DNA from: Phycisphaerae bacterium
GTDB taxonomy: Bacteria; Planctomycetota; Phycisphaerae; Sedimentisphaerales; Anaerobacaceae
DNA length: 64,000 nt
NCBI GenBank assembly: GCA_021736645.1
Contig: JAIPFM010000030.1
Span: 1-64,000 of the forward strand
Reading direction: 5' to 3'
How positions within the stretch are numbered: position 1 is the stretch's first letter; every line of letters starts with the position of its first letter. A model generated the notes under the pieces. That model worked only from the letters and a program-made list of their open reading frames with translations, was not told where the DNA came from and ran no database searches. Positions 1 through 64,000 of this stretch are shown one piece after another. A program made the position numbers and the translations under genes.

Positions 1-1
1 G

Positions 2-181
2 CGAAAACTAGACCATGTACTTCAAGAACTGGATATGGTTAATCAAGGGTGCCCTCGCGAGATCCACGAAACATATCATCTCAGATTAACTGATATTGTC
101 AACCCCTTTCCGAGAATTAGTCAGTGTCCCTTATTAACCTCCCTTATTAACCTCCCCTTATTAACCTCCCCACTAACTTAA
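2..181 (+). CDS. Possible 3' end of an unrecognised gene, partial
   Basis: Frame 2 is open from the window edge to a TAA at 179-181 (59 codons), while the other two plus frames stop within about 45 bases. The first 40 residues look protein-like (for example LDHVLQELDMVNQG and REIHETYHLRL). The last 17 or so codons read through the TTATTAA/CCTCCCC heptamer repeat and give a Leu/Thr/Ser-rich tail, so either the gene ended earlier and its stop was lost or the repeat expanded into its 3' end. I do not recognise a family. It may be non-coding. Confidence 0.3.
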   Translation, partial: RKLDHVLQELDMVNQGCPREIHETYHLRLTDIVNPFPRISQCPLLTSLINLPLLTSPLT

Positions 182-213
182 AACTTAACACCTAAAACTT
201 AAGACTTAACACT
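131..213. repeat. Heptamer tandem array A
   Basis: The stretch divides into 7-bp steps. It opens with TTATTAA/CCTCCC(C) pairs (131-143, 144-157, 158-171) and continues as actaact, taaaact, taacacc, taaaact, taagact, taacact (172-213). Rotated, the second part has the consensus NACYTAA, one transition away from the unit of array B. It runs into the TAG stop of the DUF1080 gene (212-214), so it forms that gene's immediate 3' flank. Confidence 0.8.
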
Positions 214-1492
214 ACCGTGTCACTGGCTCCAACGTGATGTTTCGAAACTCAATGGGACTGCCCTCGCTCTGAAGGCAGATGGGACCGAACCACGGATCGG
301 CATCGGTGCATTGATTCTGCAGCAGGCCGTTCACGGTCAGGGTCACGGTCTTGCCGTCACACACGATGTCATAGCGGTTCCACTGGCCCTGGGGCCTTTC
401 ATTGGAGGGGTGTTTCTTTTTGCCGTTGGCGTACTGCGCAGGGCCGACCTGTTTGCCATCGACCTTACCCCTGGAAAAACTGAGAAACCAGAAATCGCCG
501 GCATTCTGGTGGGCCAGTTGTGCTTCCACGCACTTGGGCCACACGGCATCTATGCCCGCTCGATGCAGCAGCACGCCGCTGTTGGTGGGCTCGTCGGTCC
601 AGCGCCATTCTACATGCAGCTTGTAGTTCGCATAGCTCTCCGTGGTACGAATATACCCATTGGGCTTGCCCTCGCATCGAATCACACCATCGCGCACAGA
701 CCACACCTTGTCCACGGTCCATTTCTTTGCGTCATCTGCTTTGTCGTCAGGAATGAACCGGACCCAGCCGTCGAGATCCTTGCCGTTAAACAGGTTGATC
801 CTATTTGTGGGCGTGACAGGCCAGGGCAAGTTCTCTGCCGGCTCGATCGTGATGTTGCGATACTCGATGGCAGCGCCTTCACTCTGAAGACAGATCTTGC
901 CCTCAGTGACGGAACAGTCCGTGGCCTCGTTCATGAGCTTGCCGTTGACATAGGGACGCACGGTGCCGTTCACGCACCAGACTTCATACACATTCCACTG
1001 GCCAGGGTCTTTTTCATTGTGTTCGCCATACTTGAGCACACGTCGCCCGCTCACCCGGTGTCCGCCGATCTTGTGTTCATTGAATTCAAAGCCGCCGATC
1101 TCCCAGAAGTCGCCCTGATTGTGAAATCCGCCCTGGCACTCCAGGCACTTAGGCCACACGCGGTCCTCGCCCTCCATGTGCACGAGGATTCCATTGTTGC
1201 CCGGCTGCGCAGGCCATCGATACTCAAAACGTACCTTGTAGTTCTTGTAAGCTGTGGTCGTGCGAATATACCCGGCAGGCCTGCCTGAGCAGGCGAGCAC
1301 ACCGTCTGGCTTGATCTGCCAGGTGGTGTCCACATCCCCCTGATTGTTGCGCAGATACCGAAACCAGCCGTCAAAGCTCTGGCCATTAAACAATTTCATC
1401 TTCCCCTGAGGCACAATTGCATCCTCAGCCGCACAGATCGCAGAAAACAGGGAAATCACACAAAGGATTGAAAGCAACATGCAACGGTTCAT
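212..1492 (-). CDS. Secreted protein with two 3-keto-disaccharide hydrolase (DUF1080) domains
   Basis: 426 residues with a Sec signal peptide (hydrophobic run from residue 5, probable cleavage after the AICAA region near 22). Two homologous DUF1080 domains follow, at about 30-222 and 230-424. Each opens with a LFNG..L/FDGW motif, then GYIRTT, GILVH or GVLLH, VWPKC(L/V)E, GDFW and a closing IEYRNIT or IEFRNITLEP. The fold is concanavalin-like, and characterised members cleave 3-keto-glycosides. Single-domain proteins are the common form, so this is an internal duplication, with more divergent middles. It lies 101 bp downstream of the esterase-like gene on the same strand. Substrate is unknown; a role in sugar breakdown outside the cytoplasm is inferred. 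Confidence 0.85.
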   Translation of the reverse strand: MNRCMLLSILCVISLFSAICAAEDAIVPQGKMKLFNGQSFDGWFRYLRNNQGDVDTTWQIKPDGVLACSGRPAGYIRTTTAYKNYKVRFEYRWPAQPGNNGILVHMEGEDRVWPKCLECQGGFHNQGDFWEIGGFEFNEHKIGGHRVSGRRVLKYGEHNEKDPGQWNVYEVWCVNGTVRPYVNGKLMNEATDCSVTEGKICLQSEGAAIEYRNITIEPAENLPWPVTPTNRINLFNGKDLDGWVRFIPDDKADDAKKWTVDKVWSVRDGVIRCEGKPNGYIRTTESYANYKLHVEWRWTDEPTNSGVLLHRAGIDAVWPKCVEAQLAHQNAGDFWFLSFSRGKVDGKQVGPAQYANGKKKHPSNERPQGQWNRYDIVCDGKTVTLTVNGLLQNQCTDADPWFGPICLQSEGSPIEFRNITLEPVTR

Positions 1493-1593
1493 TTGATGCT
1501 CCTTGTCGAAAAATAATCAAGCACTAAAAACAACAAGTTGTTTTGTTGTCACACAAACAGATGCGTTTTACTCTCTACGCTGCCCAAATCAAT

Positions 1594-2826
1594 CTACCTC
1601 TTTACCAGGGGTTCTGTGGGTGAGGGGTCCTTGATCAGAAGCAGGCAGTCGACATATGGGGTACTGGCTGCAGCGCCCAGGCTGGCCATCATGGGATGCG
1701 TGCGGACCTTCGAATGGAGTTGCAGCAGATCGATCAACACAGGGTCTGGCCCCGCATGAAAATCAAGCAGCTCTGGACTCAGCACTGGATTGACAGACGT
1801 GCCGTAGCCTGGAGAGCGCCTCGTCATTCTCTCGCCGCCCTGGTACGCAAAATAGATGGACAGGACGTGGTCAGCCACAGGTGAGTCTTTGGCCTGGAGA
1901 GAGGCGGCCAACCACGTCACGCCATCTGTGCTTTTCTTGAATACATGCGCCGTCCCAAAATGGCCCCAGAAGGTCCCTGGCGGCAGGTGTTCATGATAAG
2001 CCACGAAATTGTCAAACATCTGCCTGTCCCGCAACTGGCTGAACGCCGTGCGATCGCCGTCGGACTGCCGTGCGGAATAGGCCTGCCGCGCGGCCTCGAT
2101 GCTGTCAGTCACCCTCTGAAATTCAAAGAAGGCATCCCCAAGGTAGTCTCTGTAGACCTGGGTGTGTTCCGCCATGCTGGCACACAGTTGACTTCCCACA
2201 TCAAAGCAATCGGTTGGATCATCCAGGGACTGGCGAACGCGCTGAATGGCCAAGGCAATCTGCGCGGGACAATTTACATCCGGCATCAGACCTTTGAGAT
2301 AGGCCACGGCATGGGCTGGCTGATGCTCGACGTCAATCCCCACACACACCAGCCTCCTGGTCAGGGGCAGTGTCTGATTGAAGGCGTACACATAGGGCCA
2401 AGAGTCATAGGATTCCTGTGTCCACTCATAGGTGCCTTCCCAGTATCGATACAGTGCGTCCAGGAGTCCGGTGTCACCCGTTTTCAGGTAGTGATTGAGT
2501 GTCCCTGCCTGACTGGGCCCGACCTCCAGCAGCAGATAGTCAAGATCGATCCTGTCCTTGAGATACGTCAGAAATGCCCTGCGCAGTTGATAATTGACAG
2601 ACATACCATGGCCCTCACCTGTCAGAATGACCTCTTGCCCGGTCACCAGGTGATCCAGGCATCCCGAGGGTATCGTGATATCGCCCTCCGGGGATGTCTG
2701 AAAAACCAGGGAATGTGCCCTCAATGCCTTCTGTGGAAAGTCCGGGGCCTTCTGAGATTGGTCACACCCGGAAGCCAAAAACATCGCCCCGAGACACAAA
2801 GAAATGGATGGGATCCAACTATGCAT
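1594..2826 (-). CDS. Erythromycin-esterase-like lipoprotein
   Basis: 410 residues from the ATG at 2826. An upstream in-frame ATG exists at 2931, but this start places a lipoprotein signal at the N terminus: hydrophobic residues 5-19 then the lipobox ASGC. After the lipid-modified Cys comes EVILTGEGHGMSVNYQLRR, resembling the GExxHG and Arg segments of the erythromycin esterase (EreA/ChaN-like) superfamily. Next come LLLEVG...LNHYLKTGD and a C-terminal HFGTAHVFKK with a family-like His. These enzymes use His/Glu-assisted ester hydrolysis. The true substrate is unlikely to be a macrolide given only remote similarity. It probably faces the periplasm on a membrane anchor. Confidence 0.6.
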   Translation of the reverse strand: MHSWIPSISLCLGAMFLASGCDQSQKAPDFPQKALRAHSLVFQTSPEGDITIPSGCLDHLVTGQEVILTGEGHGMSVNYQLRRAFLTYLKDRIDLDYLLLEVGPSQAGTLNHYLKTGDTGLLDALYRYWEGTYEWTQESYDSWPYVYAFNQTLPLTRRLVCVGIDVEHQPAHAVAYLKGLMPDVNCPAQIALAIQRVRQSLDDPTDCFDVGSQLCASMAEHTQVYRDYLGDAFFEFQRVTDSIEAARQAYSARQSDGDRTAFSQLRDRQMFDNFVAYHEHLPPGTFWGHFGTAHVFKKSTDGVTWLAASLQAKDSPVADHVLSIYFAYQGGERMTRRSPGYGTSVNPVLSPELLDFHAGPDPVLIDLLQLHSKVRTHPMMASLGAAASTPYVDCLLLIKDPSPTEPLVKR

Positions 2827-2936
2827 AAAGCGCCCTTGCCAGTCATCTTCATCAGCAGATATCGCCCCCCAATATAGAACAAAACCTGCAGCAGTCAACA
2901 GGGGAGATCCTTGTGGGTGGCCAAAACCCAAAATCC

Positions 2937-2964
2937 TTGCAGGTTCGTGTCAATCAGGTACAAT
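2937..2964 (+). promoter_or_regulatory. Candidate sigma-70 promoter of the LolA/FtsX export operon
   Basis: TTGCAG (2937-2942), 16 bp, then TACAAT (2959-2964). A start near 2971 would give a leader of about 77 bases before the LolA-like gene. The same TACAAT -10 appears at 10819 and 39157, so the match is unlikely to be accidental. Confidence 0.5.
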
Positions 2965-3047
2965 TGGGTGACTACCATGGAATGAACCTTTTGCACTGTT
3001 CAACGGACTTAAATAGAGATAATGAGTTCTTCACCCTTGAGAACAGG

Positions 3048-3869
3048 ATGCTGGCCATGCGAAATGGATTAATATTGACTGTGATGACCCTTTTGTTGGC
3101 CCTGTCCAGTCCAGGACTCACATCTGAGGCGTCCAAGACTTTCCCCTTCGATCTGCCCACGGACAGCCCGTTTGTCAAGGACGGCACGCTGGATGTTGAA
3201 GCAGCTGTGAAGTATTTTGAGGACCTGTATCGGTCCACGAGCAGTATTTCACAGGTCGTGATGACCGTGACCAAGCCGCGGTCCAAGCGGACCATGGGCA
3301 TGAAGGTCTGGACCCGGGGCCAGGAGCGGTCTCTGATCCTGATCCAGTCGCCGCAGCGAGAAAAGGGCACGGCCACACTCAAGGTCGAGAGCAATCTCTG
3401 GAACTATCTGCCCAAGATCAAACGCACGATCCGCATTCCGCCGTCCATGATGCTGGCCTCGTGGATGGGCAGTGACTTCACCAACGACGATCTGGTGCGT
3501 GAGTCGTCTTTTTCCGAGGACTATGTGTACCGGTTGGTGGGTCCGGCCACAGATCCCAATGGCTGGCAGCTGCGTTTTGACGCGCGCCCGGACATGGTGG
3601 GCCTGTGGAATCGCATCGATCTGGTGTTATCTCCCAATGGCACCATCCCGCTCAAAGCCGACTACTACGACCGCAAGGATCAACTGTCACGCACCATTGT
3701 GTGGACCGACGTCAGGCAGTTCGGAGACAAGCTGATCCCAGCGACCATGACGCTGACGCCCAAAGACAAAGAGGGCTATCTCACAGAAATGGTCTACACC
3801 ACCATTGATTTTGACGTGGATGTCCCTGACGCCACGTTCAGCCTGTCCCAGTTGGAGAGGTTGAGATGA
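3048..3869 (+). CDS. LolA-like outer-membrane lipoprotein-sorting protein
   Basis: 273 residues from the ATG at 3048 (AACAGG five bases upstream; 3057 is an alternative). A signal peptide (MRNGLILTVMTLLLALSSPG) is followed by a LolA-like half-barrel of the PF17131 type. The diagnostic stretch is LWNYLPKIKRTIRIPP...MLASWMGSDFTNDDL, near residues 125-155. Such periplasmic proteins carry lipid or lipoprotein cargo between membranes. It is first in an operon with two FtsX-type permeases, a LolD-type ATPase and an outer-membrane barrel candidate, so it probably acts as the periplasmic carrier for that pump. Its stop codon is the first element of heptamer array B. Confidence 0.8.
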   Translation: MLAMRNGLILTVMTLLLALSSPGLTSEASKTFPFDLPTDSPFVKDGTLDVEAAVKYFEDLYRSTSSISQVVMTVTKPRSKRTMGMKVWTRGQERSLILIQSPQREKGTATLKVESNLWNYLPKIKRTIRIPPSMMLASWMGSDFTNDDLVRESSFSEDYVYRLVGPATDPNGWQLRFDARPDMVGLWNRIDLVLSPNGTIPLKADYYDRKDQLSRTIVWTDVRQFGDKLIPATMTLTPKDKEGYLTEMVYTTIDFDVDVPDATFSLSQLERLR

Positions 3870-3960
3870 ACCCTGAACCCTGACACCTGAAACCTGAAAC
3901 CTGACACCTGACACCTGACACCTGACACCTGAAACCTGACACCTGAAACCTGAAACCTGA
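3870..3960. repeat. Heptamer tandem array B, 13 copies
   Basis: Exactly thirteen contiguous 7-bp units of consensus (A/C)ACCTGA (first two units accctga) begin on the base after the TGA of the LolA-like gene. They end 22 bp before the permease start. The array fills nearly the whole gap between two co-oriented operon genes. Every unit contains TGA in the same frame position modulo 7, so all plus frames are closed. Confidence 0.95.
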
Positions 3961-3982
3961 AACCCATCCTGAAAGGATGCCA

Positions 3983-5212
3983 ATGTCCATACGCATGCTG
4001 CAAATGGCCTGGCGCAATCTGGGGCGGAGCAAGAAACGCACCGGTCTGGCATTGCTGGCCATTGCCGTGGGACAGTTTGCCCTGCTGGCCACCAACGGTC
4101 TGATGCGCGGGTATGGGGACAATATCCAGGCGGCCATCACCGGTCCCATGATCGGGCACATACAGATCCACGATCCCAACTGGCGGGAGGAACGCGCGCT
4201 GGACCTGATGATCGAGGATGTCAACACAGTGCTCGCCTCAGTGACATCCAATCCGCGGGTGGAGTCCGCCGCGGCCCGCATCTACTGCCCGGTCCTGGCT
4301 GCGCCCCAGCAAGAGGCATTCATGGCCGTGATCGTGGGCGTGCAGCCGAAGATCGAGTCGAATGAAAAAGGCATGTTGTCCGGCCTGGAGTCGCCCCTGG
4401 AGACGGGCAAGGTGTTGATCGGATATCAACTGGCACGCAAGATGCAGATCCAGGCGGGCCAGGAGATCGCCGTCATAGGCCAGGCCGTGGATGGCTACAT
4501 GGCCAATGCCCTGTTTGAGGTTCAGGCCATCATTCGATGTCCTGTGGAACTGGTCAACCTCTCCGGCATTGTCATGGACCTTGCCCAGGCACAGGACTTC
4601 CTGGCCATGCCGAATAGTGCCCACGAAATTGTGCTGCACCTCAACACGAATGAATCGCCCGGCGAAGTGGCCGCAGCCCTGGCGCAGCGCCCCGCGCTGA
4701 AACACCTGGAGGTCCTGCCCTGGGAACAACTGGTCCCGGAACTGGTCACGGTCATCAAGAGCACGGAGTTTACCGGCTACTTTGTCCTCGTCCTGGTGTT
4801 CGTGGCTGCCATTGCCGGCATTGCCAACACCCTGATGATGTCCACATTTGAGCGCATGCACGAGTTCGGCATGCTGCTGTCCCTGGGGTGCCGTCCCCTG
4901 CGCATTGTAGCCCTCATTGTGCTGGAGGCCTGCCTGGTTGCCATCCTGGGCGTGGCACTCGGCACGCTGTTGGGTTATGGCTTTGCGGACATGACCCAAA
5001 CCCACGGGATCAACATGGCCACTTGGGGCGGCAGCGAAACCAGTGACATGGGATTCAAGGGGCTGACCATTCCCATGAACATCTTTCCCCGACTCCAGGG
5101 AAGTGACACCCTGGTGGGCCTGGTCGCGATCATGATCACGTCTTTACTGGCCTCGATCTGGCCCACCTGGTTTGCCGCCCGCCTGGAACCTATGGAGGCC
5201 CTGCGCGCATGA
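3983..5212 (+). CDS. FtsX/MacB-type ABC transporter permease (LolC/E-like), first subunit
   Basis: 409 residues starting at the second ATG (3983), because AAAGG lies six bases upstream of it and directly abuts the earlier ATG at 3977. The layout is that of MacB/LolC permeases: a short cytoplasmic start (MAWRNLGRSKKRT), TM1 near residues 22-40, a periplasmic MacB-PCD domain to about 255, then three TM helices near 258-285, 305-335 and 370-395. It ends ARLEPMEALRA, the usual coupling helix. The next permease starts inside its stop codon (ATGA overlap at 5209), so translational coupling is expected. With the ATPase at 6558 it forms a heteromeric LolCDE-like exporter acting from the inner membrane. 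Confidence 0.87.
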   Translation: MSIRMLQMAWRNLGRSKKRTGLALLAIAVGQFALLATNGLMRGYGDNIQAAITGPMIGHIQIHDPNWREERALDLMIEDVNTVLASVTSNPRVESAAARIYCPVLAAPQQEAFMAVIVGVQPKIESNEKGMLSGLESPLETGKVLIGYQLARKMQIQAGQEIAVIGQAVDGYMANALFEVQAIIRCPVELVNLSGIVMDLAQAQDFLAMPNSAHEIVLHLNTNESPGEVAAALAQRPALKHLEVLPWEQLVPELVTVIKSTEFTGYFVLVLVFVAAIAGIANTLMMSTFERMHEFGMLLSLGCRPLRIVALIVLEACLVAILGVALGTLLGYGFADMTQTHGINMATWGGSETSDMGFKGLTIPMNIFPRLQGSDTLVGLVAIMITSLLASIWPTWFAARLEPMEALRA

Positions 5213-6450
5213 CTCAGAGCGTCTCTATCCGCTATGCAGGGCGCAGCCTGTTCAGGCACGTGCGTCGTACCATCCTGTCGATTGTGGGGATTGGCGTGGC
5301 CTGCGGTCTGAGCCTGTTCATGGTAGCCTTTGTGCGCGGCGAGGGTACCATGATGCTTAACGCGGCAGCAGGGTCCGGTATCGGACACATACGCATTGTA
5401 CCGGCCGGGTGGCTGAATGCACGTGACAACAATCTGCGCATTCACCAATGGCAGGACATGCTCATTGCATTGCGCCGGCACCCCGATGTCACCATTGCCG
5501 CGCCCCACATGCGCATCGAGGGATTGCTGGCCATGGGCACCCGGTCGATCGGTGTAGAGCTGGTGGGCGTGGACCCCAATACAGAACAGGCCGTGAACCG
5601 GCTGGTGCGTACAGTCACTGAGGGACGCTACCTTTTGCCGGGCGAACAGGGATCCACGGTCATCGGCCAGGCCATTGCCGAGCGTCTGGCAGTCACGGTG
5701 GACGATCAGTTGATGGTCACAGCCACGGATCAGCATGGACAGATTGCGGCGGCCATGCTGCGCATCGTGGGATTGATCGAGATCGGCAGCCGAGACCTGG
5801 AAAGCACGCTCTGTCACGTGGCCATGGACGATGTGGCCCAACTGAGCGGTCAGAGCGATGCCGGTGATCTCACATTGATGGTGCGCACACCCAAGCAACT
5901 GGATCGCGTGCAGGCCGCATTGAAGACACGGCTGCCGGTTACGGTGTCTGTGGTGACATGGAAAGATATTATGCCCGAGATGGCCTCGGCCGTGAAGATC
6001 GATGAGACCTGGACCCGGTTGATCGTGAGCATCATCATGATCGTGGCGTTTCTGGGTATTGCCAGTGCGCAACTGGCCGCGGTGCTGGAGCGCCGGCGTG
6101 AATTTGCCGTACTGTCGGCGCTGGGCATGAAGCACGGTCGCCTGGTGTATGTCATGGTGGTGGAAGGGCTGATTCTCGGCCTGTTGGGCGGGATCACGGG
6201 CCTGATCCTGGGCAGTGCCGCGGCCTATTACGTGGCCACTGAAGGGATCGATTTCACGAAATTCTATGGTGAAGGAGATTGGAGCATGTCCAATATGCTC
6301 ATCGATCCCGTATTCTACGGCGAGTTTGGCTGGTGGCTTATTCCCCTCGCCTTTGTGCTGGCCCTGAGTGCCACCCTGCTGAGCAGCATCTATCCGGCCT
6401 GGTACGCGTCACGCACAGACCCGGCCACTGCCCTGCGCGTGGACAACTAA
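5209..6450 (+). CDS. FtsX/MacB-type ABC transporter permease, second subunit
   Basis: 413 residues, with the same architecture as its neighbour. The N terminus is IRYAGRSLFRHVRRTILSIVGIGVACG with TM1 near 22-42. A periplasmic domain follows (AAPHMRIEGLLAMG, GRYLLPGEQGSTVIGQ). Three C-terminal TM helices contain the FtsX-type REFAVLSALGMKHGRLVYVM and the final YPAWYASRTDPATALRV. It overlaps the first permease by four bases. The two are clearly paralogous but diverged, as LolC and LolE are. A 107-bp gap with heptamer array C separates it from the ATPase gene. Confidence 0.87.
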   Translation: MTQSVSIRYAGRSLFRHVRRTILSIVGIGVACGLSLFMVAFVRGEGTMMLNAAAGSGIGHIRIVPAGWLNARDNNLRIHQWQDMLIALRRHPDVTIAAPHMRIEGLLAMGTRSIGVELVGVDPNTEQAVNRLVRTVTEGRYLLPGEQGSTVIGQAIAERLAVTVDDQLMVTATDQHGQIAAAMLRIVGLIEIGSRDLESTLCHVAMDDVAQLSGQSDAGDLTLMVRTPKQLDRVQAALKTRLPVTVSVVTWKDIMPEMASAVKIDETWTRLIVSIIMIVAFLGIASAQLAAVLERRREFAVLSALGMKHGRLVYVMVVEGLILGLLGGITGLILGSAAAYYVATEGIDFTKFYGEGDWSMSNMLIDPVFYGEFGWWLIPLAFVLALSATLLSSIYPAWYASRTDPATALRVDN

Positions 6451-6463
6451 ACAATGGAAACCA

Positions 6464-6540
6464 TGAACTACGATCCAAGATCTGCGATCCGTGATCCATG
6501 ATCTGTGATCTGTGATCTGCGATCCGCGATCTACGAACCT
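6464..6540. repeat. Heptamer tandem array C, 11 copies
   Basis: Eleven 7-bp units of consensus (T/C)GATC(C/T)(A/G), with end units tgaacta and cgaacct. They fill the gap between the second permease and the ATPase gene and stop 8 bp before the AGGAGA ribosome site. The GATC core is palindromic and occurs nine times, so a Dam-like methylase, if present, would mark it densely. The unit differs from arrays A and B; only the 7-bp period is shared. Confidence 0.92.
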
Positions 6541-6557
6541 ATTTACCAGGAGACACT

Positions 6558-7265
6558 ATGAAAAGCACCGATGTGGTGGTCAGTGCCGATAAAGTCACCA
6601 AGGTGTACCAGACCGGTCAGGTTCAGTCCCGTGCCCTGCGCGGTGTGACACTGGACATCCAGTCCGGGGAATTCACGGCCATTGTGGGCCCCAGCGGAAG
6701 CGGTAAGACCACACTCCTGAACCTGATGGGCGCGCTGGATGTCGCCACAGAGGGAACCTTGACCGTCCTGGGATCTGAGCTGAGTGCCCTGAGCAAACGC
6801 AAGCGCTCGGACCTGCGTCTGCACAGTCTGGGTTTCGTCTTTCAGGCGTACAATCTGGTGCCCGTGCTCACGGCCCGGGAGAATGTGGAATTTGTATTGG
6901 AACTGCAGGGCATCAAGCTGGACAGACGCCGAAGGGCCCAGGCCATTCTGGATCAGGTCGGCCTCACAGAGTTTGCGGACCGGCGCCCCAATCAACTGTC
7001 CGGCGGTCAGCAGCAGCGCGTGGCCGTGGCTCGGGCCGTGGCGTCCAATCCCAGGCTGGTCCTGGCGGACGAACCTACAGCCAACCTGGACGGCGAAAAT
7101 GCCGAGATGCTGCTCGAGCTCATGAAAGACCTCAATCAAAAACAGGACATTACCTTCGTCTTCTCTACGCATGATCCGCGTGTGGTGGCCTACGCCCGGC
7201 GTGTGCTGACCCTGGTGGATGGACGGATTGAGGCAGACGACACCAAACATACTTTGGCTAAATGA
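6558..7265 (+). CDS. LolD/MacB-type ABC transporter ATP-binding protein
   Basis: 235 residues with a good site, AGGAGA, five bases before the ATG. It has the Walker A GPSGSGKTT (about 43-51), Q-loop FVFQAYNLVPVLTARENV, signature LSGGQQQRVAVARAV, Walker B LVLADEPTANLD and switch-region His in STHDPRVV. Length and motifs fit the LolD/MacB/FtsE ATPase family. It should power the two FtsX-type permeases upstream. No fused permease is present, so the pump is built from separate subunits as in LolCDE, not as in MacB. Confidence 0.93.
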   Translation: MKSTDVVVSADKVTKVYQTGQVQSRALRGVTLDIQSGEFTAIVGPSGSGKTTLLNLMGALDVATEGTLTVLGSELSALSKRKRSDLRLHSLGFVFQAYNLVPVLTARENVEFVLELQGIKLDRRRRAQAILDQVGLTEFADRRPNQLSGGQQQRVAVARAVASNPRLVLADEPTANLDGENAEMLLELMKDLNQKQDITFVFSTHDPRVVAYARRVLTLVDGRIEADDTKHTLAK

Positions 7266-7281
7266 AGCATTTGGCCAAAGA

Positions 7282-7361
7282 GGTTCACGGTTCCAGGTTC
7301 ACCGTTGATCGGGCAGATCAGTTTTCCCGGCCTTCAACCGTGAACCCTATTAACCTTGAAC
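7282..7361. repeat. Heptamer array D arranged as an inverted repeat
   Basis: Units ggttcac, ggttcca, ggttcac, cgttgat (7282-7309) are mirrored by tcaaccg, tgaaccc, tattaac, cttgaac (7334-7361). The arms GGTTCACCGTTGA and TCAACCGTGAACC are complementary at 12 of 13 positions across a loop of about 25 bases. It lies between the ATPase and barrel genes. In RNA it would form a hairpin without a U-tract, so it might damp read-through or stabilise the upstream message. Confidence 0.75.
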
Positions 7362-7407
7362 CAACACCTTGGCCTCAAAAGGCCTGGTGTTACTGAAAAG
7401 GGACATG

Positions 7408-8667
7408 ATGTTATTAATTCAACACCACCATTGCCAGGCCTTCCTGCTTCTGCTCCTGACCATGCTGCCTTGCGCTCAGGCCTTTGAGTGGTGGTCAGGT
7501 GAAGATGGAAAAAAGGGTGATCTGGATGTGGCTGCCAAATGGACCTCCCTGCCCAGTCGGGCCCCGGATGACCCTGCCCTGTATCCGGATCGGTCCACCT
7601 TGACGGAACTCATGCGTTTGCGTCTGGATCTGAAGGTGCAGCACAGTGAGACGCTCCAGTCTCAGGCGGCGTATGAACAGGGCTTTCGCTGGATGTCCCA
7701 TGCGCCGGCTGCCGGCAGCCAACCCACTGACGTGCCCTTTCGAATCAGTCAGATGAACTGGCCAGTGACCCGGGCTACAGATCGCCAGCGTCACGAGCAT
7801 GAAATTGACAGGCTGTTGATGAATTACCATCCGGACTGGGGTGATGTCACGGTGGGACGCCAGGCCGTGGGCCTGGGCAGGGGTGTGGTCTTCAGCGCGA
7901 TGGATCTGTTCATCCCGTTTTCGCCGCTGGACATCGACCGGGAATGGCGCAGGGGCGTGGATGCCGTGCGCGTGGAGCGGCGTCTCACCGATCAGAGTTC
8001 AGCCGAGCTGTTGAGCGTGTGGGGCGAGACCTGGGAACAGTCCGCCATGCTGGGACGGGTTCGCGGGTATGTCGGAGATCTGGATGCAGAGTTTCTCTTT
8101 GGAAAACGGGCACAGGACGACATCCTGGGAACGAGCCTGTCCAGCATCCTGGGCGGCGCAGAGGTACACGGCGAGGTCACCGCCTTTCACACGCCTGAAC
8201 CGCAGCCTGAAGGCGGATTCCTGGGACAAAGCCACACGGCCGTCCAAGCGGTGGTCGGCAGCTCGTACACCTTCAACTGGGGCAATGGTCTCACCGTGCT
8301 GGGTGAATACCTGTACAACGGTCTGGGTGTCAAGCAGATCGAGCGATCACAAATCCCGCTGACAGATCCCGTGTTCAGGTCGAGAGTGGCACGCGGTGAC
8401 ATGCAGATCGTATCGCAGCAGGCCCTGGCCCTGCAGGCGTCCTATCCCCTGGACCTGACTGTTCACGGCGCCTGCCTGATCCTGCTCAGCCCCACAGATC
8501 ATTCGGGCGTGGTCACCCCGTCGATGGTCTTTGATATCGGCCAGACAGGACGCCTCATCACGAGCGCGTACGTCCCCTGGGGCCCTGAATCCAAGGCAGG
8601 ACAGCTCCGGAGTGAATACGGAAATACCCCCCTGAGTGCATTCATCCAGTTGGCCTGGTATCATTAG
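7408..8667 (+). CDS. Predicted outer-membrane beta-barrel protein of the export operon
   Basis: 419 residues from the ATG at 7408 (AAGGG five bases upstream; ATG at 7405 is adjacent). A signal peptide ends in LPCAQA. The rest is Cys-poor, with amphipathic alternating strands and aromatic turns (WGDVTVGRQAVGLGRGVVFSAMDLF, YTFNWGNGLTVLGEYLYNGLGV). It ends in a C-terminal aromatic-rich strand (FIQLAWYH), as expected for an outer-membrane barrel of DUF1302/porin-like type. I do not recognise a named family. Position after LolA-like, FtsX and LolD-like genes suggests it is the outer-membrane component or cargo of that pump. Confidence 0.6.
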   Translation: MLLIQHHHCQAFLLLLLTMLPCAQAFEWWSGEDGKKGDLDVAAKWTSLPSRAPDDPALYPDRSTLTELMRLRLDLKVQHSETLQSQAAYEQGFRWMSHAPAAGSQPTDVPFRISQMNWPVTRATDRQRHEHEIDRLLMNYHPDWGDVTVGRQAVGLGRGVVFSAMDLFIPFSPLDIDREWRRGVDAVRVERRLTDQSSAELLSVWGETWEQSAMLGRVRGYVGDLDAEFLFGKRAQDDILGTSLSSILGGAEVHGEVTAFHTPEPQPEGGFLGQSHTAVQAVVGSSYTFNWGNGLTVLGEYLYNGLGVKQIERSQIPLTDPVFRSRVARGDMQIVSQQALALQASYPLDLTVHGACLILLSPTDHSGVVTPSMVFDIGQTGRLITSAYVPWGPESKAGQLRSEYGNTPLSAFIQLAWYH

Positions 8668-8783
8668 TCCATGGACCATATGATTATTGCTTCCTATTGT
8701 CAAGCGCACCGCATATACTGGAGCCTGTTTTGAAGACAATAGACATCTTTTCACAAAAGAAACGACTACCACGGAGAAATTGA

Positions 8784-10148
8784 ATGAGCTCTATGTCCAT
8801 GAGATTGTCAGCCATCGCAGCGTTGATTCTTTTCTCTGCCCCCGTTGTCAATCAGGCGGCTTCAGCCACGGAAAAGGAACTGTATCTGCCGGACAAGGTG
8901 GACCGCGTTCCGGATAAGAATGACTATGACAACGATGACAGCGAGTACAGTTTCAAGCGCATGGTTCAGGGTGACAACGTGGCCATTTTCTGGCACAAGG
9001 AATATGGCGATGATCCGATGGCCAACGAAGACAAAAGGCGGCGATTTGATGTCAATTATATGCTCAAGGAGTGCGAACGGTTTTACAGTTATTACGTCGA
9101 TGAACTGAAACTGGTGCAAAACGGAAAATCAGTCAGCGACAACACCAAGTTGCTGATCTATGTGTTTGGGGGTGAAGGCGGAACGGCATACGGCGGCGGC
9201 ATAGAAAACAAAGTCGGGGCGCTGTGGACACCTGCAGTGCGCGTGAACAGGGCGCCTTACGGCGTGCTGGCTCACGAGATGGGGCACAGTTTTCAGTTCA
9301 TGGCCCGCATTGACAATGGTAGACGCGGCATTCGGGGGGCCATCAATGAAATGTCGGCTCAATATGTGCTCTGGCAGGTCTACCCGGAATGGATGACCTT
9401 TGAAAACTATCACCTGGTCGATTTCATGAAGAAGACCCATTACGCATTTCTGCATGCCACCAACATGTATCACTCTCCCTACGTGCTGGAATACTGGTCG
9501 AACAAACATGGCAAGGAATTCTTTGCCAACCTGTGCAGGGACACGCAGGCCGGCGAGGACCCTGTCATGACCTATCAGCGCATGAACGCCCTGTCCCAGG
9601 CACAGTTCAATGACGAGATGTTCGATGCGTGCCGCAGGTTCATTACGTGGGACATGGATCGCATCCAGACCGTGGCGAAACGCTATGCCAACCAGCACCA
9701 CTCGGTGCTCAATGACGTGGGAGACGGGTGGTACAGGATTGCCGTGTCACATTGTCCTCAGAACTATGGCTACAATGGTATCAAGCTCAAGGTCCCTGCC
9801 GCAGGGACCAATGTGGTCTTGAATTTTAGAGGCATGGCCGGCGCTGAAGGCTACAGTACGGTCAAAACCGACAAGGCCGGTTGGCGTTACGGATTTCTCG
9901 CCTCCTTGAAAGACGGCAGCCGCGTTTACGGAAATGTCGGCACCAATCCGCAAGATGCAGCCGCGTTTCAAGTCCCGGAAGAGACCGAACATCTATGGCT
10001 GGTTGTGATGGGTGCCCCCACAGAGCACTGGCCCATTGTGATGGGACGCCGCAGGGGCGGCCCCGAAGACAATACCGAAGAACAATGGCCCTACCAGATC
10101 AAGCTGACCGGAACCACCCTGGAAGACTCTTTTGTTGAGGCGATCTAG
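8784..10148 (+). CDS. Secreted DUF6055-like zinc metallopeptidase
   Basis: 454 residues, with GGAG seven bases before the ATG and a signal peptide ending near residue 27 (NQAASA). A gluzincin-type HEMGH sits at 164-168, preceded by an aromatic/Gly segment (LLIYVFGGEGGTAYGGG). It is followed by a possible third ligand Glu in INEMSAQYVLWQVYPEW. Behind the catalytic part lies a beta-rich C-terminal module (about 300-440). Organisation fits the DUF6055 family, predicted extracellular metalloproteases. With the M60 peptidase at 16.3-17.9 kb it makes two secreted HExxH proteins here. Substrate is unknown. Confidence 0.72.
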   Translation: MSSMSMRLSAIAALILFSAPVVNQAASATEKELYLPDKVDRVPDKNDYDNDDSEYSFKRMVQGDNVAIFWHKEYGDDPMANEDKRRRFDVNYMLKECERFYSYYVDELKLVQNGKSVSDNTKLLIYVFGGEGGTAYGGGIENKVGALWTPAVRVNRAPYGVLAHEMGHSFQFMARIDNGRRGIRGAINEMSAQYVLWQVYPEWMTFENYHLVDFMKKTHYAFLHATNMYHSPYVLEYWSNKHGKEFFANLCRDTQAGEDPVMTYQRMNALSQAQFNDEMFDACRRFITWDMDRIQTVAKRYANQHHSVLNDVGDGWYRIAVSHCPQNYGYNGIKLKVPAAGTNVVLNFRGMAGAEGYSTVKTDKAGWRYGFLASLKDGSRVYGNVGTNPQDAAAFQVPEETEHLWLVVMGAPTEHWPIVMGRRRGGPEDNTEEQWPYQIKLTGTTLEDSFVEAI

Positions 10149-10170
10149 GAGTCAGTTAAAGGTGATCAAT

Positions 10171-10551
10171 ATGAAAACAGAACGGACTTTCTTGATGCTC
10201 GGTGCCCTGTCCGCCTTCATCGGCGTGGCCACCGGGGCGTTTGGCGCTCACGTGCTGAAGAGTCGCCTCAGTGCCGACATGCTGGCCGTGTTTGAAGTTG
10301 GCGTGCGCTATCAGATGTATCATGCCTTTGCGTTGATCGCCGCGGCATGGGTGCAAACAAAATGGCCGTCTCCTGCCGTCATCACCGGCGCATGGTGCTT
10401 TGTCATTGGCACCCTGCTTTTTTCCGGCAGTCTCTACGTATTGAGTGTGAGCGGGATCAAGGGATTTGGCGCAATCACACCCTTGGGCGGGCTGGCATTT
10501 CTGGCCGGTTGGGCCTGCCTGGCCTGGGCGGTATGGAAGGCCAAGCCATAG
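10171..10551 (+). CDS. DUF423 (YgdD/TMEM256-like) membrane protein
   Basis: 126 residues from the ATG at 10171, chosen because AAGGTGAT lies just upstream; an in-frame start at 10132 would overlap the previous gene. Four TM helices are visible. The family hallmarks are GALSAFIGVATGAFGAHVLK at the N terminus, VGVRYQMYHAFALI in the middle and FGAITPLGGLAFLAGW near the end. Function is unknown across the family. Its place 22 bp after the DUF6055 gene suggests a shared transcript rather than a shared job. Confidence 0.9.
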   Translation: MKTERTFLMLGALSAFIGVATGAFGAHVLKSRLSADMLAVFEVGVRYQMYHAFALIAAAWVQTKWPSPAVITGAWCFVIGTLLFSGSLYVLSVSGIKGFGAITPLGGLAFLAGWACLAWAVWKAKP

Positions 10552-10781
10552 AGCTGCTTTCAAAACTCAATTTGGCTGCCATTGGCTGCTAAAGTCAATC
10601 GTGCGACTGCCTGGATCGCCGGGCTTTGCGCTGCACCTAACTGCCGATAGCGTGTGAACATACGCGAACGATTCGAACGATGCAATCCCTATTTAGAGAA
10701 CCACGCCGGAATCAGACGCCGGAGTGTCTCAATTGGTGTTCCAAGTTCACACCTTGCCTCACTCACTGGCCGCGGAGGCTT

Positions 10782-10816
10782 GTTCAAGGTTCACGGTTGA
10801 AGTTTCACGGGTCAGT
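10782..10816. repeat. Heptamer array E inside a 327-bp gap
   Basis: Five 7-bp units, gttcaag, gttcacg, gttgaag, tttcacg, ggtcagt, consensus GTTCAMG, the same unit as array D in a different rotation. The gap 10552-10878 holds nothing else recognisable apart from the promoter next to this array. The third unit supplies the -35 hexamer TTGAAG of that promoter. Confidence 0.7.
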
Positions 10817-10824
10817 GATACAAT
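10797..10824 (+). promoter_or_regulatory. Candidate promoter of the PQQ-propeller gene
   Basis: TTGAAG (10797-10802), 16 bp, TACAAT (10819-10824), about 48 bases before the AAAGGAGAG ribosome site of the gene at 10879. The -35 box overlaps heptamer array E, so repeat-length changes could move or destroy it. Confidence 0.5.
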
Positions 10825-10878
10825 ACGCAGGCGAGCAGCACGGTTGTAGACTGCAATTTAAGTAAAGGAGAGTAGAAA

Positions 10879-12147
10879 ATGACTTATCGAAACATGGTAG
10901 TTTTGGCATTGGGATTGTGTCTATCGATCGCCTATCAAGGTCGAGCCGACTGGCCGTGTTATCATGGGCCGCAGCGGGACAACCGTGCCACTGAAACGAA
11001 TCTCATGGAGACCTGGCCCGAGAACGGTCCGACATCGATCTGGACCGCCGCCGGTCTTGGGCACGGCTACAGTTCCGTGGCCGTGACAGGTGATCGCATT
11101 GTCACGGCCGGCACGATTGACAAGGTCACACATGTGACGGCGCTGGATCTGACAGGCAAGACGCTCTGGCAGAGGCCCAACGGGCCGTCGTGGGAAGCGT
11201 CCGCGCAACAGACCTGGGCCGTATCCTACTCGGGATCGCGCGGCACACCCACCCTGGACGGTGACACGGTCTATCATCTGTCGGAGCTGGGGGACCTGCG
11301 TGCCTTTGATCTGCGGACGGGTGACACGCGCTGGCACGTGAATGTGCTGGACAGATTTGAAGGCGAACGTCCTGAATACGGCATCAGCGAATCCGTGTTG
11401 ATTGATGGCGACGCCGTGATCTGTTGTCCGGCCGGCAACAAGGGGTACATGGTGGCCCTGAACAAACACAACGGCCAGACACTCTGGACCAATACCGATA
11501 TTCAGGATGCCGTGGGCAACAGTTCCGCGGTGCGAGCCACCCTGCAGGGTGTCGACCAGATCATTGCCCTGAGTGCCAGCCACGTGTTTGCAGTCAATCC
11601 GACCCAAGGCAAGCTCCTGTGGCAGGCCGAGTTCGGCAATGCCCGTGAGAACAACTGCACGGATGTGGTGGTGACCAAAGACCGGGTCTTCGTGTCTTCC
11701 GGGTACGGCAAGGGCTCCGCCCTGCTCCGTCCCATACGTCTAGACAGCGGCAGCTTCACAGTCGAGAAAATCTGGACCAGCACCCTGCTGGACAACCACC
11801 ACGGCGGCGTGGTTACAGCGGGCGACTATGTGTACGGTGCAGGTCACGAGGCCAGGGGCTGGTTCTGTCTGGACATCAACACAGGTAACCAAAAATGGAA
11901 CGCGCCAGGCAAGGGCACACTCACCTACGCAGACAACCATCTCTACTGCCTCGATGAAAAAGGCACCTTGTCACTGGTCAAATGTACAGCAGACAAGTGG
12001 AACGCGGTCAGTGCCTTTCAAGTGCCTCGCGGTGGCAAGGGCCTGTTCTGGGCCCACCCGGTCGTGTGCCAGGGACGGCTCTATATCCGTCACTCCGATC
12101 AGGTCATGGCGTACGCCATCGGCAAAGAACCTGTACCTGCTCGGTAG
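10879..12147 (+). CDS. Secreted PQQ-like beta-propeller protein
   Basis: 422 residues with a strong AAAGGAGAG ribosome site. A signal peptide ends near QGRA (residue 23). The mature N terminus DWPCYHGPQRDNRATE is the typical opening of planctomycete outer-membrane-assembly/PQQ-like proteins. Propeller blades follow with TGKTLWQRP, TGDTRWHVNV, NGQTLWTNTD, QGKLLWQAEF and TGNQKWNAPGKG, the W-docking repeats of PQQ_2/PQQ_3 blades. There are no clear quinone-dehydrogenase catalytic residues, so it may be a scaffold or a pyranose-binding propeller. It is a single gene behind its own promoter, followed 52 bp later by the 2H phosphoesterase gene. Confidence 0.82.
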   Translation: MTYRNMVVLALGLCLSIAYQGRADWPCYHGPQRDNRATETNLMETWPENGPTSIWTAAGLGHGYSSVAVTGDRIVTAGTIDKVTHVTALDLTGKTLWQRPNGPSWEASAQQTWAVSYSGSRGTPTLDGDTVYHLSELGDLRAFDLRTGDTRWHVNVLDRFEGERPEYGISESVLIDGDAVICCPAGNKGYMVALNKHNGQTLWTNTDIQDAVGNSSAVRATLQGVDQIIALSASHVFAVNPTQGKLLWQAEFGNARENNCTDVVVTKDRVFVSSGYGKGSALLRPIRLDSGSFTVEKIWTSTLLDNHHGGVVTAGDYVYGAGHEARGWFCLDINTGNQKWNAPGKGTLTYADNHLYCLDEKGTLSLVKCTADKWNAVSAFQVPRGGKGLFWAHPVVCQGRLYIRHSDQVMAYAIGKEPVPAR

Positions 12148-12198
12148 GACGCCGTGTGATAGATACCCACAAGATCTCACAGTTAATAGAGGTCCCGA

Positions 12199-12801
12199 AT
12201 GCCCAAGAAACCAATGGCCGTTGACATCGTCCTGATCCCGGACGCACATCTCTTTGAGCAGGCGCTTGCCATCAATGCCGATCTCGTCAAAAGGCACCAC
12301 TCTGCCATAGTCCTCCACCCGATCCATTGCCTGCCTCATATCTCCCTGGCCATGGGCGGGATTGATGAGGATGATATCCACACTATCGGCCAGAGATTAC
12401 ATGCCATCTGGAGGGAGTGTCGACTGACCGAACTGCTGCACACCAGGGGATTGGTCTACGCAACGGACCCACAGGGTAAAACGGTCAGCAGTATAGAACT
12501 GGTCAAAGACAACGGTCTCCAGATCGTTCATGAAAGGGTGATGGAGTCCGTCAGTCCCTACTTCAAGTACCATGTCACTGAAGACATGTTTGTTGGCCAA
12601 GGCCCAATCTCCGAATCCAGCCTGACCTGGGTAGAGGCCTTCAAAGACAACTCAGCCTATGAAGATTTCTGGCCCCATATCACCCTGGGCTATGGAAAGG
12701 CGAAAGCCGTCAAGATCAGGGACATCTTTTATGCAGACTCTTTAAAACTCTGCCAACTGGGCAACCACTGCACCTGCCAGAAGGTGCTTATGAGTGTATA
12801 G
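12199..12801 (+). CDS. 2'-5' RNA ligase-like (2H phosphoesterase) protein
   Basis: 200 residues; GAGG lies six bases before the ATG. Two HxS/T motifs define the 2H superfamily: LPHISLAMGG (His47, Ser49) and FWPHITLGYG (His160, Thr162), at the usual spacing of about 110 residues. Members open 2',3'-cyclic phosphates or act as cyclic phosphodiesterases, with one His in each half of the bilobal fold. The insert between the motifs (about 70-150) has a regular alpha/beta pattern. Cytoplasmic, with no signal. Its RNA or nucleotide substrate cannot be read from sequence. Confidence 0.8.
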   Translation: MPKKPMAVDIVLIPDAHLFEQALAINADLVKRHHSAIVLHPIHCLPHISLAMGGIDEDDIHTIGQRLHAIWRECRLTELLHTRGLVYATDPQGKTVSSIELVKDNGLQIVHERVMESVSPYFKYHVTEDMFVGQGPISESSLTWVEAFKDNSAYEDFWPHITLGYGKAKAVKIRDIFYADSLKLCQLGNHCTCQKVLMSV

Positions 12802-12919
12802 GCCGATCCCGCGTCTGATCGAAAGACTGAAGCGGATCTCCACAATGAGACACGCCGTTCAGCAACGCATCCTGCGGATCTCAACCCGGTCGGGCTTCAG
12901 ATCCTTTCTGCTATCCCTG

Positions 12920-15277
12920 TCAGGGAGTCATGCTGACGGCCTCACCTGTATCCAAAGACTTGAACTGAATCTTCACCTTTGGCGCAGGATCCCCGCTGAA
13001 TGCGCATTCTATGTGGACATCGTGGGCGCCTTCAGAGATCATGGGCGGTAGAGTGCTCAGTTCGATCACCCTGTTCTGTCTGCCTTTTTCATCATACACA
13101 CGTACGCGCTTTGTGCCGTCACAGATCAGCATGTGGCCGGCCTGCACGGGCCCTGGTATTTCAATCCGAAGGTAATTGTCGATTTCAAGTGTGAGGTCGG
13201 CCGCGGTCCCTTCGCCCTCCACCTGCATCTGAAACTGCAGGGGCTGTGTCTCGCCTGCACTCTGATAACGCCAGGTTTGGCCTGTGGGTTCGCCCGGTTG
13301 ACGCTGGTAGTGTTCATACTCAAACATCGCTGACTTGACATACTGATGCAGCCTGAACTCGGTCTCCGACAGGGCACGGAGATGAAACTCATTGTCTGTA
13401 TCGCGCATGCGTGCCCTCTGCGCTTCTGTGAAGGCATCGGCCATGCGCAAGGCCTCCCATCTGCGGATCGCGTCGAGATACGCACCAGTGCCTGGATTCG
13501 AGCGAAGGGCGTTCAGACTGGTGGCCATGGCAAAGCCGGAGTGGTAGCCTGCTGACCGGGCCATCAGCCATTCAATGTCGGCCAGCGTAGTTGTCGGAGT
13601 CAGCAAAAACCAGCCCAGCATCTTGGGCATAAAGTTTCGTTCCAGCATGGCCTGGTTATTGATGCGGTAGTCTGCCATGCTGCTGCGGAAACCGCCATAC
13701 CACGGCTCGCCCCAGTTGCAGCAGGTGTTGATGTGCCAGTAGAACGGCTGGGAATTACTGGTGCCGTTGTGCACGAAATGATCCAGATGGTCATAGAACG
13801 TCTTGGCAAAGACCTCGAGGCCGAAGTCGCCCTGCCCGCTGGCCCAGGCGCCTTCATGGCCGTCAAAATCAAAATGCCCGATGCCGGTCTCGTTGAACAA
13901 TCGGGCCAGACGCTCTGCAATTTCGTGCTGCATGTCGTAATTGGGAAAGAACACCTTGTAGGGATGATCCATCAGCTTGGCGATTTCCGCGCCTTTGGCA
14001 TGACTCGATGCCTGCGTGCCAAAGACGCCCCGCTGACAGTCGGTCAACATCCATGGGGCCTGGTCACTGACCTTGCCGTAGCGAACCAGTTCCGTGCCGA
14101 CCATGACCGTACGCATCCAGTTCATCTCGTTTGCAAAGTACTCGGGCGAGGCCACCTCGATGCTGGTCTGTTCTGCATCGATCCCGGTCGTCAGGATACT
14201 GGTGCCTGTCTTGGCCAGCCTGGGATCCGGCACAGGCGTGACATAGGAATCATTCGTGTTGATGAAGTTGGTCAGGGTATGGACGCCGATCAGAATGCCC
14301 TTTTCTTTTGCCTTTCGCACGCACTGCCTCATACCGGCATTGCCGTTCGGGAAGAATCTGGGATGGAGTTCGTAATGTCCCCAACTGGTGAAGGGTGAGC
14401 CGTGGTAGAGCGAGAGAAAATTCCCGCGCTGGGTATAACCCAACATCTCGTCCACCGTGTCTTCGGAGAACTCGGCGATCAGGTAGGACCGCCCCAGGTC
14501 GGGATTCTTGCGCGACCAGATCCCGTTGAACATTGGATGCGGCAACCCCTCGGCCAGTTCGATCGTTCCGACACGGTCCAGCGCACTGTCGGCTGAACAG
14601 CCGAACAATGCGATCTTGGAACCCACACAGGTTTCTCCCGGAATGGGCGGGATCGGCATGTTGGGAAAATGCGTGCCCCACACAGAGACATGCCTGGGCA
14701 GGGAGCGATCGATGCTGTAGGCCTGCAGCGTACTGCCCCACGGCATGGGCCTGGCAGTCTGGCCTCGCGACGGGTCACGCCCCTCTTCCTTGAGCGACAA
14801 CCCGCCGAGTGTCTTGACGTTCAGCCCCTGCAGGCCCACGGCGAATACATCGTTTCGCACCACACCGATCACCTCACCCACAGTCTGACCGATGCTCGTG
14901 GCAACCGGCCCCCACTGCACGCGATCGATCAGGCCTGCGGGCGTGACCTCCACCAATTCGAAATTCACATGCGTATCCCGAGTCTCCACTGCCACCACGA
15001 GGGTGGCCTGACCGTAGTGCAGGTCCATTCGCTGCGTGTCCGCGTGCCACGTCATGCGGTCCGGTGCACGGAACTGTCCTGCGATCCTCGCCTGCAGCAA
15101 GGGAGAGGGCTGTCCCTTGGCTGCATATTCAGCGGAATGCCGTTTATCCAAGAGGCTGGTCACCTGTCCCGAGTCACTGACTGTCACCTCAAACTCATCC
15201 GTTTGCCATGACGCGGCATGCAACGGCACAGCCAATCCGGCCATGACCACGATCAAACAAAATCGCATGTGTTTCAT
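12920..15277 (-). CDS. Large secreted protein resembling a glycoside hydrolase, family unassigned
   Basis: 785 residues with AAGGAAGA upstream of the ATG and a signal peptide ending near PLHAAS (21). Residues about 25-230 look beta-rich, like the N-terminal sandwich of many glycosidases. A region about 250-600 reads like a TIM barrel: EKGILIGVHTLTNFI, GIGHFDFDGHEGAW (acidic residues D-F-D-G, E), YWHINTCCNWGEPWYGG and MLGWFLLTPTTTLADIEWL. A beta-rich tail follows to 785. I cannot name the CAZy family; GH101- or GH36-like barrels are possibilities. It is the last gene of a four-gene secreted cluster with an SGNH esterase, an M60 peptidase and a GH172-sialidase, which supports action on host- or matrix-type glycans. 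Confidence 0.55.
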   Translation of the reverse strand: MKHMRFCLIVVMAGLAVPLHAASWQTDEFEVTVSDSGQVTSLLDKRHSAEYAAKGQPSPLLQARIAGQFRAPDRMTWHADTQRMDLHYGQATLVVAVETRDTHVNFELVEVTPAGLIDRVQWGPVATSIGQTVGEVIGVVRNDVFAVGLQGLNVKTLGGLSLKEEGRDPSRGQTARPMPWGSTLQAYSIDRSLPRHVSVWGTHFPNMPIPPIPGETCVGSKIALFGCSADSALDRVGTIELAEGLPHPMFNGIWSRKNPDLGRSYLIAEFSEDTVDEMLGYTQRGNFLSLYHGSPFTSWGHYELHPRFFPNGNAGMRQCVRKAKEKGILIGVHTLTNFINTNDSYVTPVPDPRLAKTGTSILTTGIDAEQTSIEVASPEYFANEMNWMRTVMVGTELVRYGKVSDQAPWMLTDCQRGVFGTQASSHAKGAEIAKLMDHPYKVFFPNYDMQHEIAERLARLFNETGIGHFDFDGHEGAWASGQGDFGLEVFAKTFYDHLDHFVHNGTSNSQPFYWHINTCCNWGEPWYGGFRSSMADYRINNQAMLERNFMPKMLGWFLLTPTTTLADIEWLMARSAGYHSGFAMATSLNALRSNPGTGAYLDAIRRWEALRMADAFTEAQRARMRDTDNEFHLRALSETEFRLHQYVKSAMFEYEHYQRQPGEPTGQTWRYQSAGETQPLQFQMQVEGEGTAADLTLEIDNYLRIEIPGPVQAGHMLICDGTKRVRVYDEKGRQNRVIELSTLPPMISEGAHDVHIECAFSGDPAPKVKIQFKSLDTGEAVSMTP

Positions 15278-15306
15278 GATTCATCTTCCTTTTCTTATCC
15301 TGGGCC

Positions 15307-16272
15307 CTACTTTTTCTCTAAGAGTGCCAGCATGGCCCTGGCCATGCCGTCTCCGATCAGAAAGTAGGTCTCTGCATTGCTGTTCCAGTGGTAGGCCTGG
15401 CCGCTGGGCGATACCTCTTTGGGCCGATAGAAATCTTTGGTCCCCACGAATGCCACATTGCCCTTGAACTCATCGCGTTCGGCCGCTGCAGCCTGGGCCC
15501 GCATCAGAGACAGGGCGCGGGGATGCGTCTCCTCGTGGCCCGACATACCGGTTTCGGCAATAACAAAGGGCAGATCCTGGACCCCGAGGTCCTTGCGCAC
15601 ATCGCGGATGAAGTTGACCATGTTCTCTTCATACGCGTCGTTGAAGGCCTGATTGACGCGGTCGTTCCAGCCCTGATGCCAGCCGAAGCCGACCAGTTCA
15701 TACCCCTTGCCGTCATAGGCCGGGAAGTGTGCCTTGATGTCACTCAATACCCCCTTCACATGGTCGAGCATCTGTTTGTAAAAGGGTCCGACCTCGCCCC
15801 CGCTGCTCGGTGGGCGAAAGTCCTGAGCCAGACTCTTGCCGCCCCACGCGATCTTGATCAGCAGGACCTGTTCGTCCAGGGCCTCCCCCACGGCATGGCC
15901 GAATCCGAACTCCGGACCGATGGTCGTGTCACGCGCCCCGTACCCGGCAGTCAGGCCGCCCTTGCGATCGAAATACCAGATCCATACATCCTCGCGCACC
16001 ACCCAGTGACCGTCGGCATCGACCAGATGCCCGGTACGCCCGGCCATGGCCGGATCCTTGACCATGGACTCAAGGCTGCCTTTGCCGCCGTTCCTCGCAG
16101 GGTCCAGCTTGATCATGCCAGCGCCCTCCATATTCGACTGACCCGCCAGGATAAAGACCTTCAACGGGCTGGTGCCCGGATTGTCCGCCTGACCTGCCCC
16201 AGTCAGCCCCACCATCACAGTCATCACGGCCAGCGCCGCGGCACTCACCATCCATCTCTTTGATACGATCAT
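15307..16272 (-). CDS. Sialate O-acetylesterase-like SGNH hydrolase (SASA / CE6 type)
   Basis: 321 residues from the ATG at 16272, which opens with a signal peptide (hydrophobic 8-26, cleavage near GAGQA). Block I is VFILAGQSNMEG with nucleophile Ser46. Later blocks are ELVGFGWHQGWNDR (about 170-180) and a C-terminal SGQAYHWNSNAETYFLIGDGMA, which should carry the catalytic His. This is the SASA domain of sialate O-acetylesterases and CE6 xylan esterases. Removing O-acetyl groups would open capped sialic acids or other sugars to the neighbouring sialidase-type protein. It may instead act on plant polysaccharide. Confidence 0.8.
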   Translation of the reverse strand: MIVSKRWMVSAAALAVMTVMVGLTGAGQADNPGTSPLKVFILAGQSNMEGAGMIKLDPARNGGKGSLESMVKDPAMAGRTGHLVDADGHWVVREDVWIWYFDRKGGLTAGYGARDTTIGPEFGFGHAVGEALDEQVLLIKIAWGGKSLAQDFRPPSSGGEVGPFYKQMLDHVKGVLSDIKAHFPAYDGKGYELVGFGWHQGWNDRVNQAFNDAYEENMVNFIRDVRKDLGVQDLPFVIAETGMSGHEETHPRALSLMRAQAAAAERDEFKGNVAFVGTKDFYRPKEVSPSGQAYHWNSNAETYFLIGDGMARAMLALLEKK

Positions 16273-16325
16273 TTTCCATATCCTTTCTGTATTGTACCTG
16301 TGAACAGCATGGGCCGACCATGCCA

Positions 16326-17918
16326 TCAGTCTTCAACCAGGGTCAGGTCTTCGGCCGGTTTCCTGTATTTTTTGTCAGCGATATACGATCGGGTCTCGTC
16401 CACCATGGACTGCGTAATGTTGTACTCATAGTCGCCGTAATCCTTGACCGCGACCTGCCCCACCTTGAAGAAACCCCAGGCCTCGAAGAAGTCGGTCAGA
16501 TCCAGCCCGGCCACATCGCAGCAGATCTTCACGAACTCGAACTGGTTGAGGATCGATGCATTCCTGCGGCCTGCATCGGGACGGTTGCGCATCTGCTCCA
16601 TCACATCGGCGTAGAAGTCGGGCCTGCCGTTGCGAGAGAAATAGAGATGGAGCTGCCAGAAGGGCACCAGGCGGTCGAATACATCCTGGCATTCCAGGAA
16701 CGATATCCTGGGACTCGCCTCGATGATGTTCTTGCGTGCGGACGCGTAGTTCTTCTGGGCATGCAGTCGACTCTCATTGCCCATACCGGTGACCGTGTAC
16801 ATGGAGAAGATGTTGCAGCTCACCTCGGTCATGCCGCCCCAGGTCATTTGCGGATTCATCTGCAGCACGTGTCCTGTCTCGTGGGAGAAGCCCCAGCAGG
16901 GGTCCCCGCTAATCACGACCTCGGGATCCGCCACCATGCGCATGGTGCCTCTGTTGCCGAGGTAGGCCACGCCGTCGCCGTCGCGGAACATGTAGTAGTT
17001 GAAGTTCACGCGCGCCAGGATGCGATTTCTGGGCACCTTGTCGTACTTGACCAGTCCCATGAGCGTGTAGTGGTGATTGAGCAGGGTGTCGTAGTTTCGG
17101 ATCAGCTCCACACCCTTGCCGCGTGTGTACACATTGAACCACTCCACCGGATAGGCGACCTGGATGTGACGGCCTCGGGCATCCATGATGGGGCTCACCG
17201 CCTCATCCAGGAGCCGGTCCCAATCCTCGTTCGTGTGTTTTGACAGGTCGAAGAATCCATTGACCCGGCCCGTGGGAAAGTGAACGGGCACCCTGGGCGC
17301 CAGGTCTGCCTGGTCGTCGAAGTAGCTCACATAGACATTGCCGCCCTTGTTCACGGTGATCACGTTCATGCCCTCTTCCAGGGCAATGCGCTGCTTGTGC
17401 AGACCCCATCCATTGGGATCCTCGGTGGGCTTGATGCCCGCGGCAGGCTTGCGAGTCCAGTCGGGGATCAGCAGCGAGAGGGCCTTGCCCCCGGTGCGGC
17501 CCACGAACACCACGTGCTCACCGGGCTCCAGGCAGATGCCGGTGATGTTTTCGTAGCGGCTGAAGCCGTTGCCGAGCTTCAGGGTCAGGCCCAGGGCACG
17601 CGGCGAGGGATACGCCTCGTAGGCGGCCGCACGATAGGTCGCGTCGTACGTCCCGTTCAGCATGTCGGACGCCACGGTCCTGAGCAGGTCGCTCTGGAAG
17701 GCGTCCAGGTCCTTCTTCTGCACGCCCGGCTTCAACTCGGTACAGCCGGGGCCGGTAAAGAATACCATGTCGGCCTGCAGTGCCTCTCGATCCTGGCCGG
17801 CATCCCATTGGACTGTGGCCGCCGGGGCGTTTGCCGGCGGTTCAACGGCTGCCTGCGCAAAGGCCCAATGGGTCAAAGTCAATACAGTTACCACGCCAAA
17901 GACATACAATCGTTTCAT
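16326..17918 (-). CDS. Secreted peptidase M60 (enhancin/mucinase-like)
   Basis: 530 residues. The ATG at 17918 is preferred because AGGAG sits six bases upstream and a signal peptide (hydrophobic 4-23) follows at once. The catalytic gluzincin motif HETGH is at 346-350 with the probable third ligand in GGMTEVSCN (Glu365), 15 residues downstream. Family context is also present: NFNYYMFRDGDGVAYLGNRGT before it and VPFWQLHLYF after it. M60 enzymes from gut and pathogenic bacteria cut mucin-type O-glycoproteins. Its location between an acetylesterase and a sialidase fusion supports that job. The N-terminal 250 residues are a beta-sandwich-like region seen in family members. Confidence 0.85.
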   Translation of the reverse strand: MKRLYVFGVVTVLTLTHWAFAQAAVEPPANAPAATVQWDAGQDREALQADMVFFTGPGCTELKPGVQKKDLDAFQSDLLRTVASDMLNGTYDATYRAAAYEAYPSPRALGLTLKLGNGFSRYENITGICLEPGEHVVFVGRTGGKALSLLIPDWTRKPAAGIKPTEDPNGWGLHKQRIALEEGMNVITVNKGGNVYVSYFDDQADLAPRVPVHFPTGRVNGFFDLSKHTNEDWDRLLDEAVSPIMDARGRHIQVAYPVEWFNVYTRGKGVELIRNYDTLLNHHYTLMGLVKYDKVPRNRILARVNFNYYMFRDGDGVAYLGNRGTMRMVADPEVVISGDPCWGFSHETGHVLQMNPQMTWGGMTEVSCNIFSMYTVTGMGNESRLHAQKNYASARKNIIEASPRISFLECQDVFDRLVPFWQLHLYFSRNGRPDFYADVMEQMRNRPDAGRRNASILNQFEFVKICCDVAGLDLTDFFEAWGFFKVGQVAVKDYGDYEYNITQSMVDETRSYIADKKYRKPAEDLTLVED

Positions 17919-17994
17919 GAAGGCTCCTGTCATCATCTTGGTTACTCATTTTCTGTTTCATGTGGATGCGTCAACTATTGATAAGACGCCTGTG

Positions 17995-20763
17995 TCACGG
18001 CAATACTGTGGCCTGTGCCGCGGTCCAGCCCGGCAGTTCGCCGTGGCCGGTCTTGTCGCCCTGAAGCAGCCAGCTCAGGTTGAACCGGGCCAGGGTCCCG
18101 CCCCCGGCAGGTCCGCCCTCGAACAAAAGGTAGATCCAGCCTTCTGCAGGCGTGCTCGGTCGGCCGGCATTGAGCGACGAATAGGCGAAGGGGCCCTCGT
18201 AGACCAGGCGCTTGATCGGCCAGGTGCGCCCGCCATCGAAACTGGCCCACACAGTGCCGTGGTGACGTCCGTTGTCACTCTCGATATTGCTGAAGACCAG
18301 AATGTCCCTGCCTCGAACGGGCAGGCGCACCAGACCGCCCATGAGACCGTAGTCACGGACCTGATCCCCATCGGGCAGCACCTCGCAGATGGCCAGGTCG
18401 TTCCAGGTCTGGCCGCCGTTGTCACTCCAGGCCGTCCATCGGCGTCGAGGGTTCACGCCCTCGGGCGCCCAATGCCTGCGTGAATTGTAATAGATCCGCC
18501 CGTCGGACAGTTCGACCACGGCGGCCTCGCCTGTGCCGTTGGCCGGGAAGGGATCGCTGGTATGCCAGATTCTGCCGCCGTCGTCACTGTAGATGGCGTT
18601 GGTGTAGTGCTGGGGCCACAGGGCCCTGTCGTTCTTGCCGGCGTACCAGCGCGTCGGGCGCACCAGGCGTCCGGCATACCTGCCGTGGCGCAGGGTGATG
18701 CCGTGCTCATTCATGTGCATCGAGGGTGCGCGGTCGTCCCTGTCCGAATGGATGACAGTGTCCTGGACTCGCCAGATCTTGCCCTGGTCAGTGGACCGAT
18801 ACACGGAGATCTCAGCAGGCGGGTGACTGGCCTCGACAAAGGCCAGGATGTCACCGGTGTTCTCGTCCACGGTCACACCGCCGCCCATGAATCCCCGGCC
18901 CACCTGAATCTCGTCGCCCCAGGTCCGGCCGCCGTCCTCGCTGCGGCGCACGATGACACCGTTCCAGAAGGCCAGGACCGTGCCGTCCGTGGCCACCACG
19001 ACCGAGGGAAAACGATCGCCTGAGAACACCTGCTGCATGGCCATGTTGGGCTCGCCCAGGAACGGATCGAGTGGGCCTTCGGCTGGCAGTTCCGCAGCGG
19101 TCAGTCCCGGGTCGGGCGCCTGCGCGACCTTCTCACGGACCCGCTCCAGCGAGACCATGCCGTTGTCCACGGCACCGTCAAAGGCGTACCAGTGCGTGGT
19201 TGCGGCATAGTCGATCTTTCGTTTCGGCTGCCAGTGGAACAACTCCATGTCAAACTTCAACCGGCTCTTGAACGGGATGCGGTCGTGGACTCTGACCCGC
19301 ACGTTGGTGGTGTGTCCGATGCCCCAGTTGCCCCGGGCAATGGGCTGCGCGTGGAACGGCGCGTGGAACGGACGCGTGTGGTTGAAGGCGTACCCGAAGT
19401 AGTCTTCCGAGCCCGTGCCGAAATGCGAGGGAAAGGTGTCCCCATCCACCCAGATCTTTTCGTCCCCTTCACCCCACCACGGGCCGATCCAGCGACCGTC
19501 CGTCCAGTGGATGCGCGGGCGATTGTAGAGTGACAGGGAATCCCCCACATACACACCCCGGCCGTCGAGGGTGAGGTAATTCCACGCCTCCATGTGCTCG
19601 AAGTCGTCGCCGACAAATTGCTTCAGGTTCTCGCCCCGCCAGGCCGTGTGAAAGGTCATGGTCCGGTTCGTCCAGTCCCAGGCGGCGATGCCGAGGTCGT
19701 CGAATGCCAGGTCAACCGATTCGGTGGTACTGCAGTTCGTCACACGCACCGTGGCCGATTCCCTGAACGGCATGGGCCACCAGCAGGTCATCCAGCCGTC
19801 CTTTTCCACCTGGCGCCACCACGTCTGATAGGGATTGAGGCCCAGGCCCGATCCAAAGAACTCACCGAACGGCGCCCACACGGTTTGTTTGCCGTCAAAG
19901 TCTGCGCTGACGACTGTCGACCGCAGGGCCTGGGACATGTCCCCTGCGTCCAGGCGAAGACGGAGACGACAGATCGCACCCGGGCCTTCGATGCTTCGTA
20001 TCATGGACTGGCCGGGGCCGAGTCTCTCTGTGCCGCCCTGGATGGTGCGATCGATGGCCAGGACATGGTCCTGCGGATGTAAGAGTGCGCGCCCGGCCCT
20101 GGCGATCAATGCTTCGTTGGCCTGAAGGTCCGACCGGGTCAGGGTCTTGACAGGGGTGCCCTCTGCATACTGCATATAATTGATGATGTAAAAGAGCGAG
20201 TGGTTGGTAAAGGCCGGTGACGTATGGGTGAAGTCAGACTCGACACTGGGACTCTCGAAGGTGATCTTGCAGTGCCGGCCAAAAGGGATCGGCAGATAGA
20301 GATTGCGCCCGCCTCCGCAAACGGCGGCAAACGGCGGCCCGGTGATGGCACGCCCTCCAATGAGTTCGTCGCCAGTGCCTGCGAAGATCGGGGCCTCGGC
20401 TCCGTCCAGGTAGATGCGGATCGTGCCCGCGCCGCGGTACTGGGTCTGCCACCATCTCGTGACAGCACCCGGCCCGTCCACATCCAGCATGATCCATTCA
20501 TCCCGTCCGGCCCTGCGATCACACCCGTAAAACTGGTCAAAGTCGGCACCGGCAAACCAGTCTGCCGTGCCCGGGGTCTTGGAACGCCGATTGCAACTGC
20601 TGGCCTGCCGGCACACGAACTCGGGCTCAGGAAACTCGGCGATGTCGGCGCGGTCCAGCATCTGCTCCAGGAGACTTTGCAGATCGATCTGTCCGGCCTG
20701 GCTGATCTGGAAAGGTAATAATGACAATCCCAGCAAAATGCCTGCCACAATGTTTCGCATCAT
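17995..20763 (-). CDS. GH172 (DUF2961) - sialidase-like fusion, secreted
   Basis: 922 residues from the first of tandem ATGs at 20763/20760; GAGG is five bases upstream. A signal peptide is followed by a DUF2961/GH172 domain (about 30-560), with WIMLDVDGPGAVTRWW, FPSHFGTGSEDYFGYAF and ARGNWGIGHTTNVRVRV. A six-bladed sialidase-like propeller follows (about 590-910) with five Asp-boxes: SEDGGRTW, STDQGKIW, SDDGGRIW, SDNGGQTW and SFDGGRTW. GH172 enzymes act on arabinofuranose or fructofuranose linkages. The sialidase half may remove sialic or related acids. I know no characterised enzyme with this pairing. It is first in its gene cluster. Confidence 0.83.
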   Translation of the reverse strand: MMRNIVAGILLGLSLLPFQISQAGQIDLQSLLEQMLDRADIAEFPEPEFVCRQASSCNRRSKTPGTADWFAGADFDQFYGCDRRAGRDEWIMLDVDGPGAVTRWWQTQYRGAGTIRIYLDGAEAPIFAGTGDELIGGRAITGPPFAAVCGGGRNLYLPIPFGRHCKITFESPSVESDFTHTSPAFTNHSLFYIINYMQYAEGTPVKTLTRSDLQANEALIARAGRALLHPQDHVLAIDRTIQGGTERLGPGQSMIRSIEGPGAICRLRLRLDAGDMSQALRSTVVSADFDGKQTVWAPFGEFFGSGLGLNPYQTWWRQVEKDGWMTCWWPMPFRESATVRVTNCSTTESVDLAFDDLGIAAWDWTNRTMTFHTAWRGENLKQFVGDDFEHMEAWNYLTLDGRGVYVGDSLSLYNRPRIHWTDGRWIGPWWGEGDEKIWVDGDTFPSHFGTGSEDYFGYAFNHTRPFHAPFHAQPIARGNWGIGHTTNVRVRVHDRIPFKSRLKFDMELFHWQPKRKIDYAATTHWYAFDGAVDNGMVSLERVREKVAQAPDPGLTAAELPAEGPLDPFLGEPNMAMQQVFSGDRFPSVVVATDGTVLAFWNGVIVRRSEDGGRTWGDEIQVGRGFMGGGVTVDENTGDILAFVEASHPPAEISVYRSTDQGKIWRVQDTVIHSDRDDRAPSMHMNEHGITLRHGRYAGRLVRPTRWYAGKNDRALWPQHYTNAIYSDDGGRIWHTSDPFPANGTGEAAVVELSDGRIYYNSRRHWAPEGVNPRRRWTAWSDNGGQTWNDLAICEVLPDGDQVRDYGLMGGLVRLPVRGRDILVFSNIESDNGRHHGTVWASFDGGRTWPIKRLVYEGPFAYSSLNAGRPSTPAEGWIYLLFEGGPAGGGTLARFNLSWLLQGDKTGHGELPGWTAAQATVLP

Positions 20764-20962
20764 CAGTCCTCTTCTTTGGAACATCTCTGTTAACGCCTGA
20801 TCAAGTATCAAGGGCACTCATTTCAACCTTCAATCCTACTGGACGGTGTATGGAAATCCACACGGAGCCCGCCATTACCCAGTATATTAAGCTAAATAGA
20901 TCCCCCTGGACACAGGTTTTTCACGTGTTCTGGAGGCGCCCAAAATTGCCTCTTCGACACAG

Positions 20963-21090
20963 GGCGGGATGCCTGACAAACTCTGAAGCGAGACTGCATA
21001 GCCTGTGACAGATCCCGGCTTGGTGCGGTCAGCCGAGTGAGTGAAGGCATATTGGAATAGGCCAAAATCAGCGATCAAGGCAAATCCGGG
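20963..21090. repeat. Dispersed intergenic repeat, copy 1 (585-bp gap)
   Basis: This stretch matches 32670-32795 in the same orientation over about 125 bp. Long identical cores include GAAGCGAGACTGC, TGTGACAGATCC and TGAAGGCATATTGGAATA. The gap 20764-21348 holds no other recognisable feature; an open minus frame across it (20887-21222) translates the repeat. On the minus strand both copies read ALIADFG(L/I)FQYAF ... PGSVT..AVSLQSL in one frame, with small indels that together keep that frame. Confidence 0.75.
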
Positions 21091-21348
21091 AAAGCCGAGC
21101 TTCCATGTATTGTGGTTGTCGCAGTTTACACCAAAAACAACACCAAGCAACTCATCACTGCTGCTTTCGGGCCAATAGGGCCGTTTTGCCAACGGATCTC
21201 TGGATGTCCCGCCAGAATTCACGCCTGTTCCTGCAGGTAACCTGCAGCTTTTTCAATGCCTCATTGTATCTAACACGGTCAACACTCGATCCATCGGTTT
21301 GTGCTCAAATATCGACATCTTCCCTTCAATTTCGCTCTGGACAGGAGA

Positions 21349-22185
21349 TCAATGAGACAACACATACATCATCAGATTGATTCCCATCTTGATAGATTCG
21401 TCATAGCCGTGAAGCCCTCTTCCTCCAAAGCGGTTCGGGACATTGGGGCCGAACCAGGTCTGGGTTCGGTCTGCCCAGCCGCAGTGAATATCTGTGGCAG
21501 AAAGCAGAACAGCCAAGCGGTCTCCGACAAATATGCCGCGCGGCGGCAACTGCGTGCCTTGAACATACGGCATACCGATCTGGCTGAGATCGTACATGTT
21601 GTGAAAAATCTCATGCTGTGTCCCGATCGTTTTCACAGCAGTCTTGCCAAAAACTTCCTCGAGCATTCGACATGAACTCTGATAGAAGAAATCACCCGGC
21701 CCATGAGACACACAGTCATCCATCAGCATGAAACCTCCCTGGTCCACATAGTCCTTGAAGTTTTTTTTCTGCGTGTCATTGAATGCATAATGCCCCCCTG
21801 CTGTCATAAAAAGAAACGGGAACTTGTGCAGATGATGGGCGTAGTTGAGGTCAAGCACGGCATTGAAATGTACCGCATCGCCACGCCCGGGCCGGTTCCT
21901 TCGCAGTTCCGGAAACAGTTTCACCTGACATCGAACGACCTGGCTGAACTCATCAAGCAGGTAGGTCTCGCCCACAGGCTGAATATTCCAGGGATCCCCT
22001 GCGCTGAGATCTGAATCGAATTTCACTCGGCCTATGAAACAGTCATAGTCGTGCAGGTCCGGCGGAATAAAATGGCCTGTCACGGCTGAAGGACTTGCTG
22101 ACCACACTGCGGGGACAGCCGCAGCGCCCAGCATCGTGCCCGCTGCATGACGTAAGAATGTTCGTCTGGTTCTCATCTCATCCAT
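21349..22185 (-). CDS. Tat-exported DUF4159 protein
   Basis: 278 residues. The N terminus carries a twin-arginine signal (RTRRTFLRHAAGTMLGAAAVP), implying export of a folded protein. The body is a DUF4159 domain, with FDSDLSAGDPWNIQPVGETYLLDEF, FPFLFMTAGGHYAFN, GGFMLMDDC and a late GINLMMYVLSH. DUF4159 proteins have a class-I amidotransferase-like fold and usually sit at the end of MoxR/BatA/VWA loci, as here. It follows the caspase-like gene by 2 bp, so it belongs to that operon. Molecular function of the family is unknown. Confidence 0.82.
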   Translation of the reverse strand: MDEMRTRRTFLRHAAGTMLGAAAVPAVWSASPSAVTGHFIPPDLHDYDCFIGRVKFDSDLSAGDPWNIQPVGETYLLDEFSQVVRCQVKLFPELRRNRPGRGDAVHFNAVLDLNYAHHLHKFPFLFMTAGGHYAFNDTQKKNFKDYVDQGGFMLMDDCVSHGPGDFFYQSSCRMLEEVFGKTAVKTIGTQHEIFHNMYDLSQIGMPYVQGTQLPPRGIFVGDRLAVLLSATDIHCGWADRTQTWFGPNVPNRFGGRGLHGYDESIKMGINLMMYVLSH

Positions 22186-22187
22186 TT

Positions 22188-23048
22188 CTATTGACCTCGC
22201 CGGGGGACAATGGTTTCGGTTATCTCGAAATAGAATTGCGCAGCCCGAGCCCCATCTTTCCCGCTCTGCAGGAACAACCAGGGTTGCTGACTGGGCACGC
22301 CGTCGCCGTCGTCTTCCAGCAGGGCGTTCTCAGACTTGTACCAATTCTCCTGCAGGTAAAATGCATCCAGGGATCGACATGTGGCCTGGAACGCGTCCAG
22401 CAATGACAGCCGTGCGTCAGGGTCGGCGTCCGATTTTTTTTGTGTCAAGGCAGGCACAAAGTGCTCACTGAACCTGGGGCTGCTGGACTGATCACCGCGT
22501 GCTGAACACACCACAATGTGATTGGGGTCTGTCAGGTCTTCGAGTGCCAGACCCGCACAAGGGCAATCCAGAACGATCAATTTCTGCTTGGCCTTGATCA
22601 CACGGAGCCATGTATCGAGTTCGTGGTGCGTGATGTCCTGGCCTCGGACATTCAGACGCAGCGTGCTGTGTGCACGATTGGCCTGTCCAGTGAAGTAGAA
22701 CACAAATTTGTCCACCGGCCGAGTGTTCAGGGCCAGAGTCTCAAGTTTCTTTTTCAGCCCCTCGCGCGTGCAGGCCGTGGCATTCGGGTCAAAGGCCGAA
22801 GAGTGCGTATCACAGACAACATCCACGGCCTCCGGATCCATGCCAACCTGATCCGTAAAGAAATGGGAAAGACCCGAAATCACACGTGTCTGGGCCTGAC
22901 TCACCTCAGTATCCTGCAGTATACCGCCGCAGATCACGACCTGCCAGGTTTCTGCCCGGGCCTGGGCACAGGGGTAAACCCGGGCCACCGCAATCAATAG
23001 AACACATTGGGTCAGTAAAGTCACATGCTTCATGATATGGTCATCCAT
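22188..23048 (-). CDS. Secreted caspase-like (C13/C14 fold) protein with a degenerate active site
   Basis: 286 residues; AGAGGG lies five bases before the ATG and a signal peptide ends near CAQARA (32). The core follows the caspase-like pattern of planctomycete proteins: a strand DKFVFYFTGQANRAHSTLRL, then helix and KLIVLDCPCAGLALE. In active relatives these read SGHx and LDxCxSG. Here the catalytic His position is Gln122 and the catalytic Cys position is Pro163, flanked by Cys162 and Cys164. The alignment is mine. If right, the protein is a pseudo-protease or uses a shifted Cys. It is embedded between the VWA and DUF4159 genes of the MoxR operon. Confidence 0.6.
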   Translation of the reverse strand: MDDHIMKHVTLLTQCVLLIAVARVYPCAQARAETWQVVICGGILQDTEVSQAQTRVISGLSHFFTDQVGMDPEAVDVVCDTHSSAFDPNATACTREGLKKKLETLALNTRPVDKFVFYFTGQANRAHSTLRLNVRGQDITHHELDTWLRVIKAKQKLIVLDCPCAGLALEDLTDPNHIVVCSARGDQSSSPRFSEHFVPALTQKKSDADPDARLSLLDAFQATCRSLDAFYLQENWYKSENALLEDDGDGVPSQQPWLFLQSGKDGARAAQFYFEITETIVPRRGQ

Positions 23049-23057
23049 AAAAACCCT

Positions 23058-25232
23058 CTACACAAGCCCCTTTGCCCGCCTCAAGAACCACTGCAAAAAC
23101 AACATCATACACAAAAACACGAACACACCCCATCTTGGCCAGATGGATTGGAGTTCCGGGGCCTGGTGGGCCATGTGATACGGCTCAAACTGATCAAAGG
23201 AGTGCGCCTCGATCTGGTTGGCATCCATGTACCGGGCACCCACGTACTCACAGAGTGTTCGCAAAAATGCCTTGTCACAGCGTGTATCATCCATTTCATG
23301 CCTCACGGCATCAAGTTCTGCAGCGATCATCTTCTCTCCCAGGTACACGTCACGATGTTCCACGCGCACACGCGCAAACACCGAGGTGCCCTGAAACTCC
23401 GGTATCGTGACCATGTAGGTGCCTGGCCAGGCCTCTGTCATTCGTGTGATGCGGTCATTGAATTCGAGCAGCACCGTGGCCTCGTGCGCAGCGGCAAAGT
23501 CCTGATCCGTCACACTGGCTTCAAAGATGAGATCTGTCTTGTCACTGCCACGTCTGACAAAGACCTCAATGTGGCTCTGTCGGCTGGGCTGCTCCCCCAC
23601 ATCCGTGACAATATCCCTCAGCAGGTTGAACAGAGGGCCGTCCGTCTGATCCTCTCGGTAGAGCTGATACAGATTGCGACTGTTGATGATTGCCGTCTTG
23701 CCTCGTCCAAGGCGCTGGGTGCAGACCAGGGGATTTTCCCCGCATGTCAGGGCCGTGAACGCGGCGGGCTTCTTCTTGGCGGATCCATAGGCCGCGTCAA
23801 TGTCTTGGCCTCGGGGCTTGTCATCGCACACAGACTCTGAGTACTGTTGATCCCGGCCCTCCGGCGTGAGGCGCAGCCCGCGCGTGGATTTGGGTGCCGC
23901 GGTCTCATCAAACGTCACAGGGATCAGAGTACGGATTTTTTCAATGTCGCACTGATCCAGTGCAAACGGCTCGCGCCCCGGCAGGAAAACCACGGAGCCG
24001 CCGCGTTTTGTGACAAAGTCGTACAGCTCTGCAATCTGTTTGGCAGAAAACTGGTCAAATCGACAGGGGCCCAGCACAATCAGGTCATATTGATTCAGCT
24101 CGACTGCCGTGTCTGGAAAATGGCGAGGCTGATCAGCCTGATCAGTCTGTTCTTTTAGCAGATTGGGATCCATAATGGCATCGAATGCGAACTCAAGCTG
24201 CACCCTGAGATCCCGCGAAAGACACTGCCTGATCCTGCCAATGTCAAAACTCGCGACCTGTGTATAGAGCAGTACACGCAGTCCCGTATCTGCCTGAATG
24301 TCCACGAGACGCGTGCGCACATTATTAGACACATTCGACTCCCCATACACGGCCGCGGCCCTGACGGTGACCTCGTCAATGCCTGGCGTCAGGGCATAGG
24401 CAGAGAAGCTCACGTCTTGCGGCTCGTTGTCCTGCAGTGCCACGAGGGTTGTGCGATCCGTTAAGACCTCGTTGATCCACAGTTCCACCTCAATGGGTTG
24501 ACGGTCAAGCTGCTGCGCTGTGACCTGGGCCACAATATCGTAACGCTGATCCGCGCGCACTGCGATTGGTGCCGTGACCGACCTGACACACACATCTTTG
24601 AGGGGTGTATCATGCCCACAGGCCACGATCATGACCGGGCAGTCTTGGCTGGGCAGTTTCGCATAAGACGTCACCTGTTTGTTGTCCACCTGACCGTCTG
24701 TGAAAATCACCACGCCGGACAGGCTCGGCTCGCGCCCTTGATCCCCCTCACGGTCTGCCTGAACCCTGTCAGACAGTCTGGCCAGAGCCACTTCGAGATC
24801 GCTGCGACTGCCCCACTGCTGGCCCAGGTCCCCGCGCGCGAGGGTGCGAAACCTGCTGTCGAAACTGGCCCACCGGCACCGGGGCCTGTCTGACGGGGTG
24901 TTCACAAAGTGCTGATCAAATACAGTCAGGGCGTGATCCAGGCGTGTCTGCAGCGGGTCCGCCACGCTCATGCTCTCGCTGGTGTCAAAACAAACCAGCA
25001 GCGTGTTCTGCGCCTTGTACTCAGTCAGATGCACGCGTGAGGGATTCCACGCCAAGACTATCAGTGCAAGAATCGACGCCAGGTTGAGCACACCCAGTAC
25101 CCAGCGAAAGACCGGTAGACTGTCAAGTGCTTTGGATCGAAATGACCACACCCACAGTATTGTCATGAAGCCCAAGAGCAAAGTCGCTGTAAGGTGGCCT
25201 GGGTAGTTTGTTAAAACAAGATGGCTCATCAC
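23058..25232 (-). CDS. VWA-domain membrane protein with an amidotransferase-like middle domain
   Basis: 724 residues. Two N-terminal TM helices (about 13-30 and 42-62) are followed by a von Willebrand A domain with a good MIDAS start (LLVCFDTSESMS, 80-89). Beta-sandwich segments come next, then a region like the glutamine-amidotransferase-type module often seen in these proteins (YDLIVLGPCRFDQFS, RGGSVVFLPGREPF). A final TM helix lies near 700-717. Its start overlaps the stop of the upstream gene by four bases. The family is common in planctomycetes beside BatA-like proteins. It probably assembles protein complexes at the membrane with the MoxR ATPase; its target is unknown. Confidence 0.8.
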   Translation of the reverse strand: MMSHLVLTNYPGHLTATLLLGFMTILWVWSFRSKALDSLPVFRWVLGVLNLASILALIVLAWNPSRVHLTEYKAQNTLLVCFDTSESMSVADPLQTRLDHALTVFDQHFVNTPSDRPRCRWASFDSRFRTLARGDLGQQWGSRSDLEVALARLSDRVQADREGDQGREPSLSGVVIFTDGQVDNKQVTSYAKLPSQDCPVMIVACGHDTPLKDVCVRSVTAPIAVRADQRYDIVAQVTAQQLDRQPIEVELWINEVLTDRTTLVALQDNEPQDVSFSAYALTPGIDEVTVRAAAVYGESNVSNNVRTRLVDIQADTGLRVLLYTQVASFDIGRIRQCLSRDLRVQLEFAFDAIMDPNLLKEQTDQADQPRHFPDTAVELNQYDLIVLGPCRFDQFSAKQIAELYDFVTKRGGSVVFLPGREPFALDQCDIEKIRTLIPVTFDETAAPKSTRGLRLTPEGRDQQYSESVCDDKPRGQDIDAAYGSAKKKPAAFTALTCGENPLVCTQRLGRGKTAIINSRNLYQLYREDQTDGPLFNLLRDIVTDVGEQPSRQSHIEVFVRRGSDKTDLIFEASVTDQDFAAAHEATVLLEFNDRITRMTEAWPGTYMVTIPEFQGTSVFARVRVEHRDVYLGEKMIAAELDAVRHEMDDTRCDKAFLRTLCEYVGARYMDANQIEAHSFDQFEPYHMAHQAPELQSIWPRWGVFVFLCMMLFLQWFLRRAKGLV

Positions 25233-28200
25233 TCGGGTTGGCTCCTGGCTGCATTTTCAAAGAAGTCATTTTCCTGACCATAGAACCTCAGGCTCCCTGT
25301 AGACGTCTCGGGCACACGACTGTTCGGACGCTTGGTCACATCCAGGGTCTTGGACAGAAACTCGCGTGCAGCAAACCGGGCTGCATCGATGATGTCCCGA
25401 TCACCAAACCCCTTGACAGCCACGACCTTCCCGGGCTGCGCTGCCCCGCTGCCGCCCCCGACAATGTTCGGCCCGCCGGAACTCAAATTGAATTGGGCCG
25501 TGACTGCGGACAGGGTGTTCAACAGTTGCCTGCGTTCTTCTGCTGTCACAGCTGTCTCGTAGGCGTTGGCCATGGCCTCCACATTCAACGCCATTTGTTT
25601 GAGCTGTTCCATGTTGTCTTCTGCATACGCACTGACTTCCTGACGCAGGGCCTGCCTGGCCATCATGAGTTCGCTTCGAATGGCACTCAGCATGGCCGGG
25701 GCCTCTTGCGCCAACTGTGCAGGATCAGGCAGGTCATAGTATTGCTCGGCCAGAAGCGTCTCAAAACGAGTCATCCCTGTGCGCGCCAGGTCCATATGGG
25801 TACGGGCAGCCTCTCTTGCCTGGGTTGGACTGGGAAAATCCCCCTCAGGATCCTGGTCCACAGGCAACCGTGCCAATTGCGCTTCCAGTGCGGCCAGTTC
25901 GGTTCGCAACTGCCTCTGATGCGCCCTGAGCACCTTCATCATGTCCGCGAGACTTCCCTGTTTTGAGCCACCCTTGCCGACGGGTGTGGATGCCCGCAAG
26001 GCCCCTTCTACGGTTTTGTCCGGCGGGAAGGCCTGGCCCGGCGATCCGGGCGGCGCCTGACTCTCTGCCCCTGCAGGCGGAGGATCCGCAACCCAGCTCT
26101 TCTCGTCATTGACCTTGACGGGTTTGTTCTGCTTGGGCTGGTCATCCAGAAAATGCATGAATGTCCGATCAAGTGCGTCCTGCTCCCTGGCCACTTCAGC
26201 CAATTGCTGAGACACGGCATTCAATTGCCAGGCTGTGCGCGCACGTTCCAGACGCGTGAGGTGTTGTACCTCCGCGAGTTTCAGCTTGTCAGGCTTTTCC
26301 GGGGGCGATCCCCCTCCCGGTTGGCAGTCTGCCCGTATCCGATCATCAACCAGACGCCGAAGGATTCTGTACGCGCGGGTCTCCGGGGGAATCGCATCGG
26401 CGGGTTCATGGGCCATCAGTGCGCTTCGTGCAGATTCAAACTCATCCAACACGCCATGGATAACCTCGATCTCTGACCCGTTGAACGCATATCTCGGATC
26501 ATCGAGAATCAATGTCAGGTTGTCTTTGGCATAGTCAATATCACTGGCAATCGCCACAGATTTGGCAGTATCACTCTCTTGAGACTTGTCCGCATTGACC
26601 TGATCGGCCAGGCGCCAGGTCTTCTTGAGAAAGGCCCGGGTGTATTGCAGAATCTCAATCAACGCATCATGAATCAGAGAGGGGTCCAACTCCGCGGGTG
26701 CACCGCTCGGACCGGGAGGGCCACCCGGACTCTGCAGCCATATCCTGCGGTAGGGTTTGACCTCCAGGATCATGACGTCACTCACAGCAGATTCAGTGCG
26801 AGATGCAGACCCCGTGGCCACATCCAGGGCCTTCACGTGGTAGAGGATGGCATCGCCCACATCAAGATCATACTGCTCCAACTCGAGCATGTGATCAATC
26901 TGTGCAGTGCGTTTGTCATCACTCAATACTGCCGATACCTGCTCGGTCTGTCCCTCACCAAACGCCAGGCACAGGGTTGCTTTAACAAGGCCAAAATCAT
27001 CCTTTATCTCGAACTGGATGGGCACACTGGCCACATTCGTGACCTGGCAATCTCCTTCCGGATGACGTTGGACAAATGTGGGAGGTTCATCCTGTTTGAT
27101 CTTGATGGTCAAGGGCGGCAATTCTCTGCTCCACAGGCCGCTCGTATCCTGAAGGCGAAACTCAAGTCGCCCTGCCCGGTCAAGTAATGTCTCAAATGTG
27201 AAGTGATCCAAACCATGGCCCGCATAGGATTCAGTACGATCATCAAGGAGTTTTACCTTGGCCCCTTCAAGCCCACAGTTAGCCTGTACAGTGATCTTGG
27301 CCTTGGATCCTGCCAGTGCGCTGAGTACAAAGTCTGTCACGGTCTGCTGGGTGGTCAACTGGCGTGTGTCTATATCAACGGATATGTCAGCCGTGATACT
27401 CACGATTGCGGGAAACTCGCACACACGGACCATGTGCCACGGGGTGGCTTCACCCATAGCTGTGAATTGGTACCGGTAGAGGCCTTCCCGTTCGAAACTG
27501 TACTTGCCCTGAAACATGGCATCTGCCGGCGTTTCGCCCGCGATAGGCTGAAGCGTGAGTGTCTTGACCGGATCATATGCAGGCTCGGGCACGGACTCGG
27601 GTGACTGGGCTGTGACCCGGGCCTGTATCTTGAGTTGACCTGTTTGCGGCAATCGGCCTTCAATGCCTGCCTGAAACACCACTGTCTCATTGCGTTCAAC
27701 CGCCATATCTCCATTGAGCGATTTCAGACGGGTGGCAGGCAGAGGGTCCAGGGAGGCCGTGGGTTGACCTAATCGCGCGGCATACCTGGCCAGATAGGCG
27801 TAGTGATGACGCACGCACAAACCGGTCACGACCAGCCCAAGGAAAAGAACAGCGGCGAACACCCACAGTTTCCACGCAGGCACTGTGGTAGAGAAATCGT
27901 CGTGCCTGGCCTCTTCCCAGAGTTGACTCACCATGGTGCGTGCCAGAGACTCTGAATAGGGATAGTCCACGGGTTGTTGATGATACTCAATGGCTGCCAG
28001 GAGTTGCTGATGGTAATGGCGTGCAGATTCAATATGGCTGGCCGCGTGTTTCAATCCACGGTTCATGGCCAGATTTCGCACACAGGCCAGGACCATACCA
28101 CCCAGGATGACCACCAGAATCACCAGCGCAACCCAGCGAGCACCTGCGCTGAAATGGAAGCGATGATCCAATCCCGCATAGACCAGGACGTAGAGGCTGA

Positions 28201-28318
28201 TGGCCACAAAGATCAGAGCCAGAAAACGCAGCAGCCCCAGGATCACAAGCCGTCTTCTTACATGGGCAATGCGCGTCATGAGTTCGGTCAGTATAGAGGT
28301 TGCGTTTTGAGGGTTCAT
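25229..28318 (-). CDS. Very long membrane-anchored coiled-coil protein (DUF4175-like) of the MoxR locus
   Basis: 1029 residues. TM helices lie near 24-48 and 60-82, and a third near 160-182. An extracytoplasmic beta-rich region (about 200-540) is followed by a long alpha-helical, Gln/Glu/Arg-rich part (about 560-960) with predicted coiled coils. Proline-rich linkers (PPPAGAESQAPPGSPGQAFPP) interrupt it. It ends in a Gly-rich region. Such proteins occupy this place in planctomycete and Bacteroidetes BatA/VWA operons and resemble DUF4175. It is likely a structural partner of the two VWA proteins. It overlaps both neighbouring genes by four bases, so all three are translationally coupled. Confidence 0.7.
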   Translation of the reverse strand: MNPQNATSILTELMTRIAHVRRRLVILGLLRFLALIFVAISLYVLVYAGLDHRFHFSAGARWVALVILVVILGGMVLACVRNLAMNRGLKHAASHIESARHYHQQLLAAIEYHQQPVDYPYSESLARTMVSQLWEEARHDDFSTTVPAWKLWVFAAVLFLGLVVTGLCVRHHYAYLARYAARLGQPTASLDPLPATRLKSLNGDMAVERNETVVFQAGIEGRLPQTGQLKIQARVTAQSPESVPEPAYDPVKTLTLQPIAGETPADAMFQGKYSFEREGLYRYQFTAMGEATPWHMVRVCEFPAIVSITADISVDIDTRQLTTQQTVTDFVLSALAGSKAKITVQANCGLEGAKVKLLDDRTESYAGHGLDHFTFETLLDRAGRLEFRLQDTSGLWSRELPPLTIKIKQDEPPTFVQRHPEGDCQVTNVASVPIQFEIKDDFGLVKATLCLAFGEGQTEQVSAVLSDDKRTAQIDHMLELEQYDLDVGDAILYHVKALDVATGSASRTESAVSDVMILEVKPYRRIWLQSPGGPPGPSGAPAELDPSLIHDALIEILQYTRAFLKKTWRLADQVNADKSQESDTAKSVAIASDIDYAKDNLTLILDDPRYAFNGSEIEVIHGVLDEFESARSALMAHEPADAIPPETRAYRILRRLVDDRIRADCQPGGGSPPEKPDKLKLAEVQHLTRLERARTAWQLNAVSQQLAEVAREQDALDRTFMHFLDDQPKQNKPVKVNDEKSWVADPPPAGAESQAPPGSPGQAFPPDKTVEGALRASTPVGKGGSKQGSLADMMKVLRAHQRQLRTELAALEAQLARLPVDQDPEGDFPSPTQAREAARTHMDLARTGMTRFETLLAEQYYDLPDPAQLAQEAPAMLSAIRSELMMARQALRQEVSAYAEDNMEQLKQMALNVEAMANAYETAVTAEERRQLLNTLSAVTAQFNLSSGGPNIVGGGSGAAQPGKVVAVKGFGDRDIIDAARFAAREFLSKTLDVTKRPNSRVPETSTGSLRFYGQENDFFENAARSQPE

Positions 28319-30381
28319 CTTTTTATCCGATTAACGATCCATCCTTCTACCCATACGAGCCCGATGATGATGCCTGCCAGGAGTCTCCACAGGGGCCTGT
28401 TTAAATCTGCACCGGGGGCGGCCAGGTTCCCGGGCAGTGGGTCTCCTCTGGGGCTGGACAACCCTGCCAGACACTGGTCTATATCGACCGACTCCGTGGG
28501 GTGCAGATCCGTTTCGCCCTGCACTGGATTGATCCCCGCGTAACGAACCGGATCAGACAGCGTCGCGAGCCACCCGGTCTGGTCTGGTGTGTAAACTGTC
28601 AGGCTGGAGCCTGTGACAATGACGGGGTGTCGGCGTCCGGACGGATCCGCAACCCAGATATCGGGGTCGATCCGAACCTGTTCAGACTCGAACACAGGCA
28701 AGACAACCTGTTCTTCTGCTTGATACCCGTATCCATAGGCAGCACTGCCGCTGCCCAGGATCAAACGACACATGGGTATGACCACAGGCCGCTTGGTCAG
28801 GGAGCTCATGGTGTCGTCCATACTGGTATTAATGAGCAGACTCTTGCCCGCACCGACGGCCAGGGTGTAGATCAGACAATACCCTGTTTCCGTGGGCCAC
28901 AAACCTGTACTCTCAGGCGCTTTTCGGCAGGCAAAATGACTCCACAGCGGCAAATGCTCCAGTGTGTACTGCTTGGTCACTCTGGCTGTGTCCACATCCA
29001 GACCCGCACTGGCAAACATGCCGTCGGACGGCCACACCTGGGACAAAGAGGTGCGCTCATCCAGTCGCTCAAAAGGCTCAGCCCCCATGAGGCCCCTGTC
29101 ATACAGACGCTTTGCCGTAGGAAGTGACATGTCCCGACTCACGAAAAACACCACAGTGCCTCCCCTGGCCAGAAAAGACGTCAAGGCATCGATGTCCTGG
29201 GCCAGGTCGTCGCCGATGTGTGCGCACACGAGGATGTCACACTTGTCCAGCCTCGCATGATCCAGGGTGGGGCCCGGGTTTGACCGAAGGATTAAATTGT
29301 CGTCGAACTCTGCTCTTGAAATCGCCTTCAAGGCCTCGCGAACCAGGAAACCCTGGTCCGGCGTGCGCCCGGCAACCAGGACGCGCTGCTGCGCGCTGGG
29401 TTCAATATGCACACCCAGGAAGTACGTATCATCCACCGCCAGTGCATCAGGCGGACTCAGCGAAATTTCAACGGGCAGAAAAGTCCGGCCCCTGGTCGCG
29501 CTGTCGGGTGTGAGCTTCAGCACATAGTCTCCGGACCTCGCGGGTTCAAGGGCAATCAAGGTCTGTTCCGGAGTCACGCCTACGTCCAAGCCCTTGACGG
29601 AAGCGCCCAACCGGCGTGTCTGGGCCACAGAACCGGTATTCTCAACCTGAACGAGCAGTTCCACTGTCCCGTTCTGGTATCGCAGCACGCGAGCATGCTT
29701 GACCATGGCATTGTCGGGTTCTGGCGCAGCCACAGTGTCGGTGATCACATCCTGAAATCCTGTGAGGGATTGACATGCCGCAAGGGCATCCATGGCAGCC
29801 CGGGTAAAATCGCTGACCAGATACAGAGAGGTGTGTTCCCCTGTCTGGATGGCATCACGAGCCGCGGAACAGACATCACCCATCTCGGCCTTGTGGGCCG
29901 AGGCCGAGATTCTCTCCAGCGCATCAACGGCCTCTTGCGGGGCCAGCCTGCTCTGGCCAGTGTCTCCGCACAGGGCATAGACATCAAACAGCACGTTGGC
30001 TGCAGCGTGGTCTTTCACATACTGGGCGGCCTTTTCAATGGCCCTGTCAAGCTGGGACAGTCCCTCGGTCGTATAGGTCATGGAAAGCGAATTGTCCACC
30101 ACCATGAAGTGACGATCCGGACGCTCGACCCCCTCGCCAGGGCGTGTCATAAAGGGACGGGCAAACATGCATGCCAGCAGTGACACAATGGCACATCGCA
30201 ACAGCAGAATGAGCCATTCACGCAGGCGTCTGGTTGACTGGCTCTGCTTCTGACTGACCTCAAGAAAATCGATCATGGTAAACAGAACACGTTTGAACCT
30301 GGGCCGGATGAGCAGATGAATCAGGATGGGGCCGGCCACGGCCGCCAGTCCTGACAAAAAGATGATCTGTGCAAATCCCAT
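28315..30381 (-). CDS. BatA-like protein: aerotolerance N-terminal domain plus VWA
   Basis: 688 residues. The N terminus (FLSGLAAVAGPILIHLLIRPRFKRVLF...LREWLILLLRC) is the BatA/PF07584 double-TM domain. A VWA domain follows with MIDAS motif VVDNSLSMT (94-102). A beta-rich region and an amidotransferase-like module (DILVCAHIGDDLAQ, GGTVVFFVSRD) come next, and a last TM near 660-682. BatA proteins work with MoxR ATPases and DUF58 proteins in envelope stress or protein maturation. The upstream DUF58 gene ends 3 bp before its start, and the downstream gene overlaps it by 4 bp. Confidence 0.85.
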   Translation of the reverse strand: MGFAQIIFLSGLAAVAGPILIHLLIRPRFKRVLFTMIDFLEVSQKQSQSTRRLREWLILLLRCAIVSLLACMFARPFMTRPGEGVERPDRHFMVVDNSLSMTYTTEGLSQLDRAIEKAAQYVKDHAAANVLFDVYALCGDTGQSRLAPQEAVDALERISASAHKAEMGDVCSAARDAIQTGEHTSLYLVSDFTRAAMDALAACQSLTGFQDVITDTVAAPEPDNAMVKHARVLRYQNGTVELLVQVENTGSVAQTRRLGASVKGLDVGVTPEQTLIALEPARSGDYVLKLTPDSATRGRTFLPVEISLSPPDALAVDDTYFLGVHIEPSAQQRVLVAGRTPDQGFLVREALKAISRAEFDDNLILRSNPGPTLDHARLDKCDILVCAHIGDDLAQDIDALTSFLARGGTVVFFVSRDMSLPTAKRLYDRGLMGAEPFERLDERTSLSQVWPSDGMFASAGLDVDTARVTKQYTLEHLPLWSHFACRKAPESTGLWPTETGYCLIYTLAVGAGKSLLINTSMDDTMSSLTKRPVVIPMCRLILGSGSAAYGYGYQAEEQVVLPVFESEQVRIDPDIWVADPSGRRHPVIVTGSSLTVYTPDQTGWLATLSDPVRYAGINPVQGETDLHPTESVDIDQCLAGLSSPRGDPLPGNLAAPGADLNRPLWRLLAGIIIGLVWVEGWIVNRIKR

Positions 30382-30384
30382 GAC

Positions 30385-31287
30385 CTACCCCATCACCTTG
30401 CGCTTCGCCAGATAGGCCATGAAGGCTCGATCAAGCGGTTCCGATGTATTCATTAAATGGTAGTCAATATTGCTTCTGTGCGCATTGGTCCTGACCTGTT
30501 CCATGAACTGGGCCACATTGCGACTGAATGTATCCTGGATGGACTTGGGAAATACCCTGACACTCCGACCTGTTTCCAGGTCTTCAAATTGCACGAGTCC
30601 TTCGTAATCCAGTTCAAGTTCCTGGTGATCCATGAGGTGGAACAGGATCACATCATGCTTGAGATATTTCAGATGAGCTAACCCTCGTTTCACCTCATCT
30701 ACATCGTCCAACAGATCGGAGATAAGAATCACAATGCCGCGACGCTGCGTCCTCTCTGCCAGATTGTGCAGAACCTCTGCAAGGCGTGTCCTGCCCTGAG
30801 GCCGACAGTCCTGGATGGCCTTGAGCACTGCATTGAGATGCGTTCTGCGCGATCTCCCGGGAATCCAGGTGTGGATGTTCTCCGCAAACATGCCCAGGGC
30901 CACACCATCATTCTGCATGAGCATCAGATAGGCCAGCGAGGCAGCCAGATAACTGCCGTATTCCAGCTTTGAAATACAGTCTTTGGACGCAAACGACATG
31001 CTCCGGCTGCTGTCCAGCATGAGGTACGCGCACAGATTTGTCTCCTGGAGAAATTGCTTGATATACAGTTTCTGGCTACGGCCATACATCTTCCAATCAA
31101 GATACTTTGGGTCATCTCCCGCCTGGTAGGCCCGGTGGTCACTGTATTCCACGCTAAAACCATGAAAAGGACTGGGATGCATCCCCGAAAAGAAGCCCTC
31201 CACTGCGCATCGGGCCACCAGGCTCATATTCTTGAGCTTGCTCAACAAGATGGGATCAATAAACTTGTGTTCTCTCTGCAAGGTCAC
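30385..31287 (-). CDS. DUF58 protein
   Basis: 300 residues from a GTG at 31287. I prefer this to the GTG at 31317, which abuts the moxR stop, because AGGGGA lies six bases upstream of it and the protein then begins like its family (DPILLSKLKNMSLVARCAVEG). The DUF58 signature is GFSVEYSDHRAYQAGDDPKYLDWKMYGRS. It is followed by a VWA-like LMLDSSRSMSFAS and GIVILISDLLDDVDE. No TM helix is seen, so it is probably cytosolic and membrane-associated. DUF58 proteins form adaptor pairs with MoxR ATPases. Confidence 0.88.
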   Translation of the reverse strand: MTLQREHKFIDPILLSKLKNMSLVARCAVEGFFSGMHPSPFHGFSVEYSDHRAYQAGDDPKYLDWKMYGRSQKLYIKQFLQETNLCAYLMLDSSRSMSFASKDCISKLEYGSYLAASLAYLMLMQNDGVALGMFAENIHTWIPGRSRRTHLNAVLKAIQDCRPQGRTRLAEVLHNLAERTQRRGIVILISDLLDDVDEVKRGLAHLKYLKHDVILFHLMDHQELELDYEGLVQFEDLETGRSVRVFPKSIQDTFSRNVAQFMEQVRTNAHRSNIDYHLMNTSEPLDRAFMAYLAKRKVMG

Positions 31288-31317
31288 GCATTGTCCCCTG
31301 ACATAAAAATGGCACAC

Positions 31318-32352
31318 TTATTTAGGTGGATGCACGTGAGCGATCAGATCGTCAAGGACCGTATCCACGGCCATACCGTCTGCCTCGGCATTAAAATTCA
31401 CGGTCACCCGGTGTCTTAGCACAAGTTTGCATATGGCTCGAACATCATCGTACCCGGCTGTCACACGACCATGAATCAAGGCTCGAGCCTTGGCCCCAAG
31501 TGTCATGAACTGACCCGCCCTGGGCCCGGCACCCCACTTGAAGTACTGGCGTACCATTTCAGTGGCCATCGAATCTTCGGGCCGTGTGGCTCGTGCCAAA
31601 TAGACGGCATATTTGATCACCGAATCGGCCACAGGCGCCATACGTACAATATTCTGGAACAGAATCATCTGCTCGGCATCCAACACGGCTTGGATGCCGC
31701 TGCCTTTCCCCGTGGTCGTCCGTTTGACAATATCACACTCGTCGTCAAGCGGTGGGTAGTTGATGTGCGTCATAAACATAAAGCGATCCAGGGCCGCCTC
31801 AGGCAAATTGTATGTACCCTCCTGTTCAATGGGATTCTGCGTGGCCAACACAAAGAACGGTTCAGGCAGCACGTAGGTCGTACCCGATGTGGTGACCTGC
31901 TTCTCCTGCATGGCCTGTAAAAGGGCCGCCTGGGTCTTCGGCGGGGTCCGGTTGATCTCGTCAGCCAACACGACATTGGCAAAAATGGGCCCCCTAACAA
32001 AGTGATAGCAGGGCTGCCCGGTCTTGGGATTCTGCTGTATAATGTCCGTACCCGTGATGTCTGACGGCATTAGATCAGGTGTAAATTGGATACGATTGAA
32101 TGTCATGCGCAACACTTGACTGAGTGACGTGACCAACAGCGTCTTGGCCAGGCCGGGGACACCCTGCACAAGACAATGCCCTCCGGCCAGCAGGCAGCAC
32201 AACACGCTCTCAATGACGTCATCCTGACCCACAACCACCTTGTGTATCTCTTTCGCCAGTGCCGCGTAGCCCTCCACAAGCTGCTTCAACACGGCTTCTT
32301 CATCAAACTCTCCATCTCCAAAGGCAGGGCGTGTTTTATCAGATTGCTCCAT
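31318..32352 (-). CDS. MoxR-family AAA+ ATPase
   Basis: 344 residues. Motifs: VVGQDDVIESVLCCLLAGGHCLVQG, Walker A GVPGLAKT (64-71), FTPDLMPSDITGTD, Walker B VVLADEINRTPPKTQAALLQAMQE (about 130), sensor ATQNPIEQEGTYNLPEAALDRF, and a C-terminal lid. This is a canonical MoxR chaperone-type ATPase. It leads a seven-gene operon (DUF58, BatA-VWA, coiled-coil protein, VWA, caspase-like, DUF4159). The N terminus has a 30-residue acidic extension before the AAA core. Confidence 0.93.
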   Translation of the reverse strand: MEQSDKTRPAFGDGEFDEEAVLKQLVEGYAALAKEIHKVVVGQDDVIESVLCCLLAGGHCLVQGVPGLAKTLLVTSLSQVLRMTFNRIQFTPDLMPSDITGTDIIQQNPKTGQPCYHFVRGPIFANVVLADEINRTPPKTQAALLQAMQEKQVTTSGTTYVLPEPFFVLATQNPIEQEGTYNLPEAALDRFMFMTHINYPPLDDECDIVKRTTTGKGSGIQAVLDAEQMILFQNIVRMAPVADSVIKYAVYLARATRPEDSMATEMVRQYFKWGAGPRAGQFMTLGAKARALIHGRVTAGYDDVRAICKLVLRHRVTVNFNAEADGMAVDTVLDDLIAHVHPPK

Positions 32353-32491
32353 AGGTTGCCTCCCTACTTGCTGGTTACTGGTTGCGCTGTCCTACGTGCG
32401 AGACACGCTCATCATGATCCAACCCGTTCGACTACAAGCTAAGCCTTTTTCAAGTCAGTACAGTGAGATACACATCGATAAATATTTAAGA

Positions 32492-32507
32492 ATACCTGTA
32501 CAGGTAT
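32492..32507. promoter_or_regulatory. Perfect 16-bp palindrome upstream of the MoxR operon
   Basis: ATACCTGTACAGGTAT is a perfect dyad 140 bp upstream of the moxR start codon. On the minus strand TTGTCA lies 17 bp before TGTACA inside the palindrome, so a repressor here could block a weak promoter. The CTGTACAG core could suit several dimeric HTH regulators. No regulator gene is next to it. Confidence 0.4.
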
Positions 32508-32669
32508 AGATGAGCCTATTGACAACTTGTTACAGTTCATTTGAAAATATTCTTGAGAATCTCGCATACGCCTATTTTTCAACAGAACCAGTGAATGGCA
32601 TTATATTCAGACATGCCTGGCATTTCAACCGTGATGATCGTTCCTTTTCGCTTTATTCATGTGACAACC

Positions 32670-32795
32670 AGCCGGATTGCTCACAAACTTTGAAGCGAGA
32701 CTGCGCAGCTTGTGACAGATCCTGGGCTTGGTGCAGTGAGACGGATGAAGGCATATTGGAATATTCCGAAGTCGGCGATCAAGGCAAGTCCAGGG
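32670..32795. repeat. Dispersed intergenic repeat, copy 2
   Basis: Same orientation as the copy at 20963-21090, with scattered substitutions and small indels. Shared blocks are GAAGCGAGACTGC, TGTGACAGATCC, GGCTTGGTGC, TGAAGGCATATTGGAATA and GCGATCAAGGCAA. It lies in the 770-bp gap between moxR and tRNA-Ser, followed at once by the structured repeats at 32849-33124. An open plus frame (32510-32917) crosses it but has no family resemblance. Confidence 0.75.
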
Positions 32796-32848
32796 GATGG
32801 CATGAGATACACAGTCGCAGCCAAAGGGCTGTGAGACATTCGGCCCAG

Positions 32849-32951
32849 GCTCACGGCGCCTGCGGCGTCAAACCCGATCGGACCTGCGGTCCGAAGCGGG
32901 TTCTTCCCGCCATCTAAGTTTAAAGCCCTCCAGGGCACAGGGCCCTGGAGG
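32849..32951. repeat. Structured tandem repeat, copy A
   Basis: Begins GCTCACGGCGCC. It contains short palindromes (GGACCTGCGGTCC; GCGGGTTCTTCCCGC) and ends in a perfect 10-bp stem, CCTCCAGGGC (32927-32936) with GCCCTGGAGG (32942-32951), around the loop ACAGG. The order of palindromes is repeated in copy B, 160 bp further on. Confidence 0.75.
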
Positions 32952-33010
32952 ATAGCCGGACGTGTTGCATTTTCGCTTCGCTACAATGCAAGGCGGGATT
33001 CGCTCGCTGC

Positions 33011-33124
33011 GCTCACGGCGCCTTCGGCGTCAAACCCCATCGGACCTGCGGTCCGGAGCGGGTTCTTCTTCCCGCCCTCAAAGTTAAATGGACGGCAGGG
33101 CACAAGGCCCCGCCGGCCATTTAA
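33011..33124. repeat. Structured tandem repeat, copy B, abutting tRNA-Ser
   Basis: Begins GCTCACGGCGCC like copy A and keeps the same palindromes. The final hairpin is rebuilt as an 18-position stem with two mismatches (33084-33101 with 33107-33124) around the loop ACAAG. Stem sequence differs from copy A outside the shared core AGGGCACARGGCCC, so pairing is kept while sequence changes. On the minus strand the hairpin directly follows the 3' end of tRNA-Ser and could stop transcription or guide 3' processing. Confidence 0.75.
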
Positions 33125-33212
33125 CGGAGAGGGCGGGGTTCGGACCCGCGGTAGGGGTAAACCCTACACAGCCTTTCCAAGGCTGCTCGATCAGCCACTC
33201 CGACACCTCTCC
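33125..33212 (-). tRNA. tRNA-Ser (anticodon GGA)
   Basis: 88 nt including the discriminator G. The acceptor GGAGAGG/CCTCTCC pairs fully. The anticodon arm is CAGCC-TTGGAAA-GGCTG with GGA at 34-36. A long variable arm GTAGGG-TTTAC-CCCTAC marks class II Ser. The T arm is GCGGG/CCCGC. The T-loop reads TCCGAAC, so position 55 is C where nearly all tRNAs have T. CCA is not encoded (TTA follows). It lies 76 bp downstream of the methyltransferase-like gene on the same strand. Confidence 0.93.
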
Positions 33213-33288
33213 GGAGTTTCAAAGAGCTACTTTATACCATGCCGCCTTTTAAAAAGCAAGGTCTTGAACGGTCAAATCCTCGCTTTGG

Positions 33289-34251
33289 TTAGATCGAGGT
33301 CTTCCTGTTTTCCTGGCAAAATTTACCCATCAGACCGATGGCTGCCATCATTTTATCAGCACTGCCATCCATCTGTGCATAGGCCCTGACCAACGCCACC
33401 AGTTCCGGGGCAGGGTCACTGGCCCCGTAATGATGGGCCGCATTGACAATCCCGGCATCCAGGCCGTATTCCATGGCCACGGCCACATAGGCGCGACAGA
33501 CGCCCACCGATCTGGCAGGCAGATCACGCACAGCATTGCTCAGCCCCAGCGAGCAATGCACGCCCTTCATCCGCGGATCTGCCTTGATTTTCCTGATGGT
33601 CTCAAAGGCCCGATACGTGTAGCCCGGCACATTGGGTTCCATGGGCATATCAATGGCCAGGGGGAAGACCGTGGAATCAAAGAACATCTGTTCCGGCCTG
33701 AAACCATGCGTGTCCGTGGCCCGTTCGAAAATCTCTCTGGCCATGCTGTAGAGCTGTTCCACTGAATAGGTCCCGCCCGGACCTGACGATGCATCTTCCC
33801 CTACGAGCAGGCCAATGAAGGAGAAATCGTACTCCGCCTTGAGGGGCAGCACACGATCCATGCTGTAGGTCTTCACGGAATTGATCAGGGGAGAGGGGAC
33901 CGTGCCGGAGGTGTCGTACCAGGCCCTGAGTCCGGCAATCAGTACGTCGTCATTGCTGCTGTCAATACACACAGGCACACCCTTGCCCCACTGGCGCACG
34001 AGTCGGACATACGCCTCCATCATGTCGACTGTCACCTGCATGTCCTGGTCACCAAAGGCATCCAGATTCACGGCAATGTAATCGGCACCGTCATCGGCCT
34101 GACGCGCGATCAGGGCCCGCATGTCATTGAGCGGCGCACTGGGTGACGTATAGGCATTCGGGCCAAGGGCCTGCAAAGCCTTCATGACCTCGCCGGTCTT
34201 GGGGATGGAGGCATGGACGGATTCGCCGATGGATATAATCGCGTTCTTCAC
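33289..34251 (-). CDS. Pterin-binding (methyltetrahydrofolate-type) methyltransferase-like protein
   Basis: 320 residues from a GTG at 34251; in-frame codons further upstream run into carB. A DHPS-like TIM barrel is indicated by ISIGESVHAS at the N terminus, DGADYIAVNLDAF (about 55-67), VPVCIDSSNDDV (about 90), INSVKTYS, MFFDSTVFPLA and HCSLGLSNAVRDLPAR, the pterin-binding landmarks of MetH- and AcsE-type domains. It would bind methyl-H4folate and pass the methyl group to a corrinoid protein. No corrinoid partner is adjacent. It follows carB by 28 bp, so it is probably cotranscribed. Confidence 0.72.
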   Translation of the reverse strand: MKNAIISIGESVHASIPKTGEVMKALQALGPNAYTSPSAPLNDMRALIARQADDGADYIAVNLDAFGDQDMQVTVDMMEAYVRLVRQWGKGVPVCIDSSNDDVLIAGLRAWYDTSGTVPSPLINSVKTYSMDRVLPLKAEYDFSFIGLLVGEDASSGPGGTYSVEQLYSMAREIFERATDTHGFRPEQMFFDSTVFPLAIDMPMEPNVPGYTYRAFETIRKIKADPRMKGVHCSLGLSNAVRDLPARSVGVCRAYVAVAMEYGLDAGIVNAAHHYGASDPAPELVALVRAYAQMDGSADKMMAAIGLMGKFCQENRKTSI

Positions 34252-34279
34252 GGTCGTGTCTCTTTCATGAGTGGGTTTT

Positions 34280-37200
34280 TTACCTGATGTCTGCGTGGTA
34301 CGCCTGGAGTGACTTGATGTCACCCTTACCTTTACGTTTTGCCTCAATCCCCCGGGCAGAGGCCAAGGCCGCACTGCAGGTGGTGATATACGGCACCTTG
34401 TACTGAATGGCTGACTTTCGAATATAGGAGTCATCAAACTGACTGACCTTGCCTTGAGGGGTGTTGATAATGAGATGCACCTCGTGGTTCTTGATCGCGT
34501 CACCAATATTGGGACGCCCCTCGTGCATCTTGAGGATCATCTCCGTCTCTATACCTCGTTCTGCAAGAAACGCGCGGGTTCCCTCAGTGGCCAGGATACG
34601 GAATCCCATGGCCTTGAAGAGAGAGGCCGCTTCGACCACACAAGGCTTGTCCTGACCGGCCACGGTGATCAAGACCGTGCCTTCGGTGGGCAGGAGTTGC
34701 TGCGTGGCCTCCTGGGCCTTGAAAAAGGCCAGACCTGACGAGTCGGCCAATCCCAGCACTTCCCCGGTCGATCGCATCTCCGGTCCCAAAAGGGGATCTA
34801 CTTCCGGGAACATATTGAACGGAAACACGGACTCCTTGACACCAAAGTGAGGAATCTTCTTTTGTTCGAGTTTCAAGTCTGCCAGACGCTGGCCCAGCAT
34901 GACCTGCGTGGCCAGTCGTGCCATGGACAGGCCGCAGACCTTGGACACGATCGGCACGGTGCGCGAAGCCCTTGGATTGGCCTCCAGCACATAGACCGTG
35001 TCGTCGGCGATGGCGTACTGAATATTCATCAGCCCGACCACATTGAGTTTGATCGCAATCCGGCGCGTGTAGTCGCAGATTGTATCAAGATGCTTCTGTG
35101 CAATAGACACCGGAGGCAGCACACAGGCAGAATCGCCGGAGTGAATTCCTGCCAGTTCAATGTGCTCCATCACGGCAGGCACAAAGGCGTCCGTCCCGTC
35201 GGAAATCGCATCGGCTTCCGCCTCAATGGCATTGCTGAGAAATCGATCAATCAGAATCGGTCGCTCGGGTGTCACACCCACAGCGGCCTGTAGATATTTA
35301 CGAAGGTCATCCTCGTCATGCACGATTTCCATGCCCCGTCCGCCGAGCACATAGGAGGGACGTACGATCAGGGGATAGCCGATTTTTTTGGCGACTGCCA
35401 ACGCCTGTTTCAGATTGGAGGCCATACCGGCTTCGGGCATGGGGATCTTGAGTGTCTGCATCATGGATCGGAATCGGTCCCGGTCTTCTGCCAGGTCGAT
35501 CATCTCAGGAGACGTGCCAATGATCTTGACACCGGCCGATTCCAGTTCCGCGGCGATATTCAGCGGCGTCTGGCCGCCGAACTGGACAATCACACCTTCG
35601 GGCTTTTCCTTTTCGTAGATGCTCAACACGTCTTCCACAGTCAACGGTTCAAAGTAGAGCTTGTCCGAGGTGTCGTAGTCTGTGGACACGGTTTCCGGAT
35701 TGCAGTTGACCATGATGGTTTCCAGGCCCATGTCACGCAGGGCAAAGGCCGCATGCACGCAGCAATAGTCAAATTCAATGCCTTGACCGATTCGATTGGG
35801 ACCGCCGCCCAAGACCATGATCTTTCGATTGCCGGTGACACTCACCTTGTCCGGGGCATTGTACGTGGAATAGTAATACGCGGCATTGTCCACACCGCTC
35901 ACAGGCACAGGCTCCCACGCCTCTGCCAGACCCAGGGACAGGCGTCGCTTGCGAATGTCGGCTTCAGGCAGGCCCAGGATCTGGGCCAGATAACGATCTG
36001 CAAATCCGTCCTTCTTGGCCTGTAAAAACAGGGCCTCCGGCACGGTCTTGCCCTTGTGGGCCAACAGCTTTTCTTCCAGGGCCACCAACTCGGCCATCTG
36101 CTCAATGAACCAGGCCTTGATGTGCGTCTTCTCGTGCAGGGCCTGGATAGACGCCCCCTTCCGAAGGGCCTCGTACATGATGAACTGCCGTTCGCTGGTG
36201 GGCGTGCTCACGAGCTGCATCAACTCGTCCAAGGATCGCTCATGAAACTCCCTGGCAAATCCAAGACCAGAGCGTCCTGTTTCCAGGGAACGGATGGCCT
36301 TTAAAAAGGCTTCCTTGTAGGTCTTGCCGATACTCATGACCTCGCCCACAGCACGCATCTGCGTCCCCAGCTGGTCCTGAACGCCTTTAAACTTCTCAAA
36401 GGCCCAGCGTGCAAACTTGACCACCACATACTCCCCGCAGGGTGTGTATTTTTCGAGAGTTCCATCCCGCCAGTAGGGAATTTCATCCAGTGTCATACCT
36501 GCTGCCAGCAGGGACGACACAAAGGCAATGGGGAATCCCGTGGCCTTGGACGCCAGAGCAGACGACCTGGAGGTCCTGGGATTGATTTCTATGACCACCA
36601 CACGATCGGTCTTGGGATCGTGGGCAAACTGGACATTGGTACCACCAATGACCTCGATGGCATCCACGATATCGTACGAATGCTTCTGAAGGCGAGCCTG
36701 CAATGCCGGGGTAATCGTCAACATGGGCGCAGTGCAGTAGGAGTCACCCGTATGCACACCCATGGCATCCACGTTTTCAATAAAGCAGACCGTGATCTTC
36801 TGGCCCTTGGTGTCACGCACGACTTCCAGTTCCAGCTCTTCCCACCCCAGCACGGATTCCTCCACCAGGATCTGTCCAATCAAACTTGCCGTCAGGCCGC
36901 GTGCAGCCACGGCCTGAAGCTCATTCACATTGTAGACCAGGCCGCCTCCCGTGCCGCCCATGGTATAGGCCGGGCGAATCACCACAGGATATCCAAGCTC
37001 TTTGGCAATGACCTCCGCCTCCGCCACAGAATAGGCAGGCTTGCTCTTGGGCATTTCAACGCCCACGGTGTCCATGGTATTCTTGAAGGCAATCCGATCC
37101 TCGCCCCGTTCAATGGCATCCAGTTGCACACCAATGACCTTGACACCGTACTTGTCCAGCACACCGGCCTTCGCCAATTCAGAAGACAGATTCAATCCGG

Positions 37201-37480
37201 TCTGTCCGCCCAGATTCGGCAGAAGCGCATCAGGCCGTTCCTTTTCTATGATCCGAGTCATGGTGCGTAGGTTCAGAGGTTCGATGTAGGTGATGTCCGC
37301 GGTACCGGGATCGGTCATAATGGTCGCAGGATTTGAATTGACCAGGATGATGGTGTAACCCAGCTTACGCAGTGCCTTGCAGGCCTGTGTCCCTGAATAA
37401 TCAAACTCGCAGGCCTGTCCAATAATGATGGGGCCAGATCCTATGATCATTACCTTATGGATGTCCTCACGTTTTGGCAT
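34280..37480 (-). CDS. carB: Carbamoyl-phosphate synthase, large subunit
   Basis: 1066 residues from the ATG at 37480, preceded by TGGAGAT; an earlier in-frame ATG adds 18 atypical residues. It has the full two-part design: N-terminal ATP-grasp half (MIIGSGPIIIGQACEFDYSG; RPAYTMGGTGGGLVYN; EINPRTSRSSALASKATGFPIA), oligomerisation domain, second half (GGGPNRIGQGIEFDYCCVHA; RPSYVLGGRGMEIV; EANPRASRTVPIVSKVCG) and C-terminal MGS-like allosteric domain. It makes carbamoyl phosphate for pyrimidine and arginine synthesis. The glutaminase subunit carA is not in the window. Confidence 0.97.
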   Translation of the reverse strand: MPKREDIHKVMIIGSGPIIIGQACEFDYSGTQACKALRKLGYTIILVNSNPATIMTDPGTADITYIEPLNLRTMTRIIEKERPDALLPNLGGQTGLNLSSELAKAGVLDKYGVKVIGVQLDAIERGEDRIAFKNTMDTVGVEMPKSKPAYSVAEAEVIAKELGYPVVIRPAYTMGGTGGGLVYNVNELQAVAARGLTASLIGQILVEESVLGWEELELEVVRDTKGQKITVCFIENVDAMGVHTGDSYCTAPMLTITPALQARLQKHSYDIVDAIEVIGGTNVQFAHDPKTDRVVVIEINPRTSRSSALASKATGFPIAFVSSLLAAGMTLDEIPYWRDGTLEKYTPCGEYVVVKFARWAFEKFKGVQDQLGTQMRAVGEVMSIGKTYKEAFLKAIRSLETGRSGLGFAREFHERSLDELMQLVSTPTSERQFIMYEALRKGASIQALHEKTHIKAWFIEQMAELVALEEKLLAHKGKTVPEALFLQAKKDGFADRYLAQILGLPEADIRKRRLSLGLAEAWEPVPVSGVDNAAYYYSTYNAPDKVSVTGNRKIMVLGGGPNRIGQGIEFDYCCVHAAFALRDMGLETIMVNCNPETVSTDYDTSDKLYFEPLTVEDVLSIYEKEKPEGVIVQFGGQTPLNIAAELESAGVKIIGTSPEMIDLAEDRDRFRSMMQTLKIPMPEAGMASNLKQALAVAKKIGYPLIVRPSYVLGGRGMEIVHDEDDLRKYLQAAVGVTPERPILIDRFLSNAIEAEADAISDGTDAFVPAVMEHIELAGIHSGDSACVLPPVSIAQKHLDTICDYTRRIAIKLNVVGLMNIQYAIADDTVYVLEANPRASRTVPIVSKVCGLSMARLATQVMLGQRLADLKLEQKKIPHFGVKESVFPFNMFPEVDPLLGPEMRSTGEVLGLADSSGLAFFKAQEATQQLLPTEGTVLITVAGQDKPCVVEAASLFKAMGFRILATEGTRAFLAERGIETEMILKMHEGRPNIGDAIKNHEVHLIINTPQGKVSQFDDSYIRKSAIQYKVPYITTCSAALASARGIEAKRKGKGDIKSLQAYHADIR

Positions 37481-37534
37481 GCTCAAATCTCCACATACAT
37501 CGTTGCCGTTGATAGTTCTTGATTTCAAGGGCAA

Positions 37535-37562
37535 TTAAATAGGATTAGTATGGGGTTGTCAA
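37535..37562 (-). promoter_or_regulatory. Candidate carB promoter
   Basis: On the minus strand a consensus TTGACA (37562-37557) lies 15-17 bp upstream of AT-rich TATTTAAT. It is placed between the terminator of the preceding gene and carB, leaving a leader of about 50 bases. Confidence 0.5.
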
Positions 37563-37598
37563 ACAATCACCTTCAGCAATTTCAGGATTACGGCGCAT

Positions 37599-37625
37599 AA
37601 AAAAAGACCGTCCAATGGGACGGCC
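37599..37625 (-). terminator. Rho-independent terminator of the HTH/acidic membrane protein gene
   Basis: Minus-strand reading: GGCCGTCC, loop CATT, GGACGGTC (one G-U pair), then seven T. It sits 36 bp after the stop codon and separates this gene from carB. Confidence 0.9.
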
Positions 37626-37660
37626 TTGTGATTTCGAGGATAGCTGAACCCTGCAAAAGC

Positions 37661-39076
37661 CTATTTCTTCTTCTTGGGTTTCTTTTCCTTTTTCGGTTTC
37701 TTCTCTTTGGGCGCCTTCTCTTTCCTGGGTGCCTTGGCCTTTTTGGCCTTCTTGGCTCTCGGCGCCTTGGGGCCGTCGCTCTTGGTCATAGCCACGGCAG
37801 ACAAGATGATGGCCAGCACGATGAGACCACCCATGATGTACCAGATCCAAGGCCTGACCACATCCAGAATTGAGGGCACATTGCCGCTCATGCCTGAGAT
37901 CGCAATGATCGAGGTGTAAAGCATCACAAAGAGTGGAATAAAGAGCAGGCCACCGAGCATGCGACTGGAGGCCGTGACCGGACCCTCGGTACTGACCGTC
38001 ATCGGCATGACTACAGGCATGTAGGCTTCATCAGAAGACAGACCTGCGTCCACAGGCATCGCCTCAGATTCACCCAACACATCCTTGTCCGACCCAAGCC
38101 CATCGTCTCCAGGGCTGCCGTCCTCACCGTCACTCGTATAGATTTCGTCCAGGATGCCGCCCAGAGAGGTGTCGTCTGCCTGGAGCGATAAATCCAACAG
38201 CCCTGAACCACTGCCAAAGCTGTCCAGACTGAGGTCGTCTTCGATCTCTTCCAGCGAGGTCTCACCTGTGGCGCCGAGGCCCGCCAGTGTTTCGGCCATG
38301 GTATCATCTGTGAGCTTGAAGTCTCCGTCTGTTTCACCCAGAAGATTGATGCCCTCTTCACCACTCAAGGCGGTGTCCATGTTGGTCAGCTCATTGGTGC
38401 CGTCACCAAGACCGGAAGACTCGGCTGCCAGAAAAATGTCCTCATCATCATCGGCCCCCTCGAACTGAGGTTCGCTGCCCACCACCTGGGTGTCGGAGAA
38501 ATCCGGACCGGCCTCGTCCTCTGCCGAAGCCACATCCAGCTCCGGCTCGACCAGGCTTAACTCATCAGAGTCCTCATCCATCAAGAATCCCAGACTGTCA
38601 TCGCCTGCAGAGACCTCGTCAGAGGCAGCCTCTTCTGCGGTCTCATCTTCATCGGCAAAGCCCAGCAGCGCGTCGAGATCTGCATCCAGAGTCGCAGCAT
38701 CGTCTGATGCCATGTCAGGCTCCAGCGCCAAAGCATCCTGTTCCAATGATGCCAACTCATCAACTTCAGCATCCTCTTCCGCAGGCTCAAGCACAAGATC
38801 GTCCGACGCATCCTGAAGGTCTTCTTCCACAGTTTCCATGTCAAGGAAATCGTCAGAATCGTCCGCCTCAACAGTGGGCTCCAATGCGAGATCAAGATCC
38901 TCCGGTTCAGATTCATCAGGCGTCAGCAAAGACTCGACCTCGTCAATCTTGAACATGATATTGGATCCATCTCGAAACTCGCGTAGTTTACCCTCCGTGG
39001 CCAACTGTTTTACGTCTTCTTGCGACATGCCGAGTTTGTCGGCGGCTTCCTGTAATGAGTAAAACATTCCAGCCAT
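37661..39076 (-). CDS. HTH domain - acidic linker - two TM - Lys-rich tail protein
   Basis: 471 residues. Residues 4-50 (FYSLQEAADKLGMSQEDVKQ, then LREFRDGSNIMFKIDEVESL) form a MerR/excisionase-type winged helix. A very acidic, low-complexity segment rich in Asp, Glu, Ser and Leu covers about 52-350. Two TM helices follow (about 372-395 and 410-435), and a basic tail (K/A/P repeats ending KPKKEKKPKKKK). It could be a membrane-tethered DNA-binding protein or a scaffold; proteins of this design recur in Phycisphaerae and are uncharacterised as far as I know. It is transcribed alone, from its own promoter to its own terminator. Confidence 0.75.
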   Translation of the reverse strand: MAGMFYSLQEAADKLGMSQEDVKQLATEGKLREFRDGSNIMFKIDEVESLLTPDESEPEDLDLALEPTVEADDSDDFLDMETVEEDLQDASDDLVLEPAEEDAEVDELASLEQDALALEPDMASDDAATLDADLDALLGFADEDETAEEAASDEVSAGDDSLGFLMDEDSDELSLVEPELDVASAEDEAGPDFSDTQVVGSEPQFEGADDDEDIFLAAESSGLGDGTNELTNMDTALSGEEGINLLGETDGDFKLTDDTMAETLAGLGATGETSLEEIEDDLSLDSFGSGSGLLDLSLQADDTSLGGILDEIYTSDGEDGSPGDDGLGSDKDVLGESEAMPVDAGLSSDEAYMPVVMPMTVSTEGPVTASSRMLGGLLFIPLFVMLYTSIIAISGMSGNVPSILDVVRPWIWYIMGGLIVLAIILSAVAMTKSDGPKAPRAKKAKKAKAPRKEKAPKEKKPKKEKKPKKKK

Positions 39077-39156
39077 AATTTCATCATCTCCGATAAGCCA
39101 ATAACCTGACCCAAAACACCCTTTCCGTTAACCCCAAGAAGAATTGAGCCGGGATC

Positions 39157-39185
39157 ATTGTATCTTAACAACAACCTTCATGCAA
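39157..39185 (-). promoter_or_regulatory. Promoter of the HTH/acidic membrane protein gene
   Basis: On the minus strand TTGCAT (39185-39180), 17 bp, TACAAT (39162-39157). A start near 39150 gives a leader of about 75 bases to the ATG at 39076, with GGAGATGATG before it. The rest of the 306-bp gap 39077-39382 is AT-rich and holds only the groES terminator. Confidence 0.65.
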
Positions 39186-39356
39186 ATCTTTTTTAACTTA
39201 ACACCCTTATTGCAGGGGTATTAGATTCGCACTGTCTCGTCCGATAATTTATCATAATATACAGACGATTCTCCAAAAAACTTTCCGGTCTCAAAAAAAA
39301 TAAGGGAATCCAGGCGCAAAGACCCGGAACCTGTCACTGGAAATGTGAATCACCAA

Positions 39357-39380
39357 CCCGATAAGACATCTCTTATCGGG
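39357..39380 (-). terminator. Hairpin terminator after groES
   Basis: A perfect 10-bp stem, CCCGATAAGA and TCTTATCGGG, with a four-base loop, starts two bases after the groES stop. The following minus-strand sequence is GTTGGTG, so the U-tract is poor; it may act with Rho or protect the 3' end. Confidence 0.65.
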
Positions 39381-39382
39381 CT

Positions 39383-39703
39383 TTAACTCTTTCGAAATAC
39401 AGCCACTACATTCTCAACATCCACCACAAACAGGCGGTTTGAGCCTTCGAAATCCACCGGGATTGCCCCCTTGGGATTGAACAGAATCTTGTCATATTTT
39501 TCCAAAGGAATTTCCGGAAGATTCTCGATTTCTGCAGACACAGCCACAATGCGACCGGTAATGGTGGGAATCTCAATATTGTCGGGCAACTGGATACCAC
39601 CTTTGGTCTGCTTCTTGTCTTCATCCTTTCGGATCAGCACGCGCTTTCCAATAGGCTCCACTGTTTCAAATTCCATGGTGTCCAGATTGTTGTTTAAATC
39701 CAT
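39383..39703 (-). CDS. GroES-like co-chaperonin, divergent
   Basis: 106 residues. Cpn10 features: PIGKRVLIRKDED, mobile-loop region KQTKGGIQLPDN, GRIVAVSAEI, KYDKILFNPKGAIPVDFEG and a C-terminal LFVVDVENVVAVF. Lengths between blocks and the IPTITGR segment differ from standard GroES, and a 10-residue extension precedes the fold. GroEL is not adjacent; the upstream neighbour, 15 bp away, is topA. This suggests a secondary GroES paralogue partnering a GroEL encoded elsewhere. Confidence 0.8.
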   Translation of the reverse strand: MDLNNNLDTMEFETVEPIGKRVLIRKDEDKKQTKGGIQLPDNIEIPTITGRIVAVSAEIENLPEIPLEKYDKILFNPKGAIPVDFEGSNRLFVVDVENVVAVFRKS

Positions 39704-39718
39704 ACCCGTCCCTGCTGG

Positions 39719-42124
39719 CTATTTTGCCTCAGCCGTTGCGATATCAGCCACTTCTTCTTTGCCTGCCTTGTCCTTCTTTCCAGCGGGTTTCTTTTTGCGT
39801 CCGAGGATTTCATCGGCCTTTTCGTACGTATCTGGCGGCCATTGCCCGGCTTCCTGCAACTCCTTGAGGTGATCCAACTGCTTGATACTGATAATGGTTC
39901 GACAGCGCGGGAACTTATTGCACCCCAGGAACGGGCCCCGTTTACTCTGACGAATGACCAGCTCGCCGGCCTTGCATTTGTAGCATTTGACACCCGAAAG
40001 CTCGGCTGGCTCCTTGGGCGGCAGGATATTGCCTTCCTTATCGATTTTCTGGGTGGTCTTGCATTCGGGGTAGTCTGAACACCCGAGGAACTCACCAAAT
40101 CGCCCTTTCTTATGAATCATCGGTTTGCTGCAGTTGGGACATTTGTGCTCGGTCACAACCTGTTCGAGCATCTTGCCCTCATCGTCACAGGGACAGGCGT
40201 ATTTGCACTCCGGATAGTCGGAGCAACTCAAAAAACGCCCATTTTTGCCAAATCTGTAGACCATTGGCTTCTGGCAGTCAGGGCAGGTGAACTCACTGGG
40301 CTGAGTCTCGGCCTTGGCATGTTTCATCTCCTCCATGGCCGTGTCCAGGTTCTTTTTAAAGGGGCCGTAGAACTCCTCAAGAATACTCACCCAATCCAGA
40401 TGCAGCTCTTCGATCTTGTCGAGCTGTTCTTCCATGAATCTGGTAAATGAGATGTCCATGACCTTGGGAAAGAATTCACTGAGCTTGTCGGTGACCACTT
40501 CACCCAGGTCGGTGGCATAAAACTTTCGGTCCTTCTGCTTCACATAGTCACGATCCTGGATCGTACTGATAATCGAAGCATATGTACTGGGACGACCGAT
40601 GCCCTCCCGTTCCAGGGCCTTGACCAGAGAGGCTTCCGTGTATCTGGCAGGCGGCTTGGTAAAGTGCTGCTCTGCCTCGATTTCCACAGGCGCCAGGGGC
40701 TGACCTTCGGACACGACAGGCAGTTGCTGCTCATTGGACGAAATGGTCCAGACGCGCGTGCACCCGTCAAACACCTGAATACGCCCATTGGTCCTGTACA
40801 GGCAAGGGCCGATTTCGGTCTCAGCCTGGATGTCCAGGGTGGTCACATTCCACCGGCCCGGCTGCATCTGGCTGGCCACAAACCGACGCCAAATGATATC
40901 ATACAGCTTAAACTGTTCGTCATTGACATACGGCTTGACCTGCTCAGGCGACAGCGATGCATCTGTCGGACGGATGGCTTCGTGCGCTTCCTGTGCATTC
41001 TTGCCGGAGGCATACATCTTGGGTTTATCCGGCAGATACGAAGGGCCGAATTCAGTTTCAATATACTGCCTGGCCATATCCAGGGCCTCTTTGGACAGGA
41101 AGGTACTGTCAGTACGCATGTAGGTGATAAGGCCCACAGCACCCCTGGAACCCATGTCCACACCTTCATACAGTTGCTGAGCAATACGCATGGTGCGTTT
41201 GGCAGCGAATCCCAGGCGATTGGAAGCGGCCTGCTGAATGGTCGAGGTAATAAACGGAGGCGACGGGCGCGTCAGGGACTCCTTGGTCTCGATCCTGCCA
41301 ATGGAATAACTGGCCTTGGCCAGGGCATGGTACACGCTCATGGCCTGCGTTTCGTTGTCCGCGTTATATTTCTCGCCGTTGACCTTGACCAGCTCCGCTT
41401 TGAAGGCATTGTGCTCTGTCAACCACTCGCTCTGCTTGGCCAGGATGGGCGGCTTGCCGTCCACCGTGTTTGCCTCCAAAAAGGCCCTCCACAGCGCGGC
41501 CTTGCCATCCTTCAAATCAGTGGTGAACACAGCAGGAATGAGCCAGTATTCATCCGGCTTGAACGCCTTGATCTCGCGTTCTTTGATGACCACAATCTTG
41601 ACTGCCACAGATTGAACGCGACCTGCGGACAGGCCCCGTGTGACCTTTTTCCACAGCAGCGGGCTGATCTGATACCCCACAATACGGTCCAGGATACGTC
41701 GGGCCTGCTGCGCATTGACCTTGTTCATGTCAAGGCGTCCCGGATCTTTAAAGGCCTCCTGGATAGACGCCTTGGTAATGGCATTGAAGATCACACGATA
41801 GGTCTTGTCTTCCGGCACACCCAGGATCTGCTGCAAATGCCAGGCAATGGCCTCTCCTTCGCGGTCAAGGTCAGTTGCCAGGTACAGACGGTCGCACTTT
41901 TTGGCCAGGGCCTTGAGTGAGATCACGGTTCGCTTCTTGCCAGGCATGATGTCGTAGGTCGGGGCAAACCCATTCTCAATGTCCACATTGATCCCCTTGG
42001 AGGGAAGATCTCTGATGTGTCCCATGGACGCCTTGACCTCAAAGCCAGGACCGAGATACTTGTTGATGGTCTTCGCCTTTGCCGGTGATTCTACAATCAC
42101 GAGTGCCTTGCCTGAGTTTGCCAT
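39719..42124 (-). CDS. topA: DNA topoisomerase I (type IA)
   Basis: 801 residues from the ATG at 42124; a second in-frame ATG lies at 42139. The Toprim domain opens ALVIVESPAKAKTINKYLG and carries DLDREGEAIAWHL. The catalytic Tyr is in GLITYMRTDSTFLS (about 320). Three C-terminal zinc-binding modules (CPDC..., CPNC...CSDYPEC, CYKC...CNKFPRC) and a Lys-rich tail complete the normal bacterial layout. It relaxes negative supercoils. It is cotranscribed with the GroES-like gene. Confidence 0.97.
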   Translation of the reverse strand: MANSGKALVIVESPAKAKTINKYLGPGFEVKASMGHIRDLPSKGINVDIENGFAPTYDIMPGKKRTVISLKALAKKCDRLYLATDLDREGEAIAWHLQQILGVPEDKTYRVIFNAITKASIQEAFKDPGRLDMNKVNAQQARRILDRIVGYQISPLLWKKVTRGLSAGRVQSVAVKIVVIKEREIKAFKPDEYWLIPAVFTTDLKDGKAALWRAFLEANTVDGKPPILAKQSEWLTEHNAFKAELVKVNGEKYNADNETQAMSVYHALAKASYSIGRIETKESLTRPSPPFITSTIQQAASNRLGFAAKRTMRIAQQLYEGVDMGSRGAVGLITYMRTDSTFLSKEALDMARQYIETEFGPSYLPDKPKMYASGKNAQEAHEAIRPTDASLSPEQVKPYVNDEQFKLYDIIWRRFVASQMQPGRWNVTTLDIQAETEIGPCLYRTNGRIQVFDGCTRVWTISSNEQQLPVVSEGQPLAPVEIEAEQHFTKPPARYTEASLVKALEREGIGRPSTYASIISTIQDRDYVKQKDRKFYATDLGEVVTDKLSEFFPKVMDISFTRFMEEQLDKIEELHLDWVSILEEFYGPFKKNLDTAMEEMKHAKAETQPSEFTCPDCQKPMVYRFGKNGRFLSCSDYPECKYACPCDDEGKMLEQVVTEHKCPNCSKPMIHKKGRFGEFLGCSDYPECKTTQKIDKEGNILPPKEPAELSGVKCYKCKAGELVIRQSKRGPFLGCNKFPRCRTIISIKQLDHLKELQEAGQWPPDTYEKADEILGRKKKPAGKKDKAGKEEVADIATAEAK

Positions 42125-42255
42125 AGCCGATCCAAACACCTATTTAAAGATTATAAACTACAATAAATAAAACACTTAGGCTTTTTTCTACCGCATAAAA
42201 ACATGACCGTTTATGCGACATATCGGCCATAAGCCCTGATCAATTCAGAAAAGGA

Positions 42256-42284
42256 GAAATACTTTTATGCCAAACGGATGTCAA
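42256..42284 (-). promoter_or_regulatory. Promoter of topA-groES
   Basis: On the minus strand a perfect TTGACA (42284-42279), 17 bp, TATTTC (42261-42256). A start near 42249 would leave a leader of about 125 bases before topA. The gap 42125-42332 contains no gene. Confidence 0.65.
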
Positions 42285-42332
42285 GAGAAAACAGTTTTCG
42301 GCACTGCCATACGTGTCGACAAAGCCTTCCGT

Positions 42333-42950
42333 TCATCCGCCTTTTAGCTGCTCCCCCAGGAGAGGCTTTAATGCCCTAATGGCATTACCACGGTGAGAAA
42401 TGGCATTTTTCTCGGCAGAATCCAGCTCTGCCATGGTCTTGTGAAAATTCGGAAGATAAAAAATCGGATCATACCCGAATCCGCCTTGGCCGAAGGGTTC
42501 CCGGGCAATCATCCCTTCGACTGTGCCCTGAGTTTCGATGAGCACCTTATCCGGCGATGCCACACAGATACAACACATAAATCGAGCTGTCCGTTCAGAT
42601 TCCGATACCTTCTCGAGCAATGCCAGGAGTTTTTCGCTATTTTTCCGATCCGTCACCCTGCGGTCAGAAGACTGGTCGCCGGAAAATCTGGCCGACAACA
42701 CCCCTGGCTGCCCTCCAAGGGCATCGACCACCAGACCTGAATCATCGCTCAGGGTCCACAACCCCGAGGCCTGGGCATAGGCCACGGCCTTGAGTCTGGC
42801 ATTGCCGGCAAAGGTCGGGGCATTCTCTTCCACATCCAGGTCAATCCCCACCTCAGACAGGCTGAGCCAATGGGCCTCGGATCCGAGCAGGTCTCTCAGT
42901 TCCTGGATCTTGCCCTGATTGGTGGTGGCCACCAGAATATCACGTGACAT
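42333..42950 (-). CDS. rdgB: Non-canonical purine NTP pyrophosphatase (RdgB/HAM1)
   Basis: 205 residues, normal length. Motifs: ILVATTNQGKIQELRDLL with substrate-binding T-N-x-G-K, ENAPTFAGNARLKA, SDDSGLVVDALGGQPGVLSARFSG, GFGYDPIFYLP, and the final AISHRGNAI. It hydrolyses ITP, XTP and their deoxy forms to monophosphates and keeps damaged purines out of DNA. It is a lone gene between topA and the CPBP gene, on the same strand. Confidence 0.96.
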   Translation of the reverse strand: MSRDILVATTNQGKIQELRDLLGSEAHWLSLSEVGIDLDVEENAPTFAGNARLKAVAYAQASGLWTLSDDSGLVVDALGGQPGVLSARFSGDQSSDRRVTDRKNSEKLLALLEKVSESERTARFMCCICVASPDKVLIETQGTVEGMIAREPFGQGGFGYDPIFYLPNFHKTMAELDSAEKNAISHRGNAIRALKPLLGEQLKGG

Positions 42951-43040
42951 AGTGTCTCCTGTTATAAGAACAACGCGTCAAAGGGGTATCAGATCGAAAA
43001 CAGGCTGTCAAGAAAGACTTCAAGACGTGGGCTGAGAATG

Positions 43041-43724
43041 TCACGCCACAAACAGCAGATGATACCCCACGCCAAATACAGCCACATCCACCATGGCATG
43101 ACTCACATAACCCGGCCATATGGAACGGTATCGCATATAACACCAGGACCAGGCTGCGCCCCCAATAAAGATCCCGACTGCCGCCATGGCCACGACCCAA
43201 GGGGTTAAAAAGATCTGCATGGCCACAATGTGGTGCAGGGTAAAGGCCACTGCAGATGCCGCAATGGCAAGCTTGGGCAACAGAAGGTCCGCCAGTTTCT
43301 CCACCACAAACCATCGCCACACATACTCTTCCAACACAGAATTGACCGTCACCCAATACAGTGCGCCCATCAGATACATGGATCTGTTGCTCAATCCGGT
43401 TTCTACACCCATGGCCTGAACCGCCTTGGGGTCAATGAGCAGGGCCCCCAACCCCCAATACGCCAGCACAATGAAGACGCAAATAGCGGCGCCCAGGGCC
43501 ATGGCCACACCAAAACCTCCCTGGGTCGGCCTGGACCAGCAGATGCGCTTCCTTTCTACTGCAACTCGCCACACCAGCGGCAGGGCCAGGAGCCACACCT
43601 TGGCAGCAAAAAACAAGCCTTTGCCCAGCATCTGATCGGGCCAGGCAATCATGCCCGCCCACACACCCAGGCTGGGTGCAGGCAGCAGCAGGATGAGTGC
43701 CCAGATGGAAGACCGCTTGACCAT
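43041..43724 (-). CDS. CPBP-family intramembrane metalloprotease
   Basis: 227 residues with six or more TM helices. The CPBP/Abi motif is present: VLEEYVWRWFV (EExxxR at 132-137), FTLHHIVA (His164-His165), and a later segment GGAAWSWCYMRYRSIWPGYVSHAMVD in which the final H aligns with the third motif. Relatives include prenyl-protein endopeptidases of the Rce1 type and bacteriocin self-immunity proteins. Substrate is unknown. It is divergent from the LamG/dockerin gene. Confidence 0.87.
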   Translation of the reverse strand: MVKRSSIWALILLLPAPSLGVWAGMIAWPDQMLGKGLFFAAKVWLLALPLVWRVAVERKRICWSRPTQGGFGVAMALGAAICVFIVLAYWGLGALLIDPKAVQAMGVETGLSNRSMYLMGALYWVTVNSVLEEYVWRWFVVEKLADLLLPKLAIAASAVAFTLHHIVAMQIFLTPWVVAMAAVGIFIGGAAWSWCYMRYRSIWPGYVSHAMVDVAVFGVGYHLLFVA

Positions 43725-43784
43725 GTGAGTAGCTTACCCTGAAAGGGTTGTATTGACAAGATGCTGCTTTCTTGCAGCACTAAC

Positions 43785-43813
43785 TTGTAGTTCCACCCCC
43801 AATTCGTTATAAT
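43785..43813 (+). promoter_or_regulatory. Promoter of the LamG/dockerin-like gene
   Basis: TTGTAG (43785-43790), 17 bp, perfect TATAAT (43808-43813). A start near 43820 gives a leader of about 52 bases carrying the strong AAGGAGG site. A 6-bp hairpin, TGCTGC/GCAGCA, lies just upstream between the divergent genes. Confidence 0.7.
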
Positions 43814-43871
43814 CCAGGTAATCAGGTGATCTAAGGTCACGGGTTAAAAGGAAGAGCAAAAAGGAGGCTCG

Positions 43872-46124
43872 ATGAAGCGTTTTTATTCATATCCGGCGAT
43901 TTGTGCGCTCGTTTTCTATTCCGCTGTCCAAGCCACTGAAGTGGTATGGCAGTACCCCTGCGAACTGACTCATGTGTCTAAACCGGAATGCGATTGCTGG
44001 ACCGGTCTCAATGAAAATGGAAAATGGGAAACGGAGGAACATTTCCCTGTTTACGTTGATCCTGAACACTATCTAGCGGGCGACCCGCCCTCAGACAAAT
44101 CCGCTGTCACAATCACCACAGACCAGTGGATTGAAGTCGGCTTTGCAGGGGAAATCACAGACGGCCCAGACGCGGACGTCATAATACGTGAGATGGGACG
44201 CATGGGAGAAACTGCATTGATCCTCCTGTCTGATGGCCGGACCAGGACGTATCCCCTCGGCATTGCGACTGCTCATTATGACCCTATGGGCCCCATGAGC
44301 CAGGAGTCCACAATCTGTGAATTTGACCTGAAGGATGTTCAGCCGGGCTTTTCTCCCAGAGCCGTGCGCATCCTGTCTCTGGGCTTGGGGGGCGCCTCCC
44401 CGGGTTTTGATGTAGGCTCTGTAAAGGCCAGAATCACGGTCCAGTCCCCTTCTCCCTATCTCCCTCGCCCTGGGCACAAGGTGACTGATGTCCAACCCAA
44501 TGCCTCCTTGTCTTGGACCGGCTCCGGGCAGGCTTCGGCGGTCCATCTCTACCTCGGACAGGATCTCAGTGCCGTCAATCCTGATGAATCTGACCCATTT
44601 GCCTCTTTGCCCGGCGATGTGAATGTTTTTGTGCCCAGCGAACACTGGGCACTGGGCCAAACCTATTACTGGCGCGTCGTTGAGATCGTCTCCTCAGGCC
44701 ACTCGCCAGGCAACATTGGAGAGGTCTGGCAATTCCAGGTCAATCCGCATCATGTGATAGACAACTTTGACCAGTACAATGACGAAGCCTCCTTCAGAGA
44801 TGACTGGTGGGCCACGTATTATGCGACGCGCAGCCTGATTCACTGCCAGGACTCAACATACAAAGGCTGCCATGCTGCCAAGCTGAAATACAATCTGACT
44901 GGCTCAGACTATGCAGAATACATGCACGTCAAGGAGAGTGGTCGCGGTGAGATGGATTGGAATCAGCCCGGAGCCACGACCCTGGAATTGTACTTCAGGA
45001 GCTTGCCCGACGAGGCTGCATTGCCCAACCTCTATGTCCGGGTTGAAGATCTCGCGCGGGAACAAATGTTTGTATTGTACACGGATGATCCCAATCACCT
45101 CAATGACGGCCTTTGGCACCCGTGGCGTATCGACCTCAGTGAGTTTGACAATCTGGAGCTCGACCGCATTGCGAGCATTAGCATCGGGGTGCAGTTCCCG
45201 GACTCAGGCAGCAACACACCGACCTCAGGATCATTATTCATTGATGAAATCCAACTTTGCGGACCCAGGCACCTGTCGGATCTTCCCCTTGAAACGGATT
45301 TGAATCAAGACCAGGCAGTGACCACCGCAGACCTGGCCCTGTTCGCGGCCGAGTGGCTCTCCACAAGCCGGGAGGTCCTGACAGTTCAGGAGCCCAATGC
45401 CCCCTGGTGCCATCTGGCCTTTGACGGCAGCATATCAGACATGCAGGGCAATGCCCAGACAAGTTCATCAGGCGATGTTCAATTCGACGACCATGCTGAT
45501 TTCAATGGGTCTGAGGCCAGCATAAAAATCACCAATGCCCAGACGCTGACTCAATTCACTCAAGGCATCACCATCAGCTTCTGGCAATACGGCGAGCACT
45601 CCATTCACCGCGCAGACACCCTGGTCTGCTCCGATTATGCCTACCCCGCGCAGGCCCCGGAACTGGCCATTGGACTGGGACTCTGGGAACACCCCGAATC
45701 CCTGTTCTGGCAATGCGGCCTGCGGCAGAACCCCGGCAATCTGCTCACCGGCATCCATCAGGTGCCTGAACAATGGTCCCAACGCTGGAACCACTGGGCC
45801 TTTGCCAAGGACTTTATCACAGGCCGGATGTCCGTATACCTCAATGGCAGACTCCTGGCCCGGGGTCAGGGCCAGGGATCGGGCTTGACGAATCTCAATA
45901 CACTGGAACTGGGCAATGGCTGGTATACCTACTATGACGGCAGCCTGGATGATTTCCGCATCCACGACTACGCCCTCAATACCCAGGAATGTGCATATCT
46001 CGCCACAAACGGCACGGGCGAAGTACCCCAACCGGCTCTGATGCCCTCTGATTTCAATCAGGACGGACGTGTGGATTGGCAGGACTATGCCGTCCTGGCC
46101 GGCGAATGGGTGAATTCAAAATAA
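43872..46124 (+). CDS. Secreted LamG-domain protein with two dockerin-like Ca-binding repeats
   Basis: 750 residues with AAGGAGG five bases before the ATG and a signal peptide (cleavage near AVQA, 20). A beta-sandwich region (about 25-290) includes a fibronectin-like segment (LSWTGSGQASAVHLYLGQ). A carbohydrate-binding-like domain follows (about 295-470). Two EF-hand-like dockerin repeats, DLNQDQAVTTADLALFAAEW (about 477) and DFNQDGRVDWQDYAVLAGEW (about 726 to the end), bracket a LamG domain (about 515-710). The split of the two dockerin halves by a LamG domain is unusual; each has the DxNxDxxVxxxD loop. It is probably extracellular or surface-bound. No cohesin is seen in the window. Confidence 0.8.
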   Translation: MKRFYSYPAICALVFYSAVQATEVVWQYPCELTHVSKPECDCWTGLNENGKWETEEHFPVYVDPEHYLAGDPPSDKSAVTITTDQWIEVGFAGEITDGPDADVIIREMGRMGETALILLSDGRTRTYPLGIATAHYDPMGPMSQESTICEFDLKDVQPGFSPRAVRILSLGLGGASPGFDVGSVKARITVQSPSPYLPRPGHKVTDVQPNASLSWTGSGQASAVHLYLGQDLSAVNPDESDPFASLPGDVNVFVPSEHWALGQTYYWRVVEIVSSGHSPGNIGEVWQFQVNPHHVIDNFDQYNDEASFRDDWWATYYATRSLIHCQDSTYKGCHAAKLKYNLTGSDYAEYMHVKESGRGEMDWNQPGATTLELYFRSLPDEAALPNLYVRVEDLAREQMFVLYTDDPNHLNDGLWHPWRIDLSEFDNLELDRIASISIGVQFPDSGSNTPTSGSLFIDEIQLCGPRHLSDLPLETDLNQDQAVTTADLALFAAEWLSTSREVLTVQEPNAPWCHLAFDGSISDMQGNAQTSSSGDVQFDDHADFNGSEASIKITNAQTLTQFTQGITISFWQYGEHSIHRADTLVCSDYAYPAQAPELAIGLGLWEHPESLFWQCGLRQNPGNLLTGIHQVPEQWSQRWNHWAFAKDFITGRMSVYLNGRLLARGQGQGSGLTNLNTLELGNGWYTYYDGSLDDFRIHDYALNTQECAYLATNGTGEVPQPALMPSDFNQDGRVDWQDYAVLAGEWVNSK

Positions 46125-46130
46125 ATGATC

Positions 46131-46159
46131 TGTAAAATAAACAGTTTTCTTTGTATAAT
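46131..46159 (+). promoter_or_regulatory. Candidate promoter for the structured RNA region
   Basis: TGTAAA (46131-46136), 17 bp, perfect TATAAT (46154-46159), directly after the stop of the LamG gene. Transcription from about 46166 would run through a TTGCCG/CGGCAA hairpin and the long stem at 46247-46379 to the terminator at 46421. Confidence 0.5.
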
Positions 46160-46246
46160 ACACGTTACCCAATTGCCGGTATAGGGTACTTTATTTATAG
46201 GCAACGGCAAATGGTACTCTTTAAAAACTCTGACAGGCATACTGAA

Positions 46247-46421
46247 CCGTGATGTCAGCAGCGAATCCACGGTTTTAATTGTGCTTTGGCACAAGATACC
46301 CTGGATACGAGAGTGCGGGCAATTACAGCACCCAGCTTTGTAAAAAGCACTTAATCTTCGGAGCAAGCTGACATCACGGCCCTTTAAGAAGCCGGACAGA
46401 AATGTCTCGGCTTCTTTTTTT
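46247..46421 (+). ncRNA. Candidate structured RNA closed by a 13-bp stem, with terminator
   Basis: CCGTGATGTCAGC (46247-46259) is perfectly complementary to GCTGACATCACGG (46367-46379). Inside are further hairpins: TTGTGC-TTTG-GCACAA, GTGC...GCAC, and GCTTT-GTAA-AAAGC with a GNRA loop. A strong terminator follows within 6 bases. An alternative ACCGTG/CACGGT hairpin would compete with the left arm. Size (about 175 nt) and closed multi-branch form recall 6S RNA, but I could not match conserved 6S sequence. It could instead be a leader of the gene at 46496. No open frame covers it. Confidence 0.5.
46385..46421 (+). terminator. Strong rho-independent terminator
   Basis: AAGAAGCCG-GACA, loop GAAA, TGTC-T-CGGCTTCTT with one bulged base, then a run of T. 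It ends whatever is transcribed through 46166-46385 and lies 75 bp before the DUF6941-like gene. Confidence 0.92.
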
Positions 46422-46495
46422 GCCCGGCTTTTCCCACGTCAAATCCAGAAACGCACGGTATACTGGGAGGAAAATCTGCAGAAAGGGATATTAGC

Positions 46496-46918
46496 GTGGA
46501 TGTAGAAATATTTGCTTTATGTGATGCTGCCACGGACTCGGCAGGCAAACTCAATATTCTGGGCGCCTTTGACAAGATCGGAGCCGCACAGCTGCCCATC
46601 GTTTACCCCCGTTCCAGTGTGGCCCTGCGCGTGCGTTTTGACCGAATAGAGCAGGGCATGCATCGTATCAAGATCAATGTGGTCAACGAAGATGGCCAGC
46701 CCATCATGCCGGCCTTTGACAATGAGATCAATGTGTCATTTCCGGGCGAGGTCCAGAGCCTCTGCGCCAACCTGGTGCTCCAGATCAATGGGCTCAAATT
46801 TGAAAAACTCGGTCAATACGCCATAGACCTGGCCATTGACGGACGCCACGAAAAATCACTCCCCGTCTATGTCTTAAAAATCGCCGGGCCAAAACCGCCT
46901 GAACAACCCGAGGGCTAA
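46496..46918 (+). CDS. DUF6941-like protein
   Basis: 140 residues from a GTG start with AAGGG nine bases upstream. It is a compact all-beta protein: VEIFALCDAATDSAGKLNILGAFDKI at the N terminus, VALRVRFDRIEQGMHRIKINVVNEDGQP in the middle and YAIDLAIDGRHEKSLPVYVLKI near the end. This matches the small DUF6941 family found widely in bacteria as single cytoplasmic genes. Function is unknown. It converges on typA. Confidence 0.7.
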   Translation: MDVEIFALCDAATDSAGKLNILGAFDKIGAAQLPIVYPRSSVALRVRFDRIEQGMHRIKINVVNEDGQPIMPAFDNEINVSFPGEVQSLCANLVLQINGLKFEKLGQYAIDLAIDGRHEKSLPVYVLKIAGPKPPEQPEG

Positions 46919-46932
46919 ACGCCTTTGGCAGT

Positions 46933-46960
46933 CAGTCGGCGCGCTGAATACGGCCGACTG
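46933..46960. terminator. Hairpin between convergent genes
   Basis: CAGTCGGC and GCCGACTG form an 8-bp stem with a 12-base loop in the 58-bp gap between the DUF6941-like gene and typA. There is no T-run on either side, so it may only slow polymerase or serve both strands through Rho. Confidence 0.4.
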
Positions 46961-46976
46961 CCGCATGACCACAGCC

Positions 46977-48836
46977 CTAGGACACGCCCTTTCTGGCAGA
47001 TTTGCGTCGATCGGTCTCCTTGAGCTGGCGTTTTCTGACGCGTATAAACTTGGGTGTGATTTCCACAAGCTCGTCCTCCTGGATATACTCAAGAAGGGCC
47101 TCAAGGCTCATCAGTCTCGGTGGACGCACGCGAGCTGCGTCATCCTTCCCAGAGGACCGGACATTGCTGAGCTGCTTGGCCTTGACCGGATTCACAGGAA
47201 TGTCCTTGTCCTTGCAGTGCTCACCCACCACCTGACCCTCATACACCTCGTCTCCGGGCTTGACAAAGAAGATCCCACGGTCATACAGGGCATCCAGGGC
47301 ATAGGGAGTCACCGCGCCGGTTTCTGTAGACACCATCACACCGGCCTGACGACCGGGGATGGCACCGCGTATGGGTTCATATCGCTGAAAACTGTGATGC
47401 AACACGGCCCGGCCCTGGGTGGCCGTCAACATGCGTGCGTTCAGGCCGAACAGGCCCCTGGATGGAATACGGAACTCCATGTGCACATAATCGCTCACAC
47501 CTGCCTTGGCATCCATCTTTTCCATCTCGCTGCGCCGATTTCCCAGAAGACTCATCACAGAACTCTGGCACTCAGCCGGACAATCGACCACCAGAAGCTC
47601 AATCGGTTCCTGACGCAGGCCGTCCCTTTCTCGAAAGATCACGTTGGGTTTGCCCACACAGATTTCATAGCCTTCGCGACGCATGTTTTCCAACAGAATA
47701 CCCAGATGCATCAATCCCCGGCCGGACACCACATACTCATCCCCAGTCACACCAGGCTCCACGCGCAGGGCCACATTGGTCTGCAGCTCTCTGTCCAGAC
47801 GCTCCTTGATCTGCAGCGAAGTCACATACTTGCCGTCCTGCCCGGCAAACGGGCCATTGTTCGCCACAAAGGTCATGCTCATGGTGGGTTCATCAATGGC
47901 CACAATGGGCAAGGCGCTTGGCTTGTCCGGACACGCAATCGTATTGCCAATATCCACCGGATCCAACCCTGCCACCGCACAAATATCGCCTGCCTGTACT
48001 GAAAAGGCCTTTTTCTTACCCAGGCCCTCGAATTCATAGAGCTGCACAATTTTCTGAAGGGTGTGCCGTCCCTTCCGGTCAATCACAGTGACCTGCTGCG
48101 CCTGGGTGATTTGCCCGGCAAACACCTTGCCCACACCCACGCGCCCCACATAGTCAGAATACTCCAGAGAGGTCACTAGCATCTGCAATGGCTTGTCCGG
48201 GTCTGCCGTGGGTGCAGGTACATAGTTTATGATGGCCTCATAGATCGGTCGCATATTGTCGTTCGGCTCGGCCAGACTCTTGGTGGCCCAGCCATTTTTG
48301 GCAGACGCAAATACCACAGGAAAATCCAGGGCATCATCAGGGGCATCCAGGTCGGCAAACAAGTCAAAGACCTCGTTCACCACATCATCCGGTCGGGCAT
48401 CAAAACGGTCTGCCTTATTGACCACCAAAATGGGCTTGAGACCGTGCTGGAGGGCCTTGGTCAAGACAAATCGAGTCTGGGGCATGGGCCCTTCAAAGGC
48501 ATCCACCACCAGGATCACGCCATCGGTCATCTTGAGCACGCGCTCCACTTCCCCGCCGAAATCCGCGTGGCCCGGCGTATCCACAATATTGATCTTGTAC
48601 TCGATTCCATCCTGGGCAAGATACTGAATCGCACAATTTTTGCTCAATATGGTGATGCCGCGTTCGCGTTCCAGCGGATCTGAGTCCATAATCAGGTTGT
48701 GCTGTCCCCCTGCCAGTTTGTCCAGCTCGCCGCTTCTGAACATCCCGGACTGGTACAACAATTGATCCACCAGCGTGGTCTTGCCATGGTCCACGTGTGC
48801 AATAATCGCCACATTGCGAATCGTTTCAATCAACAT
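46977..48836 (-). CDS. typA: Translational GTPase TypA/BipA
   Basis: 619 residues from the ATG at 48836 (AAGGA upstream); a longer in-frame start at 48917 would put the terminator hairpin inside the gene. GTPase motifs: NVAIIAHVDHGKTTLVDQLL, RERGITILSKN, DTPGHADFGGEVERVL, NKADRFDARP and ASAKNGW. An EF-Tu domain-2-like part (about 205-300), two EF-G-like domains and the BipA C-terminal domain complete it. It ends with a Lys/Arg-rich tail. It helps ribosome assembly and stress translation. Confidence 0.95.
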   Translation of the reverse strand: MLIETIRNVAIIAHVDHGKTTLVDQLLYQSGMFRSGELDKLAGGQHNLIMDSDPLERERGITILSKNCAIQYLAQDGIEYKINIVDTPGHADFGGEVERVLKMTDGVILVVDAFEGPMPQTRFVLTKALQHGLKPILVVNKADRFDARPDDVVNEVFDLFADLDAPDDALDFPVVFASAKNGWATKSLAEPNDNMRPIYEAIINYVPAPTADPDKPLQMLVTSLEYSDYVGRVGVGKVFAGQITQAQQVTVIDRKGRHTLQKIVQLYEFEGLGKKKAFSVQAGDICAVAGLDPVDIGNTIACPDKPSALPIVAIDEPTMSMTFVANNGPFAGQDGKYVTSLQIKERLDRELQTNVALRVEPGVTGDEYVVSGRGLMHLGILLENMRREGYEICVGKPNVIFRERDGLRQEPIELLVVDCPAECQSSVMSLLGNRRSEMEKMDAKAGVSDYVHMEFRIPSRGLFGLNARMLTATQGRAVLHHSFQRYEPIRGAIPGRQAGVMVSTETGAVTPYALDALYDRGIFFVKPGDEVYEGQVVGEHCKDKDIPVNPVKAKQLSNVRSSGKDDAARVRPPRLMSLEALLEYIQEDELVEITPKFIRVRKRQLKETDRRKSARKGVS

Positions 48837-48863
48837 ATCAATAAAATCCTTGTTAAATAGGAA

Positions 48864-48887
48864 AAGGCCGGCTTTATCACCGGCCTT
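48864..48887 (-). terminator. Terminator-like hairpin upstream of typA
   Basis: Minus-strand reading: AAGGCCGG, 8-base loop, CCGGCCTT followed by TTCC. It lies 134 bp after the stop of the enolase-superfamily gene and 28 bp before typA, so it either ends the former or attenuates the latter. Confidence 0.7.
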
Positions 48888-49020
48888 GTATTTCGTCAAA
48901 ACACTGGAGAGTGTCAACTTATAGCAAATTCACTCAGCCAAAGCAAGTGCCAAGATCCTCCATTCCCCCGGCTCGACCATGGCAGTACAAGACCCCGGGT
49001 CTGGCTCTCCTCCTGGAATC

Positions 49021-50286
49021 CTATCCCTTGACCACCTCATGGCTGCTGAGGAATGCCGGGTCAATGTCCACGCCCAGGCCCGGGCCGGTGGGGACCTTGA
49101 TCTTGCCATGCACGACTTTTAGAGGCGATGTGGGACAGTCAAATTTCACCTGCGTATTCAATCCCTTGAATTCGTGATGCGCCATGGCATTGGGCAGGGC
49201 TGAGACAAAGTGCATCATGTAGAGGTAGCCGAGTCCACCGCCCGACATATGCGGTGTACATTGCTTTCCAAAGGCCTGGGCCATGCGTGCCACCTGCATG
49301 GAACGGATCATGCCGCCGAAATAATAGTTGTCCGGCTGCACAATCTGCAGGCCGTCATTGGCAATCAGCCATCTAAATCCGTGCAGGCTGTATTCCTGTT
49401 CACCACCGGCCACCGGGAGGGTCAGGCCGTCGGCAACCTGGCGGGTTTCTTCATACCAGTCAAACATGATCGGTTCTTCAAAGAAGCCATAACCGTACGC
49501 TTCCAGGAGTCTGCCCACACGAATGGCCTCGTCCACGGCATAGAAACCGTTGGCATCGGCATACAGGGCCATGTCATCCCCAAAGGTCTCACGGATCAAC
49601 GGGATCATGGTTTCGGTCCTGCCCTTCGGCCCCACAGCACGCATGTCCCGGGTCATGAACATGAGACCGCCGACCTTGATCTTCAGGGCATGCGCATTGT
49701 ACTCGGCCACATCCCGCTTGATCAGTGCCAGAGATTCTTCCACGGATTTTTCGCGGTACTCCGTGGCCTGGTACACGGCCACATGCGTGTGGTGAATGTC
49801 CCCGATCAACTGACCCATGGATCGGTTGGCAATGCGTCCCAGCATATCCAGAATGGCAAACTCAATCGTGGCCAGGGGGATGCCCAGGGCCAGCCCGCTC
49901 AGCCTGAAGTTGAGGTTGTAAATGTAGACCTTTTCAATGATAAGATCCAGGTCACGTGCATCCTTGCCGATGAAGAACGGCTGTAGTGTATTCACAAAAA
50001 TGGGATAGAGTGAATTCATGCTGCTGTGCCCCACGGAAAGACCTTCTGCACCATCCGTGGAACGCACCCGGCAGATAAAACTGTTCCTGTCACGAAGCAG
50101 CTCAACAGACTCGATCATCACCGGTGTGGTGAAAAGCGACCTTTTCAGGACCGGCTGTTTGAGAATGTCATCGAGTCGGGCGTACGCCATTCTCCGGATT
50201 TCGGCGGCTTGGGATGGCAACGGCAATGCGGCAGCCAAACCACCGGTCAGGGCAGTGCTCAGGAATTGTCGACGATTAGCCTGCAT
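49021..50286 (-). CDS. Tat-exported mandelate racemase/muconate-lactonizing-like enzyme
   Basis: 421 residues from the ATG at 50286 (GAGGAAAAG upstream). The N terminus is a twin-arginine signal ([20 protein letters not shown]). The enolase-superfamily barrel follows: capping domain [17 protein letters not shown], KxK base motif in HALKIKVGG, metal ligands in [22 protein letters not shown] and [10 protein letters not shown], and a C-terminal [11 protein letters not shown] with the general acid/base His. This is a sugar-acid dehydratase or epimerase type. Export by Tat is uncommon for this superfamily but recurs in planctomycetes. Substrate is unknown. Confidence 0.85.
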
Positions 50287-50405
50287 GATCTTTTCCTCAC
50301 TTTCTGAAACAGCCAGGGACGCCATCTTTAAATACCTGCGTCGCTGAGGTCGATGATTATACTGGCGCAAGCATGATGATTCAAGGAGAGAAGTGCGACG
50401 GGAGG

Positions 50406-50508
50406 CCTAGTCCAGTGTCAACACTAAAGATTTGGGTTCTTGCTTGCAGCCAACGCCATCTGCGGCGTCAGAAAGCCTCGCCCTACTTCATGTTGACAAA
50501 GCACTAGG
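50406..50508. mobile_element. MITE-like 103-bp element with terminal inverted repeats
   Basis: The ends CCTAGTCCAGTGTCAACA and (reverse complement of the right end) CCTAGTGCTTTGTCAACA agree at 14 of 18 positions: six outer and eight inner identical bases flanking a divergent CCAG/GCTT block. Between them lies a hairpin-forming GACGCC/GGCGTT segment and no open frame. It sits in the 277-bp gap between the enolase-like gene and the hydrogenase operon terminator. No transposase or second copy is in the window. Confidence 0.5.
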
Positions 50509-50563
50509 TCAATCCGTATGACTATGGCGCAACGTGAATACTGCCTGCTGAACACTGAAAACC

Positions 50564-50598
50564 AAAACGCCCCGGATCCGGATACTCCGGGGCGTTTT
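50564..50598 (-). terminator. Terminator of the hydrogenase operon
   Basis: Minus-strand reading: AAAACGCCCCGG, short spacer, CCGGGGCGTTTT, an 8-bp GC-rich core extended by A-T pairs, with TTTTGGTTTT after it. It begins 6 bp past the response-regulator stop. The symmetric A/T flanks make it bidirectional. Confidence 0.92.
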
Positions 50599-50604
50599 AA
50601 TGGG

Positions 50605-50985
50605 CTAAATATGTTGTTCAATGGTCTTGAGCAGGACTTCCGGCTTGACGGGTTTTTCGAGCAGGGCCTTCACGGGAAGCCAGTCACTGTCCGGTTCAAA
50701 GCCAAAGGGAAGATTCATTTCCTTGCGCACGCCGGTGATCATGACCACGGGAACCGAGTTGAGGTCTGCATCGTCGTGAAGTTCGCGGGCCACATCAAAC
50801 CCTTCGGATTGGGTCGTCATCATGACATCCAGAATGATCAGGTCCGGTTTTCCGGCCTTGGCAGCGGCCACCCCGTCCTTCCCGTTGTGGGCACTGGTTA
50901 CGCTATATCCCCTGGCGTCCAACAGGTTGGTGATGGCATCCACATATTCGACATCGTCATCAATGATCAGTACTTTCTTGGCCAT
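50605..50985 (-). CDS. Receiver-only response regulator (CheY-like)
   Basis: 126 residues with AGGAGAT six bases before the ATG. Receiver landmarks: VLIIDDDVEYV (acidic pocket Asp10, Asp11), phospho-acceptor Asp53 in PDLIILDVMM, VVMITGVR and the conserved Lys in LLEKPVKPEVLL. No output domain follows. As last gene of the hydrogenase operon, 73 bp after hydC, it is the obvious partner for the sensor kinase encoded six genes upstream. Its output must go through protein contact or another regulator. The insertion FGFEPDSDWLPVKALLEKP before the Lys is longer than in CheY. Confidence 0.9.
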   Translation of the reverse strand: MAKKVLIIDDDVEYVDAITNLLDARGYSVTSAHNGKDGVAAAKAGKPDLIILDVMMTTQSEGFDVARELHDDADLNSVPVVMITGVRKEMNLPFGFEPDSDWLPVKALLEKPVKPEVLLKTIEQHI

Positions 50986-51057
50986 ACAGCATCTCCTGGT
51001 CCATACATTTTGAGTGTTTTAGGTTGTTGGTCGATTGTTGTTTTTGTCCGTCAAGCA

Positions 51058-51555
51058 TTACTTCTTCTTGGCTTGACGTCTATGTTTATTGACAATATCA
51101 GACATCTTCTTGGGGGTGAGTTCGCCATGAATCGTGTCGTCGATCATGACCACGGGCGCCAGACCGCAGGCGCCGAGACAGCGTGCCGGCCGAAGCGTAA
51201 ACAGGCCATCGGCCGTGGTCTGGCCCATATCAATCTTGAGCTGTTGCTTGAGTGTCTCCACGATCTGCGCCGCGCCCTTGACATAGCAGGCAGTGCCCAG
51301 GCAGATGGCAATCCGATGCTGGCCCTGGGGCGTCAGGTTAAAGTAATGGTAAAACGTGGCCACGCCCCAGATGTGGGCCGTGGGGATATTCATATCAACA
51401 GAAATGATGTTAATAATGTCTTCAGGCAGGTAGCCATACAGGGCCTGTGTCTTGTGCAATACAGCGATCAGATAGGAGTCGCTGTATGGCTTCTGCATCA
51501 CCTGGTCGATGGTCTGCTTGAGTTGATCCAATTTAGGGTCGTCTTTTGTCAACAT
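51058..51555 (-). CDS. hydC: NuoE/HydC-like [2Fe-2S] subunit of the hydrogenase
   Basis: 165 residues. Thioredoxin-like NuoE fold with the N-terminal helical part (YLIAVLHKTQALYGYLPEDI, IWGVATFYHYFNL) and cluster ligands in ICLGTACYVKG and RPARCLGACGLAPVVMID, the four Cys arranged as in NuoE, HydC and HndA. It hands electrons between the flavin subunit and the hydrogenase core. Here it is placed after hydG instead of next to hydB. A Lys-rich C-terminal tail ends the protein. Confidence 0.9.
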   Translation of the reverse strand: MLTKDDPKLDQLKQTIDQVMQKPYSDSYLIAVLHKTQALYGYLPEDIINIISVDMNIPTAHIWGVATFYHYFNLTPQGQHRIAICLGTACYVKGAAQIVETLKQQLKIDMGQTTADGLFTLRPARCLGACGLAPVVMIDDTIHGELTPKKMSDIVNKHRRQAKKK

Positions 51556-51584
51556 GGGCTTTTACCTGAGATCTTTATGTGCGT

Positions 51585-53108
51585 TTAGAAAAAGAGGTCA
51601 CGCTCTCCGTCCTGTGTTTTTTGGTAATACGTCATGAAATATTCATAGACGTCAGGCAGGGTCTGTCGAATCAGCTCGATCTCCTTGGCAATGACCTTTT
51701 CACCCGCGGCCCGGGTCTCGGGCGAGGCAAAATCATCGAGCCATTCCCTGTAGGTGATCACGGCATTGAGCTTGCACAGATTGCCTTCCTTGCCGCACTT
51801 GAGCATTTCCATGATACGACTGCCCGTGCGTCCGCATCGATAGCCCGCCGTGCAAAACGAGGTAATAAACCCGGCTTCAGCCAGTTCACGAATCACCGCA
51901 TCCAGGCTCCGGGTGTCACCCAGCATGAACTGCTGAGTCTGTGCGTCCTGGTTCTGTCCGACACGATCAGACCTGTCATAACTGCACAGACCGATCCGGC
52001 TGGACGCGTCCATCTGCGTGCAGCCGAGAGGCAGGATCTGACGTCGCACCTCGGCGGTTTCACGCGCCGTCAGGATCATGCCGGTATGCGGCACAGCCAG
52101 GCGAATCACGGTCACCAGTTGCCGGAACGACTCATCATCCACCTTCCAGTCGGTCTGCTTGACAAACGGCGTATTGGGCACGTCTTCCATGCGGGGGAAT
52201 GAAATCGTGTGGGGCCCCACGCCAAAACGCTGTTCCAGTTCATTGGCGTGGGCGATCAGACCCATCACTTCAAAACGCCAGTCATACAGACCAAACAGGG
52301 CCCCGATACCCACGTCGTCCACGCCCGCCTCCATGGCCCGGTGCATGCTGTACAGGCGCCACAGATAGTGGCCCTTGAGGGTATGGCTGGGGTGCAGACG
52401 GGCATAGGTGGCCCGGTGGTACGTCTCCTGGAACACCTGAAACGTGCCGATGCCGACTTCCTTGAGACGCTTGAGTTCCTCGATCTGCAGCGGCGGCGCA
52501 TTGACATTGCAGCGGTGAATCTGGGACCAGGTCCCGCGCCGCGTTTCGACGCGCACGTCCCCGATGGCCTTGAGCGAGTCGATCATGTACTGAACATCCA
52601 TGCGGGGATGTTCGCCATACACGACAATCAACCGCTTGTGTCCGATCTTGCCGGTCAGTACTTCGGTTTCCCGGCGAACCTGATCGAGTGACAGGACGCT
52701 TCGTTCCAATTGGGTATTGGAGCATCGAAATCCGCAGTACGCACATTCGTTCACACACAGATTGCCCAGATACAGCGGTGCAAATGTGACAATGCGGTTG
52801 TCGTAGACCTGCTGCTTGACCTGCCCGGCCACGGCTTCCATACGGGCCCTCAATGCCGGGTCCGTGACATTGAGCAGGATCGCGGTTTCTTCCAGGGTCA
52901 GGGTCTGAATGGCCAGGGATTTCTGGAGTATGGCTTCCACCTGGGCGGGATCGGGATTCTTTTGAGCACGCAGGGTATGAACGATCCTGGCCTCGTTGAG
53001 AAACGACTGACCGTGGTTCAAATAGCGTGTGATCTCATCGTCCCGAATGCGTGACTTCGCCCAGGCGTTGATCTCTTTATGTGGCGTGATAGGGCTCATG
53101 GTGTCCAT
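51585..53108 (-). CDS. hydG: HydG-type radical SAM tyrosine lyase, [FeFe] hydrogenase maturase
   Basis: 507 residues. The radical-SAM cluster motif is Cys118-x3-Cys122-x2-Cys125 (NLCVNECAYCGF), followed by a HydG/ThiH-type barrel (VVYGEHPRMDVQYM, ARLHPSHTLKGHYLWRLYSMH, DDVGIGALFGLYDW). HydG splits tyrosine to CO and cyanide for the H-cluster. The C-terminal auxiliary-cluster motif, Cx2Cx22C in the HydGs I remember, reads C419-T-A-G422-YRCGRTG...C445: the middle Cys is Gly, while extra Cys occur at 425 and 438. ThiH lacks this C-terminal motif, so HydG is still the better name. It lies 16 bp after hydA. Confidence 0.85.
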   Translation of the reverse strand: MDTMSPITPHKEINAWAKSRIRDDEITRYLNHGQSFLNEARIVHTLRAQKNPDPAQVEAILQKSLAIQTLTLEETAILLNVTDPALRARMEAVAGQVKQQVYDNRIVTFAPLYLGNLCVNECAYCGFRCSNTQLERSVLSLDQVRRETEVLTGKIGHKRLIVVYGEHPRMDVQYMIDSLKAIGDVRVETRRGTWSQIHRCNVNAPPLQIEELKRLKEVGIGTFQVFQETYHRATYARLHPSHTLKGHYLWRLYSMHRAMEAGVDDVGIGALFGLYDWRFEVMGLIAHANELEQRFGVGPHTISFPRMEDVPNTPFVKQTDWKVDDESFRQLVTVIRLAVPHTGMILTARETAEVRRQILPLGCTQMDASSRIGLCSYDRSDRVGQNQDAQTQQFMLGDTRSLDAVIRELAEAGFITSFCTAGYRCGRTGSRIMEMLKCGKEGNLCKLNAVITYREWLDDFASPETRAAGEKVIAKEIELIRQTLPDVYEYFMTYYQKTQDGERDLFF

Positions 53109-53124
53109 GATAGATTATCCATTT

Positions 53125-54897
53125 CTACTGGGTCAGTTTTCTTGAAACAATGCCCTGAGGGGACTTCTGTGCATAGCGTGTGTGCAGAAGTTCGTGTGAT
53201 TTCTCACCCAAGGGTCGACCCAGACATTCCTTATACAATCTCTGCACCTCAGGGTTATCATGGCTTCGACGGATGGTATTACCTCGATCCATACCGTACA
53301 GCGCATCCGCCCGTTGTTGAAGGCACCCTTCATCCAGGGGGATGGAGTTGACTGTGGGATAGGGTTGTCCCCCGCCCCCCACGCAGCCGCCCGGACAGGC
53401 CATGATCTCTACAAAGTGGTAGCGATCCGGCGCTTTGCGCAGGATATCAAGAAGACGCGCGCCGTTGCCAAGGCCATGGGCCACCGCCACGTTGACTGTG
53501 ATGCCGTCGATATTCAGACTGGCCTCCTTGATCCCTTTGAACCCGCGAATCGCTTCGAGTTCAATATCGATCAGGGTTTCGCCCGTGTACAATTCATACG
53601 CCGTCCTGACAGCCGCCTCCATGACGCCGCCCGTGACGCCGAAGATCGGCGCTGCACCGGAGGACAGACCCAGCGGCTTGTCAAAGGGCTCGCCCTCCAG
53701 GTGGATGAAATCAATGCCCGCGGATTTGATCATCCACGCCAGTTCGCGGGTCGTGATCACGAGATCCGTAGACCGCCTGCCGTGGAGGGTGTGCTCAGGC
53801 CTGACCGCCTCGGACTTCTTGGCCGTGCAGGGCATCACAGACACCACAAACAACCTGGCCGGATCTATGTCCGCTTTCTCGGCAAAATGCGTCTTGATCA
53901 CATTGCTCATCATGCTCATGGGTGACTTGCAGGAGGACACGTGGTCCATGAAGTCAGGATGGAAGGTCTCGAGCGCATTGATCCATCCCGGGCAACAGGA
54001 TGTGATCATGGGCAGCTTGCCCCTGCCCTGCAGGCGCTCCAAAAACTCACTGCCCTCTTCCATGATGGTCAGGTCCGCGGCAAACTGGGTGTCAAACACG
54101 TAGTCGAATCCGAGACGACGCAGGGCCGCCGCGGTTTGATGTTCCATGTTCTGTCCGGGCTCCAGTCCAAAGGACTCTCCAATGGCGGCGCGCACGGCCG
54201 GGGCGATGTGGACCACCTTGATCAGAGCGGGATCATTGAGGGTCTCAAAGAGTGCCTGGGTATCGTTGTGCTCGGTGAAGGCTGCCGTGGGACAGACATT
54301 GATGCACTGGCCGCACTGGCTGCACACACTCTCACCAAACGGCATGTTGTACGCGGGCATGACCACGGTATTGAACCCGCGGTTCGCATAGCCCAGGGCA
54401 TGGATGCCTTGAATCTCTTCGCACATACGCACGCATCGTCCGCACAGAATGCATTTTTCAGGATCACGCACCACCGAAGGCGAGGACAGGTCCTGCTCGA
54501 AGGTCTTGCGCTCGCCCTCAAAATGCCGTTTTCGAATGCCCATGGCAAAGGCCAGACGCTGCAATTCGCAGTTGCTGTCCCGTTCACAGGTGTGGCAGTC
54601 CTGGGGGTGGTTGTCCACGAGCAGTTCCACAATGTCGCGACGTGCCCGACGAATCGCCGTGGAGTTGGTGGTGACCACCATGCCCTCGGTCACAGGGTAG
54701 GCACAGGATGCCACATAGTTTTTCATTCCCGCCACTTCCACGATACACACACGGCAGGCGCCCTCGATGGAGAGATCCGGGTGATAACACAAACGGGGTA
54801 TATGGTAACCGCAGACATCCGCTGCCTGCATCAGGGTCTGCCCAGCCTGAACCTCATAGGCCTTCCCATTAATGGTAATGTTGACTGTCTCTTTCAT
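53125..54897 (-). CDS. hydA: [FeFe] hydrogenase catalytic subunit (HydA, group A3 type)
   Basis: 590 residues from the ATG at 54897 (10 bp after hydB). Cluster domains in order: plant-type [2Fe-2S] (Cys37, 48, 51, 65), His-Cys3 [4Fe-4S] (His97, Cys101, 104, 110), two [4Fe-4S] (Cys149-159 and 192-202). The H-cluster motifs L1 TSCCPGW (299-305), L2 MPCTAKKSEA (355-364) and L3 MACPGGCVGGGGQP (499-512) follow. A small-subunit-like tail ends it (RADALYGMD...NPEVQRLYKE). All catalytic Cys are present. It reduces protons or oxidises H2 in the cytoplasm with HydB and HydC, probably by electron bifurcation between NADH and ferredoxin. Confidence 0.96.
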   Translation of the reverse strand: MKETVNITINGKAYEVQAGQTLMQAADVCGYHIPRLCYHPDLSIEGACRVCIVEVAGMKNYVASCAYPVTEGMVVTTNSTAIRRARRDIVELLVDNHPQDCHTCERDSNCELQRLAFAMGIRKRHFEGERKTFEQDLSSPSVVRDPEKCILCGRCVRMCEEIQGIHALGYANRGFNTVVMPAYNMPFGESVCSQCGQCINVCPTAAFTEHNDTQALFETLNDPALIKVVHIAPAVRAAIGESFGLEPGQNMEHQTAAALRRLGFDYVFDTQFAADLTIMEEGSEFLERLQGRGKLPMITSCCPGWINALETFHPDFMDHVSSCKSPMSMMSNVIKTHFAEKADIDPARLFVVSVMPCTAKKSEAVRPEHTLHGRRSTDLVITTRELAWMIKSAGIDFIHLEGEPFDKPLGLSSGAAPIFGVTGGVMEAAVRTAYELYTGETLIDIELEAIRGFKGIKEASLNIDGITVNVAVAHGLGNGARLLDILRKAPDRYHFVEIMACPGGCVGGGGQPYPTVNSIPLDEGCLQQRADALYGMDRGNTIRRSHDNPEVQRLYKECLGRPLGEKSHELLHTRYAQKSPQGIVSRKLTQ

Positions 54898-54907
54898 GGT
54901 GATGATC

Positions 54908-56698
54908 CTAAACCTTGTCAATGGCATCATACTTGCAGGTCGCCAGACATAGACCGCATCGTACGCACTGGGTCTGGTCAATGGTGTGTTTCTGCTTGGT
55001 ACGTCCGGAGATCACGTTCACCGGGCAGCCCCGCTTGCAGGCGCCGCATCCCACGCAGGCATCATTGATGGCATACGCGATCAGACTGGGACAGACCTTG
55101 GCACGACACGTGTGGTCACGAATATGCTCCTCGTATTCTTCACGGAAGTTCTTGATCGTACTGAGCACAGGATTCGGCGCAGACTGCCCCAGACCGCACA
55201 GGGACGACTTCTTGATCATGTCGCCCAGGCGTTCGAGTTTTTCTATGTCCCCTGCCTGGCCCCTGCCGTCGGAGATACGCGTGAGGATTTCAAACATGCG
55301 TTTGGTGCCTTCCCGACAGGGGGTACACTTGCCGCAGGATTCACTCTGCGTGAACTCCAGGAAAAACTTGGCAATATCCACCATACAGGAATCTTCGTCG
55401 ATCACGATCATGCCCCCGGACCCCATGATGGACCCGGCCTGAGCGAGTGACTCGTAATCCACGGGGGTGTCGAGATAGTCCGCGGGCAGGCAGCCGCCTG
55501 AGGGGCCACCGGTCTGTACGGCCTTGAATGCCTTGCCATGCGGAATACCGCCACCGATGTCATAGATGATTTCACGGAGTGTGGTGCCCATGGGCACTTC
55601 AATCAGTCCCGTATTCACCACCTTGCCGGCCAGGGCAAACACCTTGGTGCCCTGGCTCTTTTCCGTGCCGATGGAGCTGAACCACTGGCCGCCGTCCACA
55701 ATGACCACCGGAATATTGGCCCAGGTCTCCACGTTGTTGATCAGCGTGGGCTTACCGAACAGACCGGACACCGAAGGATACGGCGGTCTGGGACGCGGCA
55801 TGCCGCGAGCCCCTTCGATGGATTGAATCAGTGCCGTCTCCTCGCCGCACACAAAGGCGCCTGCCCCGAGCCGGATCTCCAGCTCAAAACAGAAGTCCGT
55901 GCCCAGGATATGGTCCCCCAGCAGGCCGTGGTCTCGGGCCTGGGCCATGGCCCTTTCCAGACGCTCGATGGCCAGGGGGTATTCGGCCCGTATATAGACG
56001 ATGCCCTGCGCTGCACCGACAGCATACCCCCCGATCATCATGCCCTCCAGTACCGTGTGGGGATCACCTTCGATGGCACTGCGGTCCATGAACGCACCGG
56101 GATCGCCCTCGTCGGCATTACAGATCACATATTTTTCGCCGCTCACCTGATCCGCAGTGATCTGCCACTTCAAACCCGTGGGAAATCCTGCGCCGCCGCG
56201 TCCCCGGAGACCGGAGGTCTTGAGTTCGTCGATCACCTGCTGCGGCGTCATGTCTGTCAGGGCCTTGGCCAGGGCCTCGTAACCCCGCAGGGCCAGATAA
56301 TCATCAATATTCTCAGGGTCAATGATCCCGCAGTTTCTCAAGGCAATGCGCATCTGCTTGCCAAAAAAGTTGACATCTCCAAAGATGCGAAAGAAACGGT
56401 TGAACAGGTGATCCTCTTCGATCACAAGCCTGGCAATGGGTCGCCCCTGGATCAGGTGTTCTCGTACAATCTGGGCCACGTCGGGTTCCTCGAGTCCCCC
56501 GTACAGGGTATACCCGGGATTCACCACCATGATCGGGCCCTTGTGACACATCCCCAGACAACCCGATACATTGATCTTCACGCGATCCTTGAGGCCATGC
56601 CTTTCAAGCTGCTCATCCAGAAGGGTGCTCAAGTGTCTCATGCCTTGCTGCATGCAGGAGGTGCCTTGACACAGGGTGATCGCATAACTCGTATCCAC
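54908..56698 (-). CDS. hydB: NuoF-like flavin subunit of the hydrogenase (HydB)
   Basis: 596 residues from a GTG with AAAGGG nine bases upstream. An N-terminal thioredoxin-like [2Fe-2S] part (Cys10, 15, 47, 51) leads. Then come the NuoF FMN/NADH core (LRGRGGAGFPTGLKWQ, CNADEGDPGAFMDR, EETALIQSIEG), its [4Fe-4S] (SCGKCTPCREGTKRM), and a C-terminal 2x[4Fe-4S] ferredoxin (CVGCGACKRGCPV, CVRCGLCLATCKYDA). This is the architecture of bifurcating hydrogenase HydB/HndC. It binds NAD(H) and is the likely bifurcation site. It overlaps no neighbour. Confidence 0.95.
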   Translation of the reverse strand: MDTSYAITLCQGTSCMQQGMRHLSTLLDEQLERHGLKDRVKINVSGCLGMCHKGPIMVVNPGYTLYGGLEEPDVAQIVREHLIQGRPIARLVIEEDHLFNRFFRIFGDVNFFGKQMRIALRNCGIIDPENIDDYLALRGYEALAKALTDMTPQQVIDELKTSGLRGRGGAGFPTGLKWQITADQVSGEKYVICNADEGDPGAFMDRSAIEGDPHTVLEGMMIGGYAVGAAQGIVYIRAEYPLAIERLERAMAQARDHGLLGDHILGTDFCFELEIRLGAGAFVCGEETALIQSIEGARGMPRPRPPYPSVSGLFGKPTLINNVETWANIPVVIVDGGQWFSSIGTEKSQGTKVFALAGKVVNTGLIEVPMGTTLREIIYDIGGGIPHGKAFKAVQTGGPSGGCLPADYLDTPVDYESLAQAGSIMGSGGMIVIDEDSCMVDIAKFFLEFTQSESCGKCTPCREGTKRMFEILTRISDGRGQAGDIEKLERLGDMIKKSSLCGLGQSAPNPVLSTIKNFREEYEEHIRDHTCRAKVCPSLIAYAINDACVGCGACKRGCPVNVISGRTKQKHTIDQTQCVRCGLCLATCKYDAIDKV

Positions 56699-56712
56699 GT
56701 TGATGACCCTTT

Positions 56713-57069
56713 CTAGTCAATGACCCATTCGCTGATGACCTGGCCGTTCTTGAGATGCCTGTCCACAATCTCCTGGGCCCTGGCCGGATCGATCTTACCG
56801 TAGCGCACCGGCAGCTTGCCGACTTCAACCACCTCCACCGTGGGCTCCAGATTGCACCGTCCGGCACACCCCTTCTGACTGAGAAAGACATCGGTCAGTC
56901 CGCCCCGTGTCACGGCCTCGCGAAAGACTGTCATCACCGCTTTGGACCCGGCAGCCATTTCACAGGTGGCCATACCGACATACACCCGCTTGCTGGAAAG
57001 AAAGCCCTTGCTGACGATCCGGCCCACGGCCTCAGCGCGCTTCTTTCTGATCACCTCCAATGCATTCGC
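56713..57069 (-). CDS. Thioredoxin-like [2Fe-2S] protein (HndB-like) of the hydrogenase operon
   Basis: 118 residues from a GTG at 57069, chosen because AGGAG sits seven bases upstream within the last codons of the kinase gene. Earlier in-frame starts overlap that gene further. Ligands: YVGMATCEMAAG (first Cys), then VFLSQKGCAGRCNLEPTVEV, a thioredoxin-like ferredoxin pattern. Similar small subunits accompany HydABC-type complexes (HndB). The spacing between the first Cys and CAGRC fits a single [2Fe-2S]; only three clear ligand Cys are seen, so the fourth is uncertain. Confidence 0.85.
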   Translation of the reverse strand, partial: ANALEVIRKKRAEAVGRIVSKGFLSSKRVYVGMATCEMAAGSKAVMTVFREAVTRGGLTDVFLSQKGCAGRCNLEPTVEVVEVGKLPVRYGKIDPARAQEIVDRHLKNGQVISEWVID

Positions 57070-57073
57070 CACG

Positions 57074-58918
57074 TCACGCTCCTGTTTCAATCTCAAATAG
57101 AAAGGAATTGCCATGGTCCCGGGCCTGTACCCAGATCTTTCCACCATGGGCTTCTATGATTTGCCGCGTAATGTAGAGACCCAGACCTGTCCCCTTTTCG
57201 CGTCGTGTTTCCTCCGTCGCCAGACGCGAAAACTTCTGGAACAGTCTGGCCTTCTGCTCATCGGGGATGGGCGTGGAATCGTTGTACACGTCAATGCGAA
57301 CTGTCTTGCCCTCACAGACCGAGCTGAGTGTCACGTGCCCCTCGGGCTGACAGTATTTGATGGCATTACTGACCAGGTTGTTGGCCACGATCTGCAGGAG
57401 ATCCAGATCACCCTGCACCACCAGCGTCTTGTCCATCGCACACTCGATCACCAGGGATCGACGCTCTGCCATCACGGCCAAAGAATCGAATGACACCTTG
57501 AAGACATCGTCCCAAAGCCTGACCTCGGTCTTGTTGACGCTGAGCTCGCCGCGTTCAATACGACCCAGGTTCAGAAACTTACGCACAATATTGGTCAGGT
57601 AATCCAGGTTGCGTGCCACGGAATCAATGGCCTTGCGCTGCTTGAAATTGACCATGCCCAAAAAACCGTCTCGCACTGAGTAGGTATTCATGACCGCTGA
57701 GGCCAGCATGCCTTTGAGTTCGTGGGCCACAAAGCTGATCAGATGCACGTAGCTCTGGTTGGCTTCCACCAGTTTGTCATTGGCGATCTGCAGAGACTCT
57801 TCACGTTCCTTGAGCTTGGCAGACATACCATTAAAGGCTCGGGCCAGGGTGTTGAGCTCCTCCACCTGGGTCCGCGCGTCCACTTCATACCCCAATTGTC
57901 CTTCTGACAGTCTGGCGGTGGCCTTGACAATTTCGGTCAGGGGCCTGGAGATCCCCATGGCCAGGACCATGGACAGCACGGCCGCCAGGAGCGCACATCC
58001 AGCCACGATGGTCAGAAACATGATCAGGATATTGCCGGCCATATCATTGTAGGGTTGTTCCAAAATCCCCACATACAGGATACCCACGATATTACCTTGA
58101 ATATTTTCGAGGGGTTCATAGGCCGTTTTATACCAGTCCGTGACCACAAAGGCCCGGTCATGCCAGGTCCGGCCCTGCTCCACCACAGCCGTATACACCT
58201 CATCGGACACACGCGTGCCCACGGCCCGTTTGCCCTGTTCATCCAGCACATTGGTGGCCACGCGCACATCATCCTGAAACAGGGTGACCGTCCCCATGGG
58301 TGTCCCCTTGTAAAGGTCGCCGCCAAACACAAGGGATTTGATCCGATCCACAAATTCAAAATCCAGGTTGATCACACGTCCGCCAAACAGAACCTTCAAA
58401 ACCTGGCCCTGGTCAGACAGCACAGGTATGGCGTATTCCTTGACCAGTACCTGCTTGAGTTCAGTCTTGTCTGTGGGCCGGGCCATCGGTGTGGGTTTGA
58501 CCTTGATATGACGCGCCTCTGCCAGGGCAGAATCATATGTTTCCAACTCGCTCAGCGCCATCAAGCGGGTGCCGCCAACCCCCTGCTTGCGCCTATAAGC
58601 GGCCAGTACAATCTCATTGGTGCACAGGGTCAACTGGCTGACAGGCACGACCTCAGCATAGTCGAGGTTGGCTTTGCTGATGAATTGGCTGCTGATCTCA
58701 GTACTGAGAACCCACTCCAAAGATTCCCCAATACGCCGTATTTCCTCGTCATAGAACTTGCGGGCCGTCTGCAGCTTCTTGACGACCTCGGCCTCAGCCT
58801 GATCAATAATGTCCCGCTTGATCACGAAGTATCCCAAAAAAGCGATCATGGTCGCAACAGACACCACCACCAAGCCAAATGAAATCAAGATACGTGATTT
58901 TAACGACTTCGGCGTCAT
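57074..58918 (-). CDS. Transmembrane sensor histidine kinase of the hydrogenase operon
   Basis: 614 residues. TM1 at 10-33, a large periplasmic Cache-like domain (about 34-294; RVINLDFEFVDRIKSLVFGG and VTLFQDDVRVATNV are typical), TM2 at 295-321 and HAMP (322-375). The phospho-acceptor is His399 in SFVAHELKGML; the HATPase has NNLVSNAIKYC and EKGTGLGLYITRQIIEAHGGKI. It overlaps rex by four bases and the next gene's ribosome site lies in its last codons. A kinase gene in this position (before the 2Fe-2S/NuoF/HydA genes) is also known to me from clostridial hydrogenase operons. Ligand is unknown. Confidence 0.9.
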   Translation of the reverse strand: MTPKSLKSRILISFGLVVVSVATMIAFLGYFVIKRDIIDQAEAEVVKKLQTARKFYDEEIRRIGESLEWVLSTEISSQFISKANLDYAEVVPVSQLTLCTNEIVLAAYRRKQGVGGTRLMALSELETYDSALAEARHIKVKPTPMARPTDKTELKQVLVKEYAIPVLSDQGQVLKVLFGGRVINLDFEFVDRIKSLVFGGDLYKGTPMGTVTLFQDDVRVATNVLDEQGKRAVGTRVSDEVYTAVVEQGRTWHDRAFVVTDWYKTAYEPLENIQGNIVGILYVGILEQPYNDMAGNILIMFLTIVAGCALLAAVLSMVLAMGISRPLTEIVKATARLSEGQLGYEVDARTQVEELNTLARAFNGMSAKLKEREESLQIANDKLVEANQSYVHLISFVAHELKGMLASAVMNTYSVRDGFLGMVNFKQRKAIDSVARNLDYLTNIVRKFLNLGRIERGELSVNKTEVRLWDDVFKVSFDSLAVMAERRSLVIECAMDKTLVVQGDLDLLQIVANNLVSNAIKYCQPEGHVTLSSVCEGKTVRIDVYNDSTPIPDEQKARLFQKFSRLATEETRREKGTGLGLYITRQIIEAHGGKIWVQARDHGNSFLFEIETGA

Positions 58919-59550
58919 TGTTGAGACTCTTGGGTTTTTTCCGAGGCATTTACAAAGTAAATGATGTTTTCCAGCTCAGTGACCAGGTTGATATTGTTGA
59001 CCACGCACCCCTCAGGTCCCTTCACACAAATCGGCGCAAAATTTAGCACGCCACGAATCCCGGCCGGGATCATCAGCTCCAACACCTGTTGCGCAGCGAA
59101 ATCAGGCACAGTAATGATACCAAATTCGATCTCATGCCTTCGAATGACCTCACTGAGTTCCTCAAGTGGACAAATCGGTACGGGGCCCTCTTTATCCCAT
59201 TTATTAGCATCAATATCAAAGCCCGCAACAATTTTAATGCCGCTTCGCTCAAATCCTGCGTATTGAACCAAGGCCTTACCTAAATTCCCCATACCTACCA
59301 ATATAAACTTCTGAATCTTGTCCTTGCCGAGGATCTTGTTAAGCTGTTCAATCAACTCATCTACTTTGTATCCGCCCCGGCGATTTCCGGTAATACCAAA
59401 AATGGAAAAATCCTTTCGCACCTGTGTCGCAGTCACGCCGGCAGCATCTGCCAGGTTCTCAGAGAATACCCTCACAAAGTTCAAGGTTCTCAGTCTTAAC
59501 AGGGCATTTTTGTACCGCGAAAGACGTATTACACAGCTTCTATTAGTCAT
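58915..59550 (-). CDS. rex: Redox-sensing repressor Rex
   Basis: 211 residues from the ATG at 59550, with GGAAGG seven bases upstream. An N-terminal winged helix (LSRYKNALLRLR...ATQVRKDFSIFGITGNRRGGY) and a Rossmann NAD(H) domain (KFILVGMGNLGKALVQYAGF, AGFDIDANK, IITVPDFAAQQVLELMIPAGI, NFAPICVKGPEG) match Rex throughout. The C-terminal helix is longer than usual by about ten Gln/Glu/Ser residues. Rex leaves DNA when NADH rises. It leads the hydrogenase operon and should repress its own promoter. Confidence 0.95.
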   Translation of the reverse strand: MTNRSCVIRLSRYKNALLRLRTLNFVRVFSENLADAAGVTATQVRKDFSIFGITGNRRGGYKVDELIEQLNKILGKDKIQKFILVGMGNLGKALVQYAGFERSGIKIVAGFDIDANKWDKEGPVPICPLEELSEVIRRHEIEFGIITVPDFAAQQVLELMIPAGIRGVLNFAPICVKGPEGCVVNNINLVTELENIIYFVNASEKTQESQQ

Positions 59551-59646
59551 ATCAAGACCTTCCAAACAGTTACGAAAACACATCCCTTATATTTTGTAAG
59601 GAGATTTAAGACGTCCTTCTTATCACAGCTACACATATACCTGACA

Positions 59647-59675
59647 AATATACCAACACAACACGGCAACGCCAA
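59647..59675 (-). promoter_or_regulatory. Promoter of the rex-hydrogenase operon
   Basis: On the minus strand TTGGCG (59675-59670), 17 bp, TATATT (59652-59647). A start near 59640 gives a leader of about 90 bases with AAGGAG close to the first ORF codons. The Rex site lies 7 bp upstream of the -35 box. Confidence 0.7.
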
Positions 59676-59681
59676 GGTTTT

Positions 59682-59699
59682 TTGTGATTTTTTTCACAT
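59682..59699. promoter_or_regulatory. Predicted Rex operator
   Basis: TTGTGA-TTTTTT-TCACAT matches the Rex consensus TTGTGA-N6-TCACAA at 11 of 12 half-site bases with correct spacing. Centred about 50 bases upstream of the predicted start, directly before the -35 box and in front of rex itself, it fits autoregulation and NADH-responsive control of the hydrogenase genes. Confidence 0.8.
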
Positions 59700-60104
59700 T
59701 TAATGCACCCCTGTTTCTTCTTACACACGGCACAACTGACTCATTACTCACTTACACGGGCAACTCATCCCCTTTTTCAATCGCCCTTACCCATGAAATT
59801 GACACTCTTTTGTTATTCACCGACAAGGCCTGAGAGGTTCTTTCTGCCAAAAAGCGACCGATAACACGATCAGCAAAACAGCCTCTTTCCCCTATCTTCA
59901 CAAGCCGCAAATCCTTATTATTTAACCATTTAGGAAATTGGCATTTTCCAGGCATATAGGTCAATTTTTAGTGGTCGCTTTTCCGCCTGACAGCTATGAT
60001 ACGCTCGTATTTTAGAATTTTCCTGAGGCGCAAACTTTTTTTGTTGCGCAGAGGGTCCAGTCCAGGTCAATACGTGTAGATGAGAATACAGGAGATGCAG
60101 CTCA
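59700..60104. other. Gap between divergent rex and sigma-factor genes
   Basis: AT-rich beyond the Rex site. A 70-codon minus frame (59752-59964) lacks a ribosome site and any family resemblance, so I do not call it. A GCGCAA/TTGCGC hairpin (60028-60049) lies in the leader of the sigma-factor gene. No clear promoter for that gene was found. Confidence 0.5.
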
Positions 60105-60632
60105 TTGCAGAATAGTGTGGAAAAACTGCTGGCATTGCTTGAGAAGCAAGGCCCTGGCTTACATGCTCTTCTGACGAGGCTGACTCTCCGGGAAGATGTG
60201 GCAGAGGACCTGATGCAGGAACTTTTTATAAAATTGGCTGGTTCAAAACGCCTGAACCAGGTTGACAACCTGGGCGCCTATGTGCGTACCACAGCCATCA
60301 ACCTGGCTTTCGACTGGCGTCGCAGGGAATCCCGCCTCAGTACCTGCTCTGACGAATATGTGGATGCCGTATCAGAAGAAAAGGCAGCCCTGACCCGTCT
60401 GATCGATAATGAGCAGCTCCAAATCGTGCTGGAGGCCGCCGAACAACTGAATGATCTGCAGCGTCAGGTGTTTGTGATGCGACATATTGAGCAGTACTCA
60501 TTTGAACAGGTGGCTCAAAGTCTGGGGAAAACCCCGCACCATGTCAGAGCCCTGGCATCCAGGGCCCTGTCACGGGTTCGTGACATCTGCTCGAAAATCC
60601 AGGTTCGCACCACATCTGAGGGGGAAAACTAA
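60105..60632 (+). CDS. ECF-type RNA polymerase sigma factor
   Basis: 175 residues from a TTG with GGAG ten bases upstream; the next possible start (GTG, 60117) has no site. Region 2: LTLREDVAEDLMQELFIKLAG and NLGAYVRTTAINLAFDWRRR. Region 4: AAEQLNDLQRQVFVMRHIEQYSFEQVAQSLGKTPHHVRALASRALSRV, with the DNA-recognition helix at the end. It is in the planctomycete ECF style. One base separates its stop from the next ATG, so the downstream membrane protein is probably its anti-sigma factor or signal input. Confidence 0.9.
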   Translation: MQNSVEKLLALLEKQGPGLHALLTRLTLREDVAEDLMQELFIKLAGSKRLNQVDNLGAYVRTTAINLAFDWRRRESRLSTCSDEYVDAVSEEKAALTRLIDNEQLQIVLEAAEQLNDLQRQVFVMRHIEQYSFEQVAQSLGKTPHHVRALASRALSRVRDICSKIQVRTTSEGEN

Positions 60633-60633
60633 T

Positions 60634-63600
60634 ATGTCACAGATCCAGGACAGAGAACTCCTGCGACGTCTGGAGATGATCTCACGGATCAAGCCCAGCA
60701 AGGAATCCACGGCAAGAGCCATGGATCGGGCCAGAGAGGCCCTGCTTGAAGCGGCTCAGGCCCCAGTGACAGAACCGGAACTCCCCTCAAAGACACGTTA
60801 TATCTACTGGCGTCCGCTGACCCAGGCAGCCATCGCAGCCGTGGTCATCGCTGCGATCTCAGTCGGCATTGTGGTCTGGAAACAGACCGTGAACAGACCT
60901 TTGGGACCAGAGCTGGCGCAAACGCCCGACGGCATGCAGTTCAACCCAAACCTGGCCAACACAGATCGTCTTAAATCAGAAGCGATTCAAATCCGAAAAC
61001 TTGCCGCACTGGCCGACGTTCAAGGCCTGCTGAACATGCTTGAAACGGCCGTGCCGGCCAATCAACAGATTATTGCCAGTCACCTGGCCAAACTGGCCGG
61101 TCTGGAAGCAGTGCCGACTCTGTCGCGACTGGCCGTCAGATGGACTGGTCCGCCTGTGGCCAATCCGTTTACCCTGGCCATCACCCAGATTCAAGCTCGC
61201 TTAACCACCATGGCCAGGACTCAGACGCCGCTTGAACCGGGGACACCCGGGACCGCGGTTGTCCCGGTGGCCACAGCCTTGGCTGGCCCCAGCCTGCTGA
61301 CGGGTCAGGTCACGGATGCGGCCACAGGCAATCCGATTGCCGGCGCAGTGGTCTCCGTCTCAGGCTCAGGCCAATTTGAGACCCAGACCAACCGCCAGGG
61401 CCTGTACGGCTTCAGCGAACTCGATCCCAAGGGCTATTACCGTATGAAGGTCACGGCGCAGGGATATCTCGGACTCACAAGCCTTAAGGATATGCCGCTG
61501 GTTTCTTTGAGCGACACGTCAAATGGCACAAAACCCTTGACCCGGGACATACAGCTTGAAAAGGGCTGTCTGGTCAAGGTTCATGTGAAGGATCAGAACG
61601 GTCAGCCAGTCAAGGATGTCTTGTTGACCGCAAGCTGGTTGGGATTGGATCACGATAATATCGTGGGCCAGCAGGTAGCAACGGACACGGATGGGCAATC
61701 ATTAGTTGGCGCCTTGGAAGCATCGGAAATCGGGTATTTGGTCACAGCCATGCATCCCGATTTCGTACCCCAACATGCTTCTATTGAGTGCTCCAATCCC
61801 CTTGTTGACCAATCTCTGACCATCACGCTGACGCGGGGTCAGACAGTGCCTGCCTTTGCAGAGTACATCGACCATGTCCCTGCCCGAGGCGTGCTGATCC
61901 TGGCCCGTCCCGAGTGGTGGCACAGCACCACGGAACCCCCCAGCCAGGTGGTTCAGTCGGATGGGGCCTTCACACTGACCTCCATTGAGCCTCAAACCTA
62001 TCGACTCTTTGCACGCTTTGCCCAAGAAGATGGCTCATCCTACGAACTTGAAGTGGCCCAGAGGGAATTGCCCCTGGCGGAAGGCGACATACTTCACCTG
62101 ACACTCCCGCAAACGTCTCCTCCTCTCATGGAAGGCATTGAAGGAACGATTCAATGGGTGAACAACGTCAGGCCGGACAGCCTGGATATCCTGGCCTACA
62201 CGGCCACACGTCCCGAGGATCCACCTGTCACCACCCAGTACAGCCAAACGACGCTTGCCGGCAACGTGGATTCATTCAGAATCACAAATCTGGCGCCTGG
62301 TGCCTACAACCTGTTCTTCCAGGGCGCGAATATCAGGTCTGCACTGCTCGAGAACATCCCCACGTCGGAAGCCCCCCTGGTCGTGACCCTGGAATATGTG
62401 CCCACCCCCACCCTCAAGATCTCTGTGCTTCGGGCCGACTCAGGTGCCCCCATTCAGAATTACACGCTGGCGCTGCGTAAACAACTGGGCCTGCCGAACC
62501 TGCTGATGTACACCGACAAGCGTTTGTACCGAATGACGGACAATACAACCGGGCAATTTGACATTGAACTGCCGGGCATTGGCACGTATCAGGCCCTGAT
62601 TCAGAGCCCCGGTTACATCACGCAAACCAAGATGCTCGACATCACTGGCGATGACGACCACCCGCTGGTTGTGGCCATGAGACAAGGCGGCAATATCATG
62701 GGACGCGTGATGGATGTGACTGGCCAGGGCATTACAGGGGCATCGGTCGTGGCCGTGTCACAAAACTCTGAGACCGGTCCCATCAAAGCCATCACAAAAG
62801 ACGGACATTTTACCTTGCAGACCATACCGGAAGGCCTGGCGACACTGCAGATTTCCCACCCGGATCACGGTTCACTCTCGCTGGAGGATCTAGACGTGGT
62901 CGAGGGGATTACCCTGGACCTGTCGATGATCACGCTCTACCTGGGCGCCACGATCCAGGGCTATGTCCTGGACAATGCAGGCCTGCCGGTGCCCAGGGCC
63001 ACACTGTATGTGGAAAACGGCTCCGAAGAAACAGGCGCAATCGGACGTCGCCTGGCCACGGTGATCACTGACGATACAGGATTCTATCGGGTGTCCGGCC
63101 TGCCCTCTGACCTGTGCTACGTGACTCGTCGCAATCCTTCGACACACACCGGTGTGGTGCGTCGCAGTCTGATCGGCGCCAAGGAAACCACCTACGACCT
63201 GGACTTCGGCGTGGGGCCTCAGGTCACAGGCCTCCTCACTGATGACGCAGGCGATGCGCTGGCCAACACACGTCTGCTCCTGAGCCATCCAGCCAATCCG
63301 GCCTCCCGGCTCTTCCAGAGTTACGCTCAAACAGATACCAACGGCCAGTTCACCTTTGCCGGCATCCCGGCAGGTCATTACGGCATCTACCGTCAACTGT
63401 CCGGGACTACCACCTGGACGCAGGTCACCACCTTCACCATGTCACACAGTGACCTGAACCTCGGCCTGGTGCCGCCCAGGACAGCCGACCTCCGGGTCAG
63501 CCTGATCTCGGGATCGAAACTGGTCACCTCGGGCTGGCGCATCCTGCTTCAACAGGGCCACACCCTGTGGTCGCCCTTCCTGAAACAGGCGGATCTACCG

Positions 63601-64000
63601 GAACCAGGCGACAGCCGTTATCTGCTGAGTCATGTGCTGCCAGGTGAGTACTGTGTGGTCGCACAAAAGTATGACAGTTCGCTGTGGATTCGCATGCCCA
63701 TGACGCTGCTGCCGAACAGCCCTGACCAGGATCTCGTCATGGATCTGCCCGATGGCCACATTACCCTGTCAGGCACCACCAATAACTCGGACAGTGATGA
63801 CCTGATCCTGTTCAATCTGGACAAGACCCTGGTCATGCCGATTCGCAATGAGGATGGACGATACACGCTCAACCATGTCCCGGCAGGTGAATACCTCATC
63901 AGCAATACATTCCTGGCAGACATGGCCCCCCTCGAGGCCTTGACACTCACACCGGACACCCAGGCCCTTCAGATGCCCATCGACACCCGGCAATGGGTCA
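60634..64000 (+). CDS. Giant membrane-anchored protein with carboxypeptidase-regulatory-like repeats, partial
   Basis: Open from the ATG at 60634 to the window edge (1122 codons, no stop). Residues 1-60 are cytoplasmic and helical (ELLRRLEMISRIKPSKEST, ARAMDRAREALLEAA), like the sigma-binding part of planctomycete anti-sigma proteins. TM is at about 62-82. Outside follow many beta-sandwich modules of carboxypeptidase-regulatory/CNA-B type: LTGQVTDAATGNPIAGAVVSVSG, IMGRVMDVTGQGITGASVVAVS, IQGYVLDNAGLPVPRATLYVENG, VTGLLTDDAGDALANTRLLLS. Paired with the ECF gene one base upstream, it may sense an extracellular ligand. No zinc-binding anti-sigma motif is seen. Confidence 0.8.
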   Translation, partial: MSQIQDRELLRRLEMISRIKPSKESTARAMDRAREALLEAAQAPVTEPELPSKTRYIYWRPLTQAAIAAVVIAAISVGIVVWKQTVNRPLGPELAQTPDGMQFNPNLANTDRLKSEAIQIRKLAALADVQGLLNMLETAVPANQQIIASHLAKLAGLEAVPTLSRLAVRWTGPPVANPFTLAITQIQARLTTMARTQTPLEPGTPGTAVVPVATALAGPSLLTGQVTDAATGNPIAGAVVSVSGSGQFETQTNRQGLYGFSELDPKGYYRMKVTAQGYLGLTSLKDMPLVSLSDTSNGTKPLTRDIQLEKGCLVKVHVKDQNGQPVKDVLLTASWLGLDHDNIVGQQVATDTDGQSLVGALEASEIGYLVTAMHPDFVPQHASIECSNPLVDQSLTITLTRGQTVPAFAEYIDHVPARGVLILARPEWWHSTTEPPSQVVQSDGAFTLTSIEPQTYRLFARFAQEDGSSYELEVAQRELPLAEGDILHLTLPQTSPPLMEGIEGTIQWVNNVRPDSLDILAYTATRPEDPPVTTQYSQTTLAGNVDSFRITNLAPGAYNLFFQGANIRSALLENIPTSEAPLVVTLEYVPTPTLKISVLRADSGAPIQNYTLALRKQLGLPNLLMYTDKRLYRMTDNTTGQFDIELPGIGTYQALIQSPGYITQTKMLDITGDDDHPLVVAMRQGGNIMGRVMDVTGQGITGASVVAVSQNSETGPIKAITKDGHFTLQTIPEGLATLQISHPDHGSLSLEDLDVVEGITLDLSMITLYLGATIQGYVLDNAGLPVPRATLYVENGSEETGAIGRRLATVITDDTGFYRVSGLPSDLCYVTRRNPSTHTGVVRRSLIGAKETTYDLDFGVGPQVTGLLTDDAGDALANTRLLLSHPANPASRLFQSYAQTDTNGQFTFAGIPAGHYGIYRQLSGTTTWTQVTTFTMSHSDLNLGLVPPRTADLRVSLISGSKLVTSGWRILLQQGHTLWSPFLKQADLPEPGDSRYLLSHVLPGEYCVVAQKYDSSLWIRMPMTLLPNSPDQDLVMDLPDGHITLSGTTNNSDSDDLILFNLDKTLVMPIRNEDGRYTLNHVPAGEYLISNTFLADMAPLEALTLTPDTQALQMPIDTRQWV

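Follow-up and report, generated by a model that had tools for sequence, protein, structure and literature searches.

A planctomycete HydG with a probable CX5CX19C auxiliary-cluster motif belongs to a widespread subtype of the H-cluster maturase

The window, a stretch of 64,000 nucleotides from a Phycisphaerae bacterium, carries hydG together with the genes of an [FeFe]-hydrogenase:

51058..51555, minus strand: hydC (NuoE-like), found by profile search
51585..53108, minus strand: hydG, radical SAM tyrosine lyase and H-cluster maturase of the CX5CX19C type, assigned by TIGR03955, alignment and fold
53125..54981, minus strand: hydA, catalytic subunit of a group A6 [FeFe]-hydrogenase (NF040763, 827.9 bits against a cut-off of 765)
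54908..56698, minus strand: hydB (NuoF-like) of the trimeric NADH-linked hydrogenase, found by profile search

Directly upstream of hydB (56713-59583, minus strand) lie genes for a thioredoxin-like [2Fe-2S] ferredoxin, a sensor histidine kinase and the Rex redox repressor, which suggests redox control of the hydrogenase cluster. HydG is known to cleave tyrosine, yielding CO and CN, and to make an Fe synthon (PMC6212873). The hydG ORF encodes 507 aa that scored 431.5 bits in a profile search with the equivalog TIGR03955, above the curated cut-off of 312.15. The match spans positions 7-469 of the 470 in the profile, showing that the C-terminal auxiliary-cluster domain, which is absent from ThiH, is present. 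The AlphaFold model of the protein (mean pLDDT 86.9) superposed on the Thermoanaerobacter italicus HydG structure 4wcx with a TM of 0.86 and an rmsd of 1.8, at 42% identity over 473 columns.

The auxiliary-cluster motif is encoded by TGC ACG GCG GGC TAT CGA TGC, that is C419-T-A-G422-Y-R-C425, followed by C445. This confirms the earlier note, made from the sequence alone, which had read the first four codons in the same way and reported Gly in place of the middle cysteine of the CX2CX22C motif. With Gly (GGC) at 422 the protein falls outside the canonical motif, even though the gap from G422 to C445 is X22. Its cysteines are spaced CX5CX19C, and it has the Cys419, Cys425 and Cys445 plus non-cysteine residue at 422 that characterize the subtype of that name.

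We scanned one genome per species with the window HydG as query and took the best 80 loci (54-70% identity) as the nearest-HydG sample; with the window HydG these make up an 81-member clade. The comparison set consisted of 30 Cys422-type planctomycete HydGs from the top of a search of the phylum, and a broader alignment comprised 246 HydG rows. The relevant codons and their conservation are as follows:

52734..52757, minus strand: radical-SAM CX3CX2C motif, C118-X3-C122-X2-C125, intact, and invariant in the Gly422 clade and the Cys422-type planctomycete HydGs
52248..52250, minus strand: His287, conserved, presumed dangler-iron ligand; His in 244/246 rows
51852..51854, minus strand: Cys419, first auxiliary-cluster ligand; Cys in 246/246 aligned rows
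51843..51845, minus strand: Gly422, replacing the canonical middle Cys; Gly in 81/81 clade members, Cys in 30/30 Cys422-type planctomycete HydGs
51834..51836, minus strand: Cys425, proposed replacement ligand; Cys in 81/81 clade members and 0/30 Cys422-type planctomycete HydGs
51795..51797, minus strand: Cys438, non-conserved, no general ligand; Cys in 13/81 clade members
51774..51776, minus strand: Cys445, last auxiliary-cluster ligand; Cys in 246/246 aligned rows

We take His287 to be the equivalent of T. italicus HydG His265, a dangler-iron ligand. The three radical-SAM cysteines, like Cys419 and Cys445, did not vary in either the clade or the 30 Cys422-type HydGs. Cys438 is indeed an extra cysteine of the window HydG, as had been noted, and its scarcity in the clade led us to reject it as a substitute ligand. 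A further one, Cys375 (51984-51986), was unique to the window HydG here, the residue being Gly in 80/81 clade members and in all 30 Cys422-type planctomycete HydGs.

The best 80 loci include representatives of Planctomycetota, Omnitrophota, Deltaproteobacteria, Spirochaetes, WOR-3 and Thermotogae, and also of Caldanaerobacter, Neomarinimicrobiota, Sanguibacteroides and Archaeoglobaceae, and every one of them kept C-T-A/S-G-Y-R-C-G-R-T-G and the last cysteine. A sequencing or assembly error at 51843-51845, which the earlier note had named as a possible source of the Gly codon, thus has a negligible probability: we found no support for it, and it is excluded in practice because Gly422 and Cys425 are shared by all 80 nearest relatives, which come from independent assemblies. 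In the planctomycete HydGs, whose alignment had been proposed earlier as a check, the Gly type was a minority of the sample (the window and four others versus 61 with Cys422). Within the window's order the type differs between families, being Gly in f3 and Cys in f4. Across the 246 rows, Cys422 without Cys425 was found in 135, Gly422 with Cys425 in 101 (about 12 of these being truncated duplicates of genes that the count includes anyway), Asp422 with Cys425 in four and Gly422 with Ala425 in six, so that position 425 is Cys in 105 of the 111 rows that lack Cys422. A tree of 56 rows (motif columns left out, LG+G4 without mixture) required seven changes at position 422 and four at 425, and the independent co-changes of the two were few, below the number for a test. 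On this tree the window HydG fell inside a starred clade that has no Cys422 member.

Nor is the spacing itself new. In a 2022 survey of acetogenic clostridia (PMC9431212), a C-x(5)-C-x(19)-C motif "supposed to coordinate the C-terminal Fe-S cluster" is given for the Clostridium autoethanogenum HydG, and the CX5CX19C variant was therefore already known. The rarity implied by the earlier note is contradicted by this record, by the many phyla over which the type extends and by its usual status as the sole HydG. That note had also reasoned that wide occurrence of Gly in active HydGs would speak against an anomaly, and as regards the anomaly this is largely what we found. Rather than a defect, the window HydG shows a variant that occurs widely and had been noted before.

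The Gly422 type, conserved in its pattern, is also usually present in single copy and with its genomic partners. It was the sole HydG above the cut-off in 41 of 42 genomes checked that carry it, the remaining one having a second, canonical copy (L128), and HydF was above the cut-off in 37 of the 42. The window's assembly, which is 88% complete, contained one HydG, one HydE and two group A HydA, one of them on the window contig. The second hydG that the earlier note had suggested looking for was not found in it, the next HydG-profile matches, on contigs C107 and C115, being a ThiH-like protein and HydE. The second group A [FeFe]-hydrogenase gene (G000:C115:8863-14332) lies a few kb from hydE, apart from the hydABC-hydG cluster. 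No HydF scored above 91 bits in this assembly, and the two nearest relatives have HydF-like proteins slightly below the cut-off (at 301 and 298 bits; loci G392:C46:233570-234766 and G393:C109:31506-32702) that are possibly divergent HydF. Considering these proteins and the incompleteness of the assembly, the absence of hydF is not established. It could be argued that the window HydG is degenerate or has no H-cluster function and that another hydG is in use, since Gly replaces a cysteine of a motif to which an essential role is ascribed in C. acetobutylicum HydG (according to PMC9431212, citing King et al. 2006). However, this HydG is the only one in an assembly with two group A HydA, 80 relatives conserve it and the type stands alone in nearly all the genomes checked, and we regard such a loss of function as very improbable and nearly refuted. 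The same survey also states, citing a 2012 review, that HydG ligand sequences can vary.

We believe, with a probability of about 0.78, that the window HydG functions as an ordinary HydG and represents a widespread subtype, in which Cys419, Cys425 and Cys445 are the ligands of the auxiliary cluster. Tyrosine would be cleaved at the N-terminal radical-SAM cluster, and the Fe(CO)2(CN) unit would be built on the C-terminal auxiliary cluster with its labile iron. The ligands of the latter would be spaced CX5CX19C instead of CX2CX22C, the middle one having shifted three residues onward, from 422 to 425, and position 422 would thus be freed for Gly here and for Asp in a sister group. The enzyme is probably active, and the alignment points to Cys425 as the most likely replacement ligand of the cluster. 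Of the two explanations offered in the earlier note, a takeover by Cys425 is the best supported, by its presence throughout the clade and its absence from the Cys422-type planctomycete HydGs, and a cluster "bound differently" is right only insofar as one ligand would have shifted. The modelling proposed there reproduced the HydG fold but was uninformative on Cys425: loop 421-428 has pLDDT <50 and hence lends no geometric support to Cys425 as a ligand. AlphaFold predicts a helix at 422-438, also with pLDDT <50, and if this helix is real, residues 422 and 425 would be one helical turn apart.

It is also conceivable, although unlikely, that Cys425 has some other role and that the cluster sits on Cys419, Cys445 and a non-cysteine or small-molecule ligand. 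Such an arrangement is suggested by six Bacillota HydGs reading CTAGYRAGRTG (L261, L269, L272, L286, L291 and L304, in genomes G476, G589, G494, G622, G731 and G634), which have Gly422 and Ala425 and thus only two C-terminal motif cysteines, so that the third Cys may be dispensable. In five of these genomes (G494, G589, G622, G731 and G634) this is the sole HydG and genes for HydE-like, HydF and HydA proteins are present; G476 has another HydG copy. Against a non-ligand role stand the invariance of Cys425 in the clade and its presence in nearly all rows without Cys422. The Gly422 and Ala425 HydGs occupy two places on the tree, and the three that we inspected shared no new cysteine; Cys410, considered as a compensating residue, was rejected on finding it in Cys422 relatives too. 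Judging from these sequences, either another ligand serves in these proteins or two cysteines suffice. That the middle ligand of HydG is evolutionarily loose, moving between 422 and 425 and missing in some Bacillota, and that a HydG with two motif cysteines supports hydrogenase maturation, we hold tentatively, at a little under even odds.

With regard to experimental evidence, our literature search yielded no paper on Caldanaerobacter HydG, and a synthetic operon with Caldanaerobacter maturases was designed in a study in which these were not expressed (PMC4694547). We found no spectroscopy of the CX5CX19C subtype in the accessible literature. Primers for cloning the Syntrophomonas wolfei hyd1ABC and hydE-ORF-hydG segments are given in a published study (PMC5626996). 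Four of these cloning-primer ends exactly matched genome G448, a single contig of 2,936,195 bases carrying an Asp422 and Cys425 HydG. The HydG amplified from it by these primers has 487 aa and reads CTADYRCGRTGGCFMGIAKKGKIHNLC; it contains CTADYRC...C, which fits CX5CX19C, and no CX2CX22C, and is the sole HydG above the cut-off in G448. E. coli is not known to possess a HydG. In that study, co-expression of S. wolfei HydG, HydE and HydF in E. coli allowed Hyd1ABC to be purified with an activity of 571 U/mg for H2 to methyl viologen (PMC5626996); the accessible part of the paper contains no discussion of the motif. By our primer match to this published experiment, an Asp422/Cys425 HydG matures an active [FeFe]-hydrogenase, and Cys at 422 is therefore dispensable. 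The result says nothing on which residue ligates the cluster.

CX2CX22C enzymes are the basis of models of dangler-iron binding by HydG. The requirements of the auxiliary cluster could be probed with variants that nature already provides: a large group in which the ligand is probably shifted, with one relative that demonstrably works, and a few HydGs without a third motif cysteine. In addition, annotating HydG by the CX2CX22C motif overlooks true HydGs. The two-cysteine HydG of some Bacillota, outside the window, is the lead of higher interest.

Compared with known systems, the window HydG shares with C. autoethanogenum HydG (CLAU_RS03260; PMC9431212) the same cysteine spacing, a likeness taken from the published motif, unaligned here, and described for one species by motif inspection. 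Like S. wolfei HydG (SWOL_RS05190; PMC5626996), it has CX5CX19C, lacks CX2CX22C and accompanies an NADH-linked HydABC, but it has Gly and not Asp at 422. The T. italicus enzyme (4wcx) has the same fold, outer cysteines and conserved His, and Carboxydothermus hydrogenoformans HydG (4rtb) the same fold and outer cysteines; unlike the window HydG, both carry the canonical CX2CX22C motif, as CTACYRM and CTACYRK, respectively.
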